From: Chloroflexota bacterium
GTDB lineage: Bacteria; Chloroflexota; Dehalococcoidia; Lucifugimonadales; UBA3495
Direction of reading: 5' to 3'
Assembly: GCA_028875655.1 (NCBI GenBank)
Contig: JAPPCX010000049.1
Span: 1 to 48,131 of the forward strand
Length of the DNA: 48,131 nucleotides
Made by a program: the position numbers and the translations under genes. Of the stretch, positions 1 to 48,131 are shown piece by piece; the first letter of the stretch is position 1; each line of letters starts with the position of its first letter. Below the pieces are notes generated by a model. It was not told where the DNA came from. It searched no databases and was given only the letters and a program-made list of their open reading frames with translations.

Positions 1-90
1 GATTCCCGCCCCGTATCAAGTACGGGGTGACGTTCTTTCGCGGGAATGACGGGTGGGGGCGGGATTGCCGCGCTGCGCTCGCAATGACAG
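1..90. repeat. Two adjacent REP-like palindromic repeats
   Basis: Bases 1-52 hold a palindromic unit with the recurring ends GATTCCCGC and GCGGGAATGACGG. Bases 61-90 hold a second unit (GATTGCC, CGCTGCGCTCGCAATGACA) that recurs at 42159-42188 and, inverted, at 33076-33104. These are dispersed intergenic repeats. No gene or clear promoter is visible in 1-146. Confidence 0.7.
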
Positions 91-146
91 TGTGGTGGGA
101 GCGGCGCATGGTAAACCCGGAGCATCCCCTGCGTCGCTGCTAAACT

Positions 147-1511
147 GTGAACATGCGTAGCAACCACAGAAAACTGGCCGACCTTCACACCCACCTGTAC
201 GGGTGCATAGATTCTTCGGACTTTCTGGATTTCCTGTTGCACCGGGAGGTGGACTGGACGGCTTACCGGGAAAACTATCAACGAATCTACGGGGTTTCCC
301 CTCCCATTGCCGAGATTCTAGAACGCTGCCGCCGGGGAGTGGTGGGTTCTCGAAGCGAATTCAATCGCCTCTTCGTATTCGGCGACGACGATGCCGGCAA
401 CTTCGACCGGTTCCAGGCCAAATACGACATGCTGCTTCATGGCGGCGATTCAGTGCGGTTCTCCAGGGGAGAGGTGTCGTTGTCGATCCTCATCGACAGC
501 ATTTGCCGGTTCATTCACCGGACCATCGCGGCGCAACGACGGCAGAACGTGGGATACATCGAACAACGGATGAATGTGGGTCTGCGGTATTCGCGCAAGC
601 AGGCGGAGGAACTGATCCGCGCGATGTTGGTGTCCTACGGCAAATGGGCGGATTCGGACATACAACCACGACTTGCCGTCAGTTTGCCCAGGGAAAACCC
701 GTGGCCGGCTTGGGAGGTGGTCAAGGACGCGGCGTTGGGTCCGCTGGGCTCATTTCTAACCGGCATAGACTTCTGCAACGCTGAAGAGGGATACCCGCCC
801 AGGGACCAGCGTGAGCTATTCGATGATGTGCAGGATTTCAACAACCGACACCCCGACCGAGCGCTGGCCATCCTCTATCACGTCGGCGAGAGTTTCAACG
901 ACAAGTCCCTGGAGAGCGCCGTCCGGTGGGTCCATGAGGCGGCGGAACTTGGGGCCCACCGCCTCGGTCACGCCATCTCGCTGGGCGTTGACCCGCGCCT
1001 CTACGGAAACCACACCCGTAATGAGATCGTGGCAGAGCGCATCGACCAGCTGAATTACGATCTGAACCACCGGGACGGGCTGGCCGAATTCGGCATTCAG
1101 GTGGACGTTGTTGCCGTGGAGAAGGAATTGGAACGCCTCAAGCCACTCGCTGCGGACTCCCTACTGACCATTGAATACGACGACGCGAAGCTCGACGAGA
1201 TCACGCAACGCCAGCAATACGCCATCCGTTGCGTCCGCACTTTGGGGGCCGTCATTGAAGTGTGCCCCACTTCAAATCGGCGCATCGGCGGAATCACCAG
1301 CCCCGAACATCACCCCGTAAAGACGTTCCTTGCCAGCGACGCCCCGTTCGTGATCGCCACCGATGATCCTGGCATCTTCGGCACAACCCTGGCCGAAGAG
1401 ATCGCGTGGCTGGCGGAGCATCACCACGTCGCGGACGACGTGATGGCTCGCATTATTGATCTTGCGTGGTCCAGCCGCAGCGAAATCCTGACCGGCCGAC
1501 TGTTACAATAG
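147..1511 (+). CDS. Adenosine deaminase-like metal-dependent hydrolase
   Basis: Member of the adenosine/AMP deaminase branch of the amidohydrolase superfamily, expected to be a cytosolic zinc enzyme that deaminates a purine nucleoside or a related amine. Family landmarks are all visible: an N-terminal HTHLYG metal-binding motif (ADA has H-x-H-L-D-G), HVGE in the middle (ADA HAGE), GAHRLGHAI, CPTSN, and ATDDPGIF near the C terminus carrying the last metal-ligand Asp. At 454 residues it is longer than the usual 330-350 residue ADA, with extra helical sequence around residues 60-130, so the substrate may not be adenosine. The reading frame opens with GTG at 147; an ATG two codons later (153) is an equally possible start. 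There is no clear Shine-Dalgarno. A Uma2 gene follows after 39 bp. Confidence 0.75.
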   Translation: MNMRSNHRKLADLHTHLYGCIDSSDFLDFLLHREVDWTAYRENYQRIYGVSPPIAEILERCRRGVVGSRSEFNRLFVFGDDDAGNFDRFQAKYDMLLHGGDSVRFSRGEVSLSILIDSICRFIHRTIAAQRRQNVGYIEQRMNVGLRYSRKQAEELIRAMLVSYGKWADSDIQPRLAVSLPRENPWPAWEVVKDAALGPLGSFLTGIDFCNAEEGYPPRDQRELFDDVQDFNNRHPDRALAILYHVGESFNDKSLESAVRWVHEAAELGAHRLGHAISLGVDPRLYGNHTRNEIVAERIDQLNYDLNHRDGLAEFGIQVDVVAVEKELERLKPLAADSLLTIEYDDAKLDEITQRQQYAIRCVRTLGAVIEVCPTSNRRIGGITSPEHHPVKTFLASDAPFVIATDDPGIFGTTLAEEIAWLAEHHHVADDVMARIIDLAWSSRSEILTGRLLQ

Positions 1512-1550
1512 CACCAAACAGTCAACGAACCCTCAACTCGGAGGTCCCCG

Positions 1551-2270
1551 ATGACCACCGCCGGTATCCACTCCAAAACTCCACCCGCGTCCGACGCCTT
1601 CATCCTGCCCGACGCGCTCCTGTCCCAAGACGAAAAGATGACCAACGCCAGGCACCTGTCCGAAACGGGACAGCATCACCACCTCGCTCAGTATCTGGGC
1701 AGCCCTGACACTACCATCGTGTCCAGCGAGCGTTACGTGGTGACCCAGCGGACGAGCAGTATGGCCGGCAGCCATTACCCCGACCTGTTGGTGGTCTTTG
1801 ACGCCGACCCGGCGGCCTACGAAGCCCGCAACGGATACATCATCGAAGAGCAAGGCAAGCCTCCGGACTTCGTGATGGAAGTCGCGTCGCGGAGCACCCG
1901 CCACGTTGACACGGGCGCCAAACGAGTTGCCTACGCGCGCCAGGGGATACCCGAGTATTGGCGGTTTGACGAGACGGGAGAGCATCACGGCACGAGACTG
2001 GCCGGCGACCGCCTGGTGAACGGACGGTACGAAACCATCAACATCGAGGAACTGCCCGACGGGTCGTTGCAGGGCTACAGCGCGGTATTGGGTCTGTTCC
2101 TGCGCTGGACGCGCGGCCGGCTGGGCTGGCACGACCCGGCCACCGGGGAGCACATCGCCACGTTTGAGAGTGAACGGGAACGCGCCGACGCGGAGCGGCA
2201 ACGCGCCGACGACGCCGAAGCCCGCGCCCGGGCTCTGGAAGCGGAAGTGCATCGGCTGCGCCGTGACTGA
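1551..2270 (+). CDS. Uma2-family (DUF820) nuclease-fold protein with coiled-coil tail
   Basis: Uma2 proteins have a PD-(D/E)XK nuclease-like fold; their biological role is largely unknown. The core signature is present: YPDLLVVFD (acidic residue), PPDFVMEVAS (E-x-A/S), a Lys in the following helix (GAKRVAYA) and GIPEYWRFD. After residue 205 the protein changes to an Arg/Ala/Glu-rich heptad segment (ERADAERQRADDAEARARA) that should form a coiled coil. The start is ATG at 1551 behind a good GGAGG. A close paralog with a longer coil lies at 37273-38079; the cores share long identical stretches such as NGYVIEEQGKPPDFV-like blocks. The substrate is unknown. Confidence 0.8.
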   Translation: MTTAGIHSKTPPASDAFILPDALLSQDEKMTNARHLSETGQHHHLAQYLGSPDTTIVSSERYVVTQRTSSMAGSHYPDLLVVFDADPAAYEARNGYIIEEQGKPPDFVMEVASRSTRHVDTGAKRVAYARQGIPEYWRFDETGEHHGTRLAGDRLVNGRYETINIEELPDGSLQGYSAVLGLFLRWTRGRLGWHDPATGEHIATFESERERADAERQRADDAEARARALEAEVHRLRRD

Positions 2271-2291
2271 TGACGGACAACGGCCTCAAAA

Positions 2292-2321
2292 TTGACAGTT
2301 CCGGCCCTGCAATGCTATATT
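2292..2321 (+). promoter_or_regulatory. Sigma70-type promoter for korAB
   Basis: TTGACA at 2292-2297 and TATATT at 2316-2321, 18 bp apart, with an extended TG just before the -10. The transcript would start near 2328, leaving a leader of about 270 nt before korA. The 331 bp gap 2271-2601 otherwise holds only the repeat at 2467-2495. Confidence 0.6.
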
Positions 2322-2466
2322 CCGTCCGCTAAACACATCGGCGTTATCGTGCTCGCATCGTTTTCGCAATGGCGTGGCCGGGTCTCGAATGCCGCCCAAC
2401 AGGGTGCTTTCCCCGCAATACTCCAGATAGCCTTTTGGCGACACCTTCCCATCACCAGTTAATGGT

Positions 2467-2495
2467 CCGTCATTCCGGCGAAAGCTGGAATCCAG
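2467..2495. repeat. REP-like palindrome in the korA leader
   Basis: An imperfect palindrome with ends CCGTCATTCC and GGAATCCAG. It belongs to the same dispersed family as the copies at 8856-8884, 11288-11323 and 42080-42108, here in inverted orientation. In the korA leader it would fold into an RNA hairpin. Confidence 0.65.
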
Positions 2496-2601
2496 TAGCC
2501 GGGCAGGTGTCATTCTGTGTCCGCGACGACACGCGCCGCGGCCCCGGTCCGCGAAATCGCCGGCGTTTGGCAAACCATAGCCGGTTCGGAGGAACCTCCA
2601 G

Positions 2602-4311
2602 ATGCAAATGAACGACTTCGTCGTCCGGTTCGCCGGTGAGGGCGGACAGGGCGTCGTTACCTCAGCCGAAGGCTTGGCCCAGGCATCCACGCAGGTCGGC
2701 TACCATGCCTTGACCTACGCCACTTTCCCCTCCCAGATTCTCGGCGGACCCACCTGGACCCAGGCCCGCATTCGCACCGAACCTGTCCTCAGTTCCGGCG
2801 ACGAGATCGACGTCCTGGTCGCGTTCAACGAGGAAGCCTACGAAACCCACGCCGAAGACGTGCGCGAGGGCGGGGTCATCATCTACAACGCGGATGACTT
2901 CACGATGACCGATCCCCGGTCATTCGGCCTCGCCATCGATACGCTGGCCCGCTCCACGGGCAACAACCGCGCCGCGAACATGGTCGTCATCGGCGCGCTG
3001 GCCCAACTGGTCCACATGCCCCAGCAGTACCTTGAGGACTTTGTAGAAGCCCGGTTCCGTCGTGGCCGCGACAACGACGACGAGATCATCTCCTCCAACA
3101 TCGAGGCCATGCGCCTGGGACGCCAGAACGCAGCGGAAAGCGGCTTCGTGCTCGGCGACCTGGCCCCGCCGAACCCGCCGGACTACACGCAGATGATGCT
3201 CAAGGGCAACGAAGCCATCGCCCTGGGCGCCACCCACGCCGGCTTGAAATTCTACGCCGGCTACCCGATTTCTCCGGCCACCACCATCCTGCTCTGGATG
3301 GAGCGCAACCTGGTGGGAGAGGACAAATTCGCCTACCAGGTGTCCTCCGAAATCGAGGCCATCACCGCCATCCTGGGTGCCGGTTTCGCCGGCAAGAAGT
3401 CCATGACCGCCACCGCCGGCCCCGGCATCTCCCTGATGAGCGAGGGTCTCGGCTTGGCCTGGATGGCTGAAATCCCTCTGGTCGTGGTGGACGTGCAGCG
3501 CGGCGGCCCCGCCACCGGCCTGCCCACCAAGACCGAGCAGTCCGACCTCATGGGCTGCATGTATCCCGCGCACGGCGACGTGCGTATGCCGATCATCGCG
3601 CCCGGCTCCGTTGAAGAATGTTTCTTCGCCGCCGCCCACGCCATCAACTGGGCGGAACGCTACCAGGGCCCCGTCATCCTGATGAGCGAAATGTCCATGG
3701 CCGAGCGTGTGCAGAACATACCGCGGCCGGACATTACCAAGGTCCCCGTGGAAGAGCGGCTCACCTACGAAGGAGCCAACGGCTACCATCGCTATTCCGG
3801 CTACGAGCTTTCCCCCATGCCGCTGCCCGGCGGCCCCGGCGCATACGTGGCCAACGGCAGCGAGCACGACGAGATGGGCGACACCACTCACCTGCCCAGC
3901 CGCCATATCCAGATGACTGAGCGGCGGTTCAGCAAGCTGAAGCTGCTGGAAGAAGACAACTACGAAAGCGATAACACCGACGCCAACATCGCCATCATGA
4001 CTTGGGGCGGCTCCAAGGGGCCGGCGCAGGAAGCCTACGATGAACTGCGCGAACAGGGTGTCGATGTCGGCTGGTACTTCTCCATGTTCCTTAATCCGCT
4101 GCCACCTCGCCTGCTGGAGGAACTGCGCAGCAAGGACCTGGTGATCGTACCGGAATTGAACTACCAGGGTCAGTGGGCCGGCATCCTGCGCTCCGAGGGC
4201 GTCAAGGCGCAGGCCATCACCCAATACACCGGGCTGCCCTTCAAGGTCAGCGACCTGGTGTCCCGTGTCAAAGAGATCGTGTCTGAGCAAAGGGAGGCAG
4301 CGCGGGTATGA
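2602..4311 (+). CDS. korA: 2-oxoacid:acceptor oxidoreductase, fused gamma-alpha subunit
   Basis: Subunit of a thiamine-diphosphate-dependent 2-oxoacid:ferredoxin oxidoreductase, which oxidatively decarboxylates a 2-oxoacid (most likely 2-oxoglutarate) to its CoA ester while reducing ferredoxin. Residues 5-190 form the gamma domain (AGEGGQGVVTSAEG at 11-24). From about residue 200 the alpha-chain pyrimidine-binding domain follows (FYAGYPISPATTI), then TATAGPGISLMSEG and a C-terminal domain II. The fused gamma-alpha order and the roughly 570 residue length fit KorA-type two-subunit enzymes. It starts with ATG behind GGAGGAACCTCCAG and overlaps korB by ATGA, so the two chains are translationally coupled. 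No ferredoxin domain is present. The 2-oxoglutarate assignment over pyruvate rests on architecture and is not certain. Confidence 0.88.
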   Translation: MQMNDFVVRFAGEGGQGVVTSAEGLAQASTQVGYHALTYATFPSQILGGPTWTQARIRTEPVLSSGDEIDVLVAFNEEAYETHAEDVREGGVIIYNADDFTMTDPRSFGLAIDTLARSTGNNRAANMVVIGALAQLVHMPQQYLEDFVEARFRRGRDNDDEIISSNIEAMRLGRQNAAESGFVLGDLAPPNPPDYTQMMLKGNEAIALGATHAGLKFYAGYPISPATTILLWMERNLVGEDKFAYQVSSEIEAITAILGAGFAGKKSMTATAGPGISLMSEGLGLAWMAEIPLVVVDVQRGGPATGLPTKTEQSDLMGCMYPAHGDVRMPIIAPGSVEECFFAAAHAINWAERYQGPVILMSEMSMAERVQNIPRPDITKVPVEERLTYEGANGYHRYSGYELSPMPLPGGPGAYVANGSEHDEMGDTTHLPSRHIQMTERRFSKLKLLEEDNYESDNTDANIAIMTWGGSKGPAQEAYDELREQGVDVGWYFSMFLNPLPPRLLEELRSKDLVIVPELNYQGQWAGILRSEGVKAQAITQYTGLPFKVSDLVSRVKEIVSEQREAARV

Positions 4312-5174
4312 GCAAGAAGAACCCCGAATACGACTTCAAATGGTGCCCCGGCTGCGGCGACTTCGGCGTCCGCCGCGCCTTGGAATTCGCCATGATCAAC
4401 CGCATGGAAGAGAGCGGATTGCCCATCGAAAACAACGTCGTGGTGGCCGGCATCGGTTGCAGTGGCAACCTGGTTCACCTCCTGGAAGGCGAGCAGCCTT
4501 ACGGCATCCACGGCATCCACGGGCGCACTCTGCCCGTGGCCATGGGCATCAAGAGCGCGCGCCCCGAACTGAACGTGATCGTCGTCGCCGGCGATGGCGA
4601 CTTCCTCAGCATTGGCGGCGAGCATATCGCCCCGCAGGCCGCGCGGAACGTCAATCTCACCGCGGTCATCATGGACAACGGCGTGTACGGCCTCACCAAG
4701 GGCCAGAGCTCGCCCACCACCGAGATGGGCGCCATCACAAGCAGCACCCCCTTCGGCAAGATCGAAGAGGACCTGGACCCGCTGGAACTCTACCTGACCC
4801 TGGGCGTATCGTTCATCGCGTCGGGCTTCTCGGGACAGCCGCGCGTTCTGGCTCGCCTTATCAACGAGGGCATGAACCATGAGGGCATGTCGATGATTCA
4901 CGTCCAGTCGCCGTGCGTCACCTACAACGACACCTACCAGCTCATCAAGGGTAACGCCAAGGAGGGCATCGCGCCCGCGCTGTGGGACATCCCCGAGGAC
5001 CACGACCCCAGCGACAAGAGGGCTGCCGAGGATCTGGTCCGGCAGGGCGGCCTCCCCGTCGGCGTTATCTACAAGGACGAGACCCGGCAGTCCCTGGACG
5101 CCAACATGAACATCATCCGCTCCAAGGCCCGCGAGCGCACCGTCGAGCAGTTGATGGATGCCTACACCTTCTAA
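4308..5174 (+). CDS. korB: 2-oxoacid:acceptor oxidoreductase, beta subunit (TPP-binding)
   Basis: Catalytic partner of the upstream gamma-alpha chain. It carries thiamine diphosphate and an iron-sulfur cluster: CPGCGDFG (C13, C16) near the N terminus, GIGCSGN, the TPP motif beginning GDGDFLSIGG and ending in MDNGVYGLTKGQ, and the specificity loop HGIHGRTLPVAMG. The 288 residue length is typical for KorB/PorB beta chains. The start codon overlaps the upstream stop (ATGA). A strong hairpin with a T-run follows 25 bp after the stop, closing the operon. Together with korA it forms a ferredoxin-linked entry into, or reversal of, the TCA cycle. Confidence 0.92.
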   Translation: MSKKNPEYDFKWCPGCGDFGVRRALEFAMINRMEESGLPIENNVVVAGIGCSGNLVHLLEGEQPYGIHGIHGRTLPVAMGIKSARPELNVIVVAGDGDFLSIGGEHIAPQAARNVNLTAVIMDNGVYGLTKGQSSPTTEMGAITSSTPFGKIEEDLDPLELYLTLGVSFIASGFSGQPRVLARLINEGMNHEGMSMIHVQSPCVTYNDTYQLIKGNAKEGIAPALWDIPEDHDPSDKRAAEDLVRQGGLPVGVIYKDETRQSLDANMNIIRSKARERTVEQLMDAYTF

Positions 5175-5190
5175 ACCCATCGCTACAACC

Positions 5191-5230
5191 AAAAAACGAG
5201 CCCTCGGTGTCCTGCACCGAGGGCTTTTCT
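5191..5230. terminator. Bidirectional intrinsic terminator
   Basis: A perfect 11 bp stem (AGCCCTCGGTG at 5199-5209 with its complement at 5215-5225) and a 5 nt loop. It is followed by TTTTCT on the plus strand and by a run of six A (T on the minus strand) on the other side. It should end korAB and also the minus-strand operon converging from 5229. Confidence 0.88.
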
Positions 5231-5627
5231 ATTCTTTTTCCGGTTCGGGCCGGGGAATCGGCTCAACGCTAACCCTGCCGCCGAAGTCCCACTCAATATG
5301 TGTAACGCTCCCCCAAAGCAGGTTGGCGCCTATAAGCGGAACGTTTCCCTCAGTTGAAATCAATTTGACCGTTGTTTGATTGCCCAACCATGATATGGTC
5401 GCGGCATACACGTCAGCCTTGACCACGCGCCCGTCCGCCAGCTCCGAAGCCACTTGGTCCACCAATGGCAAAGCGAGGCGGCGAACCTCTGTAGCGGGAA
5501 GCTGGAGTCCGCCGGTGAATCCTGTGTCCAAGATGAAATTGAAAGTCGTGAATTGGCCATTGCCGTGATTCAGGATCGACACCGGCAACGTAGCCTGCCG
5601 GGTCAGGATGATGCTGCCGTTGATCAT
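5229..5627 (-). CDS. Retropepsin-like clan AA aspartic protease
   Basis: Small single-domain aspartic protease of the retropepsin fold, expected to act as a homodimer. The active-site motif is LDTGFTGGL (D34-T35-G36), and the hydrophobic-hydrophobic-Gly motif PLIGANLL (97-104) follows at the spacing seen in bacterial clan AA proteins of 110-135 residues. There is no signal peptide or membrane segment, so it is probably cytosolic. Its ATG overlaps the last 4 bases of the upstream gene (5624-6166), giving tight coupling; this suggests that the partner is a substrate, regulator or cofactor. The stop lies inside the T-rich flank of the shared terminator. The physiological target is unknown. Confidence 0.8.
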   Translation of the reverse strand: MINGSIILTRQATLPVSILNHGNGQFTTFNFILDTGFTGGLQLPATEVRRLALPLVDQVASELADGRVVKADVYAATISWLGNQTTVKLISTEGNVPLIGANLLWGSVTHIEWDFGGRVSVEPIPRPEPEKE

Positions 5628-6166
5628 CCCGCTCTTTGCCCCGTGATGACCCCGGTGATGAAATCCTCGCGCCCGATTTGCAGTACATAGAGCGGCACAC
5701 CGGGTAGCCTTTGGCTCAATGTAGTTACGGCCCCCAGGAGATCGTCGTGAACTTCGCAGTCAACGGTATCCGGGTCAAGGGCAAGAAACTTTCCGTTGTA
5801 TTTTGGCTCTACCCATGGCCGAATTTCTGAGTCGTAAATATCCCGGCATTGGCCCCAAAACACATTGTGTTTTACGGTGTCTGTGATCGGCGTGCCCTTG
5901 TACCCGCTGGGCCACCCGCTACCCATCCTGATCGCTGCCTTGTGGCCGATGCGGAGAATGCACGTTCGCGAATCGGGTCGTCGTTCCTTCAGCCTTTGCG
6001 ATGCTGCTGACAGATCTTCATCAAACTCGAACTCGCCGGTGTCCGGTTCAATTGCTATGAACTTATCGATGTGTTCAGGCTCCACCAGGGATCGGATGCT
6101 TTCTTGATAAACAGCGCGAGCACGTTGGCAAACGTTTTTGTCACTGGTCGGTGTGGCAAACATCAT
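5624..6166 (-). CDS. Protein of two tandem ~65-residue repeats, coupled to protease
   Basis: Family not recognised. The 180 residues consist of an internal duplication: residues 20-83 and 111-175 share the pattern Y-x(3)-I-R-x-W/L-V-E-P, then K-F-I/L-A-I/L-D/E-P-D-T, an acidic D-D/E-L, an amphipathic segment ending in R-L, and a C-terminal strand L-R/Q-I-G. Each unit looks like a small alpha/beta domain. It starts with ATG at 6166 (a second ATG follows directly) behind an excellent AAGGAGGCG. It ends with a 4 bp overlap on the aspartic protease gene and lies 18 bp downstream of ccmE on the same strand. From memory, small proteins with a similar D-x-D-T repeat precede retropepsin-like genes in cyanobacteria and Chloroflexota; a toxin-antitoxin-like or substrate-protease relation is conceivable but unproven. 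Confidence 0.65.
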   Translation of the reverse strand: MMFATPTSDKNVCQRARAVYQESIRSLVEPEHIDKFIAIEPDTGEFEFDEDLSAASQRLKERRPDSRTCILRIGHKAAIRMGSGWPSGYKGTPITDTVKHNVFWGQCRDIYDSEIRPWVEPKYNGKFLALDPDTVDCEVHDDLLGAVTTLSQRLPGVPLYVLQIGREDFITGVITGQRAG

Positions 6167-6184
6167 CGCCTCCTTGCACCTCGA

Positions 6185-6748
6185 TCAGTACCCGCCCTGC
6201 GTCGCGCCCGCCGCGCCGGGGACTATGTCCGGGTTCTCCGCCTGCAACGACTGGTACTTTGACGGGCATTTCACCAGGATGTTGTCAGTAGTGAACACCC
6301 CACTCTGCGCGTCGTAGCTGCCTTCCAGGATGATTTCGGAGTGGGGGTTGAAGAACAGGTCGGGCAGCACGCCCACGTAGCTGGCTTCCATGACGCGGCT
6401 GCCGGGGATCAGGCCAGGCACGTCCGGCTCCTTGTCGCCCAGCGCGAACCGCGATGACGCCGATCCGTCTTCCCTGCGGAAGCTGTCCGTATCCAGCGCG
6501 CCGGCCACCCGCAGGGTTTGCCCATCGTGCAGCCTGGGGTCGTCCAGGAACTCGCTGACTGATACGAAATACTGCGTGTTGCCGGGAAAGGCCGCGTACA
6601 CCATGTAGGCCACCGCCAGCGCGATGACTCCCACCAGGATGATCAGGCGCATACGATGGCTACGCCATCCTGAGCGTTCCTCCGTGGCCTCCGACTCTAA
6701 GTAGGCGGACACCTCCGCCGGCGGGTTGGTGTAGTTCTCCGATTGCAT
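6185..6748 (-). CDS. ccmE: Cytochrome c-type biogenesis heme chaperone CcmE, CxxxY variant
   Basis: CcmE takes heme from CcmC and hands it to the cytochrome c synthase on the outer side of the membrane. The 187 residue protein has a charged N terminus, one membrane helix at about 33-53, and the OB-fold domain with VSEFLDDP, LRVAGAL, VGVLPDLF and I-I-L-E-G. The heme-binding motif is CPSKY (C161, Y165), not the usual HxxxY: a Cys replaces the covalent His. CxxxY chaperones are known from some deltaproteobacteria, archaea and other lineages lacking CcmH (system I*). The start is the ATG at 6748, preceded by GAGGAAG; the open frame extends further upstream but without family homology. It is the last ccm gene of the operon. 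Confidence 0.9.
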   Translation of the reverse strand: MQSENYTNPPAEVSAYLESEATEERSGWRSHRMRLIILVGVIALAVAYMVYAAFPGNTQYFVSVSEFLDDPRLHDGQTLRVAGALDTDSFRREDGSASSRFALGDKEPDVPGLIPGSRVMEASYVGVLPDLFFNPHSEIILEGSYDAQSGVFTTDNILVKCPSKYQSLQAENPDIVPGAAGATQGGY

Positions 6749-6819
6749 CGTTGCTCTGCGCTTCCTCGTTACAGGCGGGTTCGGGGTACAGGCGGGTTCG
6801 GCGTTAATTATACCGGGCT

Positions 6820-7005
6820 TCACCCACCGGCATCGTTGCTGCCGGAATCGGAATCCGGACCGGTCGATTCCCGCATCTCGTCCAGCTCCCGTTGCGCCGA
6901 TTGGCGACGCCACGACATGTACGCCGCATAGATGAAAAACACCACCCACACTACGGCAAAGGCGGCGAAGAGATACGGCAGATTGGTCGGTGGTAGTTCG
7001 GTCAT
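6820..7005 (-). CDS. ccmD: Short membrane protein, CcmD-like
   Basis: A 61 residue protein with a single hydrophobic helix (residues 9-29) followed by a basic, then acidic tail (SWRRQSAQRELDEMRE). This is the architecture of CcmD, which stabilises the CcmABC-CcmE heme-handling complex. It lies between ccmC and ccmE and begins one base after the ccmC stop, the canonical place for ccmD. The sequence itself is poorly conserved in this family, so the call rests on size, topology and position. A longer open frame through the same bases starts far inside ccmC and is not the gene. Confidence 0.8.
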   Translation of the reverse strand: MTELPPTNLPYLFAAFAVVWVVFFIYAAYMSWRRQSAQRELDEMRESTGPDSDSGSNDAGG

Positions 7006-7006
7006 G

Positions 7007-7741
7007 CTAGTCTGTGTTTCCTTCCCGGCGTAAGTGGGACAGCCGGTCTTCAATGCCTCGCAACGCCACCCGTTCCAGCAGCAGGTATGTGAACAGGGCC
7101 AGCGTCGCCACCAGCGAGAAGACCAGGATCTGCGCCATGATCGGCTCCAGCGCGCCTTCCGCCGCCGCCGGGCCGATGACCTGCTTGGGGTGGATCGACT
7201 GCCACCACTGCACCGAATAATAGACGATGGGCACGTCAACGAACCCGATGATGCCCACGACCGCCGACCAGGTGCGCCCCTGCTGCGGCGTCGGCGCATA
7301 CTGGCGGATCATCAGGTAGGCTACGTAGATGAACCACAGGATCAGCGTGGTGGTCAGCCGGGGTTCCCACTGCCACCAAGCGTTCCACACCGGCCGCGCC
7401 CAGATGATTCCGGTAACCAGCGCCAGCGTGACGAACACCACGCCCACCTCGGCCGAGGCGTGCGCCACCCGGTCCCACCGTTCCGTGCGCCGGATCAAAT
7501 AGCCGATGCCGGCCACCGCGCAGATCAGGAACCCCAGGAAGGACAAGATTGAGATGGGTACGTGGACGTAAAAGATGCGCTGCACGTGTCCCAGCACCGC
7601 GTCGGTGGGCGCCACCATGAAGATCAGGTAGCCGTCCACCAATATCAGGACTGCCGTGATCAACAACAGCCAGAGCCGCGCATCCCGTATCCCGCGCTGC
7701 CACGACGCTTTGCCCGCCGGACGGCCTGCTATCGCTGCCAA
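7007..7741 (-). CDS. ccmC: Heme exporter/handling protein CcmC
   Basis: Integral membrane protein of the heme-handling-protein family that presents heme to CcmE. The 244 residues contain six predicted membrane helices. The tryptophan-rich loop reads ARPVWNAWWQWEPRLTT (about 115-131); the family consensus has WxWDxRLT, so Asp is replaced by Glu. The two conserved heme-ligand histidines are present: H60 in FYVHVP and the one in WWQSIHP (about 184). It overlaps no neighbour: ccmB ends 6 bp upstream and ccmD starts 1 bp downstream. Confidence 0.93.
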   Translation of the reverse strand: MAAIAGRPAGKASWQRGIRDARLWLLLITAVLILVDGYLIFMVAPTDAVLGHVQRIFYVHVPISILSFLGFLICAVAGIGYLIRRTERWDRVAHASAEVGVVFVTLALVTGIIWARPVWNAWWQWEPRLTTTLILWFIYVAYLMIRQYAPTPQQGRTWSAVVGIIGFVDVPIVYYSVQWWQSIHPKQVIGPAAAEGALEPIMAQILVFSLVATLALFTYLLLERVALRGIEDRLSHLRREGNTD

Positions 7742-7747
7742 ATTGCG

Positions 7748-8422
7748 TTATCCCTCAAAGACGAAACCGAAAATCCACGGACATATTACCAAATACAGCG
7801 CGTCGAATACCAACAGCAGCGGAGCCCAGCGCGTCCATACCGCCGTCATCGGCCCGCCTTGCAATGCCAGCGCCGATGCTTCCACCGCCGCGATGATCAC
7901 CGGCACCACCACGGGGAAAAAGAGCACCGGCAGCAGGATCTCCCGCGAGCGCGTCTGCACCGCGATGCCGGCGAAAAACGTTCCTACCGTGGCAAACCCC
8001 ACCGTCGCCAGCAGTATCACCAGACCCAACGCCGGCGACAGCGTGGGCAGGTCCAGCATTACCGCGAACACCGGCAGCAGGATGGCTTCGATCACCAGCA
8101 TAAACGCCAGGCTGCCCAGCATCTTGCCCAGGAAAACGGCGTCCCGGCTGATGGGGGCCAGCAGCAAGCCGTCCAGCCCGCCGTGCTCCAGCTCCCGCGT
8201 GAACGCCCGGTTCATCGCCAGCACGCCGATGAACGCATAGGCCACCCACAACAGGCCGGGAGCAACCGGGGCGAGGCTGCCCGGCGCCCGGTTCAGCCCG
8301 AAATTGAACACCACCACGACGATCAGCCCGAAGACCAGCGCCGACGCGATCACTTCGCGGGAACGCAACTCCAGGCGCACGTCCTTCCACGCGACCGTCA
8401 GCGCGCCTCGCAGCAGTTCCAT
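7748..8422 (-). CDS. ccmB: Heme ABC exporter permease CcmB
   Basis: Membrane subunit of the CcmAB transporter, which drives release of heme-loaded CcmE. The 224 residues match the family length, with an N-terminal amphipathic stretch (AWKDVRLELRSRE), six hydrophobic segments, and the conserved region FTRELEHGGLDGLLLAPISRDAVFLGK. The start is set at the ATG at 8422 because homology begins there (MELLRGALTVAWKD); the frame stays open to 8509 without recognisable sequence. A small charged ORF ends 37 bp upstream, separating ccmB from ccmA, which in most genomes are adjacent. Confidence 0.9.
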   Translation of the reverse strand: MELLRGALTVAWKDVRLELRSREVIASALVFGLIVVVVFNFGLNRAPGSLAPVAPGLLWVAYAFIGVLAMNRAFTRELEHGGLDGLLLAPISRDAVFLGKMLGSLAFMLVIEAILLPVFAVMLDLPTLSPALGLVILLATVGFATVGTFFAGIAVQTRSREILLPVLFFPVVVPVIIAAVEASALALQGGPMTAVWTRWAPLLLVFDALYLVICPWIFGFVFEG

Positions 8423-8459
8423 CGGCTGGGCAATACCAAGGGCGGTTCGACCGCAGGCG

Positions 8460-8825
8460 TTAATCGCTGGAGTCGGTGTCAGCAGATCTACCCAGCAGGA
8501 GGTCCACATCCTCCGGCGCCAGCGTCAATGTCACCCTGCCGCTTTCAGGGTCCCTGGATACGTCCGAGTCCTGCAACCTGCTTCGTATCTTAGCAAGGGC
8601 TTCCTCGCGTCCTGCCTCCCGTCCTTCTTTGAGCCCTTGCTCACGCCCGCGGTCGAGTCCCCTCTGCCAGATCTTCGTACGCTGCGCCGCCCTGATTTCC
8701 GATGCCTTCTCAAACATTTTTCTCAATCCCTCTATTGCCCCGGCCGATGGCAGGACGAAGAACCAGTACAGATTCTTGACTGCAACTTCAAAACTACGGA
8801 GTCCAGACACCGGCAAAGGCTTCAT
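8460..8825 (-). CDS. Small charged hypothetical protein inserted between ccmA and ccmB
   Basis: No function recognised. The 121 residues begin with a short hydrophobic piece (YWFFVLPSAGAIEGLRKMFEKA), then run into a helical Arg/Glu/Gly-rich array (RGLDRGREQGLKEGREAGREEALAKI) and a C-terminal LTLAPEDVDLLLG. Arrays of G-R-E-x-G-R/K are common at the C termini of Rpn/PD-(D/E)XK-type accessory proteins, so this may be the remnant of one. The first codons (from the ATG at 8825) lie inside the right half of a MITE-like repeat (8797-8912), so the repeat appears to have supplied a new start with only a weak GGA upstream. The true gene may be truncated or silent. Confidence 0.45.
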   Translation of the reverse strand: MKPLPVSGLRSFEVAVKNLYWFFVLPSAGAIEGLRKMFEKASEIRAAQRTKIWQRGLDRGREQGLKEGREAGREEALAKIRSRLQDSDVSRDPESGRVTLTLAPEDVDLLLGRSADTDSSD

Positions 8826-8912
8826 TTCCGCAACGGAACCGACGATTCAGGCCACTGGATTCCCGCTTTCGCGGGAATGACGGTGATTAATGGGTGATAT
8901 GCGATAGCCCTG
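8797..8912. repeat. Half copy of the MITE-like element seen at 41977-42135
   Basis: From CGGAGTCCAGAC to GCGATAGCCC this stretch matches the central and right part of the complete element at 41977-42135, with about ten substitutions over 112 bp, including the hairpin GATTCCCGCTTTCGCGGGAA. The left arm and left terminal repeat are missing. It sits in the ccm operon between ccmA and the small ORF. Confidence 0.85.
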
Positions 8913-8939
8913 CCCCGTTCCCCCAGCTCGCTCGGCAGA

Positions 8940-9668
8940 TCAGACAGGCTCATTGTACCATCCCCCTTCGGCGCGATCCCCATCCGATACAGCCACGTCC
9001 GATTCTATTCGCCCGCCAGCCAGCATTAGCGACCGGTCGGCCCACGCCAGCCCGACTTCCGCGCTGTGGGTGGTCAGCAGCGCGGCCCGGCCTGAAGCTG
9101 CCCAATCTCGCAGGAACCTACCCAGGGCAGCCACCGACTCGGCATCCAGGCCCGATTCCGGCTCGTCCAGCAGCAGCGCCGCCGGTTCGTGCAATACCGC
9201 CCGCGCCATGGCGAGCCGTTTCTGCATCCCATGTGACAGGGTACGGACTCGTCGGTTCGCCCGGTCGGAAAGGTTTGCTTGCGCCAGAACCTCCTCAATC
9301 CTCCGGCCGGCGTACCGGATGCCGTACAGCCTGGCGTAAAACGCCAGATTTTCCCGGCAGGTCAGGTCGCTGTAGAGCATGGTCTGGTGGCCGGCGAAAC
9401 CTACCAACCGACGCGCCCGGTGGCCCCGGCGGTGCATGGGCCGGCCGGCGATGTGCGTGGTTCCCGCATCGGCCCGGGTCAGGCCTGCCAGGATGCGCAG
9501 CAGTGTGGTTTTGCCTGCGCCGTTGGCTCCGAACAGGACGGCGATCTCACCCCAGCCTACCGTCAGGTCAACGCCGCGCAGCACAGCCCGGTCGCCGTAG
9601 TCCTTGCGGATGCCGGCGGCGACAATGGCAGGCCCGCCGGCATCCGGCAACTCAGGCGTGGCTCTCAA
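8940..9668 (-). CDS. ccmA: Heme ABC exporter ATP-binding protein CcmA
   Basis: ATPase of the cytochrome c maturation complex. Walker A GANGAGKT is at 47-54, the ABC signature appears as LSHGM (144-148), Walker B is ALLLDEP (about 164-170), and the H-loop is LLTTHSAEVG. The 242 residues are slightly longer than typical CcmA because of the N-terminal extension. The start is non-ATG: TTG at 9668 (GGAG four bases upstream) overlaps the acyl-CoA synthetase stop by 17 bp; TTG at 9650, just after that stop, is the alternative. It is first of the ccm genes and appears co-transcribed with the synthetase upstream. Confidence 0.88.
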   Translation of the reverse strand: MRATPELPDAGGPAIVAAGIRKDYGDRAVLRGVDLTVGWGEIAVLFGANGAGKTTLLRILAGLTRADAGTTHIAGRPMHRRGHRARRLVGFAGHQTMLYSDLTCRENLAFYARLYGIRYAGRRIEEVLAQANLSDRANRRVRTLSHGMQKRLAMARAVLHEPAALLLDEPESGLDAESVAALGRFLRDWAASGRAALLTTHSAEVGLAWADRSLMLAGGRIESDVAVSDGDRAEGGWYNEPV

Positions 9669-11265
9669 ACCGCTCCCGCAGGACTTTCTTGTCGAACTTG
9701 CCGACGCTGGTCTTGGGAATCTCGTCGATGAACACCACGTCGTCGGGCAGCCACCACCGGGCGAACTTGGGTTGAATGAATTCCAGGATCACCTCTTTGG
9801 TCAGAGGCGCCGAGGTTTGGGATCGCGGCACCACGCACGCCAGCGGCCGCTCCTGCCACTGGGGATGGGGCACCGCGATCACCGCCGCCTCCAGCACGTC
9901 GGGATGCGCCATGATCTCCGATTCCAGGTCAACCGACGAGATCCATTCGCCGCCGCTCTTCACCATGTCTTTCACCCGGTCAACAATCTGGATATAGCCG
10001 TCCGGGTCGATGGAAGCGATGTCGCCGCTGTGATACCAGCCGTCCACAAAGGTCTCCCCGCTACGCTCGTCGTCCACGTATTCGTTGGCCACCCAGGGGC
10101 CGCGGAACCACAGCTCGCCGCGCTGTTCCCCGTCCCACTCGGCGTCTTCGCCGTTCTCGTCCACCAGCCTGGTCTCTATCCCCGGCGCGACCACGCCCTG
10201 TTTGGCGCACAGTTCCAGCTGTTCCTGTTCCGAAAGTCCGTCCAGCCAACTGCGGCGCCGGTTCACGGAGATCAGCGGCGCGGCTTCGGTCATGCCGTAA
10301 GCGTGGGTCATATCCACACCCAGCCGGTCCCGGTACGCCTGCAGCACCGCCAGCGGCAGCGCGGAACCGCCGCTCACCACCTGCCGCAGCGAGGAGAGGT
10401 CATACTCCACGCCGGAACGCTCCAGGTAGTCCAGCACGCCGATCCAGATGGTGGGCACCCCGGCGCTCAGCGTAACGCCTTCCCGCTCAATCATTTCGCA
10501 GATCGCCCGCGGGTCGGGCCGCGCGCCGGGAAACATCTGGCTGGCGCCCACCAGCGTCGCCGAATAGGGCAGGCCCCAGCAGTTGGCGTGGAACATGGGC
10601 ACCACCGCCATGACGCGGTCCCGCTCCGACAGCGAGAACATATCGGTCATCGCCGAGGTGAGCGAGTGCAGATACACGGCACGGTGCGAATACGCCACCG
10701 CTTTGGGAAGTCCCGTCGTGGCCGACGTGTAGCATAGCCCCATGGTGGAATACTCGTCCACGTCCGCCGGACGGTATTCCGGCGACGCGGCGGCCAGCAG
10801 AGTCTCGTAGGACACCGCGCCCGGCAGCGTCGTCGTCACGTCCTCGGGCTCGCCAAGGATGATAAAGTGCCGCACCGTGGTCAGCCGGTGGGCGATTGCC
10901 TCGATCAGCGGCGCCAGGTCGGGGTCAATCAGCAGCGCCAGGTCGCCGGCGTGGTTGATGATGTAGGCCATATCATCGGCGGCCAGGCGGATATTGATGG
11001 TATGCGTTACCGCGCCTATAGTGGGCGGCGCGAAATAAGCTTCCAGGTGGCGGTAGTTGTTCCACGCAAAAGTGCCCACACGGCGCGGCTGGGCAACGCC
11101 CAGCTCCCGCAGCGCGTTGCCCAGCCGCGCCGTGCGGGTCAACAGGTCGGCGTAGGTATAGCGATGCGTTCCTTCGCCCACTCGGGTGACTATTTCTTTG
11201 TTCGGAAATCGTACCGCCGCCCCTTCCAGAATTCGTTGGGCCAGCAACTCGTATCGCATCGTCAT
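9652..11265 (-). CDS. Acyl-CoA synthetase (AMP-dependent, fatty acid or related acyl)
   Basis: ANL-superfamily adenylating enzyme, 537 residues, making acyl-CoA from a carboxylic acid, ATP and CoA. The P-loop-like motif is CYTSATTGLPKAV (178-190), with Ala replacing the usual Gly of T-S-G-T-T-G; AYGMTEAAPL, the hinge region SGDIASIDPDGYIQIVDRVKDMVKSGGEWISS and the C-terminal catalytic Lys region PKTSVGKFDKK are all present. The overall pattern resembles medium/long-chain and 3-methylthiopropionyl-type CoA ligases (FadD3/DmdB-like). The start is ATG at 11265 with GGGAG seven bases upstream. The end overlaps ccmA. The substrate cannot be deduced. Confidence 0.85.
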   Translation of the reverse strand: MTMRYELLAQRILEGAAVRFPNKEIVTRVGEGTHRYTYADLLTRTARLGNALRELGVAQPRRVGTFAWNNYRHLEAYFAPPTIGAVTHTINIRLAADDMAYIINHAGDLALLIDPDLAPLIEAIAHRLTTVRHFIILGEPEDVTTTLPGAVSYETLLAAASPEYRPADVDEYSTMGLCYTSATTGLPKAVAYSHRAVYLHSLTSAMTDMFSLSERDRVMAVVPMFHANCWGLPYSATLVGASQMFPGARPDPRAICEMIEREGVTLSAGVPTIWIGVLDYLERSGVEYDLSSLRQVVSGGSALPLAVLQAYRDRLGVDMTHAYGMTEAAPLISVNRRRSWLDGLSEQEQLELCAKQGVVAPGIETRLVDENGEDAEWDGEQRGELWFRGPWVANEYVDDERSGETFVDGWYHSGDIASIDPDGYIQIVDRVKDMVKSGGEWISSVDLESEIMAHPDVLEAAVIAVPHPQWQERPLACVVPRSQTSAPLTKEVILEFIQPKFARWWLPDDVVFIDEIPKTSVGKFDKKVLRERFESHA

Positions 11266-11287
11266 AGTAAAACTCCCGCATTATCCC

Positions 11288-11323
11288 GTCATTCCTGGAT
11301 TCCCGCTTTCGCGGGAATGACGG
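11288..11323. repeat. REP-like palindrome between SDR and acyl-CoA synthetase
   Basis: Contains CTGGATTCCCGC, TTTC, then GCGGGAATGACGG, a strong hairpin of the same dispersed family as the copies at 2467, 8856 and 42080. On the minus-strand transcript it falls between the SDR gene and the acyl-CoA synthetase gene and could attenuate read-through or protect mRNA. Confidence 0.7.
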
Positions 11324-11339
11324 TAATTGTCAACATGAT

Positions 11340-12134
11340 TTACGGATGTTTGATGCTCACGCCGCCGTCAATTGCCCAGGTCTGCCCGGTAACGTAAGCC
11401 GCCGCCGGTGATGCGAGGTACACCGCCAGGTAGCCTACCTCGATCAGCCGCCCGACCCGGCCCAACGGCACGGTATCAATTGCCCCGGCATCCCGCGCCG
11501 CAAACGCTTCCTCCGACATCTGCTCCGGATCCGGGAAACTCCCCGGCGCGATGGCATTGCAGCGTATCCCGTGAGGCGCCCATTCCTGGGCCACCACCTC
11601 GGTGAACCGCATCAATCCGGCTTTCGCAGCGTCGTAGGCCGCCGACATCGGCCGGCCGCGAAACGACGCCCAGCCGCTGATGTTGATGACGTTCCCCTGG
11701 CCGCGTTCCAGCAGGTGCGGAGCAACTGCCCGACAACCCTGGAACGCCTCGGTCAGGTTGATGTCAACGATGTGATGCCACTCCGCTTCGGTCATCCCCG
11801 GCACGTCGCTGCCCGGCAACTGCGCTACGGGCTTGCGGATGGCGTCGCCCACGCAGTTCACCAACGTGTCGACGTGGCCGAACTCGGCGATGGTCTGGGC
11901 CACGATGGCGTCGGTATCGGCGGCGGTGGTGGCGTCGCCGGTCAGCGGCAGGCACACCCGACCCAACGCGCGCACTTCCTCGGCAACCTGGTTCACGCCG
12001 GTGGGGGTCAGCCCAGTAACCGCCACGTCCGCGCCCGCCTGCGCGAACGCCAGCGCGATGCCCTTGCCGATGCCCCGTCCCGCGCCCGTCAACAACACTT
12101 TCTGGCCGGAAACGTCAAATATATCCAGGCTCAT
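11340..12134 (-). CDS. SDR-family NAD(P)-dependent oxidoreductase
   Basis: Classical short-chain dehydrogenase/reductase of 264 residues. It shows the cofactor motif TGAGRGIGKG near residue 16, the NCVG motif (consensus N-N-A-G), the catalytic Ser in NISGWAS and the catalytic YDAAK pair, plus the C-terminal TGQTWAIDGG. It probably oxidises or reduces an alcohol/ketone with NAD(P). The start is set at ATG 12134 because of AAGGAGCGG upstream and because homology begins there. It precedes the acyl-CoA synthetase on the same strand (74 bp gap filled by a repeat), hinting at a shared acyl-chain or catabolic role. Confidence 0.88.
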   Translation of the reverse strand: MSLDIFDVSGQKVLLTGAGRGIGKGIALAFAQAGADVAVTGLTPTGVNQVAEEVRALGRVCLPLTGDATTAADTDAIVAQTIAEFGHVDTLVNCVGDAIRKPVAQLPGSDVPGMTEAEWHHIVDINLTEAFQGCRAVAPHLLERGQGNVINISGWASFRGRPMSAAYDAAKAGLMRFTEVVAQEWAPHGIRCNAIAPGSFPDPEQMSEEAFAARDAGAIDTVPLGRVGRLIEVGYLAVYLASPAAAYVTGQTWAIDGGVSIKHP

Positions 12135-12223
12135 CGCTCCGCTCCTTATCCTTCCGCCGTTTTCCGCCGCAATGTTGCCACAACACCCCCAACCCGGCAA
12201 CTGTCAACACCTCCGCATTGTTG

Positions 12224-12252
12224 TTGACAACTGCAGAAGTGCTTGCTAAATT
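12224..12252 (+). promoter_or_regulatory. Sigma70-type promoter of solute-binding protein 1
   Basis: TTGACA at 12224-12229 and TAAATT at 12247-12252, 17 bp apart, with TG two bases before the -10. An inverted pair GTCAAC (12204-12209) and GTTGAC (12223-12228) overlaps the -35 box and may be an operator. Start expected near 12259. Confidence 0.6.
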
Positions 12253-12267
12253 TCGCTGCCCATCAAT

Positions 12268-12320
12268 CCGGCTTCACCAGTTCACCGCAAATAGTCCAAG
12301 CCGGTAGAGCGGCATTTTTT
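12268..12320 (+). promoter_or_regulatory. Possible attenuator leader of solute-binding protein 1
   Basis: Two mutually exclusive pairings are visible: CCGGCTT (12268-12274) with AAGCCGG (12298-12304), and the short hairpin GCCG-GTAGAG-CGGC (12300-12313) directly followed by A and six T. The arrangement is that of a small terminator/antiterminator. It does not match a riboswitch class I know, and the 4 bp terminator stem is weak. Confidence 0.3.
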
Positions 12321-12349
12321 GTCCATCGAAATCCATTTGGAGGATCATT

Positions 12350-14068
12350 GTGCAGATTTTATTGAGACAACATATCAGAGTGTTCCTGCCGGGCGCGTTG
12401 GTGGTTCTGTTGGCCGTCGCAATGGCTTGCGGAGCTCCGAGCGCGCCCGCGGAAAACTCCCCCGCGCCGGCCGCTACCCAATCGCAGGCGGTCCCGGCAG
12501 CAACCGCAGTACCGCAACAACCGTCTCAAGCGTCCGCAGCGTCGGAACAGCCGACGGCGCCGCCGGCTGCGGCGGTCGCTGACCCCGAAGTGGATCGGCC
12601 CACGCTGAACGTCGGGGTCATCTGGCTCAGCACCGCGTTGGACCCGGTGGTGAGCGGCTGGGTGGCCAGCCAGTCGGGAATGTCGGAGAACCTGTTCCGC
12701 CTTTCCGCCAACGACCTGAGCCCGGAGCCCTGGCTGGCCACCGGCGCAACGCAACTCGACCCGCTCACGTGGGAGATTGGGATTCGATCCGGCGTCGTGT
12801 TTCACAACGGCAAGGTGTTGGATGCCCAAGTCGTGAAGGAGTCCCTGGAACGGACGGTACGTTTATCGGAAGGGTCGGCGGACGCGTTGGCCATTGACAG
12901 CGTTACCGTCAAAGACACGCAGACTGTCACGGTCACCACCACCGAGCCGCGCCCCACGCTGCCCGGTCTGCTGACCGCACCGGCCACCGCGATCACCGAC
13001 GCGGCGGCCGCCGACGCCGCCGGCGAGGGCAACTTTATCGACGCCGGAGCCTTGACCGGCCCGTACATGCCCACCCATTACGTTATCGAAGAACGCCTGG
13101 AAACCGTAGCTTACGACGACTACTGGGGTGGCAAGCCGCCGCTGGCGGGCATTAATCACGTCGCCATTCCCGACACGAACAGCCGGGAGCTTGCGCTACA
13201 GGCGGGGGACGTCGATGTTGTCATCAACCTTTCTCCCGAAGGCGTGCAGCTCATCGAGTCCCAACCGGACTTGCGCGTCAAGACCGCGGGAATCGGCACG
13301 TCGGTTGTGATGTGGTGGGTCAACTTCGAGCGTGAGGCCCTGTCCGACCCGCTGGTTCGACAGGCGGTAGCGCACGCCATCGACCGGGAGAGCATCGCCG
13401 GCCTGATCGCTCCGGCGGGAACCGGTTCTTTCGCAGATACGCTGCTGCCCAAAGACCTGGTGTCTTGCCCAGGCGTGACCGGCCCGGTTTTCGACCCGGA
13501 TCTGTCCCGGGCATTGCTGTCGCAAGCCGGCTATGCCGATGCCGACGGCGACGGGATTGTCGAAAAGGACGGTCAGCCGCTGGAGATAGTTATCGGCGGC
13601 TACCCGCAGCGATTCCAATTGCCCATTATGGCCGAAACCGCCCAGGCGATGCTGGCCGACGTGGGCATCAGGGTGGATGTCCAAATTACCGAATGGTCCG
13701 CGGTGAAGGAACCGGTTTGGGACCTCTTCGGTTGGTACAACAACGTCGTTGACGCCGGCGACCCGGTGCTGAACGTCAGCAAGTTCGTGGGTCTCGAGGC
13801 CGACGCCGAGAGCAGCGCCGCCAATAACTTCGGCCATTACGACAATACCGGAGTGGCCGGCGTAGTCGCCCATGCCGGAGAGACATCAGACCTTGCGGAC
13901 CGGAAACGGATCGCGTGCGATGCCATGGCGGTGGTCACCGAAGAAATCGCCCTGCTGCCGGTGGCCCATGCCTACTTCGTGTACGGCGTCAGCGAGCGAG
14001 TAACCAATTTTGACCCCCACCCGGCGCATCTCTATTACATGGACAACCGCATCAGCCTGACCGAGTGA
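12350..14068 (+). CDS. ABC transporter solute-binding lipoprotein 1 (peptide/nickel type)
   Basis: SBP family 5 (Dpp/Opp/NikA-like) binding protein, 572 residues. The N terminus is a lipoprotein signal ending at Cys27 (AVAMAC-GAP), then an Ala/Pro/Gln-rich linker (about 28-80) and the mature domain starting at PTLNVGVIWL. Family features include FHNGKVLDAQVVKESLERT, the middle domain (AHAIDRESIAGL) and the C-terminal lobe (QRFQLPIMAETAQAMLADVGIRVD). The start is GTG at 12350 behind TTTGGAGG. It is the first of three paralogs (with 16703-18430 and 19009-20742); all three share the conserved YDDYWGG/NDDYWGG and DLFGWYNNVV segments. Its own promoter and a strong terminator make it monocistronic. 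The ligand is inferred to be a metal complex or corrinoid-related molecule from the neighbours. Confidence 0.85.
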   Translation: MQILLRQHIRVFLPGALVVLLAVAMACGAPSAPAENSPAPAATQSQAVPAATAVPQQPSQASAASEQPTAPPAAAVADPEVDRPTLNVGVIWLSTALDPVVSGWVASQSGMSENLFRLSANDLSPEPWLATGATQLDPLTWEIGIRSGVVFHNGKVLDAQVVKESLERTVRLSEGSADALAIDSVTVKDTQTVTVTTTEPRPTLPGLLTAPATAITDAAAADAAGEGNFIDAGALTGPYMPTHYVIEERLETVAYDDYWGGKPPLAGINHVAIPDTNSRELALQAGDVDVVINLSPEGVQLIESQPDLRVKTAGIGTSVVMWWVNFEREALSDPLVRQAVAHAIDRESIAGLIAPAGTGSFADTLLPKDLVSCPGVTGPVFDPDLSRALLSQAGYADADGDGIVEKDGQPLEIVIGGYPQRFQLPIMAETAQAMLADVGIRVDVQITEWSAVKEPVWDLFGWYNNVVDAGDPVLNVSKFVGLEADAESSAANNFGHYDNTGVAGVVAHAGETSDLADRKRIACDAMAVVTEEIALLPVAHAYFVYGVSERVTNFDPHPAHLYYMDNRISLTE

Positions 14069-14102
14069 GAACCGGCCACGCCGACCGGACGCCCATTAAT
14101 AC

Positions 14103-14134
14103 GCCCCGTCCACCAAGCGCGGACGGGGCTTTTG
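14103..14134 (+). terminator. Intrinsic terminator after solute-binding protein 1
   Basis: A perfect 9 bp stem GCCCCGTCC/GGACGGGGC (14103-14111, 14121-14129) followed by TTTTGCTGT. A nearly identical stretch recurs at 18846-18877 downstream of the cobalamin riboswitch. Confidence 0.85.
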
Positions 14135-14165
14135 CTGTCCTCACAGTTACGGTCAATTCGCCCGG

Positions 14166-14195
14166 TTGACAGCGAGACCGTCCCCAGTGTAATAT
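14166..14195 (+). promoter_or_regulatory. Sigma70-type promoter of the COG0523-WD40 pair
   Basis: TTGACA at 14166-14171 and TAATAT at 14190-14195 with an 18 bp spacer; start expected near 14202, about 47 nt before the GTPase start. No recognisable Zur or other metal-regulator box is seen. Confidence 0.6.
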
Positions 14196-14248
14196 GGCGG
14201 ACTTTCTAACGATACCTTATATCAATAATGTCCAAAGGAGGATTCTAC

Positions 14249-15595
14249 ATGAACACGCCGCACAAAGTACCCGTTACCATCCTCACCGGCTTCCTCGGCT
14301 CCGGCAAGACGACCCTGCTCAACCGGATCTTGAGCGAGGAGCACGGCAAGCGCATTGCCGTGATCGAGAACGAGTTCGGGGAGGTCGGCATCGATCAAGC
14401 GCTCGTCATCGACGCCGACGAAGAGATCTTCGAGATGTCGAACGGCTGCATCTGCTGCACGGTGCGCGGAGACCTGATTCGCGTGCTCGGCAATCTCATG
14501 AAGCGCCGCGACAAGTTCGACTATGTGTTGGTGGAGACCACAGGGCTGGCCGATCCCGGGCCGGTCGCTCAGACCTTCTTCATGGACGACGAGATTCGCG
14601 CGGAGTTCTCGCTTGACGGAATCGTCACGCTCGTCGATGCAGCCCACATCGAGCAGCAGCTCGGCCGAAGCGACGAAAGCACGGAGCAAATCGCGTTCGC
14701 AGACATCCTCGTGCTCAACAAGACGGACCTCGTCAACGGCGAGGCGCTCGACGGGCTCGAAGCTCGGCTCCGAGACATGAACCGAATGGCGCGAGTCGTG
14801 CGCAGCGAGCAGGCGAACGTCTCGGTCGATACGGTACTCAACCTCGACGCCTTCGACCTAGACCAGGTGCTCGAGCGTCGCCCCACCTTCCTCGAGCCGG
14901 AGTATCCGTTCGAATGGACTGGAGTCTATTCGCTCGATATGGGCCGCTACGAACTCAGCCTCGCCGATGGACCAGACCCGGCGATGTCGCTCGTCGTCGT
15001 GTCCGGCCAAGGCACGGATGACGCGGCCCTCCGCGAGGGTGCGGAGTGGTGTGTGCGGCGGTACGCCGAACCTGCGGAGCTCATTCACCCGGGGGAAGAG
15101 ATTCCAGTCGGAAAGCATGTGAACCTCCGGCTCGATTCCATAGGGCGCAAGTCGTTTTTCTTGGAGGTCGATACCCAGGGGCAGGTTGGCCTCTACGCCC
15201 AGCACACCGCGGAGGAGTTCGATCTCCAACTGACGAACGTGGATGGAGCGACAATCAGGCAAGAGGTCGAGCGCATCTGGGTCGCACAGCACGAGCACGA
15301 CGACGAGGTGGGCTCGATCGCGATCGAGAGGGACGGCGACGTCGATCCCACTAGGCTCAACGCCTGGCTTACCATACTGCTTGGTGAGCGCGGGGTGGAC
15401 ATCTTCCGAATGAAGGGCTTCATCAGCCTCGCAGGTGAGTCGCGTCGCTTCGTCTTCCAGGGGGTTCACATGCTCTTTGACGGCCAGCCGGAGCGCGAAT
15501 GGGGGGACGAACCCCGCCGCAATCAGCTCGTCTTCATCGGCCGCAACCTCGATGAGCAGAGCATGCGGCAGGGATTCGAGGCATGTCTGATTTGA
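14249..15595 (+). CDS. COG0523 (CobW/YciC-like) metallochaperone GTPase
   Basis: G3E-family P-loop GTPase of 448 residues. The signatures are all present: Walker A GFLGSGKT (14-21), the metal-binding CxCC motif GCICC (C67, C69, C70), ENEFGEVGID, VETTGLADPGP and NKTD (157-160). A long middle region (about 225-365) follows, and a CobW-type C-terminal domain with LLGERGVDIFRMKGFIS. COG0523 proteins deliver zinc or cobalt to client proteins. The ATG at 14249 is chosen because AAAGGAGGA lies at the ideal distance before it; an upstream in-frame ATG would place that sequence inside the coding region. The end overlaps the WD40 gene by 13 bp. Its codon choice (many CTC and TCG) differs from the CTG-rich neighbours, which suggests acquisition as a cassette. 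Confidence 0.9.
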   Translation: MNTPHKVPVTILTGFLGSGKTTLLNRILSEEHGKRIAVIENEFGEVGIDQALVIDADEEIFEMSNGCICCTVRGDLIRVLGNLMKRRDKFDYVLVETTGLADPGPVAQTFFMDDEIRAEFSLDGIVTLVDAAHIEQQLGRSDESTEQIAFADILVLNKTDLVNGEALDGLEARLRDMNRMARVVRSEQANVSVDTVLNLDAFDLDQVLERRPTFLEPEYPFEWTGVYSLDMGRYELSLADGPDPAMSLVVVSGQGTDDAALREGAEWCVRRYAEPAELIHPGEEIPVGKHVNLRLDSIGRKSFFLEVDTQGQVGLYAQHTAEEFDLQLTNVDGATIRQEVERIWVAQHEHDDEVGSIAIERDGDVDPTRLNAWLTILLGERGVDIFRMKGFISLAGESRRFVFQGVHMLFDGQPEREWGDEPRRNQLVFIGRNLDEQSMRQGFEACLI

Positions 15596-16671
15596 ATGTC
15601 GTCAGCTCAAAGGGTGTTCTTCGCCGGGGCTGGTCTGCGGCGGTCGGCGACTACGCCATCGCCGGGGGCTGGACCCTCCGCGGTGAGGCACTGGTGGTCA
15701 GTGACGCCGCGGGTGGCATCTACGCGTTCGACGGCAAGTCCGGCGCAAGCGCCTGGGCCCGGCAGAGAGGGCATGATGGCGGCGTGCTCGCGATGGCGAT
15801 CCACCCAAGCGGAACCGCGTTCGCTACGGCTGGCCAGGACGGGCGAGTCCTTATCTGGGGTGTCGCCGAAGGTCAGGTAAAACAGGCTATCGACGTCGGC
15901 AGCGATTGGGTGGAGAACGTGGCGTGGTCGCCGGACGGCCAATGGTTGGCGGCTTCCTGCTCCCGGCAGGTTCGCGCGTATGGTGCGGATGGCGGAGAAG
16001 TCTGGCGATCTGATGATCATCCCAGCACCGTCAGCGCGATCGCCTGGTCCAGCGCAGGGGAGTTGGCGACGGCCTGTTACGGTCGGGTGACGTTCTTCGA
16101 CGCATCTACTGGGGAACTTCGCCAGAAGCTGGAGTGGATGGGATCCCTGGTGTCGATGGTACTGAGCCCGGACGGGGATATCGTGGCCTGCGGCAGCCAG
16201 GACAACTCGGTGCACTTCTGGCGTCGCTCCACGGAGAGGGACTCCGAGATGACGGGATATCCTGCCAAGCCGTCGGCCCTGGCTTTCGATGACAGCAGCA
16301 CGCTTTTAGCCACCAGCGGAGGAGAGATAGCGACGGTCTGGAGCTTCCACGGAGACGGTCCCGAAGGCACGCGGCCTGGCAGCCTGAAGTTTCACGTTGA
16401 ACCCGTCTCCACTCTAGCGTTCGCTCCCGGCACGTTGCGCCTGGCTTCGGGGGGCCGGGATGGCGTAGTGGCTCTTTGGTCGCTTCGGAAAAATGGCTCC
16501 GGAGGCGCGATTGGGGCCGCGACTGTGGCGGACACAGTGGCCGAATTGTACTGGCGGCCTGACGGTAAGGCGCTGGCTGCCCTCGACGCGCAGGGTGGCG
16601 TGACGGTTTGGCGGATCGGACGGACCAAGGGCCGAATACCCCGCGTGCGCGAACCGCAGCGCCAAAATTAA
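15583..16671 (+). CDS. WD40 repeat beta-propeller protein coupled to COG0523 GTPase
   Basis: A 362 residue protein consisting almost wholly of about seven WD40-like blades. Examples are SGTAFATAGQDGRVLIW (second blade), SPDGQWLAASCSRQVRAY, SPDGDIVACGSQDNSVHFW, APGTLRLASGGRDGVVALW and RPDGKALAALDAQGGVTVW. It has no signal peptide, membrane segment or enzymatic domain, so it should act as a cytosolic scaffold. The ATG lies inside the last codons of the COG0523 gene (13 bp overlap, different frame), indicating translational coupling and a common function, perhaps holding the GTPase against a client protein. The gene ends 31 bp before the start of solute-binding protein 2. The exact partner is unknown. 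Confidence 0.85.
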   Translation: MSDLNVVSSKGVLRRGWSAAVGDYAIAGGWTLRGEALVVSDAAGGIYAFDGKSGASAWARQRGHDGGVLAMAIHPSGTAFATAGQDGRVLIWGVAEGQVKQAIDVGSDWVENVAWSPDGQWLAASCSRQVRAYGADGGEVWRSDDHPSTVSAIAWSSAGELATACYGRVTFFDASTGELRQKLEWMGSLVSMVLSPDGDIVACGSQDNSVHFWRRSTERDSEMTGYPAKPSALAFDDSSTLLATSGGEIATVWSFHGDGPEGTRPGSLKFHVEPVSTLAFAPGTLRLASGGRDGVVALWSLRKNGSGGAIGAATVADTVAELYWRPDGKALAALDAQGGVTVWRIGRTKGRIPRVREPQRQN

Positions 16672-16702
16672 CTAACCCGCTAAAACGTCTTGGAGGACGA
16701 AC

Positions 16703-18430
16703 GTGGAAAAATTATTGATACGACGTTTCAAATCCGCAATGGCCGCAGGGTTAGGTCTCACATTGCTGCTGGCGGTGGCCTGCGGGGCTCCCGCCGCAAC
16801 CTCAGAGAACGTCTCGACACCAAGAGCCTTGGCAGCCCAAGCCCCGACCGCAGCTCCGGCGGCGACGGCGGCTTAGCAACAGTCGGCGCCCGCGCAGCCG
16901 ACGGCGGAGTCGGCCAATCGGGGGTCCCAATCCGCCGTCGTCACCGACGCTGCAACGGAACGTCCCACGCTGAAAGTGGGCGTGATATGGCTGAGCAGTC
17001 CGCTGGATCCCGTGGAGAGCGGCTGGGTCGCCAACCAATCGGCTATGTCTGAGAACCTGTTCCGGCTGTCCGAAAGCACCATCACTCCCGAGCCGTGGCT
17101 GGCGACCGGGGCGGTGCAGGTGGACCCGCTGACCTGGGAAATCGAGATACGCCCTGGTGTCAAATTCCACAACGGGAACGCGATGGATGCCGCGGCGGTC
17201 AAGGCATCGCTGGAAAGGACTTTACGATTGTCTGCGGCGTCGGCAGACAACCTGAGCATCGCTTCCGTGGCGGTGATGGACGAACACACCATCACCATCA
17301 CCACGTTGGAACCGCAGCCAACCCTGCCGGGCCTGTTGACTGTTCCGGTCAACGCCATCCACGACGCGGCGGCGGCAGACGCGGCCGGCGAGGGCAACTT
17401 CCTACAGGCGGGCGCGCTGACCGGTCCTTATATCCCCACTGAGTACGTTCAGAGAGAATACCTCAACAGCGTGGCCAACGACGACTACTGGGGCGGCGCG
17501 CCGCCGCTGGCTGGCATTGATCACATCGCCATCCCCGACACCAGTAGCCGGGAACTGGCCCTGCAAGCCGGCGATGTCGACCTTGCCATTAACATATCGC
17601 CGGAAGGCGCTCAGGCAATCAACGCCCGGCCGGGGCTGTCCACCCAAACGTCGGGCATCGGCACGAATGTGGTGATGTGGTGGGTTAATTTCGAGCGCGG
17701 AACGCTGGCCGACCCACTGGTCCGACGAGCGGTGACCCAGGCCATCGATCGCGAGAGTATCGCCAGCCTAGTCGCCCCGGAGGGGTCGGGCTCATTTGCC
17801 GAGCTGATGCTGCCGGAAGCCCTGTTGTCCTGTCCCGGGGTGAATGCCCTGGACTACGATCCGGATCAAGCCCGCGAGTTGTTGTCCCAGGCCGGCTACG
17901 CCGACAGCAACGGCGACGGAATTGTTGAAAAGGACGGCCAGCCGCTGGAGATTATCATAGGCGGCTATCCCCAGCGGTTCCAGTTGCCCATAATGGCTGA
18001 GGCCGCCCAGGCGATGCTCGCCGACGTGGGCATTGGCGTGGACGTGCATATCACCGAGTCGGCCGCGGTGAGGGAAGCGAACTGGGACCTCTTCGGTTGG
18101 TACAACAACGTGGTTGAAACCGGAGACCCGGTGCTGAACGTCATCAAGTTTGCCGGGCTCTTGGCCAACGCCGGCTCCGGCGCAAGAAACTATGGGCACT
18201 ACGACAATTCCGAACTGGTAGAGATAGTCGCGCCGGCCCGGGACATCTCCGACCTGGAGGGCCGGAAGCAGCTTGCCTGCGAGGCCCTGGCGCTGGTCAC
18301 CGAAGAAAGCGCGTACCTGCCGGTGGCGCATCCCTACTTGGTGTACGGCGTCAGTGAACGGGTCACCGGGTTTGTCCCCCATCCAACCACTCTCTATTTC
18401 GTCGACCATCGGGTCGGCCTGTCCCAGTGA
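16703..18430 (+). pseudogene. ABC solute-binding lipoprotein 2, interrupted by in-frame amber codon
   Basis: Second paralog of the SBP family 5 lipoproteins. Translation from GTG 16703 (GGAGG upstream) gives a lipoprotein signal with Cys27 (LLLAVAC-GAP) and the Ala/Pro linker, but codon 58 is TAG (16874-16876). The frame then continues intact to 18430, including FHNGNAMDAAAVKASLERT and DLFGWYNNVV. The next in-frame start is GTG at 16976, after the signal and linker, so a restart product would stay in the cytoplasm. The TAG lies where the paralogs have Gln-rich linker, so a CAG to TAG change is the simplest explanation. The rest shows no decay. It may be a recent pseudogene, a strain polymorphism, a sequencing error, or a site of readthrough. 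The leader before the start (16678-16702) nearly equals that before protein 3. Confidence 0.75.
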
Positions 18431-18451
18431 GAATAGGCCAAGTTCGTTTGG

Positions 18452-18480
18452 TTGACCACAGCCGCCCATCGTGCTAGGCT
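18452..18480 (+). promoter_or_regulatory. Sigma70-type promoter ahead of the cobalamin riboswitch
   Basis: TTGACC at 18452-18457 and TAGGCT at 18475-18480, exactly 17 bp apart; transcript start near 18487, about 80 nt before the riboswitch aptamer. It starts 21 bp after the stop of solute-binding protein 2. Confidence 0.5.
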
Positions 18481-18568
18481 ATCGGTGTTAACAACTGAAC
18501 ACTCCAACCAACACCTGTCGGTGACCCGCGTTACCACAGTCCGTCGAAACACGTCGGCGATGACCTGT

Positions 18569-18762
18569 AGAATGCGCGGGATAAAAGGAAATCCGGTGCA
18601 AATCCGGTGCGGTCGCGCCACTGTAATTGGCGAGACGCTCTCCCGTTGGTATCCCTGCAAAGCGGGATGTACACGAAAACCACTGTCTGCCCAGCGTGGA
18701 TGGGAAGGTGGAGAGCCGTCGCTATCAGCCATGAGCCAGGAAGCCTGCCTCAGGTGCATTCT
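18569..18762 (+). ncRNA. Cobalamin riboswitch
   Basis: The conserved core of the adenosyl/aquocobalamin aptamer is readable in order: GGAAATCCGGTGCAAATCCG and GTGCGGTCGCGCCACTGTAA (18587-18626), then a variable arm region, and finally the B12 box GAGCCAGGAAGCCTGCC (18733-18749). AGAATGC (18569-18575) and GCATTCT (18756-18762) can pair as the closing stem P1. It precedes a terminator at 18846 and the solute-binding protein 3/permease operon, so vitamin B12 binding should shut down expression. Riboswitch-controlled uptake operons of this kind import corrinoids or cobalt. The 578 bp between 18431 and 19008 otherwise contains only the promoter and terminator. Confidence 0.93.
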
Positions 18763-18845
18763 GGCTGCACTTCGCGGAACGAGTGAAGCGGATTTACCGG
18801 TAAATCGGGCACGGCTGACCAATGCGACAGGATGCCCGTGAATAC

Positions 18846-18877
18846 GCCCCGTTCACCAAGTGCGGACGGGGCTTTTG
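18846..18877 (+). terminator. Terminator, probable expression platform of the riboswitch
   Basis: Stem GCCCCGT (18846-18852) with ACGGGGC (18866-18872) followed by TTTTGCTGTG. It lies 84 nt after the aptamer and about 130 nt before the solute-binding protein 3 start, so it must be bypassed for expression. This fits B12-dependent attenuation. The sequence is nearly the same as the terminator at 14103-14134. Confidence 0.7.
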
Positions 18878-19008
18878 CTGTGCCCTCGAGAGCCGATTTA
18901 CCCCGGCCGACGCAGGCAAAACCCTTATCCGTTTCACCCGAACCGATGGGTCGGAAGCTATGGGACAGTGTTCACTGGCGGCTCGCTAAAACGTCTCGGA
19001 GGACGAAC

Positions 19009-20742
19009 ATGAGAAAATTATCGATACGGCATTTCAAACCTGCAATGGCCGTGGGGTTCGGTCTTGTGCTGCTCCTGGTGATGGCCTGCGGGGCTCCCGC
19101 GGCGCCCAGCGAGCCGGCTCCGCCCGCGGCGGCCAGCAACCCACAGCCAACCGCGCCAGCCGCCAGCGCTCCCCAACAGCCGGTTGCAACTACCGCGCCG
19201 GCACGCCAATCTGAACAATCGTCTGCCGCTGAACAGCGCACGGCTCCGGCCGCTGCCAATGTCCTGGATCGCCCCACGCTGAACGCCGGCGTCATCTGGC
19301 TGGACAGCCCCCTGGATCCGGTGCTGGGCGGCTGGGTTGCTAGCCAATCCGGTATGTCGGAAAACTTGTTCAGCCTGTCTCCCACCAACTTCAAGCCTGA
19401 GCCGAGGCTGGCGACGGAAGCTACTCATGTGGACCCGTTGACGTGGGAAATAAAGCTGCGGTCGGGCGTGAAATTCCACAACGGCGCCGAGATGGACGCC
19501 GCAGCGGTGAAAGCGTCCCTGGAGCGGACGATCCGGTTATCGGAGGCGTCAGCGGACTCGCTGGGGATTGATACTATAGTAGTGAACGACGAACAGACCA
19601 TCACCATCACCACCCTGGAACCTCGTCCCACGCTACCGGGCCTGTTGACCGCTCCCGGACTCGCCATCACCGATGCCGACGCTGCCGACGCTGCCGGCGA
19701 AGGCAATTTCATCCAGGCGGGCGCCCTGACGGGACCCTACGTCCCCACCGAGTACATCCAGAAGGAACGCCTCAGCAGCGTGGCCAACGACGACTACTGG
19801 GGCGGCGCTCCGCCGCTGGCCGGCATCGAGCACGTCGCCATTCCCGACACCAACAGCCGGGAACTGGCCCTGCAGGCCGGCGACATTGACATTGCCGTCA
19901 ACATATCCCCGGAGGGGGCCCAGACCATCAATGCCCATCCCGATTTGCAGGCCCACACCGCCGGCTTCGGCACCGCGGCGGTGCTGTGGTGGGTCAACTT
20001 CGAGCGGCCGGCCCTGGCCGATCCACTGGTGCGCCGGGCAGTGAGCCTGGCCATTGATCGAGAGAGCATCGCCGGGTTGGTGGCCCCCGCCGGCTCCGGT
20101 TCGTTTGCCGAGCTCCTGCTGCCCGAAGCCCTGGTGTCCTGTCCCGGCGTCAACGCTCCGGGTTACGACACTGCGCAGGCCCGCGACCTGCTGGCCGAGG
20201 CCGGTTACGTTGACACCGACGGCGACGGGTTTGTGGATAAGGACGGCCAGCCCCTGGAGATAGTCATCGGCGGCTACCCCCAACGGTTCCAACTGCCCAT
20301 CATGGCCGAAGCCGCCCAGGCTATGCTCGCCGACGTGGGCATCAAGGCCGAGGTGCTCATCACCGAGTGGTCGGTGGTCAAGGAGCCCGGCTGGGACCTC
20401 TTCGGTTGGTACAACAACGTAGTGGATACCGGAGACCCCATCCTGAACATCAGCAAGTTTGTCGGGGTCAGCGCCGACGCCTCCGGCAGCGGCGCCAACA
20501 ATTACGGCCATTTCCACAGCGCCGAGCTGGAGAACATCATCAGCAGCGCGGCGGACGTTTCGGACACCCGGCAACGGGAGGAGATAGCCTGCCGGGCGCT
20601 GGACATCGTCGCATCCGAAACCGCGCTCCTGCCGGTGGCCCACGCCTACCTGGTGTACGGCGTCAACGAACGAGTCGCCAACTTCGAGCCTCACCCGACC
20701 AACCTCTACTTCTTTGACCACCGGATTGGACTGGGCGAGTAA
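19009..20742 (+). CDS. ABC solute-binding lipoprotein 3 under cobalamin riboswitch
   Basis: Third SBP family 5 paralog, 577 residues, intact. Lipoprotein signal with Cys27 (LLLVMAC-GAP), an Ala/Pro/Gln-rich linker to about residue 85, then the mature domain from PTLNAGVIWLDSPLDP. It retains FHNGAEMDAAAVKASLERT, AIDRESIAGLVAPAGSGSF and DLFGWYNNVVDTGDP. The start is ATG at 19009 after CGGAGGACGAAC; the frame is open upstream as far as 18832 but that part overlaps the terminator and has no homology. It is followed after 42 bp by two permease genes, so this protein is the dedicated binding subunit of that transporter. The riboswitch implies that the ligand is a corrinoid, cobalt, or a cobalt/nickel chelate. 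Confidence 0.88.
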   Translation: MRKLSIRHFKPAMAVGFGLVLLLVMACGAPAAPSEPAPPAAASNPQPTAPAASAPQQPVATTAPARQSEQSSAAEQRTAPAAANVLDRPTLNAGVIWLDSPLDPVLGGWVASQSGMSENLFSLSPTNFKPEPRLATEATHVDPLTWEIKLRSGVKFHNGAEMDAAAVKASLERTIRLSEASADSLGIDTIVVNDEQTITITTLEPRPTLPGLLTAPGLAITDADAADAAGEGNFIQAGALTGPYVPTEYIQKERLSSVANDDYWGGAPPLAGIEHVAIPDTNSRELALQAGDIDIAVNISPEGAQTINAHPDLQAHTAGFGTAAVLWWVNFERPALADPLVRRAVSLAIDRESIAGLVAPAGSGSFAELLLPEALVSCPGVNAPGYDTAQARDLLAEAGYVDTDGDGFVDKDGQPLEIVIGGYPQRFQLPIMAEAAQAMLADVGIKAEVLITEWSVVKEPGWDLFGWYNNVVDTGDPILNISKFVGVSADASGSGANNYGHFHSAELENIISSAADVSDTRQREEIACRALDIVASETALLPVAHAYLVYGVNERVANFEPHPTNLYFFDHRIGLGE

Positions 20743-20784
20743 GGAGGGTAGTAGGGCAACGGGCGCGAATAGCCTACCATCGGC

Positions 20785-21732
20785 ATGGTAGCGTACCTGG
20801 CTCGACGGCTGGCCACCTTGCCGCTGCTGCTTTTGGGCATCTCGGCGGTCAGTTTCGCGCTGTTGAATCTGGCCCCGGGCGACCCGGCCGAGATCGTGCT
20901 GCGCCAGCGCAACCCCGGCCAACTGCCCAACCCGGCGGAGGTGGCGGCGTTGCGCGCCGAGCTGGGCCTGGACGCTCCCCTGCCGGTGCAATACGTTCGC
21001 TGGGTATCGCAAGCTCTCACGGGCGACTTGGGCCGGTCCTACTCCACCGAACGGCCCGTGGGCGCCCAACTGGCGCGCCGCACCGTCCCGACGGCCCTGC
21101 TCACCGCGGCCGCGCTGGCCCTGGCGCTGCTGGTCGCCGTGCCCATGGGCATACTGTCGGCCCGCCGGCGCGGCAGCGCCGTGGACACGGTCGCGCGGCT
21201 GGCGGCGCTGGTGGGCGCGGCGGCCCCGTCCTATGCCCTGGCCTACGGGCTGATCATCCTGTTCGCCGTGAAACTGTCGTGGCTGCCGGCCCTGGGCTAC
21301 GGTTCGCCGGCCCAGGTCGTGCTGCCGGCCATCGCGTTGTCCCTTGCTCCCATGGCCCAGTTGATGCGGCTGATCCGCGCCAGCATGTTGGAAACCCTGG
21401 GGCAGGACTATATCCGAACGGCGCGGGCCAAAGGTCTGTCCGAGCAAACCGTCGCCTTCCGACACGCGCTCCGCAACGCGCTGCTGCCGGCCATCGGCGC
21501 CACGGGTGTGAACCTCGGCTACCTGCTCAGCGGCGCGGTGATAGTGGAGACCATCTTCACCTGGCCCGGCCTGGGTCAGCTGATGGTGGGGGCGGCTTTG
21601 ACCCGGGACTATCCCGTGGTGCAGGGGTTCGTTACTTATATTGCCGTGGTGGTGCTGCTGGTCAACCTGGCCGCCGACATTGCCCTGCGCGTCGCCGACC
21701 CGCGCCTGCGCTTCGGGCGCGACGAGATGTAA
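20785..21732 (+). CDS. ABC transporter permease, DppB/NikB type
   Basis: Inner-membrane permease of the peptide/nickel class, 315 residues, six membrane helices. The N terminus YLARRLATLPLLLLGISAVSF and LAPGDPAE are typical of DppB/NikB; the EAA loop reads DYIRTARAKGLSEQTVAFRHALRNALLPAI, where the ATPase should dock. It lies 42 bp after solute-binding protein 3 and 6 bp before the second permease. No ATP-binding genes follow, so the ATPases must be encoded elsewhere. Confidence 0.9.
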   Translation: MVAYLARRLATLPLLLLGISAVSFALLNLAPGDPAEIVLRQRNPGQLPNPAEVAALRAELGLDAPLPVQYVRWVSQALTGDLGRSYSTERPVGAQLARRTVPTALLTAAALALALLVAVPMGILSARRRGSAVDTVARLAALVGAAAPSYALAYGLIILFAVKLSWLPALGYGSPAQVVLPAIALSLAPMAQLMRLIRASMLETLGQDYIRTARAKGLSEQTVAFRHALRNALLPAIGATGVNLGYLLSGAVIVETIFTWPGLGQLMVGAALTRDYPVVQGFVTYIAVVVLLVNLAADIALRVADPRLRFGRDEM

Positions 21733-21738
21733 CGGCCG

Positions 21739-22644
21739 ATGACAGGGGAATCCGAACGCCCCGGGGGACACGTCCTCGTCCCGCCCGTCGCCAGAGGTTC
21801 ACGCCGGCGACGGCAATGGGCTGCGCTGTTGCGGGAGCCCGGAACCGTGTTGGGGTTGTTCCTGGTGACGACGCTGCTGCTGGCGGGAATCATGGCGCCC
21901 TGGCTGCCCCTGGATGATCCCACCGAGATCAACCTGCCCGACCGACTGCTGCCGCCGTCCGCCGAGCGCCTCCTGGGCACCGACCATCTGGGTCGGGACA
22001 CCTTCAGCCGGATTGTCCACGGGGCGCGCATGACCCTGCTGGCCGCCGCCGTTACACTGGCCCTCAGCATGACCATCGCGCTGACGGTGGGGATACTGTC
22101 CGGATACCATGGCGGCTGGCCGGACACGGCGCTGATGGGCGTCGTGGACTTGCTGCTGGCGTTCCCCTCGCTGATCCTGGCGCTGGCCGTGGCTGGAGCG
22201 CTGGGGCCCGGCCTGTTCAACGTGCTGCTGGCGGCCGGCGCAGTCTGGTGGGTGGGCCATGCCCGCATCATTCGCGGGGTCACCCTGGGGGCGCGCCAGA
22301 TGGAGTACGTGACCGCCGCGCGGGCGGCCGGAGCCGGCAGCCGGCGCATCATCCTCCGGCACATCGCGCCCAACATCCTCGGCCCGATCGTCGTGATCGC
22401 CTCCCTGGACGTGGGCTGGATTATCCTGGGCATCGCCGGCCTGAACTTCCTGGGGCTGGGCGCGCAACCTCCCACGCCGGAGTGGGGGGCCATGCTCAAC
22501 GACGCCCGCCCACACCTGCAAACCGCGCCTCGCCTGCTGCTCCTGCCGGGAGCGGCCATATTCGTCGCGGTGCTGGGGTTCAACCTGCTGGGCGACGGGC
22601 TTCGGGATCTGCTGGACCCCCGGACCGCATCGTCACGAGGCTGA
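21739..22644 (+). CDS. ABC transporter permease, DppC/NikC type
   Basis: Second permease of the same importer, 301 residues. It shows the N-terminal OppC-like segment (WAALLREPGTVLGLFLVTTLLLAG), the DHLGRDTFSRIVHGARMTL motif characteristic of DppC/NikC proteins, and the EAA loop EYVTAARAAGAGSRRIILRHIAPN. The start at 21739 is 6 bp after the preceding stop. A luciferase-like gene follows at 22738, and no DppD/DppF-type ATPase is adjacent. Confidence 0.9.
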   Translation: MTGESERPGGHVLVPPVARGSRRRRQWAALLREPGTVLGLFLVTTLLLAGIMAPWLPLDDPTEINLPDRLLPPSAERLLGTDHLGRDTFSRIVHGARMTLLAAAVTLALSMTIALTVGILSGYHGGWPDTALMGVVDLLLAFPSLILALAVAGALGPGLFNVLLAAGAVWWVGHARIIRGVTLGARQMEYVTAARAAGAGSRRIILRHIAPNILGPIVVIASLDVGWIILGIAGLNFLGLGAQPPTPEWGAMLNDARPHLQTAPRLLLLPGAAIFVAVLGFNLLGDGLRDLLDPRTASSRG

Positions 22645-22737
22645 CCGGTTGCCGGTGCATGGGCCGGGGGAGGGGTATCATCCCAATGTGTTACAGTTGC
22701 GCCCATAGGCTACGCAATTCCCGCAGAGGAGGCTCCC

Positions 22738-23835
22738 ATGCAGTTCGGAATCTTCACCATTGTCCCCTACCATGAAGACTTCACGCCACCCCAGGCCCTC
22801 AACGACGCCCTGGAGCAGATCGTCTTCGCCGACGAGGCCGGCCTGGACGAAGCCTGGCTGGGCGAGCACCGCTTCTCTCGTCACGGCCTGCTCTCCGGCG
22901 TTTGGTCGTTCCTGGGAGCGGTAGCGGGACGCACCAGGAACATTCGCATCGGCACCGCCGTTATCGTCCTGCCCCTGCACAATCCCGTCCTGGTCGCCGA
23001 GGAAGTCGCCATGCTGGACGTGATCAGCAATGGCCGCATCAACTTCGGCATCGGCGCCGGCTACCAGCAGCAGGAGTTCGACGGCGTGGGCATCGACATT
23101 GACACCAGCCGCGAGCGGTTCCAGGAAGCGGTGGACGTGATCATCAAGGCGTGGACGGAGGAACGGCTCACCTTCCACGGCAAGTACACCAACGTCGATG
23201 ACCTGTGGGTGCTCCCCAAGCCCGTGCAGAAGCCCTATCCGCCGCTGTTCCAGGCCGTCAGCACCAGTCCGGCCAGCATCGACTTCGCCGCCAGCCGCCA
23301 GATCCAGGTCATCACCGGAGGCCCCACTGACATCCTCGGCCAGGCGCCCCAGGTGATCCAGCGCTGGCGCGACAAGATGGACGAGTACGGCTACCCCCAC
23401 GCCCACCTCGACCCGCCCATGTCCAAGTCCATCTACGTGGCCCCCACCATGGAGGAAGCCGAGCGCGACCCCATCGGCCTGGAGGATTTCTCATCCCGCG
23501 TGCTGCGCTCCGCCGGCTCCAACGGCGCGCCCATCGGCATGCCCATGGACCGCAACGGCAACATTGCCAAGGGCTACGAGCACTGGGCCAACCGCCAGGC
23601 CGACCGCGACCGCCGCGACGACCTGGGCCACGCCGGCCTGCCGCCCCTTCGTGGCACACCGGAAGTGGTCGCCGAACGGCTCAAGCAGGTGCAGGAAGCG
23701 GGCATCAACCACGTCTTCGGCAACTTCGGCTTCGCCGGCCTGCCCCATAGCAAGGTGATGCGCTCCATCGAGTTGTTCGCGACGGAGGTAATGCCCCACT
23801 TCCAGGACGCGCCCGTAGCCGCCTCCGCCGACTGA
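22738..23835 (+). CDS. LLM-class flavin-dependent oxidoreductase (luciferase-like)
   Basis: TIM-barrel luciferase-like monooxygenase of 365 residues that would use FMN (or F420) to oxidise an organic substrate. Typical elements are MQFGIFTIVPYHED, DEAWLGEHRFSRHG, RIGTAVIVLPLHNPV, LDVISNGRINFGIGAGYQQQEF and the SRERFQEAVDVIIKAWTEERLTFHGKY block. The start is ATG after GGAGG. It stands alone between the transporter and the DUF35/thiolase genes, which have their own promoter. It probably belongs to catabolism of recalcitrant organics, a role often proposed for the many members of this family in SAR202-like bacteria. Confidence 0.87.
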   Translation: MQFGIFTIVPYHEDFTPPQALNDALEQIVFADEAGLDEAWLGEHRFSRHGLLSGVWSFLGAVAGRTRNIRIGTAVIVLPLHNPVLVAEEVAMLDVISNGRINFGIGAGYQQQEFDGVGIDIDTSRERFQEAVDVIIKAWTEERLTFHGKYTNVDDLWVLPKPVQKPYPPLFQAVSTSPASIDFAASRQIQVITGGPTDILGQAPQVIQRWRDKMDEYGYPHAHLDPPMSKSIYVAPTMEEAERDPIGLEDFSSRVLRSAGSNGAPIGMPMDRNGNIAKGYEHWANRQADRDRRDDLGHAGLPPLRGTPEVVAERLKQVQEAGINHVFGNFGFAGLPHSKVMRSIELFATEVMPHFQDAPVAASAD

Positions 23836-23844
23836 CCCGCCAAC

Positions 23845-23873
23845 TTGACACGCTTGGCATTCCCGCATAATCT
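23845..23873 (+). promoter_or_regulatory. Sigma70-type promoter of DUF35-thiolase-HAD operon
   Basis: TTGACA at 23845-23850 and TAATCT at 23868-23873 with a 17 bp spacer; start near 23880. In the 88 nt leader an 8 bp hairpin (TCCCGGCG at 23907-23914 with its complement at 23920-23927) may stabilise the mRNA or attenuate it. Confidence 0.62.
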
Positions 23874-23967
23874 TTGGCCTGCAAAATCATCCGATTCCGG
23901 CACTTTTCCCGGCGGAGAACGCCGGGATTTGTCGGCCCGGCCTTGTCAACATCAAATGGGGGAAACT

Positions 23968-24378
23968 ATGGTCAAACAGGGTGTCGTGCCTGACGATTTT
24001 AACAAACCTTTCTTTGACGCCGCTAACGAAGGTCGTCTGGTGGTGCAGTCTTGCACCGGCAGCGATCGCCTGTATTTCCCGCCCCGTCCCGCCAGTGAAA
24101 TCTGCGGGGAGGGCGAGAGCGTCGTCTGGAAGGAAATGAGCGGACGGGGCACCATCTACAACTACTGTGTGGTGTACGACTGCCCGGTGGCGTCCCTGAA
24201 AGAAGACCTCCCCTTCAACCTAGCCGTCATCATGCTGGACGAGGATCCCGGCATCCTGATGTACTCCCACCTGCCGGGCACCGCGCCCGATGAGGTTCCC
24301 GTTGGCGCCGCCGTCCGCGTCATCTTCGAGGAGACTGCCAACGGCCAGAAGGTTCCCGAGTGGGTGCTGGTCGAATAG
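23968..24378 (+). CDS. DUF35 (OB-fold, acyl-CoA-associated) protein
   Basis: Partner protein of the downstream thiolase, 136 residues. In this family an N-terminal zinc ribbon precedes an OB fold, and the protein forms a complex with a thiolase-like enzyme, channelling acyl-CoA. Here the helix FFDAANEGRLVVQSC is followed by LYFPPRPASEICGEGESVVW, then the OB fold (GRGTIYNYCVVYD, PFNLAVIMLDEDPGILMYSHL, VGAAVRVIFEE). Only single cysteines (SCTGSD, EICGEG) remain of the usual two CxxC pairs, so the ribbon is degenerate and probably metal-free. The start is ATG 23968, with GGGGGA upstream; an ATG 12 bp earlier contains that motif. The thiolase follows at 24456. Confidence 0.8.
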   Translation: MVKQGVVPDDFNKPFFDAANEGRLVVQSCTGSDRLYFPPRPASEICGEGESVVWKEMSGRGTIYNYCVVYDCPVASLKEDLPFNLAVIMLDEDPGILMYSHLPGTAPDEVPVGAAVRVIFEETANGQKVPEWVLVE

Positions 24379-24455
24379 GCGCTCGCGCCGCCGACCCGTC
24401 CACCCGTGAAAGACTGCGAATCGTCGGTACGCAATCAGTACCCAAGGAGTGAGAT

Positions 24456-25787
24456 ATGACCACTCAAATGGCGCCAGAATCAATGTACCGCTCCACCGAG
24501 GGCCTGGGTGTCTGGCCCCACCGCGGCAAGGTTGCCGCCGTTGGAATCGGCCACTCGCCCACCGCCCGCCGCTGGGACGGCCGGGCCGAAACCTCCGTGG
24601 GCGCGCAGAGCATCATGGCCTGCCGCCAGGCCATCGCCGACGCCGGCGTTGACCCCAGCCAGGTTGACGGCATCGTCCTCGTCCCCGTAACCACCACCGG
24701 CGCCCACTGGGACGCCAACACCCCGGTTCCCCAGGACGTGGTCAACGCCTTCAACCCCACCGACGACCCGTTGGACGGCATCGGCCAACTCAGCTCCGAG
24801 TGGCTCCTGAAGAACATGCCGGAGCTCACCAACGTCAAGTTCACCATGTACGCCCCCGGCTGCATGTCCGCCGCCATCGTCATCGCCGCCCAGGCCGTGG
24901 GCGACGGCCTCGCCAGCACCTGCCTCGTCCTCAAGGGCTGGCACAACCTGGAAGGCCGCTACAACCACGGCGGCATCAGCGCGGCCAACGAGGTTCCCGG
25001 CTCCTTCGCCCTCAGCCCTGGCCGCACGCTGTGGGGCGCGCCCGGCTGCTACGGCACCGCCCTCCAGTTTGCCCAATACTGCACCAAGTACGGCAAGCAC
25101 CACGACATGATGGCCCCCTTCATGGAGAACTCCCGCCGCAACGGGCTGCTCTTCCCCGAAGGCTACTGGGCCCAGCATCGCCCCGAGCAGCTCCCGCCGG
25201 AGGACTACCTCAACTCCCGCTGGATTGCCAAGCCGGCCAACCTGTTCGACAACGACATTCCCATCATGGCGTCGGCGGCCTATCTCTTCACCACCGCCGA
25301 GAAAGCCCAGGACATGGCCCAGAAGCCGGTCTATATCCTCGGCCACGCCTCCAGCCGCGGAACCCCCCGCAGCATCACTCCCACCCTGGAAGAAGTCGAA
25401 GCCGAGACCGACTCCACCGGGCGCAAGATCTACGAGAGCGCCGGCATCAGCGCCGACGACCTTTCCTTCGAGAACATGTACGACGGCTTCGCCCAGTTCC
25501 ACCAGTTCCACATCGAGGGGCTGCGCTACCGTGGAATGCAGCGAGGCGACGCGCTGGACTTCTACCAGACCGACATCAGCATCGAGGGGCCGAACCCCAT
25601 CCTGCCCAGCGGCGGCAACATCGGCAGCGGACGCAGCCGCTTCTGGATGCACACCGACTGCATCCAGCAGATCCAGGGTCGCGCCGGCGCCCGCGCCGTA
25701 ACCGGCGTCAAGCCCGAGGTCGCCGTCTCCGGCGGCCCCATGCCCCTGGGCGGCAACTTCACCGTCTGGAGCGCCACCCCCGACTAG
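24456..25787 (+). CDS. Thiolase-fold acyltransferase (SCP-x / lipid-transfer type)
   Basis: Thiolase-superfamily protein of 443 residues, of the non-condensing type that works with DUF35 proteins. Signatures are the N-terminal VAAVGIGHSPTARR, the nucleophilic Cys in YAPGCMSAA (C136), ENMYDGFAQFHQFHIEGL and the C-terminal SGGPMPLGGNF. It is expected to cleave or transfer acyl groups from 3-oxoacyl-CoA-like substrates. The start is ATG at 24456 after AAGGAGTGAG, 77 bp after the DUF35 stop; the order DUF35-thiolase is the canonical pair. The exact substrate is unknown; sterol side chains or branched fatty acids are possibilities for this family. Confidence 0.85.
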   Translation: MTTQMAPESMYRSTEGLGVWPHRGKVAAVGIGHSPTARRWDGRAETSVGAQSIMACRQAIADAGVDPSQVDGIVLVPVTTTGAHWDANTPVPQDVVNAFNPTDDPLDGIGQLSSEWLLKNMPELTNVKFTMYAPGCMSAAIVIAAQAVGDGLASTCLVLKGWHNLEGRYNHGGISAANEVPGSFALSPGRTLWGAPGCYGTALQFAQYCTKYGKHHDMMAPFMENSRRNGLLFPEGYWAQHRPEQLPPEDYLNSRWIAKPANLFDNDIPIMASAAYLFTTAEKAQDMAQKPVYILGHASSRGTPRSITPTLEEVEAETDSTGRKIYESAGISADDLSFENMYDGFAQFHQFHIEGLRYRGMQRGDALDFYQTDISIEGPNPILPSGGNIGSGRSRFWMHTDCIQQIQGRAGARAVTGVKPEVAVSGGPMPLGGNFTVWSATPD

Positions 25788-25813
25788 AAACTGCAACCGA
25801 GGAAAGAAACTAT

Positions 25814-26167
25814 ATGGCAATTCTGATCAGCTTCGACATTGACGGCACGCTGGAGGTGGGAGACCCGCCCGGCCCCCTGACCATGGACATGGTTCGCATC
25901 GTCCAGGAAAAGGGATTCCTCATCGGCAGTTGCTCCGACCGCCCGCCCACCAGCCAGCGCTCCCTTTGGGAAGAATACGACATCCATGTGGACTTTACCG
26001 TCGCCAAGCACCTGCTGGCCGGCGTCAAGTCCGATTTCGAAGCTGACGCCTACTACCACATCGGCGACCGCGAGGACTTGGACCGCCAGATGGCCTTGCG
26101 CGTCGGGTTCGATTTCCTGTGGCCGGATGAGGCAGCGGAGAAGTCCTGGTTCGAGCCCGACGCCTGA
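25814..26167 (+). CDS. Small HAD-superfamily phosphatase-like protein
   Basis: A compact 117 residue HAD-fold protein. Motif I is FDIDGTL (D8, D10), motif II is probably GSCSDR, a Lys (AKHLLAGVK) may serve as motif III, and HIGDREDLDRQMA carries the motif IV acidic residues. There is no room for a cap domain, so it should act on a macromolecular or large substrate, or need oligomerisation. The ATG at 25814 is preceded by GAGGAAAG and lies 26 bp after the thiolase stop, which makes it the last gene of that operon. The phosphate substrate is not deducible. Confidence 0.72.
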   Translation: MAILISFDIDGTLEVGDPPGPLTMDMVRIVQEKGFLIGSCSDRPPTSQRSLWEEYDIHVDFTVAKHLLAGVKSDFEADAYYHIGDREDLDRQMALRVGFDFLWPDEAAEKSWFEPDA

Positions 26168-26232
26168 ATCCACAACGCGAAAGCCGGCAGGGACGGGCGC
26201 AAGACCCGCCCGACTCCAAAATCCCGAAACCC

Positions 26233-26260
26233 GTAGGGGCGAATAATTATTCGCCCCTAC
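26233..26260. repeat. Perfect 28 bp palindrome, dispersed family
   Basis: A fully symmetrical sequence with arms GTAGGGGCGAATAA and TTATTCGCCCCTAC. It lies between the convergent HAD and peptidase genes, where it would form a strong RNA hairpin in both directions. Related copies occur at 30134-30162 and 41165-41192. Confidence 0.85.
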
Positions 26261-26270
26261 ACGCATCTCG

Positions 26271-27623
26271 TTAGACCGTTGCCAGCGACCCCATCGGGTC
26301 CCATGGCGGCAGCACGATGGGCTCCAGGTCCAGCGCGCGCTGCAACTCCTCGGGCAGGTAGCTCTTGGGCGCGGCGATCTCAAACATGTACTCGGCGAAC
26401 CAGGAATCGTTCATCAGGAAGAACCCCTTGTCGCCCACCTTGTCGTCCCAGCTGTTCTCCACCCGCCACCGGCGCGGCTTGCCCTCCACTACGTCCACGC
26501 CGGTGAACAGCATGGCGTGAGTCATCGCCGTCTGGTGGTACTCCAGACGATCCGCCTTGTCCATCTCGAAATCGGCGTTATAGACGCTGGCGTAGTCGAA
26601 CAGCTCGGCGTCCCACAGCCCCTTGTCGCGGTGCATCTGCTTGCCGGTGTCGCAGCCCATCCACACGGGCTTGCCATCCTGCAGCATCCGCATGGCGATG
26701 TCCTTCATCAGCTCGATGTCCACGTTCAGGTAGGTGATGCGCGTGCCGTCCACCACGTTGCCCAGGTATTGCACCGTGTAGGTGCGGCCCGGCGGGCTGG
26801 ACTCCCGGGGGTCATGCACCAGGCACACGAACTCCTCCATGGGCGTGGCAATGTACTTCTCGGCGAACTCCAACGGTGTCATGCTGCCGTCCCGGTGAAA
26901 CTCGCCTTCCTTGTCCTTCCACTGCCAGTCGAACTCCGCCGGCGGATTGCCCAGGTGGATGCACAGGATCCGGTAGATGGCTTGCAGCGATTCCTGCTTG
27001 GCCTCGCGCATTTTGTCCAGGCCGGCTTCGTCGGAGTACAGGCGGCGGATGTTGCGCGCGCCCTGGCGTACCTGGTAGTTGAGTCCGGCGTTCATGCGCA
27101 TGGAGTTGCCCGAGCTTTCCGTCTCCGGCATCACGGTCTTGGGGACAACGCCGTGTTTGCGCACCAGGCTCACGAACATATCCCACTGGCCGCCGTCGCC
27201 CAGAGGTTGGTTCAGCAGCCACGCCACCACGCGGTCGTCGATGGGCCGGTCGGCGGTTTCGATGACGGCTTCGAGGATGTAGTTGGCCCGCTCCATCTTG
27301 TCCCAGAACATCACGTAGCTCTGGCTGAACTCAAACTCCTTCACGTTCAGCAGGTTGCGCGTCTCCGAGCGGAACAGGTTGAGGCCGGCGAACATCCAGC
27401 AGCGCCCTGAGCGGGCCTGGTTGGTAACGCTCCAGTCGTCCAGCACCGTGGAGAACGAGTTGGTCGCCTGCACGACGATGTTGCGGTTGAGCGCCACGTC
27501 GTTCACGTCGTGCTGCGTAACCACGTTCTGCATCAACTGGTGAGCCGGCTGCGCCTCGTAAGCCTCCTGGAAATTGGACAGGGTCGCGCCGTCAAGGGCG
27601 CCGGGATTGGTCTGTGTGGTCAT
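26271..27623 (-). CDS. pepC: Aminopeptidase C / bleomycin hydrolase-like C1 peptidase
   Basis: Papain-fold cysteine aminopeptidase of 450 residues, the length of bacterial PepC. The catalytic residues are all present: Q69 and C75 in NQARSGRCWMFAGLN, H369 in THAMLFTGV and N390 in RVENSWDD. It is expected to be a cytosolic hexamer that trims N-terminal residues of peptides. The start is the ATG at 27623, preceded by GGGAG; an upstream in-frame codon adds 11 residues without homology. It is followed at the 3' side by a 28 bp palindrome, and preceded 19 bp upstream by the cysteine desulfurase gene, so the two are probably co-transcribed. Confidence 0.9.
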   Translation of the reverse strand: MTTQTNPGALDGATLSNFQEAYEAQPAHQLMQNVVTQHDVNDVALNRNIVVQATNSFSTVLDDWSVTNQARSGRCWMFAGLNLFRSETRNLLNVKEFEFSQSYVMFWDKMERANYILEAVIETADRPIDDRVVAWLLNQPLGDGGQWDMFVSLVRKHGVVPKTVMPETESSGNSMRMNAGLNYQVRQGARNIRRLYSDEAGLDKMREAKQESLQAIYRILCIHLGNPPAEFDWQWKDKEGEFHRDGSMTPLEFAEKYIATPMEEFVCLVHDPRESSPPGRTYTVQYLGNVVDGTRITYLNVDIELMKDIAMRMLQDGKPVWMGCDTGKQMHRDKGLWDAELFDYASVYNADFEMDKADRLEYHQTAMTHAMLFTGVDVVEGKPRRWRVENSWDDKVGDKGFFLMNDSWFAEYMFEIAAPKSYLPEELQRALDLEPIVLPPWDPMGSLATV

Positions 27624-27642
27624 TTCTTGTCTCCCTTTTGTG

Positions 27643-28797
27643 TCAATTCGCCGCAACCGCTCCAGCCGGCGACAACCTCCCCACCACCTCCGTTATCTCT
27701 GCCACCGCCCGGTCAACCTCATCGGCAGTGGTGAATCGCCCCACGGTCAGCCGCAGCGTTCCCATGGCGTACTCCGTAGGCACGCCCATCGCCTGCAAGA
27801 CGTGGGAAACCTCCACCTGGTCGCTGTGGCACGCCGCGCCTGCCGATGCCGCCACGGTAGGCAGGCTCGCCAGCGCCCGGTCGGCCTCCACGCCGCGAAA
27901 CGCGATGCTGCACGTGTTGGGCAGTCGCCGTTCGGGATGGCCGTTGACTCTCGCGTCGTGCCCCGATTCCAGCAGGCCCGCCTCCAGGCGATCCCGCATG
28001 GCCCTCATGTGGTCGGCGTATTCCGCAAGGTTCTGCTCAATCAACTCGCACGCCTTGCCCAGGCCCGCCATCTCGATGACGTTCTCGGTGCCGGCCCGCC
28101 GGTTCTGCTCGTGGTTGGCGCCGTGCATCAGCTTTGCCAGCTCGACGCCGGGGCGGATGTACAGGGCGCCGATGCCCTTGGGCGCGTACAGCTTGTGGCC
28201 GGCCACCGACAGCAGGTCAACGCCCAGGTCGTCCACCTTCACCGCAATCTTGCCGATGGACTGGGCGCAATCACTGTGAACCAATACGCCACGCCGGTGG
28301 GCGATCTCCGCAATCTCGGCGATGGGCAGGATGGTCCCCACCTCGTTGTTGGCGTGCATGATGGTTACCAACAGCGTTTCGGGGGTGATGGCATCCTCAA
28401 CATCCTGGGGATTTACCATGCCGTACTCGTCAACCGGCAGGTATGTGGTACGAATGCCGTACTTTTCCAGGTAGCGGCACACCTCGGTAACCGCCGGATG
28501 CTCCACCACCGTCGTGATGATGTGGTCGCCCCGCTCCCGGTACGCGCTGACCACGCCCCGGATGGCGTGGTTGTTGGCCTCGGTGCCGCCGCTGGTGAAG
28601 ATCAGGTCGTCCTCGGCGCATCCCAGCATACCGGCCACCTGGTCTCGGGCGTTATCAACGCCCTCTCGCGCCGCCACGCCGAAGGAGTGCCCGCTGGACG
28701 GGTTGCCGAAAAGCCCATGCACAAAGGGCAGCATGGCCTCGGCGACCTGAGGGTCAATGGGCGTCGTCGCGTTGTAGTCCAGGTAAATATCGCTCAT
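27643..28797 (-). CDS. Cysteine desulfurase (NifS/IscS family)
   Basis: PLP-dependent enzyme of 384 residues that removes sulfur from cysteine for Fe-S clusters or thio-cofactors. Visible features: YLDYNATTP at the N terminus, TSGGTEANNHAI, HSDCAQSIGK, the PLP lysine in SVAGHKLYAPKG (K202), RRAGTENV, and the catalytic Cys loop SAGAACHSD (C323). It is an NifS-like member rather than a SufS. No scaffold (IscU/NifU) gene lies next to it. The start ATG at 28797 opens just inside a palindromic repeat region. The PepC gene follows after 19 bp. Confidence 0.9.
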   Translation of the reverse strand: MSDIYLDYNATTPIDPQVAEAMLPFVHGLFGNPSSGHSFGVAAREGVDNARDQVAGMLGCAEDDLIFTSGGTEANNHAIRGVVSAYRERGDHIITTVVEHPAVTEVCRYLEKYGIRTTYLPVDEYGMVNPQDVEDAITPETLLVTIMHANNEVGTILPIAEIAEIAHRRGVLVHSDCAQSIGKIAVKVDDLGVDLLSVAGHKLYAPKGIGALYIRPGVELAKLMHGANHEQNRRAGTENVIEMAGLGKACELIEQNLAEYADHMRAMRDRLEAGLLESGHDARVNGHPERRLPNTCSIAFRGVEADRALASLPTVAASAGAACHSDQVEVSHVLQAMGVPTEYAMGTLRLTVGRFTTADEVDRAVAEITEVVGRLSPAGAVAAN

Positions 28798-28826
28798 GTT
28801 TCGGCTCTGGGGAATCGTGTGGTTGT

Positions 28827-28926
28827 CTGAATCAAGATTTGCCGGATTTGAAGATTTACAGGATTACGTTGCTACTTTCCGCTAACGCTCTAATCCTGAT
28901 AATCCCGAAAATCCTGATTCAGACGA
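28827..28926. repeat. Long imperfect palindromic (MITE-like) element
   Basis: About 100 bp whose ends GTCTGAATCAAGATTT (28827-28842) and AAATCCTGATTCAGAC (28911-28926) are inverted repeats with one mismatch. The inner CAGGATTA (28861-28868) pairs with TAATCCTG (28893-28900). The whole folds into a long hairpin. It lies between the desulfurase and ion channel genes. Confidence 0.75.
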
Positions 28927-28974
28927 ATAGCCAATCGGCTTGAAAGCTCCGCCGCATTATAACTGAACCGGACG

Positions 28975-29811
28975 CTACGGATGCGATGGTCGGTTCCCAT
29001 CGTCATCATCCGCCTCTAACCGCCGCTCCAACCGCTCCAGCGTCTCCCGCGCCGCTCGAACCTCCTGCATCAGCTGTTCGCGGGACACCGGCCCCTCAAT
29101 CTCCGGGGGGCGCTCCCGCTTGGCGTCGTCCAGGCTGTTGATGATGATGGCGATGAACATGTTGATCACCACGAACGTGCCCACCACCACGAAACTGACG
29201 AAGTACAGCCACGCCCACGGGTAATGCCGCATCGCCGTGTCCATCACGTTTGTCCAGTTGTCCAGCGTGATGATGTTGAACAGCGTCAGCACCGACAAAC
29301 CAAGGTTGCCCCAGCGCGCCGGGTCGAGCTCATGGAACAGGTGGTACCCCATGATCGCGTAGATGTACACCACGATGCTCATCAGCATGATCACGTGGCC
29401 CACGCTGGGGATGGCGCGCACCAGCGCCGCCACGATGAGCCGCAGGTCGCGTATCGCCGAGATCAGCCGCACCACCCGCAGCAGCCGCGCCAGCCGCGCG
29501 ATCATGGCGAACTGGCCGGTCGCCGGCACCAGCGCGAACACAATCACCAGGAAGTCGAATATGTTCCAGCCGTCCCGGAAATACCGCCAGGACCGCGGCC
29601 ACTGCGCCAGTATCTTCAGCGCCGCCTCGACGATGAACACCCACAGCGCAACCTCGTTGCCTATCCGCAGCCACTCGCCGTAAAGCCGGTCAACGGCGCC
29701 GGAAGTCTCCAGACCCAGGATGATGCCGTTCACAATGATGACGGCGATGATGAAGTATTCGAACCAGGTAGCGTTGACCAGGCGTGAGGCGAAATCTACA
29801 AGGCGATACAT
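28975..29811 (-). CDS. Bacterial voltage-gated cation channel (NaChBac/BacNav-like)
   Basis: Single-domain six-helix ion channel of 278 residues that would form a tetramer. Membrane segments: S1 about 17-36, S2 50-68, S3 83-99, S4 102-121 with gating arginines R106, R109, R112, R115 and R121, pore and S5/S6 142-227. The selectivity filter is TLDNW (182-186) where NaChBac and NavAb have TLESW, so the acidic ring is Asp instead of Glu and is followed by Asn. The C terminus (243-268) is a coiled coil (REQLMQEVRAARETLERLERR), as in other BacNav tetramers. Sodium or calcium selectivity cannot be deduced. A small coiled-coil membrane protein is encoded just upstream (14 bp gap), so the two are probably one unit. 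Confidence 0.85.
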   Translation of the reverse strand: MYRLVDFASRLVNATWFEYFIIAVIIVNGIILGLETSGAVDRLYGEWLRIGNEVALWVFIVEAALKILAQWPRSWRYFRDGWNIFDFLVIVFALVPATGQFAMIARLARLLRVVRLISAIRDLRLIVAALVRAIPSVGHVIMLMSIVVYIYAIMGYHLFHELDPARWGNLGLSVLTLFNIITLDNWTNVMDTAMRHYPWAWLYFVSFVVVGTFVVINMFIAIIINSLDDAKRERPPEIEGPVSREQLMQEVRAARETLERLERRLEADDDDGNRPSHP

Positions 29812-29825
29812 GGCAGAGCGGGTGG

Positions 29826-30095
29826 TCAGTCTGCCGGCAGGTTGAACACCACGTTACCGTCGATGTCGTGGCGATGGTTGGCCAGGGCTGCCACCATGCG
29901 GTTGAGCTGCTGCATCTCGGCGATGAGGGTGTCAACCTTCGTTTCCAATCGGTCGATCCGATCGCCCAAGTCGTCCACCTGGCGGCTCATGCGACCCCAT
30001 ACATATAGGCCCCTGCCCACCAGCGCAATCAGCGTCAGGCCGACGCCCAAGGCCGCCAAAAGCAGGTAAAGCTGTGATACGGCAATCGTTTCCAC
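29826..30095 (-). CDS. Small membrane protein with coiled coil and NHRHD tail
   Basis: Function not recognised. One N-terminal membrane helix (LYLLLAALGVGLTLIALVG), a heptad-repeat coiled coil (VDDLGDRIDRLETKVDTLIAE), and a C-terminal tail ALANHRHDIDGNVVFNLPAD. The same tail (ALANHRHD, DGN, VFN, P) ends the protein at 34247-34543, so this is a small family. The start is placed at GTG 30095 because GGAAGGG precedes it at 5 bp; GTG 30125 is the alternative (99 residues). It lies 14 bp upstream of the cation channel gene and could be an accessory or auxiliary subunit. That link is only positional. Confidence 0.6.
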   Translation of the reverse strand: METIAVSQLYLLLAALGVGLTLIALVGRGLYVWGRMSRQVDDLGDRIDRLETKVDTLIAEMQQLNRMVAALANHRHDIDGNVVFNLPAD

Positions 30096-30133
30096 TGCGT
30101 CCCTTCCAGAGTCGTTGGTAGCCACATTATAGC

Positions 30134-30162
30134 GTAGGGGCGAATAATCATTCGCCCCCTAA
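30134..30162. repeat. Copy of the GTAGGGGCGAAT palindrome
   Basis: Arms GTAGGGGCGAATAAT and CATTCGCCCCCTAA, a slightly diverged copy of the perfect palindrome at 26233-26260, placed between the bicupin gene and the small membrane protein gene. Confidence 0.75.
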
Positions 30163-30212
30163 TCTTGTCCCTCTCCAATCAAGGAAGAGGGCTGAGGTGA
30201 AGGCGGAACGCG

Positions 30213-31286
30213 CTACCCCCTGAAAATGCCGGTAATCGGCTGGTGGCCAGCGTTCTCTTCGTAGGGTTCTTCACGGTACAGCGACAGGTCCTTCAGCACC
30301 GGGATGTCCTGGATGGAGAACAGCACCGCCCCTTCGGACCCCTCGTTGGCGTGTTCGTGCCACACCCACGGCGGAACCACGAAGAAATCGCCCTCGCTCC
30401 AGTCGAATCGCTGCCCGTCGATCACGCTGTAGCCCTCGCCCTGATAGACCTGGTACACACCGCAACTGGTCTGCCGATGCGCCCGCGTGCGGATGCCGGG
30501 ACGAATCATCTGCGCCCAGCAGGTCATGGAACGCAGCACCGGCCCGCCCGTGACCGGGTCGCTGAACTCCATCGCCACGTCGTCAAAGGGGCTGGCATCC
30601 ACTTCGGCCAGGCGTTGCAGGGCCTCGTAGGTCTTGTCCCACTTGTAGTGCCATAGCGGGGAATAGTCCAGCTTCGGGTCTTCCCAGGCCGGACGCAGCG
30701 CGCCGGACGCGAACTTGCGCTCCGATTCGGCCACGCCGACGATGGGCTGCTGGTCCTCGGGATAGGCTTCGTAGAAGTTAGCCCGCAGGTAGCGCACCAG
30801 CGGAACGTCCAGCCCGTCCAGCCAGATCATCGGCCCGTCGCCCTCGTTGGCGTGGTCGTGCCAAGTCCACGACGGCGTCAGGATCAGGTCGCCCGGCTCC
30901 ATCCAGCACTTGTCGCCCTCCACGGTGGTGTAGGCGCCCTCCCCTTTCAGGATCCACCGGATGGCCGTGGGCGTGTGGCGATGGGCCGGCGCACACTCGC
31001 CGGGCAGCAGCAGTTGCAGCGCGGCGGTGATGGTATGGGTGGTGCCGCGGTCCAGCCCCGGCGTAGCCAGCCGCAAGGTACGCCGCTCCACGTCCCGGTC
31101 GGGCGTAACCAGTTCGCCGCTCTTCAGCACCAGCGGCTCCACCTCGGCCCAACGCCAAAGGTAGGGCTCCATAACCGGGAGAGGCTGGCCTTCGCCCTGC
31201 AACCATCCGGGTTTCAACTGGATCTGGTCGGTTGTTTCGTAATACTGCCGCTCATCCTCGGTGCGAATCGTATCCGGTAGCGCCAT
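30213..31286 (-). CDS. Gentisate 1,2-dioxygenase-like bicupin
   Basis: Two-cupin protein of 357 residues, likely an Fe(II) ring-cleaving dioxygenase acting on a hydroxylated aromatic acid. Cupin 1 (PAHRHTPTAIRWILKGEGAY, then PSWTWHDHANEG) keeps the HxH and distal His ligands. Cupin 2 (RAHRQTSCGVYQVYQGEGYS, then PPWVWHEHANEG) has Gln in place of the second His. Gentisate dioxygenases bind iron mainly in the first cupin, so activity is plausible. The start ATG at 31286 is preceded by GAGGAGG. It is divergent from the carboxymuconolactone-decarboxylase-like gene at 31463. The ring substrate (gentisate, salicylate or 1-hydroxy-2-naphthoate) cannot be told apart. Confidence 0.78.
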   Translation of the reverse strand: MALPDTIRTEDERQYYETTDQIQLKPGWLQGEGQPLPVMEPYLWRWAEVEPLVLKSGELVTPDRDVERRTLRLATPGLDRGTTHTITAALQLLLPGECAPAHRHTPTAIRWILKGEGAYTTVEGDKCWMEPGDLILTPSWTWHDHANEGDGPMIWLDGLDVPLVRYLRANFYEAYPEDQQPIVGVAESERKFASGALRPAWEDPKLDYSPLWHYKWDKTYEALQRLAEVDASPFDDVAMEFSDPVTGGPVLRSMTCWAQMIRPGIRTRAHRQTSCGVYQVYQGEGYSVIDGQRFDWSEGDFFVVPPWVWHEHANEGSEGAVLFSIQDIPVLKDLSLYREEPYEENAGHQPITGIFRG

Positions 31287-31462
31287 CGGATTGCCTCCTC
31301 TCGTTAGGATTCGTCGCTGTCTTCCGTCGCTTCACTGGTACCTGTGCGGATTGTAGTCGTGTCGGCCCGATATGTCACGCATCGCGTGAATGGTAGAATC
31401 AGCCGCGCGCCCCAGGCACATCGCCAGCCGACCCGACGCAATCTCAGCCGTGGAGGACAATC

Positions 31463-32023
31463 ATGGCCCGACTACCCATCGTTACCCGAGACATGGTGCC
31501 CGCAGAGTTCCAGGACGCCTTCGACGAATTGACCCGCGACACCGGCGGAACCATCACCGGCGGCCCCTACTCCATCGCCATCAACAGCCCCGAGATGGCG
31601 CGCCGGCGCAGCAGCCTCACCAACTACCTGCGTTTCGAGAGCACCTTCTCCAAGCGCATCCAGGAGCTGGCGATCCTGGTCACCGCCCGCAATTTCGACT
31701 GCCCCTACATCTGGAACGCCCATGCGCCGGCCGCCCGCCGTGAGGGTGTCGCCGACGCCCTGGTGGACGCCATCCGCGACCGCCAACCCCTGCCCGCGAT
31801 GGCCGCCGACGAGCAGGCCATCGTCAACTTCTGCAACGAGTTCTACGCCAACCACCGCATATCCGCGTCAACCTTCCAGATTGCCCTGGAGCAGTTCGGG
31901 GCGCAGCACCTGGTGGAGATCACCGCGCTCATGGGCAACTACGCCCAGACCGCCTTCTTCCTCAACGCCTTCGAGGTCGAGCTCCCCGCCGAGCGCACCG
32001 AACCCGTCCTGCCGGTAAGCTAG
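31463..32023 (+). CDS. Carboxymuconolactone decarboxylase / AhpD-like protein
   Basis: 186 residue all-helical protein of the CMD family. It carries LAILVTARNFDCPYIWNAHAPAARREGV, where the usual E-C-x-x-C or Q-Y-x-W-x-x-H motif appears as C-P-Y-I-W-N-A-H, and VDAIRDRQPLPAMAADEQAIVNFCNEF, typical of the lactone-decarboxylase branch rather than the alkylhydroperoxidase branch. It may decarboxylate a muconolactone-like intermediate, which fits the neighbouring ring-cleaving bicupin. The start is ATG 31463 after GGAGGACAATC. Its stop shares a CTAG with the stop of the convergent gene, so the two coding regions overlap by four bases. Confidence 0.75.
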   Translation: MARLPIVTRDMVPAEFQDAFDELTRDTGGTITGGPYSIAINSPEMARRRSSLTNYLRFESTFSKRIQELAILVTARNFDCPYIWNAHAPAARREGVADALVDAIRDRQPLPAMAADEQAIVNFCNEFYANHRISASTFQIALEQFGAQHLVEITALMGNYAQTAFFLNAFEVELPAERTEPVLPVS

Positions 32024-33033
32024 CTCGCCAGCAGTTCCTTCAGCTGCGCGTCGATAAACGCCGTGTCCGCCGGGTTGCGACCCGGCCCGCCGCCAGTGTG
32101 TCCCCAGATGGTGGGGATAACGCGCAGTTCGGCGTTGGGCATCATGGACACCTCGATGCGATTGTCCTCGGGCGGGAAATACTGGTCGGTTTCGGACGGC
32201 ATCACGAAGGCCTTGGCCTTGATTGACCCCAGGGCCTTGTCGAAATCGCCGCCGTACAGCGGGTTGTCGCTGATGTCCCCGGCCTGCCACGTCGCCACCA
32301 TGGCCAGGATGTTGTTGGCGTCATTTTGCAGGTAGCGGCCCTCCCACGACGTGATCAGGTAGTCCTCCAGCGACGAGTGCCCCAGGTCCAGGTACACCCG
32401 CTCCCGGTAGAACGCCTGCGACGGCGCCCAGCCCGCGTACACCCGCGCCATTGCCCGCAGGCCCTTTTCCGGTTGCGCGTCATACCAGCCGCCTTGGAAA
32501 GCGTCGTCGGCGCACAGCGCGGCCTTGACCCCCTCCAGGAACACGAAATTGTGCCGCGCCGTCCGCGCCGACCCGCACCACGGCGCAATGCGTTCCACCA
32601 TGTCGGGATACAGCGCGCCCCAGTGGAACGACTGCTGCGCTCCCATGGAGAACCCGCACACCAGCGCGATCCGCTCGATGCCGAACTCCTCGGCCACCAG
32701 CCGGCGCTGGAAGCCGATGTTGTCGTAGTAGGTAACCTTGGGGAACCGTGCCCTGCCGTAGGGCGATGGCGTGTTGCTGGGCGATGACGACAGCCCGTTG
32801 CCGAACAGGTTGGGGATGATGATGAAGTACCGGGTCGGGTCCAGCGCCATCCCCGGGCCGATCATGGGCTCATTGGACGGGTGCTGCGAGCCGAAGAACG
32901 TGGGGAACACGATGACGTTGTCCTTGCGCGCGTTGAGTTCTCCGTAGGTCTGGTAGGCCAGCCGCGCGCCGCGCAACCGCAGGCCGCATTGCAGGTCAAC
33001 GTCGCCCAGTTCAAAAATCTTGTGGTCTGTCAT
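32020..33033 (-). CDS. MetX-like alpha/beta hydrolase (homoserine O-acyltransferase family)
   Basis: 337 residue alpha/beta-hydrolase-fold protein close to homoserine O-acetyltransferases. N-terminal GDVDLQCGLRLRGARLAYQTYGELN is typical of MetX; the nucleophile elbow is CGFSMGAQQS (S129), the charge-relay Asp lies in PSETDQYFPP and the His in IWGHTGGGPG. MetX proper has GFSMGGMQ, so this may acylate or hydrolyse another small substrate. It lies downstream of nothing obvious on its strand and converges on the CMD-like gene. The start is ATG 33033. Confidence 0.75.
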   Translation of the reverse strand: MTDHKIFELGDVDLQCGLRLRGARLAYQTYGELNARKDNVIVFPTFFGSQHPSNEPMIGPGMALDPTRYFIIIPNLFGNGLSSSPSNTPSPYGRARFPKVTYYDNIGFQRRLVAEEFGIERIALVCGFSMGAQQSFHWGALYPDMVERIAPWCGSARTARHNFVFLEGVKAALCADDAFQGGWYDAQPEKGLRAMARVYAGWAPSQAFYRERVYLDLGHSSLEDYLITSWEGRYLQNDANNILAMVATWQAGDISDNPLYGGDFDKALGSIKAKAFVMPSETDQYFPPEDNRIEVSMMPNAELRVIPTIWGHTGGGPGRNPADTAFIDAQLKELLAS

Positions 33034-33075
33034 ATATCCGCCTCTTTAGGGTCAAATACTCGTGCATACGCAGTT

Positions 33076-33104
33076 TGTCATTGCGAGCAAAGCGTGGCAA
33101 TCTC
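33076..33104. repeat. REP-like repeat, TGTCATTGCGAGC family
   Basis: TGTCATTGCGAGCAAAGCGT followed by GGCAATCTC. It is the inverted version of the repeats at 61-90 and 42159-42188. It fills the gap between the divergent MetX-like and aldo/keto reductase genes. Confidence 0.75.
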
Positions 33105-33185
33105 GTGAGGGGTTGAATACCGTCGCCAAAACCAATAGTCTGCTGCCAAGTCTAACAGCCTGCCCGAGGGAGAGCACAGCTAGTC

Positions 33186-34157
33186 ATGGAATACGCGCGA
33201 CTGGGCCGCACCGGCCTGACCGTATCCCGCGCCGGGTTCGGCGGCGGCGGCATTGGGCAGGTTTGGGGCCAAACCACTGAACGGGAAGCCATTGCCTCCG
33301 TCCATCGCGCCCTCGATCTGGGCATCACGTTCTTCGACGTGGCCCCGGCTTACGGGGACGGCAAGGCCGAGGAGGCGTTGGGCAAGGCGCTGGAGGGCCG
33401 CGCCGAATCCGTCGTTGTCGCTACCAAGGTGCGGTTGGGAGCCGATGAGATGGACGATGTTTCCGGCGCAGTACGTCGTTCGGTCGATACCAGCCTGCGC
33501 CGCCTGCGACGGGATTCGGTGGACGTGCTCCACGTCCACAACCGCTTTACGGCGACCCGCGGCGAGGTTCCCAACTCGCTATCCGGCGACGACGTACTCG
33601 GCCCGGTGCTGGACGCCTACCGGGACGTTCAGCAGGCCGGCAAGACCCGGTTCATCGGCCTGTCCGCCATGGACCACCACGTACCCACCATGCGGCGCAT
33701 CCTGGAAAGCGGCGAGTACGACACCGTGCTCGCCTATTACAATCTGCTCAACCGGACGGCACAGGAACCGCGGCCGCCCGGCGCGACCCTGTTCGACAAC
33801 GGCCAGATCATCCCCCTGGCGAAGAGCCACGACATGGGCGTCATAGGCATTCGTTCCCACGCCGCCGGCGCGCTGACCGACGCCCTGGACCGCGCACCTC
33901 GTCCCGGCGATAACCTGATGCAGAAGGACCTCGCCAGCGCGGCCAAGCTGGGCTTCCTGCTGGACGGACCGATCCGCACAATGTCCCAGGCGGCAATGGT
34001 TTTCTGCCTGATGAATCCCGACATTCACACCACCGTCCCCGGCGTCAAGAACGTGGCGGAGGCCGAGGAGACCGCCGGTTGCGTGGATTTGCCGCCGATA
34101 CCTGCCGAACACCTGGCGCGGTTGCAGGAGTTGTACCAGAACGACTTTAGGGATTAG
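33186..34157 (+). CDS. Aldo/keto reductase
   Basis: NADPH-dependent oxidoreductase of the AKR superfamily, 323 residues, (beta/alpha)8 barrel. The catalytic tetrad is present: D51 and Y56 in FDVAPAYGDG, K81 in VVATKV and H117 in VLHVHN. The N terminus RLGRTGLTVSRAGFGGGGIG is typical of the YajO/L-fucose or pyridoxal reductase-like groups. It reduces or oxidises a carbonyl compound of unknown identity. The start is ATG 33186 with GGGAGAG a few bases upstream. A small coiled-coil membrane protein gene follows after 89 bp. Confidence 0.88.
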   Translation: MEYARLGRTGLTVSRAGFGGGGIGQVWGQTTEREAIASVHRALDLGITFFDVAPAYGDGKAEEALGKALEGRAESVVVATKVRLGADEMDDVSGAVRRSVDTSLRRLRRDSVDVLHVHNRFTATRGEVPNSLSGDDVLGPVLDAYRDVQQAGKTRFIGLSAMDHHVPTMRRILESGEYDTVLAYYNLLNRTAQEPRPPGATLFDNGQIIPLAKSHDMGVIGIRSHAAGALTDALDRAPRPGDNLMQKDLASAAKLGFLLDGPIRTMSQAAMVFCLMNPDIHTTVPGVKNVAEAEETAGCVDLPPIPAEHLARLQELYQNDFRD

Positions 34158-34246
34158 AGATCCCGCTCGCCTGGAGTCTTTCGGTTTCGGGCGGCGGTTG
34201 CGTATGGCCTGCCTGCGATGTACCCTGTGCCACCGGAGAGGATGCT

Positions 34247-34543
34247 ATGGACACTGTACTGATACTCACCGGGGCTGGGGTTATCGTCGCTGCCGTCGGC
34301 GTGGCCGCCACCGTGGTTATCTGGGTGCTCAAAGGCGTCTTCAATTTGGGCGGTCTGCACACTAAAGTTGATGCCTTGACCGAGCGGGTTGATGATCTGT
34401 CCAAGAAAGTTGATGATCTGGCTGAAGGCCAGCGGGCATTGCAGGCCGACTTGCATCGGGCGATCAATATGCTGACTGCCTTGGCCAATCATCGGCACGA
34501 TGTGGACGGCAACACCGTGTTTAACGTACCGCCCAACCCCTGA
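34247..34543 (+). CDS. Small membrane protein with coiled coil and NHRHD tail (second copy)
   Basis: 98 residues, paralogous in layout to the protein at 29826-30095: a membrane helix (GAGVIVAAVGVAATVVIWVL), heptads (VDALTERVDDLSKKVDDLAEG) and the same tail ALANHRHDVDGNTVFNVPPN. The rest of the sequence shares little identity, so the tail must be under selection. The start is ATG 34247 preceded by GGAGAGG. No cation channel gene is next to it; it lies between an aldo/keto reductase and MFS genes. Function unknown. Confidence 0.65.
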   Translation: MDTVLILTGAGVIVAAVGVAATVVIWVLKGVFNLGGLHTKVDALTERVDDLSKKVDDLAEGQRALQADLHRAINMLTALANHRHDVDGNTVFNVPPNP

Positions 34544-34568
34544 TAGATATCGGGTCGCTTCCAAAAGC

Positions 34569-34590
34569 ATGGGGGCGGCACACGCCCCAT
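34569..34590 (+). promoter_or_regulatory. Leader hairpin ahead of the tandem MFS genes
   Basis: ATGGGGGCG and CGCCCCAT flank a 5 nt loop and form an eight-pair stem with one bulged G, ending 17 bp before the first MFS start (34608). It could cover or expose the ribosome site (AAGGCGGCG). No U-run follows, so it is not a terminator. Confidence 0.35.
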
Positions 34591-34607
34591 AAGGCGGCGT
34601 CCTTTTG

Positions 34608-35900
34608 ATGCGAATCCGCAGCGTTCCGGTCCTGGTCGTATTGCAGGACCGGAACTTTCAGTTCCTGTGGGCGGCCCGGTGGATTCACGAAATCTCCCGG
34701 CGGATGGAACTGATTGTCCTGGGCTACCTGATCCTGGAACTCACCGGCTCGGCGTTCGCGGTAGGCTTGATCTCGGTATTCCTCAACGGGCCGCGCCCGC
34801 CGCTGGCCCTGGTGGCGGGGATGCTGGCCGACCGCCTGGACCGTTGGCGCATCCTCGTCGGCATGCACACCGTTTACCTGTTCATCGCCGCCGGCCTCCT
34901 CGTGCTCCTGATCTACCAACTGGTCGAGCCCTGGCACGTTTTCCTGGCCATCCTGTTGCAGGGAACCGCCAAGGTGCTGGACGACCCCACCCGCCGGGCG
35001 GCGCTGTTTGACCTCGCCGGACAGGACCGCATCGCCCATGCCATGTCACTGGAGACCATCACCAACAACGGCGGCAAGATCATCGGGCCCATGATTGGCG
35101 GGTTCATGGTCCAGTTCTACGGTTTCACCGGAGCGTTTATCGTATTGGTGGCGCTGGACCTGGTCGCCGTCTTCCTCATATTCAAAATGCGCCTTCCCGA
35201 AGGTTCCGCCCAGATGGTCAGAGACACCGCTTTCTGGTCGGGCATCAAATCGGGGATCGGCCATTCCTTCTCCAACAAGTTCGTGCTGGGTGTCCTGACC
35301 ATATCGCTGGTGATGAACGGCATGATCCTGCCGCTGCAATACTTCATCCCCGTGGTCGCGACCGACGTTTTGAAGGTGGGTCCGGCCCTGGGCGGGATCC
35401 TTGGGGCCGCGGACGGCATCGGCGCGTTCGTCGGCGCCATCATCATCGGCGGACGTTCGAGATACACGTTCCACGGGCGATACTTCGTCATCGGCGCGCT
35501 GGTCGTGGGCATCGGCGTCGCGGTGGTCGCGTGGTCGCCCTGGTTCGCCGTGTCCTTCCTGGTACTGCTGTGCGCCGGCATGGGCCAATCGGGATTCAGC
35601 GTCATGCAGAGCACAATCCTGTTGCTGTCCTCGCCGGCCGAAATGCGGGGCCGCATCATGGGTTCGCAGGGCTTGGTGAACGGCCTGGGCCATTTGATTG
35701 GCGGCGTGGAAATCGGCGCCATCGCGCAGGCGTTCACCATCTCACTCGCCATCGGCATCAACGCCGGCGTCGGCATCCTGTTCATGCTCCCGGTGATTCT
35801 GCTCACCCCGCTGGTATGGCGTCCCGTGGAGGCGTACCGTCACCCAGAGGCCGGCAACTCCGCGCGCGACGGCACGGATTCTGAGGCGGCAGATCCCTAA
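34608..35900 (+). CDS. MFS transporter, tandem copy 1
   Basis: Twelve-helix major facilitator superfamily protein of 430 residues, of the enterobactin exporter-like/MFS_3 group, probably an exporter. The signature loop after helix 2 is LADRLDRWR; conserved ILLQGTAKVLDDPTRRAALFDLAGQDRIAHAMSLE and IIGPMIGGF follow. The start is taken as ATG 34608 (a TTG directly before it is in frame). Its stop TAA shares an A with the ATG of the next gene (TAATG), and the two proteins are about 80 percent alike, so they arose by recent tandem duplication. The transported substrate is unknown. Confidence 0.85.
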   Translation: MRIRSVPVLVVLQDRNFQFLWAARWIHEISRRMELIVLGYLILELTGSAFAVGLISVFLNGPRPPLALVAGMLADRLDRWRILVGMHTVYLFIAAGLLVLLIYQLVEPWHVFLAILLQGTAKVLDDPTRRAALFDLAGQDRIAHAMSLETITNNGGKIIGPMIGGFMVQFYGFTGAFIVLVALDLVAVFLIFKMRLPEGSAQMVRDTAFWSGIKSGIGHSFSNKFVLGVLTISLVMNGMILPLQYFIPVVATDVLKVGPALGGILGAADGIGAFVGAIIIGGRSRYTFHGRYFVIGALVVGIGVAVVAWSPWFAVSFLVLLCAGMGQSGFSVMQSTILLLSSPAEMRGRIMGSQGLVNGLGHLIGGVEIGAIAQAFTISLAIGINAGVGILFMLPVILLTPLVWRPVEAYRHPEAGNSARDGTDSEAADP

Positions 35901-37153
35901 TGCGTATCAGCAACATTCCGGTGCTGGTAATCCTCCAGGACCGGAATTTCCAGTATCTGTGGGCGGCCCGGTGGATCCACGAGATCTCCCGGCGCATGGA
36001 ACTGCTGGTGTTGGGCTATCTCATCTTGGAGCTTACCGGCTCGGCCTTCGCGGTGGGCTTGATCTCGGTGTTCCTCAACGGCCCGCGTCCGCCGCTATCG
36101 CTGGTGGCGGGGATGCTGGCCGACCGCCTGGACCGCTGGCGCATCATGGTGGGGACGCACGTCTTCTACCTGCTGATCGCTGCATTCCTGCTGGCGCTGT
36201 TGTTTCTGCAATGGGTGGAGCCCTGGCACGTTTTCCTCGCCATCCTGTTGCAGGGCACTGCCAAGGTGCTGGACGATCCCACCCGCCGCGCGGCGCTGTT
36301 CGACATCGCCGGCCAGGACCGCATCACCCACGCCATGTCGCTGGAGATGCTCACCAACAACGGCGGCAAAATCATCGGCCCGATCATCGGCGGCTTCATG
36401 GTGCAGTTCTACGGATTTACCGGCGCGTTCATCGTCCTGGTGGTCCTCGACGTCCTGGCCGCTTTCCTCATATTCAAAATGCGCCTCCCCGAAGGCTCCG
36501 CCCGGATGGTCAGGGATACCGCTTTCCTCCAGGGCATCAAATCAGGAATCGGACACTCATTCTCAAACAAGTTCGTGCTGGGCGTGTTGGCCGTATCGTT
36601 GATCATGAACGGGATGGTGTTTCCCCTGCAATACTTCATCCCCGTGGTGGCCACTGACGTTTTGAAAGTAGGTCCGGCCCTCGGCGGCATACTGGCCGCT
36701 GCTGAAGGAATCGGCTCATTCCTGGGAGCCATCGTGCTTGCTGGACGAACCAGGTTCACGTACCACGGCAGGTACTTCATATTTGGCGCCCTCATCGTCG
36801 CCGTCGGCGTGGTCATTGTCGCGTGGTCGCCCTGGTTCGTCGTGTCCTTCCTGGTGCTCTTGACCGCCGGCATGGGCCAATCGGGGTTCAGCGTCATGCA
36901 GAGTTCCATCCTGCTGCTCTGCTCACCGCCCGAAATGCGCGGCCGCATCATGGGCTCCCAGGGGTTGGTGAACGGCGTGGGACACGTGGTCGGCGGCGTC
37001 GAAGTCGGCGCCATCGCCCAGGCGTTCAGCATTTCCATCGCCATCGGAGTCAACGCCGGCGTCGGCATCCTGTTCATGCTGCCCGTGATCATATGGACGC
37101 CACTGGTCTGGCGGGCGGTCGAGGCTTACCGCCGCCCGGAGGCGAGCGTGTAG
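35900..37153 (+). CDS. MFS transporter, tandem copy 2
   Basis: 417 residue paralog of the preceding protein, with the same NFQYLWAARWIHEISRRMEL N terminus, LADRLDRWR, and matching helices throughout. The differences are concentrated in helix 3 to loop 3 (FLLALLFLQWVEPW versus LLVLLIYQLVEPW) and in the C-terminal tail. It starts with ATG overlapping the previous stop by one base, so translation is coupled. A pair of such close copies could act as a heterodimer or extend substrate range; the sequence does not decide this. Confidence 0.85.
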   Translation: MRISNIPVLVILQDRNFQYLWAARWIHEISRRMELLVLGYLILELTGSAFAVGLISVFLNGPRPPLSLVAGMLADRLDRWRIMVGTHVFYLLIAAFLLALLFLQWVEPWHVFLAILLQGTAKVLDDPTRRAALFDIAGQDRITHAMSLEMLTNNGGKIIGPIIGGFMVQFYGFTGAFIVLVVLDVLAAFLIFKMRLPEGSARMVRDTAFLQGIKSGIGHSFSNKFVLGVLAVSLIMNGMVFPLQYFIPVVATDVLKVGPALGGILAAAEGIGSFLGAIVLAGRTRFTYHGRYFIFGALIVAVGVVIVAWSPWFVVSFLVLLTAGMGQSGFSVMQSSILLLCSPPEMRGRIMGSQGLVNGVGHVVGGVEVGAIAQAFSISIAIGVNAGVGILFMLPVIIWTPLVWRAVEAYRRPEASV

Positions 37154-37272
37154 GGCGCGGGCTGAAATGCGACGGAGCTTACCCCAGCCTGCGCCCACTA
37201 TCGGGTATAATCCGATCCACGGTCGCTTTCGGCCGGCAATGGGCTGAACTTGCCAACCATTTGAGGTTCCCC

Positions 37273-38079
37273 ATGACCACCACTAAACCCACCCCTATCG
37301 CTACCACGCCGCCAACCGGGCCCGAGTTTCGCCTGCCCGACCCGCCGGAGGACCACGAAAGCAAAGTGACCAGTTTCTTACACCTGGCCGCCAACGGCAA
37401 CGCGCACCACCTGGCCATGCACCTGGGCAACCTGGATACCACCCTGGTGGGCGGGGAACGCTACGTAGTGACGCGCACCACCCGCAACATGGCCGGCAGC
37501 CATTATCCCGATTTGGTGGTGGCCTTTGACGTGAACCCGGCAGCCTACCACGCCAGAAACGGGTACGTCATCGAGGAACAGGGGAAACCGCCGGATTTCG
37601 TCCTGGAAATAGCGTCGCCCAGTACCGGTCACACAGACGTGGACGAGAAGCCGGCCAACTACGCAGCCCAGGGCATTGGGGAGTACTGGACCTTCGACGC
37701 AACCGGTGAATACCACGGCGTGCGCCTGGCGGGATACCGGCTGGTGGCAGGGACGTACGTCGCAATCGACATTGAAGAGTTGCCGGACGGCGGTTTGCAG
37801 GGTTACAGCCCAACGCTGAACCTGAACCTGCGCTGGGAGCTGGAGCAGTTGGTGTTTTACGACCCGGCGTCCGACCAGCCCATCGCAACCTTCAACAGCG
37901 AACGCGCACGCGCCGATACCGCCGAAGCACGCGCCGATAACGCCGAAGCACGCGCCGATAACGCCGAAGCACGCGCCGATAACGCTGAATCCCGCGCTGC
38001 CGCCGCCGAAGCCCGCGCTGTCACCGCCGAAGCCCGCATCCGCGAGTTGCAAGACAAATTGCGGCGGCGCAACGACTAA
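37273..38079 (+). CDS. Uma2-family protein with tandem-repeat coiled coil
   Basis: 268 residue paralog of the protein at 1551-2270. The Uma2 core reads SHYPDLVVAFD, PPDFVLEIASPSTGH, a Lys in EKPANYAAQGIGEYWTFD, giving the acidic/acidic/Lys set of the PD-(D/E)XK fold. From about residue 210 a heptad array of A-R-A-D-N-A-E units runs to residue 255, encoded by six 21 bp DNA repeats (37906-38031). It then ends IRELQDKLRRRND. The start is ATG 37273 behind GAGG, and a perfect TATAAT lies at 37206-37211 with no good -35. The GGT-like gene follows 12 bp downstream. The role is unknown. Confidence 0.82.
   Translation: MTTTKPTPIATTPPTGPEFRLPDPPEDHESKVTSFLHLAANGNAHHLAMHLGNLDTTLVGGERYVVTRTTRNMAGSHYPDLVVAFDVNPAAYHARNGYVIEEQGKPPDFVLEIASPSTGHTDVDEKPANYAAQGIGEYWTFDATGEYHGVRLAGYRLVAGTYVAIDIEELPDGGLQGYSPTLNLNLRWELEQLVFYDPASDQPIATFNSERARADTAEARADNAEARADNAEARADNAESRAAAAEARAVTAEARIRELQDKLRRRND
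37906..38031 (+). repeat. Six 21 bp tandem repeats encoding a coiled coil
   Basis: Unit GCACGCGCCGATAACGCCGA plus A, repeated at 37906, 37927, 37948 and 37969 nearly identically and at 37990 and 38011 with more changes. Each encodes one heptad (A-R-A-D-N-A-E), so unit number can change without breaking the frame. Confidence 0.9.
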
Positions 38080-38091
38080 CCAGGAGCAGAT

Positions 38092-39897
38092 ATGGTTATC
38101 CAGCAGACTGTCCACAATCTCGAACAGGGCGACGTTGCTCTACCCGAAACCGGCCGCCCGGTGGTCCGCTCCAACGAGGGCGTCATTTCGTCGGGCCACT
38201 ACCTCACGTCAATGGCCGGCATGAAGATGCTCATGGCCGGCGGCAACGCCTTCGACGCCATGGTCGCGGCCAGCCTGGCCGCCGCCGTGGTGGAACCCAT
38301 CGCGTCCTACTCGCTGCTCGCCGAGGGCGTGTTCATGCTCTACGACTCGGACAGCGGCGACCTCACGTCGCTCAACGGACAGGGGGGCGCGCCCGGCGCG
38401 GCCACGCCTGAGTTCTACCGTTCCCGAGGACATGAGCGTATCCCCACCGGCCCGGGCCTGGACGCTCCGCTGTCCTTCACCCAGCCGGGCATCGTTGACG
38501 CCTTCACCGCAATGCTGGAACGCTACGGCAGCCTTTCCTTTGCCGAAGTCGTCGCCCCGGCCATCAGCTACGCCGAGGACGGCATTCCCCACTACGAGTA
38601 CATGCTGGAACGCCTGAAGTCCAGTACCGGCCAGGAACAGTTCGATAACTTCCCACCCGGCGGCTGGGACGTGTTCTACGACGACCGGCAGGTTCCGGCT
38701 CCCGGCGCGCTGATGGTGCAGCCGGGCCTCGCCAACACCCTCAAAACCATGCGCGACGCATCCCTGGCCGAATCCGGCTCCCGCAGCGCCAGCCTCCAGG
38801 CCGCCCGAGATGCCTTCTACTGCGGCCCCATCGCCAGGCAGTTCGTCGAATCCACGAAGGCCGTCGGCGGTATCTTCACCATGGACGACCTCGCCAACTA
38901 CCACAGCAAGTTTGCCGAACCCGTCACCACCACGTTCAACGGCCACCAGGTCTGGGGACAGGACACCTGGACCCAGGGCCCAATGCTGATGCAGGCCCTG
39001 AACATCCTGGAGAACTTCGACCTCCGCGCTATGGGACACAACAGCCCCGCCTACATCCACACCGTGGCGGAAACGCTCAAGCTGTGCTTCGGCGACCGCG
39101 AGGCGTTCTACGGCGATCCCGACTTCGCCACCGTTCCAATCGACGGCCTGCTCTCCAAAGAGTATGCCGCCGAGCGTGCCCAGCTCATAGATCCAGAGGG
39201 CGCGTATCCCGCGCAGCCCCAGCCGGGCGACCCGTGGAAATACTCCAAGCTCAGCGGCAAGACCGCTCCTCAGGTCATGGCGGAACCCATCTACACCGGC
39301 CCCGACTCATCGGCCGATGACGGCACGACCCACGTTTCCGTCCTGGACAAGCGCGGCAACCTGGTGTGCGGCACCATCAGCGGCGGCTCCTTCTCCAAGT
39401 CGGTGTTCTTCCCCGAGCTTGGCGCCTGCCCCAGCACCCGCATCGAGATGTTCAACTGCGAGCCGGGCCATCCCAACGTCGTGGAACCGGGCAAGCGTCC
39501 GCGCACCACGCTGGTCAACTACATCGTCGCCGAAGACGGCCAGCCCGTCATGACCGTCGGCTGCCCCGGCGGCGACAACCAGGTGCAGGGCAACCTCCAG
39601 CTCATCCTGAACTCGCTGGTCTTCGGCATGGACCCGCAGCAGGCTGTTGAGGCTCCACGCTTCGCCACCGCCAGCAACGTCAACTCCTTCTACCCCCACG
39701 TCTATTACCTCGGACAGCTCGACCTTGAGGACGGCATACCGGAACGCACCGCCGACGCCCTGCGCGCTTTCGGACACAAAATCTACCGCACTGCCAACTG
39801 CGGCCTCGGCGCAACCGTATCGGCCCGCGACCCCAAGACCCGTTCCCTCAGCACCGGCGCCGACCCCCGCCGCGCCTGCTACGCCCTGGCCCTCTAG
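38092..39897 (+). CDS. Gamma-glutamyltransferase-like Ntn hydrolase
   Basis: 601 residue member of the GGT family, self-cleaving N-terminal-nucleophile hydrolase. The cleavage site is DDGTTHVSVLDKRGN, so T412 would be the new N terminus and nucleophile, yielding chains of about 411 and 190 residues. MAGGNAFDAMVAASLAAAVVEP and VGCPGGDNQVQGNLQ correspond to conserved GGT blocks. There is no signal peptide, in contrast to periplasmic GGT, so it probably works in the cytosol on gamma-glutamyl or related amide bonds. The start is ATG 38092 after AGGAGCAG, 12 bp downstream of the Uma2 gene. Confidence 0.85.
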   Translation: MVIQQTVHNLEQGDVALPETGRPVVRSNEGVISSGHYLTSMAGMKMLMAGGNAFDAMVAASLAAAVVEPIASYSLLAEGVFMLYDSDSGDLTSLNGQGGAPGAATPEFYRSRGHERIPTGPGLDAPLSFTQPGIVDAFTAMLERYGSLSFAEVVAPAISYAEDGIPHYEYMLERLKSSTGQEQFDNFPPGGWDVFYDDRQVPAPGALMVQPGLANTLKTMRDASLAESGSRSASLQAARDAFYCGPIARQFVESTKAVGGIFTMDDLANYHSKFAEPVTTTFNGHQVWGQDTWTQGPMLMQALNILENFDLRAMGHNSPAYIHTVAETLKLCFGDREAFYGDPDFATVPIDGLLSKEYAAERAQLIDPEGAYPAQPQPGDPWKYSKLSGKTAPQVMAEPIYTGPDSSADDGTTHVSVLDKRGNLVCGTISGGSFSKSVFFPELGACPSTRIEMFNCEPGHPNVVEPGKRPRTTLVNYIVAEDGQPVMTVGCPGGDNQVQGNLQLILNSLVFGMDPQQAVEAPRFATASNVNSFYPHVYYLGQLDLEDGIPERTADALRAFGHKIYRTANCGLGATVSARDPKTRSLSTGADPRRACYALAL

Positions 39898-39961
39898 CCA
39901 CAACTCTCGCGCATACGGCTCGTTATCATCGAGTCACTCATCCAGGTGGAGGAATCCAGTT

Positions 39962-40807
39962 ATGGACATCGGAGTTACCGCCCGGGCTTCCAGCAATTCG
40001 GTTGACCCGGCAGAATTGGCAAAGCGCGCCGAGGAACTGGGGTTTGAGTCGTTCTGGCTCCCCGAGCATCCCATCCTTCCCGTGCATACCACCTCCCGCT
40101 ACGGTGGCACGCCCGACGGCTCAATACCGCCCTCGATGGCCGACATTGGCGATCCGCTCATCGCCCTGTCGATGGCGGCGGCCGTCACCAGCACAATCAA
40201 GCTCGGCACCGCCATCAGCCTGGTGCCGGAGCACAACCCCCTGATGCAGGCCAAGCAGATCGCTACGCTGGACAAGTTCTCCAACGGCCGGTTCCTGTTC
40301 GGCATCGGCGCCGGCTGGTTGCAGGAAGAAACCGAGATCATGGGCGGCAACTTCCTCCGGCGCTGGGGCCAGACCCGCGAGGCCATTCTGGCCATGAAGG
40401 AACTCTGGACCAAGGACGAGGCGGAGTTTCACGGGACGTTCTTCGATTTCCCAGCAGTCAAGTGCTCACCCAAGCCGGTGCAGCAGCCGCACCCTCCGGT
40501 ATTCCTGGGCGGCTACGCGGCCAACGTATTCAAGCGCGTGGTGGCCTGGGGCGACGGCTGGATGCCCGTGCGCGTAACCGAGGAGCAGGTGCGGGCCGGC
40601 CGCGCCACCATGGACGAGTTGGCCGAAGCCGCCGGCAGAGATCCCAGCGAAATACAACTGATTGTCTCCAACGTCACCCCCGACCGCGAAGTCATCGCCG
40701 GATACGAGGCAGCCGGCGCCAACCGCGTAACGGTAGCCCTGCCACCGGACGCCGGCCTCAACGGCCTGGAAGAGCTGGAACGCCTGGCGGAGCAAGTCAT
40801 AGGCTGA
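39962..40807 (+). CDS. LLM-class F420/FMN-dependent oxidoreductase
   Basis: 281 residue TIM-barrel protein of the luciferase-like/F420-dependent group. It shows MDIGVTARASSNSVDPAELAKRAEELGFESFWLPEH, LGTAISLVPEHNPLMQAKQIATLD, NGRFLFGIGAGWLQEE, and the C-terminal DGWMPVRVTEEQV, features of the F420-type TIGR-like branch. The start is ATG 39962 after GGTGGAGGA. Its stop overlaps the next start (TGATG). It is a second LLM protein in the window and is only distantly related to that at 22738. Confidence 0.85.
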   Translation: MDIGVTARASSNSVDPAELAKRAEELGFESFWLPEHPILPVHTTSRYGGTPDGSIPPSMADIGDPLIALSMAAAVTSTIKLGTAISLVPEHNPLMQAKQIATLDKFSNGRFLFGIGAGWLQEETEIMGGNFLRRWGQTREAILAMKELWTKDEAEFHGTFFDFPAVKCSPKPVQQPHPPVFLGGYAANVFKRVVAWGDGWMPVRVTEEQVRAGRATMDELAEAAGRDPSEIQLIVSNVTPDREVIAGYEAAGANRVTVALPPDAGLNGLEELERLAEQVIG

Positions 40808-41127
40808 TGCCGTCCGGGGAAGATCATTCGCCGTCCGTCGGCCCCCGCGCCTGGTCGCTCATGCGCGGCCGCGTGGATGGCGAGCGCTGGGCCAGCAATC
40901 ACGCCGAACCCCAAGAGCTCATCGCCTGGGCCGACATCGGCGACTTCGAGCACTACATGGGCCAGATGCCCTTCCTCTACGACAACGCCAGGGCGGTCGA
41001 GTTCTACGAGGCCGCCCGATCCGATGCGGCAACCACGGGCATGACCTTCACCCACCGGGAATACGCCGGCGGTTTTCTCCAATCGGTGTACGAAACGCTG
41101 CGAGCGAAACTGGGCCTGGACCCATAG
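40807..41127 (+). CDS. Small hypothetical protein coupled to the LLM oxidoreductase
   Basis: 106 residues, family not recognised. No membrane segment or signal is seen; the sequence includes AWSLMRGRVDGERWASNHAEP, DFEHYMGQMPFLYDNARAVEFYEAA and a helical C terminus (SVYETLRAKLGLDP). The start ATG overlaps the LLM stop by one base (TGATG), so the two are translationally coupled. The gene ends 94 bp before the convergent VOC gene, with a palindromic repeat between. Confidence 0.5.
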   Translation: MPSGEDHSPSVGPRAWSLMRGRVDGERWASNHAEPQELIAWADIGDFEHYMGQMPFLYDNARAVEFYEAARSDAATTGMTFTHREYAGGFLQSVYETLRAKLGLDP

Positions 41128-41164
41128 CGTAGTCGTATGAATCCCCGAGCGACGACGTAGCGTT

Positions 41165-41192
41165 GTAGGGGCGAGGCGCGCCTTGCCCCTAC
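41165..41192. repeat. Copy of the GTAGGGGCGA palindrome
   Basis: 28 bp with arms GTAGGGGCGAGGCG and CGCCTTGCCCCTAC, one mismatch from perfect symmetry. It belongs with the copies at 26233 and 30134, here between convergent genes. Confidence 0.78.
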
Positions 41193-41221
41193 GGCGATGA
41201 CGGTATCCGTCAACGAGCGCC

Positions 41222-41698
41222 CTAGACCGACGTGGCATCGGGCGGCGCCGGCCCGCGCTCCAGCAGTTCCAGCCAGTTGCCGTCCGGGTCCTGCATGTAG
41301 CAGCCCTTGCGCGCCGCCGGATACACCGGGTTGGGCCGCTCTGCCGGCGGGCTGACGAAACGGACGCCCTTCGCCGAAAGTTCCTCGTAAAAGGCGTCCA
41401 GATCGTCCACCATCACGCCCAGGTGGGTGGCTCCCACCTGGAAACGCTCCGGCATTTCAACTGCCACTCCCGGCGGGTTCAGATACTGGATCAGCTCCAC
41501 CGAGTGGCGCATATCCCCCGGCCCCAGGTACACGATGTGCAGCCGCGCGTCGGGATACCCAACCAGCTCCGATATGAACTCGCCCTCCAGTATCTGGTCC
41601 CGCTCGATGTTCAGCCCCAGCAGGTCCCGGTAAAAGGCCAGGGCACGTTCCATGTCGCTGACCACGAAACCCGTGTGGTTCATCCATTGGACTTCCAT
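41222..41698 (-). CDS. VOC-superfamily (glyoxalase/dioxygenase-like) protein
   Basis: 158 residue metal-binding protein of the vicinal oxygen chelate fold, with two beta-alpha-beta-beta-beta modules. N-terminal NHTGFVVSDMERALAFYRDLLGL supplies the first His; THLGVMVDDLDAFYEELSAKG the second module; CYMQDPDGNWLELLE the last Glu ligand. It could be a lactoylglutathione lyase-like, epimerase-like or dioxygenase-like enzyme; no specific subgroup can be assigned. It starts at 41698, and a small membrane protein gene ends 12 bp upstream on the same strand. Confidence 0.8.
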   Translation of the reverse strand: MEVQWMNHTGFVVSDMERALAFYRDLLGLNIERDQILEGEFISELVGYPDARLHIVYLGPGDMRHSVELIQYLNPPGVAVEMPERFQVGATHLGVMVDDLDAFYEELSAKGVRFVSPPAERPNPVYPAARKGCYMQDPDGNWLELLERGPAPPDATSV

Positions 41699-41710
41699 AG
41701 CTGCGAACCT

Positions 41711-41899
41711 CTACCCCAGGAAACGATCAATCAGCACTACCGCAGCGCCTACGGCAACGACAAGACTGCCCAGTCGGATCAGCAGTCGCGTTTCCATGTG
41801 GGCCAAGTCCGCTTTGGTAGCGTAATATTGCAACTCGTTCCGCAGATTGCTCACATCGGCCTTGGTAGCCGGGCTGTCATCCATTGACGCCAATTGCAT
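41711..41899 (-). CDS. Small coiled-coil, single-helix membrane protein
   Basis: 62 residues. Repeats A-T-K-A-D (PATKADVSNLRNELQYYATKADLAHMETRLL) form a short coiled coil, followed by a C-terminal membrane helix (LGSLVVAVGAAVVLIDRFL). This A-T-K-A-D plus tail-anchor layout is seen in small proteins of the CCDC90/DUF1640 kind; the function is unknown. The start ATG is at 41899 with GGAG close upstream; ATG 41884 is an alternative. It precedes the VOC gene on the same strand. Confidence 0.55.
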   Translation of the reverse strand: MQLASMDDSPATKADVSNLRNELQYYATKADLAHMETRLLIRLGSLVVAVGAAVVLIDRFLG

Positions 41900-41976
41900 T
41901 TCTCCAGTAGCACATATATGTCAAGCATTATAACAGCAAATTAGAGTGGCAATCTCGTTGTCTGGGGGACGGCGTA

Positions 41977-42135
41977 GGGCTATCGCATATGAAATTCCAG
42001 CCCCGTCACTCCGGCGAAAGCCGGAGTCCAGACGCAGCCAAAGGCTTCATTTCCGCAACGAAACCGACTATTTAGGCCGCTGGATTCCCGCTTTCGCGGG
42101 AATGACGGTGATTAATAGTTCATATGCGATAGCCC
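41977..42135. mobile_element. Non-coding MITE-like element with 17 bp terminal inverted repeats
   Basis: A 159 bp element with terminal repeats GGGCTATCGCATATGAA (41977-41993) and their exact complement at 42119-42135. It is flanked by the direct repeat TGGGGGACGGCGTA (41963-41976 and 42136-42149; one more shared C makes 15 bp). Inner arms of about 30 bp (42002-42030 and 42079-42108) are inverted copies of each other and match the REP-like CTGGATTCCCGC/GCGGGAATGACGG family. No protein is encoded, so transposition would need an enzyme in trans. It has landed inside another repeat: GTGGCAATC (41947-41955) on the left and GATTGCCAC on the right (42161-42169) belong together. A half copy lies at 8797-8912. 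The gene-free stretch 41900-42201 holds only these repeats. Confidence 0.8.
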
Positions 42136-42158
42136 TGGGGGACGGCGTATCCAATAAT

Positions 42159-42188
42159 GGGATTGCCACGCTGCGCTCGCAATGACAG
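42159..42188. repeat. REP-like repeat, GATTGCCACGCTGCGCTCG family
   Basis: GGGATTGCCACGCTGCGCTC followed by GCAATGACAG, with one mismatch from the copy at 61-90 and inverted relative to 33076-33104. Together with GTGGCAATC at 41947 it formed one element before the MITE inserted. Confidence 0.8.
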
Positions 42189-42201
42189 TTTGGCGGGAGC
42201 G

Positions 42202-43749
42202 TTACCGTCCTTCCTTCACGTAATCGGCGCACTTCTCGCCGATCATGATGGTGGTGGCGTTGGTGTTGGCGCGGATGCAGTCGGGCATGATGGATGCGTC
42301 GGCCACCCGCAAACCCTGCACTCCCTTCACCTTGAGATGCTGGTCAACCACGGCCAGCGGGTCCGAGTCCGGGCCCATCTTGCACGTGCCGGAGATGTGG
42401 TGCGACGTGCCCGAGTTCTTGCGCAGCCAGTCGTCCAGCAGTTCGTCGGAGGCCAGTTCCTCGTCGGAAGGCATCAGCCGTTCCTGGATCAGGTCGGAGA
42501 ACGGAGGCTTTTCCGCCATGCGCACGCCGAGGCGAATCGCCTCGCGCATCCGTCGCAGGTCCTCGGGTTCCTGGTAGTAGTTGTAGTTCAGGTTGGGCTG
42601 CACGTGCGGGTCGGTGGATTGAAGCGTCAGTTCACCCTGGCCGAGCGCCAGTTGCAAGCTTGCGCCCATGCCGATGTAGTTCAGGTCCTCGTCGATGGCG
42701 ACGTGGGCCGGCCGGTGCTCGCTGGTCATCAGGTTGGGGCTGAGCTGCATGTCGTTGCGCAGGTCGGAACCCTCCACGGTGTAGCGCAGGCCCACCTGGA
42801 TCACCGGCGCCTGCACGTCCGGCTTCTCGCCTTTGGCCAGGTACAGCACTGACGCGGCGGGATGGTCGCGCAGATTCTTGCCCACGCCCGGCGAGTCGTG
42901 CACCACGGGAATGCCCATGCTGCGCAGATGCTCCGCCGGCCCCACGCCGGATAGCATCAGCAACTGCGGCGACGCCACGGCCCCGCTGCTCACGATGATT
43001 TCGTCAGCCTCTACCGTGAAGACTTCGCCGCCACTCTCGGCCTCGATGCCTACGGCCCGGTTGCCGTCGAACAGGATACGCCGGGCGGTCACGCTGCCCC
43101 GGATGGTCAGGTTCAGCCGGTGGCGGGCGATGTCCAGGTAGTTTATGGCCATGCTCATGCGCACGCCGTCGATGGTGTTGCGCGCCCGCGGTGAGACGCC
43201 GGTGGATTCGGGGTGGTTCTGGTCCTCATCGCGCGGGAAGCCCTCGTCCAGGCAGGCCCGCTCGAACGCCACCGAGTGAGGCAGCCATTCGTTGCGCGGG
43301 GCGCGGCGCACCGGAACCGGCCCGTCCGAGCCGTGGAAGTCGTCGCCGCCGAAGTCCAGGTCCGTCTCCAGCTTGTTGAAGTACGGCAGCACGCGGGTGA
43401 AGCTCCACTCGTCGTTGCCCCATTCCGCCCAGCGGTCGTAGTCCTCCGGGATGCCGCGGAACAACACCTGCCCGTTCACCGCGCTGGACCCTCCCGTGGC
43501 CTTGCCCCGGGGAATCACCAGTTCCGTCTGGTCGTCGGTGATCTTGGCGGTGTAGCCCCAGTTGTGCGGCCCATACGCCGACAACCACACGTTGTTGCCC
43601 ATCTTCAGGTCTTCCGGCAAATGCTCGAACACCGGGTAGTCCGGCCCCGCCTCCAGCAGCAGCACCGTGCGGTCCGGGTCTTCCGACAGCCGGCTGGCGA
43701 TGGTGCACCCGGCGGACCCGCCGCCCACTACGATTACGTCATACTTCAT
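42202..43749 (-). CDS. GMC-family FAD oxidoreductase (choline dehydrogenase-like)
   Basis: 515 residue flavoprotein of the glucose-methanol-choline family that oxidises an alcohol. The FAD motif VGGGSAGC is at 8-15, followed by LLLEAGPDYP, and ATGGSSAVNGQVLFRG, GAVASPQLLMLSG and GIPVVHDSPGVGKNLRDHP (PROSITE GMC motifs). The active-site His lies in GTSHHISGTCKMG, and the C terminus has VADASIMPDCIRANTNATTIMIGE. The start is ATG 43749 behind GGGAGG. The alcohol substrate is unknown; the protein has no signal peptide. Confidence 0.9.
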   Translation of the reverse strand: MKYDVIVVGGGSAGCTIASRLSEDPDRTVLLLEAGPDYPVFEHLPEDLKMGNNVWLSAYGPHNWGYTAKITDDQTELVIPRGKATGGSSAVNGQVLFRGIPEDYDRWAEWGNDEWSFTRVLPYFNKLETDLDFGGDDFHGSDGPVPVRRAPRNEWLPHSVAFERACLDEGFPRDEDQNHPESTGVSPRARNTIDGVRMSMAINYLDIARHRLNLTIRGSVTARRILFDGNRAVGIEAESGGEVFTVEADEIIVSSGAVASPQLLMLSGVGPAEHLRSMGIPVVHDSPGVGKNLRDHPAASVLYLAKGEKPDVQAPVIQVGLRYTVEGSDLRNDMQLSPNLMTSEHRPAHVAIDEDLNYIGMGASLQLALGQGELTLQSTDPHVQPNLNYNYYQEPEDLRRMREAIRLGVRMAEKPPFSDLIQERLMPSDEELASDELLDDWLRKNSGTSHHISGTCKMGPDSDPLAVVDQHLKVKGVQGLRVADASIMPDCIRANTNATTIMIGEKCADYVKEGR

Positions 43750-43869
43750 GCTTGGCCTCCCTTCTCACAAGAATCTAACCGCAAGACATTGCGCGTTCAT
43801 TCGACCGGCCCAATAATACCCAAGAACGGATACTCCGCATAGCATCAACGCCAACCAGGAGGTGAACCC

Positions 43870-44685
43870 ATGCCAAAGCTGGAACTGAACGGCGAACGGT
43901 TCCACTACCACGTGGACGACTATTCCGATCCCTGGAGTTCGGCTGATCACGTCCTGCTCCATCATTCCGCCGGCGGCAACCTGCACCGCTGGCGGCCCTG
44001 GGTTCCCACGCTGGCCCGCCGGCATCCAACGCTCCGTTTCGACATGCGCGGCCACGCCGGCACCACGTCCCGCTCCGACTCCCCCTTCGTCATCACCGAG
44101 TTGGCCGCCGACATCGCCCGGGTGATGGACGCGCTGGGAGTCGAAAAAGTCCACCTCGTTGGCGCATCCGCCGGCGGCATTGTGAGCCTCCAATTCGCCC
44201 ACGACTTCCCCGACCGCCTGCACAGCCTCACCCTGGTGGCGTCAACCCCGCGTCTCGCTCAGATGGGCGCCGACATGGACGCCAGCGGCTGGGGCGACAC
44301 GCTGCGCACGGAGGGCACTCGCGCCTGGCTGCTGTCCGATACCGACAAGCGGTTCGGCCCCGACACTCCCCGCGAGGTGATCGACTGGTACGCCGACGAG
44401 GGGGCGAAAACCGAGGCATCGGCGGTATTGGCTCTGCAGGCCTGCCTGCTGGCGGCCGACCTCGCCCCGCTGCTGCCACGCATCAACGTGCCCACGCTGA
44501 TCCTCGCCGCCCGCCGCGACCCGATAACCCCGTTGGAGGCCCAGCAACTGATGGCCCGGATGATGCCCAACGCCACGCTGGAGGTATTCGACGGCGTGGG
44601 CCACAACATGAAAGTGGAGATCCCGGACACCCTCGCCGGCAGAACCCTGGAGTTCGCGGCCAGCGTCAGATCCGGCAATACGTGA
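43870..44685 (+). CDS. Alpha/beta hydrolase
   Basis: 271 residue alpha/beta-hydrolase-fold protein resembling 3-oxoadipate enol-lactonases and related esterases. The nucleophile elbow is VGASAGG (S100), the oxyanion-hole region HHSAGGNLHRW, the acid is in AARRDPITPL and the His in DGVGHNMKVE. It is expected to hydrolyse a lactone, ester or C-C bond in an aromatic degradation route; the neighbouring bicupin, VOC and CMD-like genes fit such a role but are not adjacent. The start is ATG 43870 behind AGGAGGTGAACCC, an ideal ribosome site. Confidence 0.82.
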   Translation: MPKLELNGERFHYHVDDYSDPWSSADHVLLHHSAGGNLHRWRPWVPTLARRHPTLRFDMRGHAGTTSRSDSPFVITELAADIARVMDALGVEKVHLVGASAGGIVSLQFAHDFPDRLHSLTLVASTPRLAQMGADMDASGWGDTLRTEGTRAWLLSDTDKRFGPDTPREVIDWYADEGAKTEASAVLALQACLLAADLAPLLPRINVPTLILAARRDPITPLEAQQLMARMMPNATLEVFDGVGHNMKVEIPDTLAGRTLEFAASVRSGNT

Positions 44686-44792
44686 TTTCGATACCGACGT
44701 GATCGACGCTGCATTGCTCGCGGTGTTAGCATGACCGAAGGTTGACAATTGCCGACAGCGAAGACAACCCAAACGCACCGGAGGATCAGCGC

Positions 44793-45998
44793 ATGACAGG
44801 GAACGGCTTGGACTATTCCGCGCTCTTCAACAGGGACCTGCCCCCACCGTCGGGCCCATGGGAAGGCCACCCCAAGTACAATTTCATCGGCGGACACAGC
44901 GATCCCGACATGGTCCCCACCGAGGAATTTATTGAGTCCGCCGCCCGGGTGTTCCGCGGCGACCCGCGCAACATTTCCATGTACAACTATTCCGGCGGCC
45001 CGCAGGGCATCCTGCCGCTGCGCCGGTTCCTGGTGGACAAGCTCGCCAGGCACCGGGGAATCTACACCAATATCGACGACGTTCTGATCACTTCCGGCTC
45101 CGGCCAGGGGATCGAATTGATCAACGAAATCCTGTTGGAGGAGGGCGACACCGTAATCGTTGAAGCGTTCAGCTTTTCCGGCGCCCTGGGCAACCTGCGA
45201 CGCCGCAAAGTGAACTTCGTCGGCATCGAGCTGGACCAGGACGGCATGCGCATGGACCACCTGGCCGAGGTTCTGGACGACCTGCGCGGCAAAGGCGTGC
45301 GGCCCAAGTACATCTACACGATCCCCACGCTGCAGAACCCCACGGGCACCGTGCTCACCCTGGAACGACGACGGCGGCTGCTGGAATTGAGCGCGGAGTA
45401 CGGCGTCCCGATATTTGAAGATGAATGCTACGCGGACCTGATTTTCGAAGGCGAATACGAAAACGCGATCCGGTCCATGGACGACACCAACCGGGTGCTG
45501 CACATCGGCTCGTTTTCCAAAACCCTGGGGCCGGGCACGCGGCTGGGCTACGTGGTGGCGCCGTGGGACGTGATGAGCCGGCTGCTGTCCCGCAAGAACG
45601 ACGCCGGCACCGGCGTCATGGACCAGATGATTGTCGGAGACTATTTCACGAACCACTACGACGAGCACATCCTGGAAACACGCGCCGCTCTGAAACGGAA
45701 ATGCGACACACTCAGCAGCGCGCTCCGGGAATCCTTCGGGCCAAGTATCGACTTCGAGGTACCCCGGGGCGGGATGTACCTGTGGGTGAAGCTTCCGCCG
45801 GGGGTTGATTCGCGAGACCTGGCCGGGCCGGCGCTTCGGGAAGGCATCGCGTTCAACCCCGGGCCGGACTGGTCAGCGGACCCCGACGCAGCCGCCAACT
45901 ACATCCGACTCTGCTTCGCGCTCCCCTCCGAAGCGGAAATCTGGGAGGGCGTCGAAAAGCTGGCCGAGGTGTTCCGACGGGAAGGCGCGCTGCCCTGA
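44793..45998 (+). CDS. PLP-dependent aminotransferase (class I/II, 2-aminoadipate-like)
   Basis: 401 residue fold-type I aminotransferase of the LysN/MocR catalytic-domain group. Motifs include YNYSGGPQGILPLR, the SGSGQGIELI phosphate loop, NPTG (182-185), the PLP-ring-contacting Asp in FEDECYADLIF (D210), the PLP lysine in GSFSKTLGPGTRLGY (K243) and the substrate carboxylate Arg near YIRLCFALPSE. It lacks the winged-helix domain of MocR regulators. The start is ATG 44793 because CGGAGGATC lies upstream; a TTG at 44742 is in frame but has no such site. Its specificity is not deducible. Confidence 0.85.
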   Translation: MTGNGLDYSALFNRDLPPPSGPWEGHPKYNFIGGHSDPDMVPTEEFIESAARVFRGDPRNISMYNYSGGPQGILPLRRFLVDKLARHRGIYTNIDDVLITSGSGQGIELINEILLEEGDTVIVEAFSFSGALGNLRRRKVNFVGIELDQDGMRMDHLAEVLDDLRGKGVRPKYIYTIPTLQNPTGTVLTLERRRRLLELSAEYGVPIFEDECYADLIFEGEYENAIRSMDDTNRVLHIGSFSKTLGPGTRLGYVVAPWDVMSRLLSRKNDAGTGVMDQMIVGDYFTNHYDEHILETRAALKRKCDTLSSALRESFGPSIDFEVPRGGMYLWVKLPPGVDSRDLAGPALREGIAFNPGPDWSADPDAAANYIRLCFALPSEAEIWEGVEKLAEVFRREGALP

Positions 45999-46068
45999 CC
46001 TGGCGCGCTCCTGACCTGGCAGACTCCTGACCAATCAATTGCGACTTCCGACAAGGAGAGCGAGCGCT

Positions 46069-47205
46069 ATGGCCAACGCCTTCGGCAAGATAATCGCCAA
46101 CGTGGAGCGGCTGCACCGCCTGATGGACGAGGAGGGTGTTGCGGCCATCGTAGCCCGCTCCGGCAAGAACTTCACCTACCTGGCCGGCTTCGCTTACCCC
46201 GGCACCTTGGCGCGGCACCTGGAGTTTCCCGATTCACCCCGTGAGGTGCTGCTGGTGTGGCCGCGCGCGGGCGAGCCGGCGCTGGTGCTTAACTCCTACG
46301 CCGCGCCCCTGGCCCAGCGCGATTCGTGGCTGGAACATATCGAGGTGGTGGACGACTACGCTGAATCCCCCTACGAACGGGCCGCCAGCGTGCTGCGGCA
46401 ACTTGGCTTGGCCGAGGACACCATCGGGTTCGAGAAGAGCTATGTCAGCGCGAACCGGTGGGAGGAGATCGGCAACCTGCTGCCCAATGCGCGCATCGTG
46501 GATTGCGCCGACTTGATGGACCGGGTGCGCTGGATCAAGACACCCGAGGAAGTGGCGGCCCTGGAAGCCGGCGCCAAACTGCTGGACGAAGCTTACCTGG
46601 AGGTGCTGCCCACCGTCCGGCCCGGCGACACCGAACGGCTGGTGCATAGCCGCATCGTCGAGAGCTGCCTGCGCCGGGGAGCCAACTGGGCGCATGGCAT
46701 CCTGAACTCAGGCCGCAACACGGTGGGCTATGGGGGCGAAAGCGACCTGGCTTTTGAGGCCGGAGACATCATCCGCAACGATTACGTCGCCTATCTCAAC
46801 GGCTATCCCGGCCACCAGTCCCGCACCGTCTGCGTGGGCCAGCCCTCAGACGAGCAGATGCGGACTTATCAAATCGTCCTGGACATTTACCGCGCCACCA
46901 TCGACCGCTGCGTCCCCGGAGCGCGCACGGCGGACATTTATCACTTCGCCAACGACAGCTTCCACCAGGCCGGCTTCCAGGGCAACGTGGCGCTGGCCGG
47001 GCACGGCGTGGGCCCGTGGTGGCACCAGCAGGAGCCGTACATGGTGCCATCCAGCAACCGCGTCCTGGAAGAGGGCATGGTGGTAGCCCTGGAACCCCAC
47101 ATCGGCCCGGTATGGCACTTGCAGGATATGGTGGTCGTAACGGACGGCGCGCCGAGGCTGCTGTCGCCCCTGATTAGCACGGACGAAATGCTGGTGGCGG
47201 GGTAG
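46069..47205 (+). CDS. M24-family (creatinase/Xaa-Pro peptidase-like) protein lacking metal ligands
   Basis: 378 residues with a creatinase N-terminal domain (about 1-150) and a pita-bread catalytic domain. Of the five metal ligands expected in M24 metallopeptidases, D238 (NDYVAYLNGY), H312 (GHGVGPWWHQ) and E342 (ALEPHIG) are present, but the second Asp is H249 (GYPGHQSRT) and the last Glu is Q352 (HLQDMVVVT). This argues against a normal di-metal site. It may be a creatinase or ectoine hydrolase-like, metal-free C-N hydrolase. The start is ATG 46069 after AAGGAGAG; an upstream TTG frame is unlikely. The aminotransferase gene ends 70 bp upstream, so a shared amine-utilisation role is possible. 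Confidence 0.8.
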   Translation: MANAFGKIIANVERLHRLMDEEGVAAIVARSGKNFTYLAGFAYPGTLARHLEFPDSPREVLLVWPRAGEPALVLNSYAAPLAQRDSWLEHIEVVDDYAESPYERAASVLRQLGLAEDTIGFEKSYVSANRWEEIGNLLPNARIVDCADLMDRVRWIKTPEEVAALEAGAKLLDEAYLEVLPTVRPGDTERLVHSRIVESCLRRGANWAHGILNSGRNTVGYGGESDLAFEAGDIIRNDYVAYLNGYPGHQSRTVCVGQPSDEQMRTYQIVLDIYRATIDRCVPGARTADIYHFANDSFHQAGFQGNVALAGHGVGPWWHQQEPYMVPSSNRVLEEGMVVALEPHIGPVWHLQDMVVVTDGAPRLLSPLISTDEMLVAG

Positions 47206-47229
47206 GAAAGGGAAGCCGGAGAGGCGTTC

Positions 47230-47258
47230 TTGACGAAAATGATGGTTAGTCGTACACT
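47230..47258 (+). promoter_or_regulatory. Sigma70-type promoter of the DUF3800 RNA/gene unit
   Basis: TTGACG (47230-47235) and TACACT (47253-47258) with an exact 17 bp spacer. The start predicted 7 bases after the -10 falls on G47265, which is the first base of the P1 stem of the RNA described next. Confidence 0.7.
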
Positions 47259-47264
47259 GACTTT

Positions 47265-47330
47265 GCGTCTAGGAGGAGTCGCCAAGCGCCTCCCCTCGAG
47301 GACATGTCCTCGACCCTAGTCGCTTTTTTT
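47265..47330 (+). ncRNA. Candidate three-stem structured RNA upstream of DUF3800
   Basis: Three stems fit a compact three-way junction. P1 pairs GCGTCTAGG (47265-47273) with CCTAGTCGC (47315-47323), with one T-T mismatch. P2 is GGAGTCGC-CAA-GCGCCTCC (47275-47293), one T-C mismatch. P3 is TCGAGGA-CATG-TCCTCGA (47296-47313), perfect. Only one to two unpaired bases join them. Seven T follow directly (47324-47330), as in a terminator, and the DUF3800 ribosome site GGAGGG comes right after. RNA motifs have been reported upstream of DUF3800 genes (from memory, Weinberg and co-workers' DUF3800-I to -X), and this looks like one or a new variant; class not identified. The RNA may end here or attenuate the gene. 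Confidence 0.7.
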
Positions 47331-47341
47331 CGGAGGGTACT

Positions 47342-48131
47342 ATGCGACTCTGTTACATTGACGAGTCAGGCACTCCCGACATTCCGGGTAATACCTCCCA
47401 CTACATTTTAGCGGGCCTATCGGTGCCTGACCAATTTTGGCAAAATCATCATCGTCAACTAGAAGCGATCAAAACAAGGTATGGTTTGGCGGACGCGGAG
47501 ATCCATGTGGCTTGGATGATGAGGCCATATGTTGAACAGCAGGGGATAGTGGGCTTTGAAGCGATGCCATATAGTCAGCGCCGATCTGAGATTATCCGAG
47601 CACGCACTGCGGAACTGCTCAAAATACAAAAGGAAAACAACAAACGTTACAAGCAGGTCCGGAAAAACTACCGTCAAACAGATGCATACATCCATTTGAC
47701 GTTGGCAGAAAGACAAAGGCTCGTAAAGGAGCTGGCAAATCTCATTTCAGGTTGGGGCGTCGTTAGGCTCTTCGCCGAATGTATAGACAAGGTGCACTTT
47801 GATCCCACAAGAACTAGGCAAACGGTTCACGAACAAGCCTTTGAGCAGGTGGTCTCTCGTTTCGAACGTTATCTTCGGAACTTAGGGCCTGAATTTGGGT
47901 TGCTTGTCCATGACAATAACCCGACTTATGCCAAAAGACATACGGATCTAATGAGAACGTTCCTCCGGGGAGGAACACTGTGGACCGACGTTGAACGCGT
48001 CATTGAAACCCCTCTATTTGTTGATAGCCAACTGACAGGAATGATTCAGTTGGCCGACCTGTGCGCATACGCACTAAGAGCCTATCCTAATAACCCTGCG
48101 GCCCTGAGGGTGATGAGGGCGCAAGCGAAAT
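47342..48131 (+). CDS. DUF3800 domain protein, partial (runs off window)
   Basis: The frame from ATG 47342 stays open to the window end (263 codons and one base), so the C terminus is missing. It begins MRLCYIDESGTPDIPG, the hallmark of DUF3800 (RNase H-like fold, Y-I-D-E-S-G), and shows AEIHVAWMMR, LFAECIDKVHFDP, LLVHDNNPTYAKRH, and the C-terminal core DSQLTGMIQLADLCAYAL with the expected acidic residue. The ribosome site CGGAGGG precedes the start. Base composition is visibly lower in GC than the surroundings, which suggests horizontal transfer. Molecular function is unknown; a nuclease role is inferred only from fold. It pairs with the structured RNA at 47265-47330. Confidence 0.82.
   Translation, partial: MRLCYIDESGTPDIPGNTSHYILAGLSVPDQFWQNHHRQLEAIKTRYGLADAEIHVAWMMRPYVEQQGIVGFEAMPYSQRRSEIIRARTAELLKIQKENNKRYKQVRKNYRQTDAYIHLTLAERQRLVKELANLISGWGVVRLFAECIDKVHFDPTRTRQTVHEQAFEQVVSRFERYLRNLGPEFGLLVHDNNPTYAKRHTDLMRTFLRGGTLWTDVERVIETPLFVDSQLTGMIQLADLCAYALRAYPNNPAALRVMRAQAK

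What the first reader, a model, noticed from the sequence alone, without database searches (positions are those of the whole stretch)
47230..47341. Promoter, compact three-stem RNA and DUF3800 gene form one precise unit
The predicted transcription start (TTGACG, 17 bp, TACACT) falls on the first paired base of a three-way-junction RNA with stems of 9, 8 and 7 bp, then a run of seven U and a ribosome site for a DUF3800 gene. All three stems are visible in the sequence. RNA motifs upstream of DUF3800 genes have been reported, but their function is unknown. The lower-GC gene suggests a mobile cassette, possibly an RNA plus nuclease-fold protein pair such as a toxin-RNA-antitoxin or guide/effector-like module.
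Basis: partly seen in the sequence, partly recalled or inferred. Interest (0 to 1): 0.85.

Follow-up and report, generated by a model that had tools for sequence, protein, structure and literature searches.

The report
RNA paired with DUF3800 nuclease gene
A small, precisely folded RNA sits directly in front of a gene for an RNase-H-like protein of unknown function, and the same RNA-gene pair turns up in at least 14 bacterial phyla and in phages, so the two very probably work as a pair; this RNA family is not in the public RNA catalogue.

Summary
Promoter (47230-47258), three-way-junction RNA (47265-47323), T7 and ribosome site precede a DUF3800 gene at 47342.

The same leader precedes all 84 relatives whose 5' region is assembled (83 by covariance model, one by folding), from 14 phyla, phages and a Leptospira plasmid. 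Compensatory changes occur in 17 of 23 pairs (0/500 shuffles). The promoter ends 6-7 nt before RNA base 1 in 61 of 82 loci (about 5 expected). No Rfam 15 model matches, but a distant phage DUF3800 gene carries Rfam's DUF3800-VI RNA in the same layout: this is a new family of a known kind.

The protein is predicted to have an RNase HII-like fold with conserved acidic residues. RNA plus gene moves between phyla as a ~1-kb unit without conserved neighbours. Here an insertion sequence splits the gene at 48078; in RNA-first surveys 7 of 15 genomes keep the RNA but lack an intact gene.

Best explanation: a separately made RNA that is the cognate partner of, and probably restrains, a nuclease, as in type III toxin-antitoxin loci. 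Binding, toxicity and defence are inferred, not tested.

The parts
47230..47258 (+). sigma-70 type promoter TTGACG-17-TACACT
   Evidence: sequence, scan; same spacing to RNA base 1 (6-7 nt) in 61 of 82 homologous loci against about 5 expected from shuffles
47265..47323 (+). 59-nt three-way-junction RNA, predicted transcription start at its first base
   Evidence: fold z -4.1; RNAalifold; covariation 17/23 pairs, 0/500 shuffles; model R1 76 bits
47265..47273 (+). P1 5' strand (GCG-U-CUAGG), pairs with 47315-47323 (CCUAG-U-CGC); U.U mismatch at 47268/47320
47275..47293 (+). P2 hairpin (47275-47282 with 47286-47293, CAA loop), U.C mismatch where most relatives have U.U
47296..47313 (+). P3 hairpin (7 pairs, CAUG loop), the variable arm of the family
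47315..47323 (+). P1 3' strand
47324..47330 (+). run of seven T, presumed intrinsic terminator together with P1
   Evidence: sequence; at least 6 T in the 8 nt after P1 in 75 of 82 loci; termination itself not shown
47332..47336 (+). ribosome-binding site GGAGG
   Evidence: sequence
47342..48077 (+). DUF3800 gene, 5' part (about 245 codons); the rest lies on another contig (G000:C59:12082-12225), the gene being split by an insertion sequence with TAA on both sides
   Evidence: PF12686 E 2e-16; phrog_38260 E 8e-91; C-terminal part found
48078..48131 (+). left end of a multi-copy insertion sequence (GAGCCTATCCTAATAAC...), shared with about 17 other contig ends of this genome

Best explanation
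A two-part RNA-protein module. A constitutive promoter starts transcription on base 1 of a compact three-way-junction RNA; most transcripts are inferred to end at the U-run closed by P1, giving a free RNA of about 66 nt, and read-through makes the mRNA of a DUF3800 protein with a predicted RNase HII-like fold. The RNA is the cognate partner of that protein: the protein reads the two like-built, mismatch-bearing helices (P1 base and P2 tip), and the excess RNA keeps the nuclease inactive until a trigger such as phage infection upsets the balance, in the manner of type III toxin-antitoxin loci. Shown here: conserved structure, promoter position, strict linkage of gene to RNA, predicted nuclease fold with conserved acidic residues, horizontal spread, frequent loss of the gene with retention of the RNA. 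Inferred: termination, binding, inhibition, toxicity, defence.
For: Covariation. Promoter-to-RNA spacing 6-7 nt in 61/82. T-run after P1 in 75/82. RNA upstream of every relative whose 5' region is assembled, including L064 whose P1/P2 sequence is wholly different but folds alike. Of 50 gene-bearing genomes 49 have a model hit, one RNA per gene; 7/7 viral pattern hits lie next to the gene. The distant DUF3800 of Pseudomonas phage Marin (24% identity) has promoter, three-way-junction DUF3800-VI RNA, a separate GC-rich terminator-like hairpin, then the gene. RNase HII-like fold Z 10.3; D7, E8, E146, D191, D239 conserved in 72-73 of 73. Mismatches in P1 and P2, which do not pair with each other, change together (8 of 9 P1-changed loci are P2-changed, against 7 of 73; Fisher 1.5e-6, 4e-5 with close kin collapsed), as if one protein reads both. 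RNA distance tracks protein distance (Mantel rho 0.50, 0/999). RNA-first surveys: 7 of 15 genomes have an RNA without an intact gene. Phage copies lie as isolated genes by head or tail genes.
Against: No expression, binding, toxicity or phage data. The RNA is one unit, not the tandem repeats that mark known type III antitoxins (PMC8860590). Six phage or plasmid copies (L109-L113, L136) lack the T-run, so termination is not universal. The RNA is about 15 times shorter than the gene, so random damage hits the gene first even under neutral decay; RNA retention is therefore suggestive only. Related loci are not independent in the Fisher and Mantel tests. PADLOC has no clear match for the protein and its neighbours are mixed.
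Confidence: 0.42

Rival explanations
1. Autoregulatory leader: the DUF3800 protein binds the RNA on its own mRNA and promotes termination at P1-U7, holding its own level low; the RNA has no role away from the gene.
For: Gene always has the RNA in cis and in single copy; P1 is both the most conserved helix and the stem before the T-run; Rfam labels DUF3800-VI as Cis-reg.
Against: T-run missing in phage/plasmid copies while the junction stays intact; phage Marin keeps the RNA apart from a second terminator-like hairpin; intact RNA survives where the gene is gone (L143, L144, L153, L154); no conserved sequence between RNA and start codon for a switch, 12-54 nt of varied length.
Confidence: 0.27
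2. Active ribonucleoprotein: the RNA is a scaffold or activating cofactor for the nuclease rather than an inhibitor, for example for target recognition in defence.
For: Near-invariant sequence, co-changing mismatches, DUF3800 domains recruited into some CRISPR type V and VI loci (PMC10910872; PMC12669027).
Against: No variable guide-length segment; intact RNAs persist without the gene.
Confidence: 0.2
3. Ligand-sensing riboswitch that controls an accessory gene.
For: Structured 5' leader with a T-run.
Against: Found before one gene family only, no alternative fold evident, helices joined by very short linkers, and a related DUF3800 gene carries a different RNA.
Confidence: 0.05
4. The unit is a transposon whose RNase-H-fold protein is the transposase and whose RNA marks the element's end.
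For: Cross-phylum homology starts at or just before the RNA and stops at the stop codon.
Against: One copy per genome, no inverted ends or shared sequence after the stop codon.
Confidence: 0.04

Closest known systems
DUF3800-VI RNA (Rfam RF02915) and the other DUF3800-I to -XI motifs
   Same: Three-way junction of like size directly upstream of a DUF3800 gene on the same strand, behind a promoter
   Different: No Rfam model, DUF3800 ones included, finds the present RNA in the window or its relatives, at E up to 10 for window and L034; the twice-used motif GCG-U-CU/AG-U-CGC is its own; the phage Marin partner protein is only 24% identical
Type III toxin-antitoxin loci (ToxIN, AbiQ)
   Same: Promoter, structured RNA, terminator-like stretch, nuclease-fold gene, in that order; phage-linked and horizontally spread
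   Different: Single RNA unit instead of tandem repeats; RNase HII-like fold; no toxicity or neutralisation shown
RNase HII / RNase H2
   Same: Predicted fold, Z 10.3, rmsd 4.1 over 170 residues; N-terminal Asp-Glu pair (D7, E8) like that of the DEAG motif (own knowledge)
   Different: Foldseek E 0.003 at best, about 10% identity, long helical insert, C-terminal CxCxxC; a different sequence family (PF12686)
CRISPR-associated DUF3800 proteins (with Cas12a2/V-A2 and VI-F)
   Same: Same domain family, RNase H fold, presumed work with RNA (PMC10910872, PMC12669027)
   Different: No TPR domain and no CRISPR link here; own dedicated RNA

Membership tests
DUF3800-associated RNA motifs (the kind described as DUF3800-I to -XI) | lies immediately upstream of a DUF3800 gene, same strand | tested here: met
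   84 of 84 loci with an assembled 5' region
DUF3800-associated RNA motifs (the kind described as DUF3800-I to -XI) | conserved secondary structure supported by covariation | tested here: met
   17 of 23 pairs with double changes, 0/500 shuffles; slid controls far lower; found unaided by RNAalifold
DUF3800-associated RNA motifs (the kind described as DUF3800-I to -XI) | match to one of the existing Rfam models | tested here: not met
   so a new family of this kind and not a member of an existing one
Type III toxin-antitoxin | tandem RNA repeats | tested here: not met
   one RNA unit per locus; criteria as listed in PMC8860590
Type III toxin-antitoxin | terminator between RNA and gene | tested here: inconclusive
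   T-run after P1 in 75/82 loci, but no short hairpin and missing in some phage copies; termination not measured
Type III toxin-antitoxin | toxin with ToxN/AbiQ fold | tested here: inconclusive
   Pfam gives only DUF3800; structure search gives RNase HII-like folds; absence from the list does not exclude
Type III toxin-antitoxin | free protein toxic, RNA neutralises it | not testable with these tools
   needs an expression assay
RNA-guided nuclease (OMEGA/CRISPR-like) | guide-length variable segment at one end of the RNA, or an array | tested here: not met
   54-65 nt, folded end to end, 5' end at the promoter, T-run at the 3' end
RNase HII | RNase HII-like fold with acidic active site | tested here: inconclusive
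   AlphaFold2 pLDDT 95, Z 10.3, D7, E8, E146, D191, D239 invariant or nearly so; geometry of the site not measured
RNase HII | sequence family membership | tested here: not met
   Pfam hit is PF12686 only
Transposable element | multiple copies or terminal repeats | tested here: not met
   single copy in nearly all of 50 genomes, no shared end sequence

The most novel reading that the evidence does not exclude
A new class of RNA-controlled nuclease module: an RNase-HII-fold toxin or anti-phage nuclease held in check by a dedicated 60-nt three-way-junction RNA, spread across more than a dozen phyla and temperate phages, with the other DUF3800 RNAs being diverged variants of the same system.
Probability: 0.35. 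Interest if true: 0.85.

Novelty: new member of a known kind. Interest (0 to 1): 0.62.

Why it matters
The function of DUF3800 genes and their RNAs is open. This family gives a clean handle: exact RNA ends predicted by promoter and T-run, a covariance model, a confident protein model with candidate catalytic residues, paired mismatch motifs that look like the protein's reading points, natural genomes that kept the RNA but lost the gene, and a host recorded without the MAG label (Mesorhizobium sp. NFR06, L082). Each makes a direct test possible.

Tried and rejected
Multi-copy DUF3800: 18 hits in the own genome looked like a repeated gene, but the 17 besides the gene itself are the shared end of an insertion sequence at contig ends. 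Rfam match: none. Window P3 as a DNA operator (18-bp palindrome TCGAGGACATGTCCTCGA): not shared by relatives. Alternative pairing of the repeated GCGUCU/AGUCGC words as two tandem hairpins: contradicted by L032, whose changes restore P1 and P2 pairs but not the alternative. Conserved neighbour gene: none; tallies of 117 flanking proteins give at most 2-3 of any family. tRNA insertion site: few loci have a tRNA anywhere near, no pattern. E. coli: RNA absent. Structure of the truncated window protein without an alignment: poor, not used. Sequence search of solved structures: nothing significant. The 2017 paper that first described the DUF3800 motifs is not held, so motifs published there but absent from Rfam could not be compared.

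Full report
Observation. The sequence is as described: promoter TTGACG-17-TACACT, RNA from 47265, three stems, T7, GGAGG, ATG at 47342. The 59-nt RNA folds into the stated three-way junction with z = -4.1 and no shuffle as stable. P1 and P2 each carry one mismatch (U.U and U.C in the window). The gene is Pfam DUF3800 (E 2e-16), GC 48.5% in a 63.3% window. It is not whole: at 48078 a multi-copy insertion sequence begins, preceded by TAA; the rest of the gene lies at the end of contig C59, again next to TAA and the other end of the element.

Relatives. A search of 301 genomes of the phylum gave three full relatives of 56-63% identity and one fragment, all with the same leader. A profile search gave 105 loci in bacterial genomes (80 kept) and six in viral contigs. 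Two of these 86 are cut or lack the 5' side (L046, L107). In the other 84 the RNA is there: 83 are found by the covariance model built from 78 sequences, and L064 by folding, with wholly different P1 and P2 letters but the same junction. Two further viral contigs found by RNA pattern also have the gene behind it (L136, L138).

Structure test. RNAalifold finds P1, P2 and P3 unaided, with 11 of 18 pairs showing double changes. On the model alignment 17 of 23 pairs have changes on both sides in 123 cells, against 9.2 pairs and 34 cells in shuffles (0/500), and every slid control is far lower; that alignment was fitted to the structure, so the unaided result is the cleaner one. The conserved core is GCG-U-CU/AG-U-CGC in P1 and the same helix turned round in the P2 tip. 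The two mismatches change together although they do not pair with each other; L100 and L162 have A.A in P1 and A.A or A.C in P2.

Start and end of the RNA. A sigma-70 promoter ends 6 or 7 nt before RNA base 1 in 61 of 82 loci; shuffled upstream regions give about 5. So the transcript is predicted to start on or next to the first base of P1, in many phyla alike. After P1, 75 of 82 have at least 6 T in 8 nt. A phage-borne distant relative with the DUF3800-VI RNA reaches the same order by other means: promoter, junction, separate GC-rich hairpin, gene. Some phage and plasmid copies lack the T-run but keep the junction, which speaks for a role of the RNA beyond attenuation.

Linkage and spread. 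In 50 gene-bearing genomes the model finds the RNA once, or twice where there are two genes; the other extras are a decayed copy in a local duplication (L070) and an opposite-strand echo of the same site. The protein tree mixes 14 phyla (28 changes, least possible 13), with cross-phylum pairs such as L077/L080. The tree tool warns that MAG bins can hold foreign contigs. Between such pairs DNA similarity starts at the RNA or its promoter and ends at the stop codon; nothing after the stop is shared. Flanking genes are mixed. In Leptospira phage-plasmids the unit lies near head genes on the opposite strand; in L136 it lies between a tape measure gene and an antirepressor gene.

Loss of the gene. 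RNA-first surveys of five phyla (1,625 genomes, about 1% positive), leaving out the four centres chosen by protein, give 15 genomes with an RNA above 40 bits. Eight have an intact gene. Seven do not: the window genome (insertion), G057 (frame lost), G368 (internal deletion), G184 (none at all), G621 (transposase-like frames where the gene should be), G692 (none at the site), G1018 (one stop). RNA scores there (42-85 bits) overlap those of intact pairs. This fits a costly protein with a harmless or useful RNA, but a short RNA also survives neutral decay longer than a long gene.

Protein. AlphaFold2 with 73 sequences gives pLDDT 95; best structural matches are RNases HII/H2 (Z 10.3; Foldseek E 0.003). 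D7, E8, E146, D191 and D239 are conserved in 72-73 of 73, as are C282, C284 and C287 near the C-terminus, a possible zinc knuckle. In the window genome that C-terminal part is cut off. CRISPR surveys also call DUF3800 an RNase H-fold nuclease (PMC10910872; PMC12669027).

Mechanism. Put together: a separately made small RNA and a nuclease-fold protein that travel and diverge together. I think the RNA binds and restrains the protein (type III toxin-antitoxin-like, 0.42); autoregulation alone (0.27) and an active ribonucleoprotein (0.20) are the main rivals. It is not filed as type III: tandem repeats are absent and toxicity is untested. It is filed as a new family within the DUF3800-RNA kind.

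Noticed in passing
window 48078-48131: Left end of an insertion sequence (inverted end GAGCCTATCCTAANAAC, TAA/TTA at the target) present at about 17 other contig ends of this genome; it breaks the assembly and the DUF3800 gene.
   Followed up: partly
window 18541-18766: Cobalamin riboswitch (65 bits) upstream of a 636-aa ORF (18832-20742) that reads like an ABC-transporter solute-binding protein.
   Followed up: no
L070 2581-2648 and 3582-3649: Two decayed extra copies of the RNA upstream of the real one, separated by an ORF with an HUH-like motif (MPEHIHLI) resembling REP-associated transposases.
   Followed up: partly
L143, L144, L153, L154: Intact RNAs, most with a promoter, in genomes where the DUF3800 gene is deleted or replaced.
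   Followed up: partly
L029 and L079: One Caldilineaceae genome carries two diverged RNA-DUF3800 pairs, useful for testing whether pairs are specific.
   Followed up: no
L120 2895-2950: Pseudomonas phage Marin carries a DUF3800-VI RNA and gene near its CI repressor; the gene is annotated only as hypothetical.
   Followed up: partly
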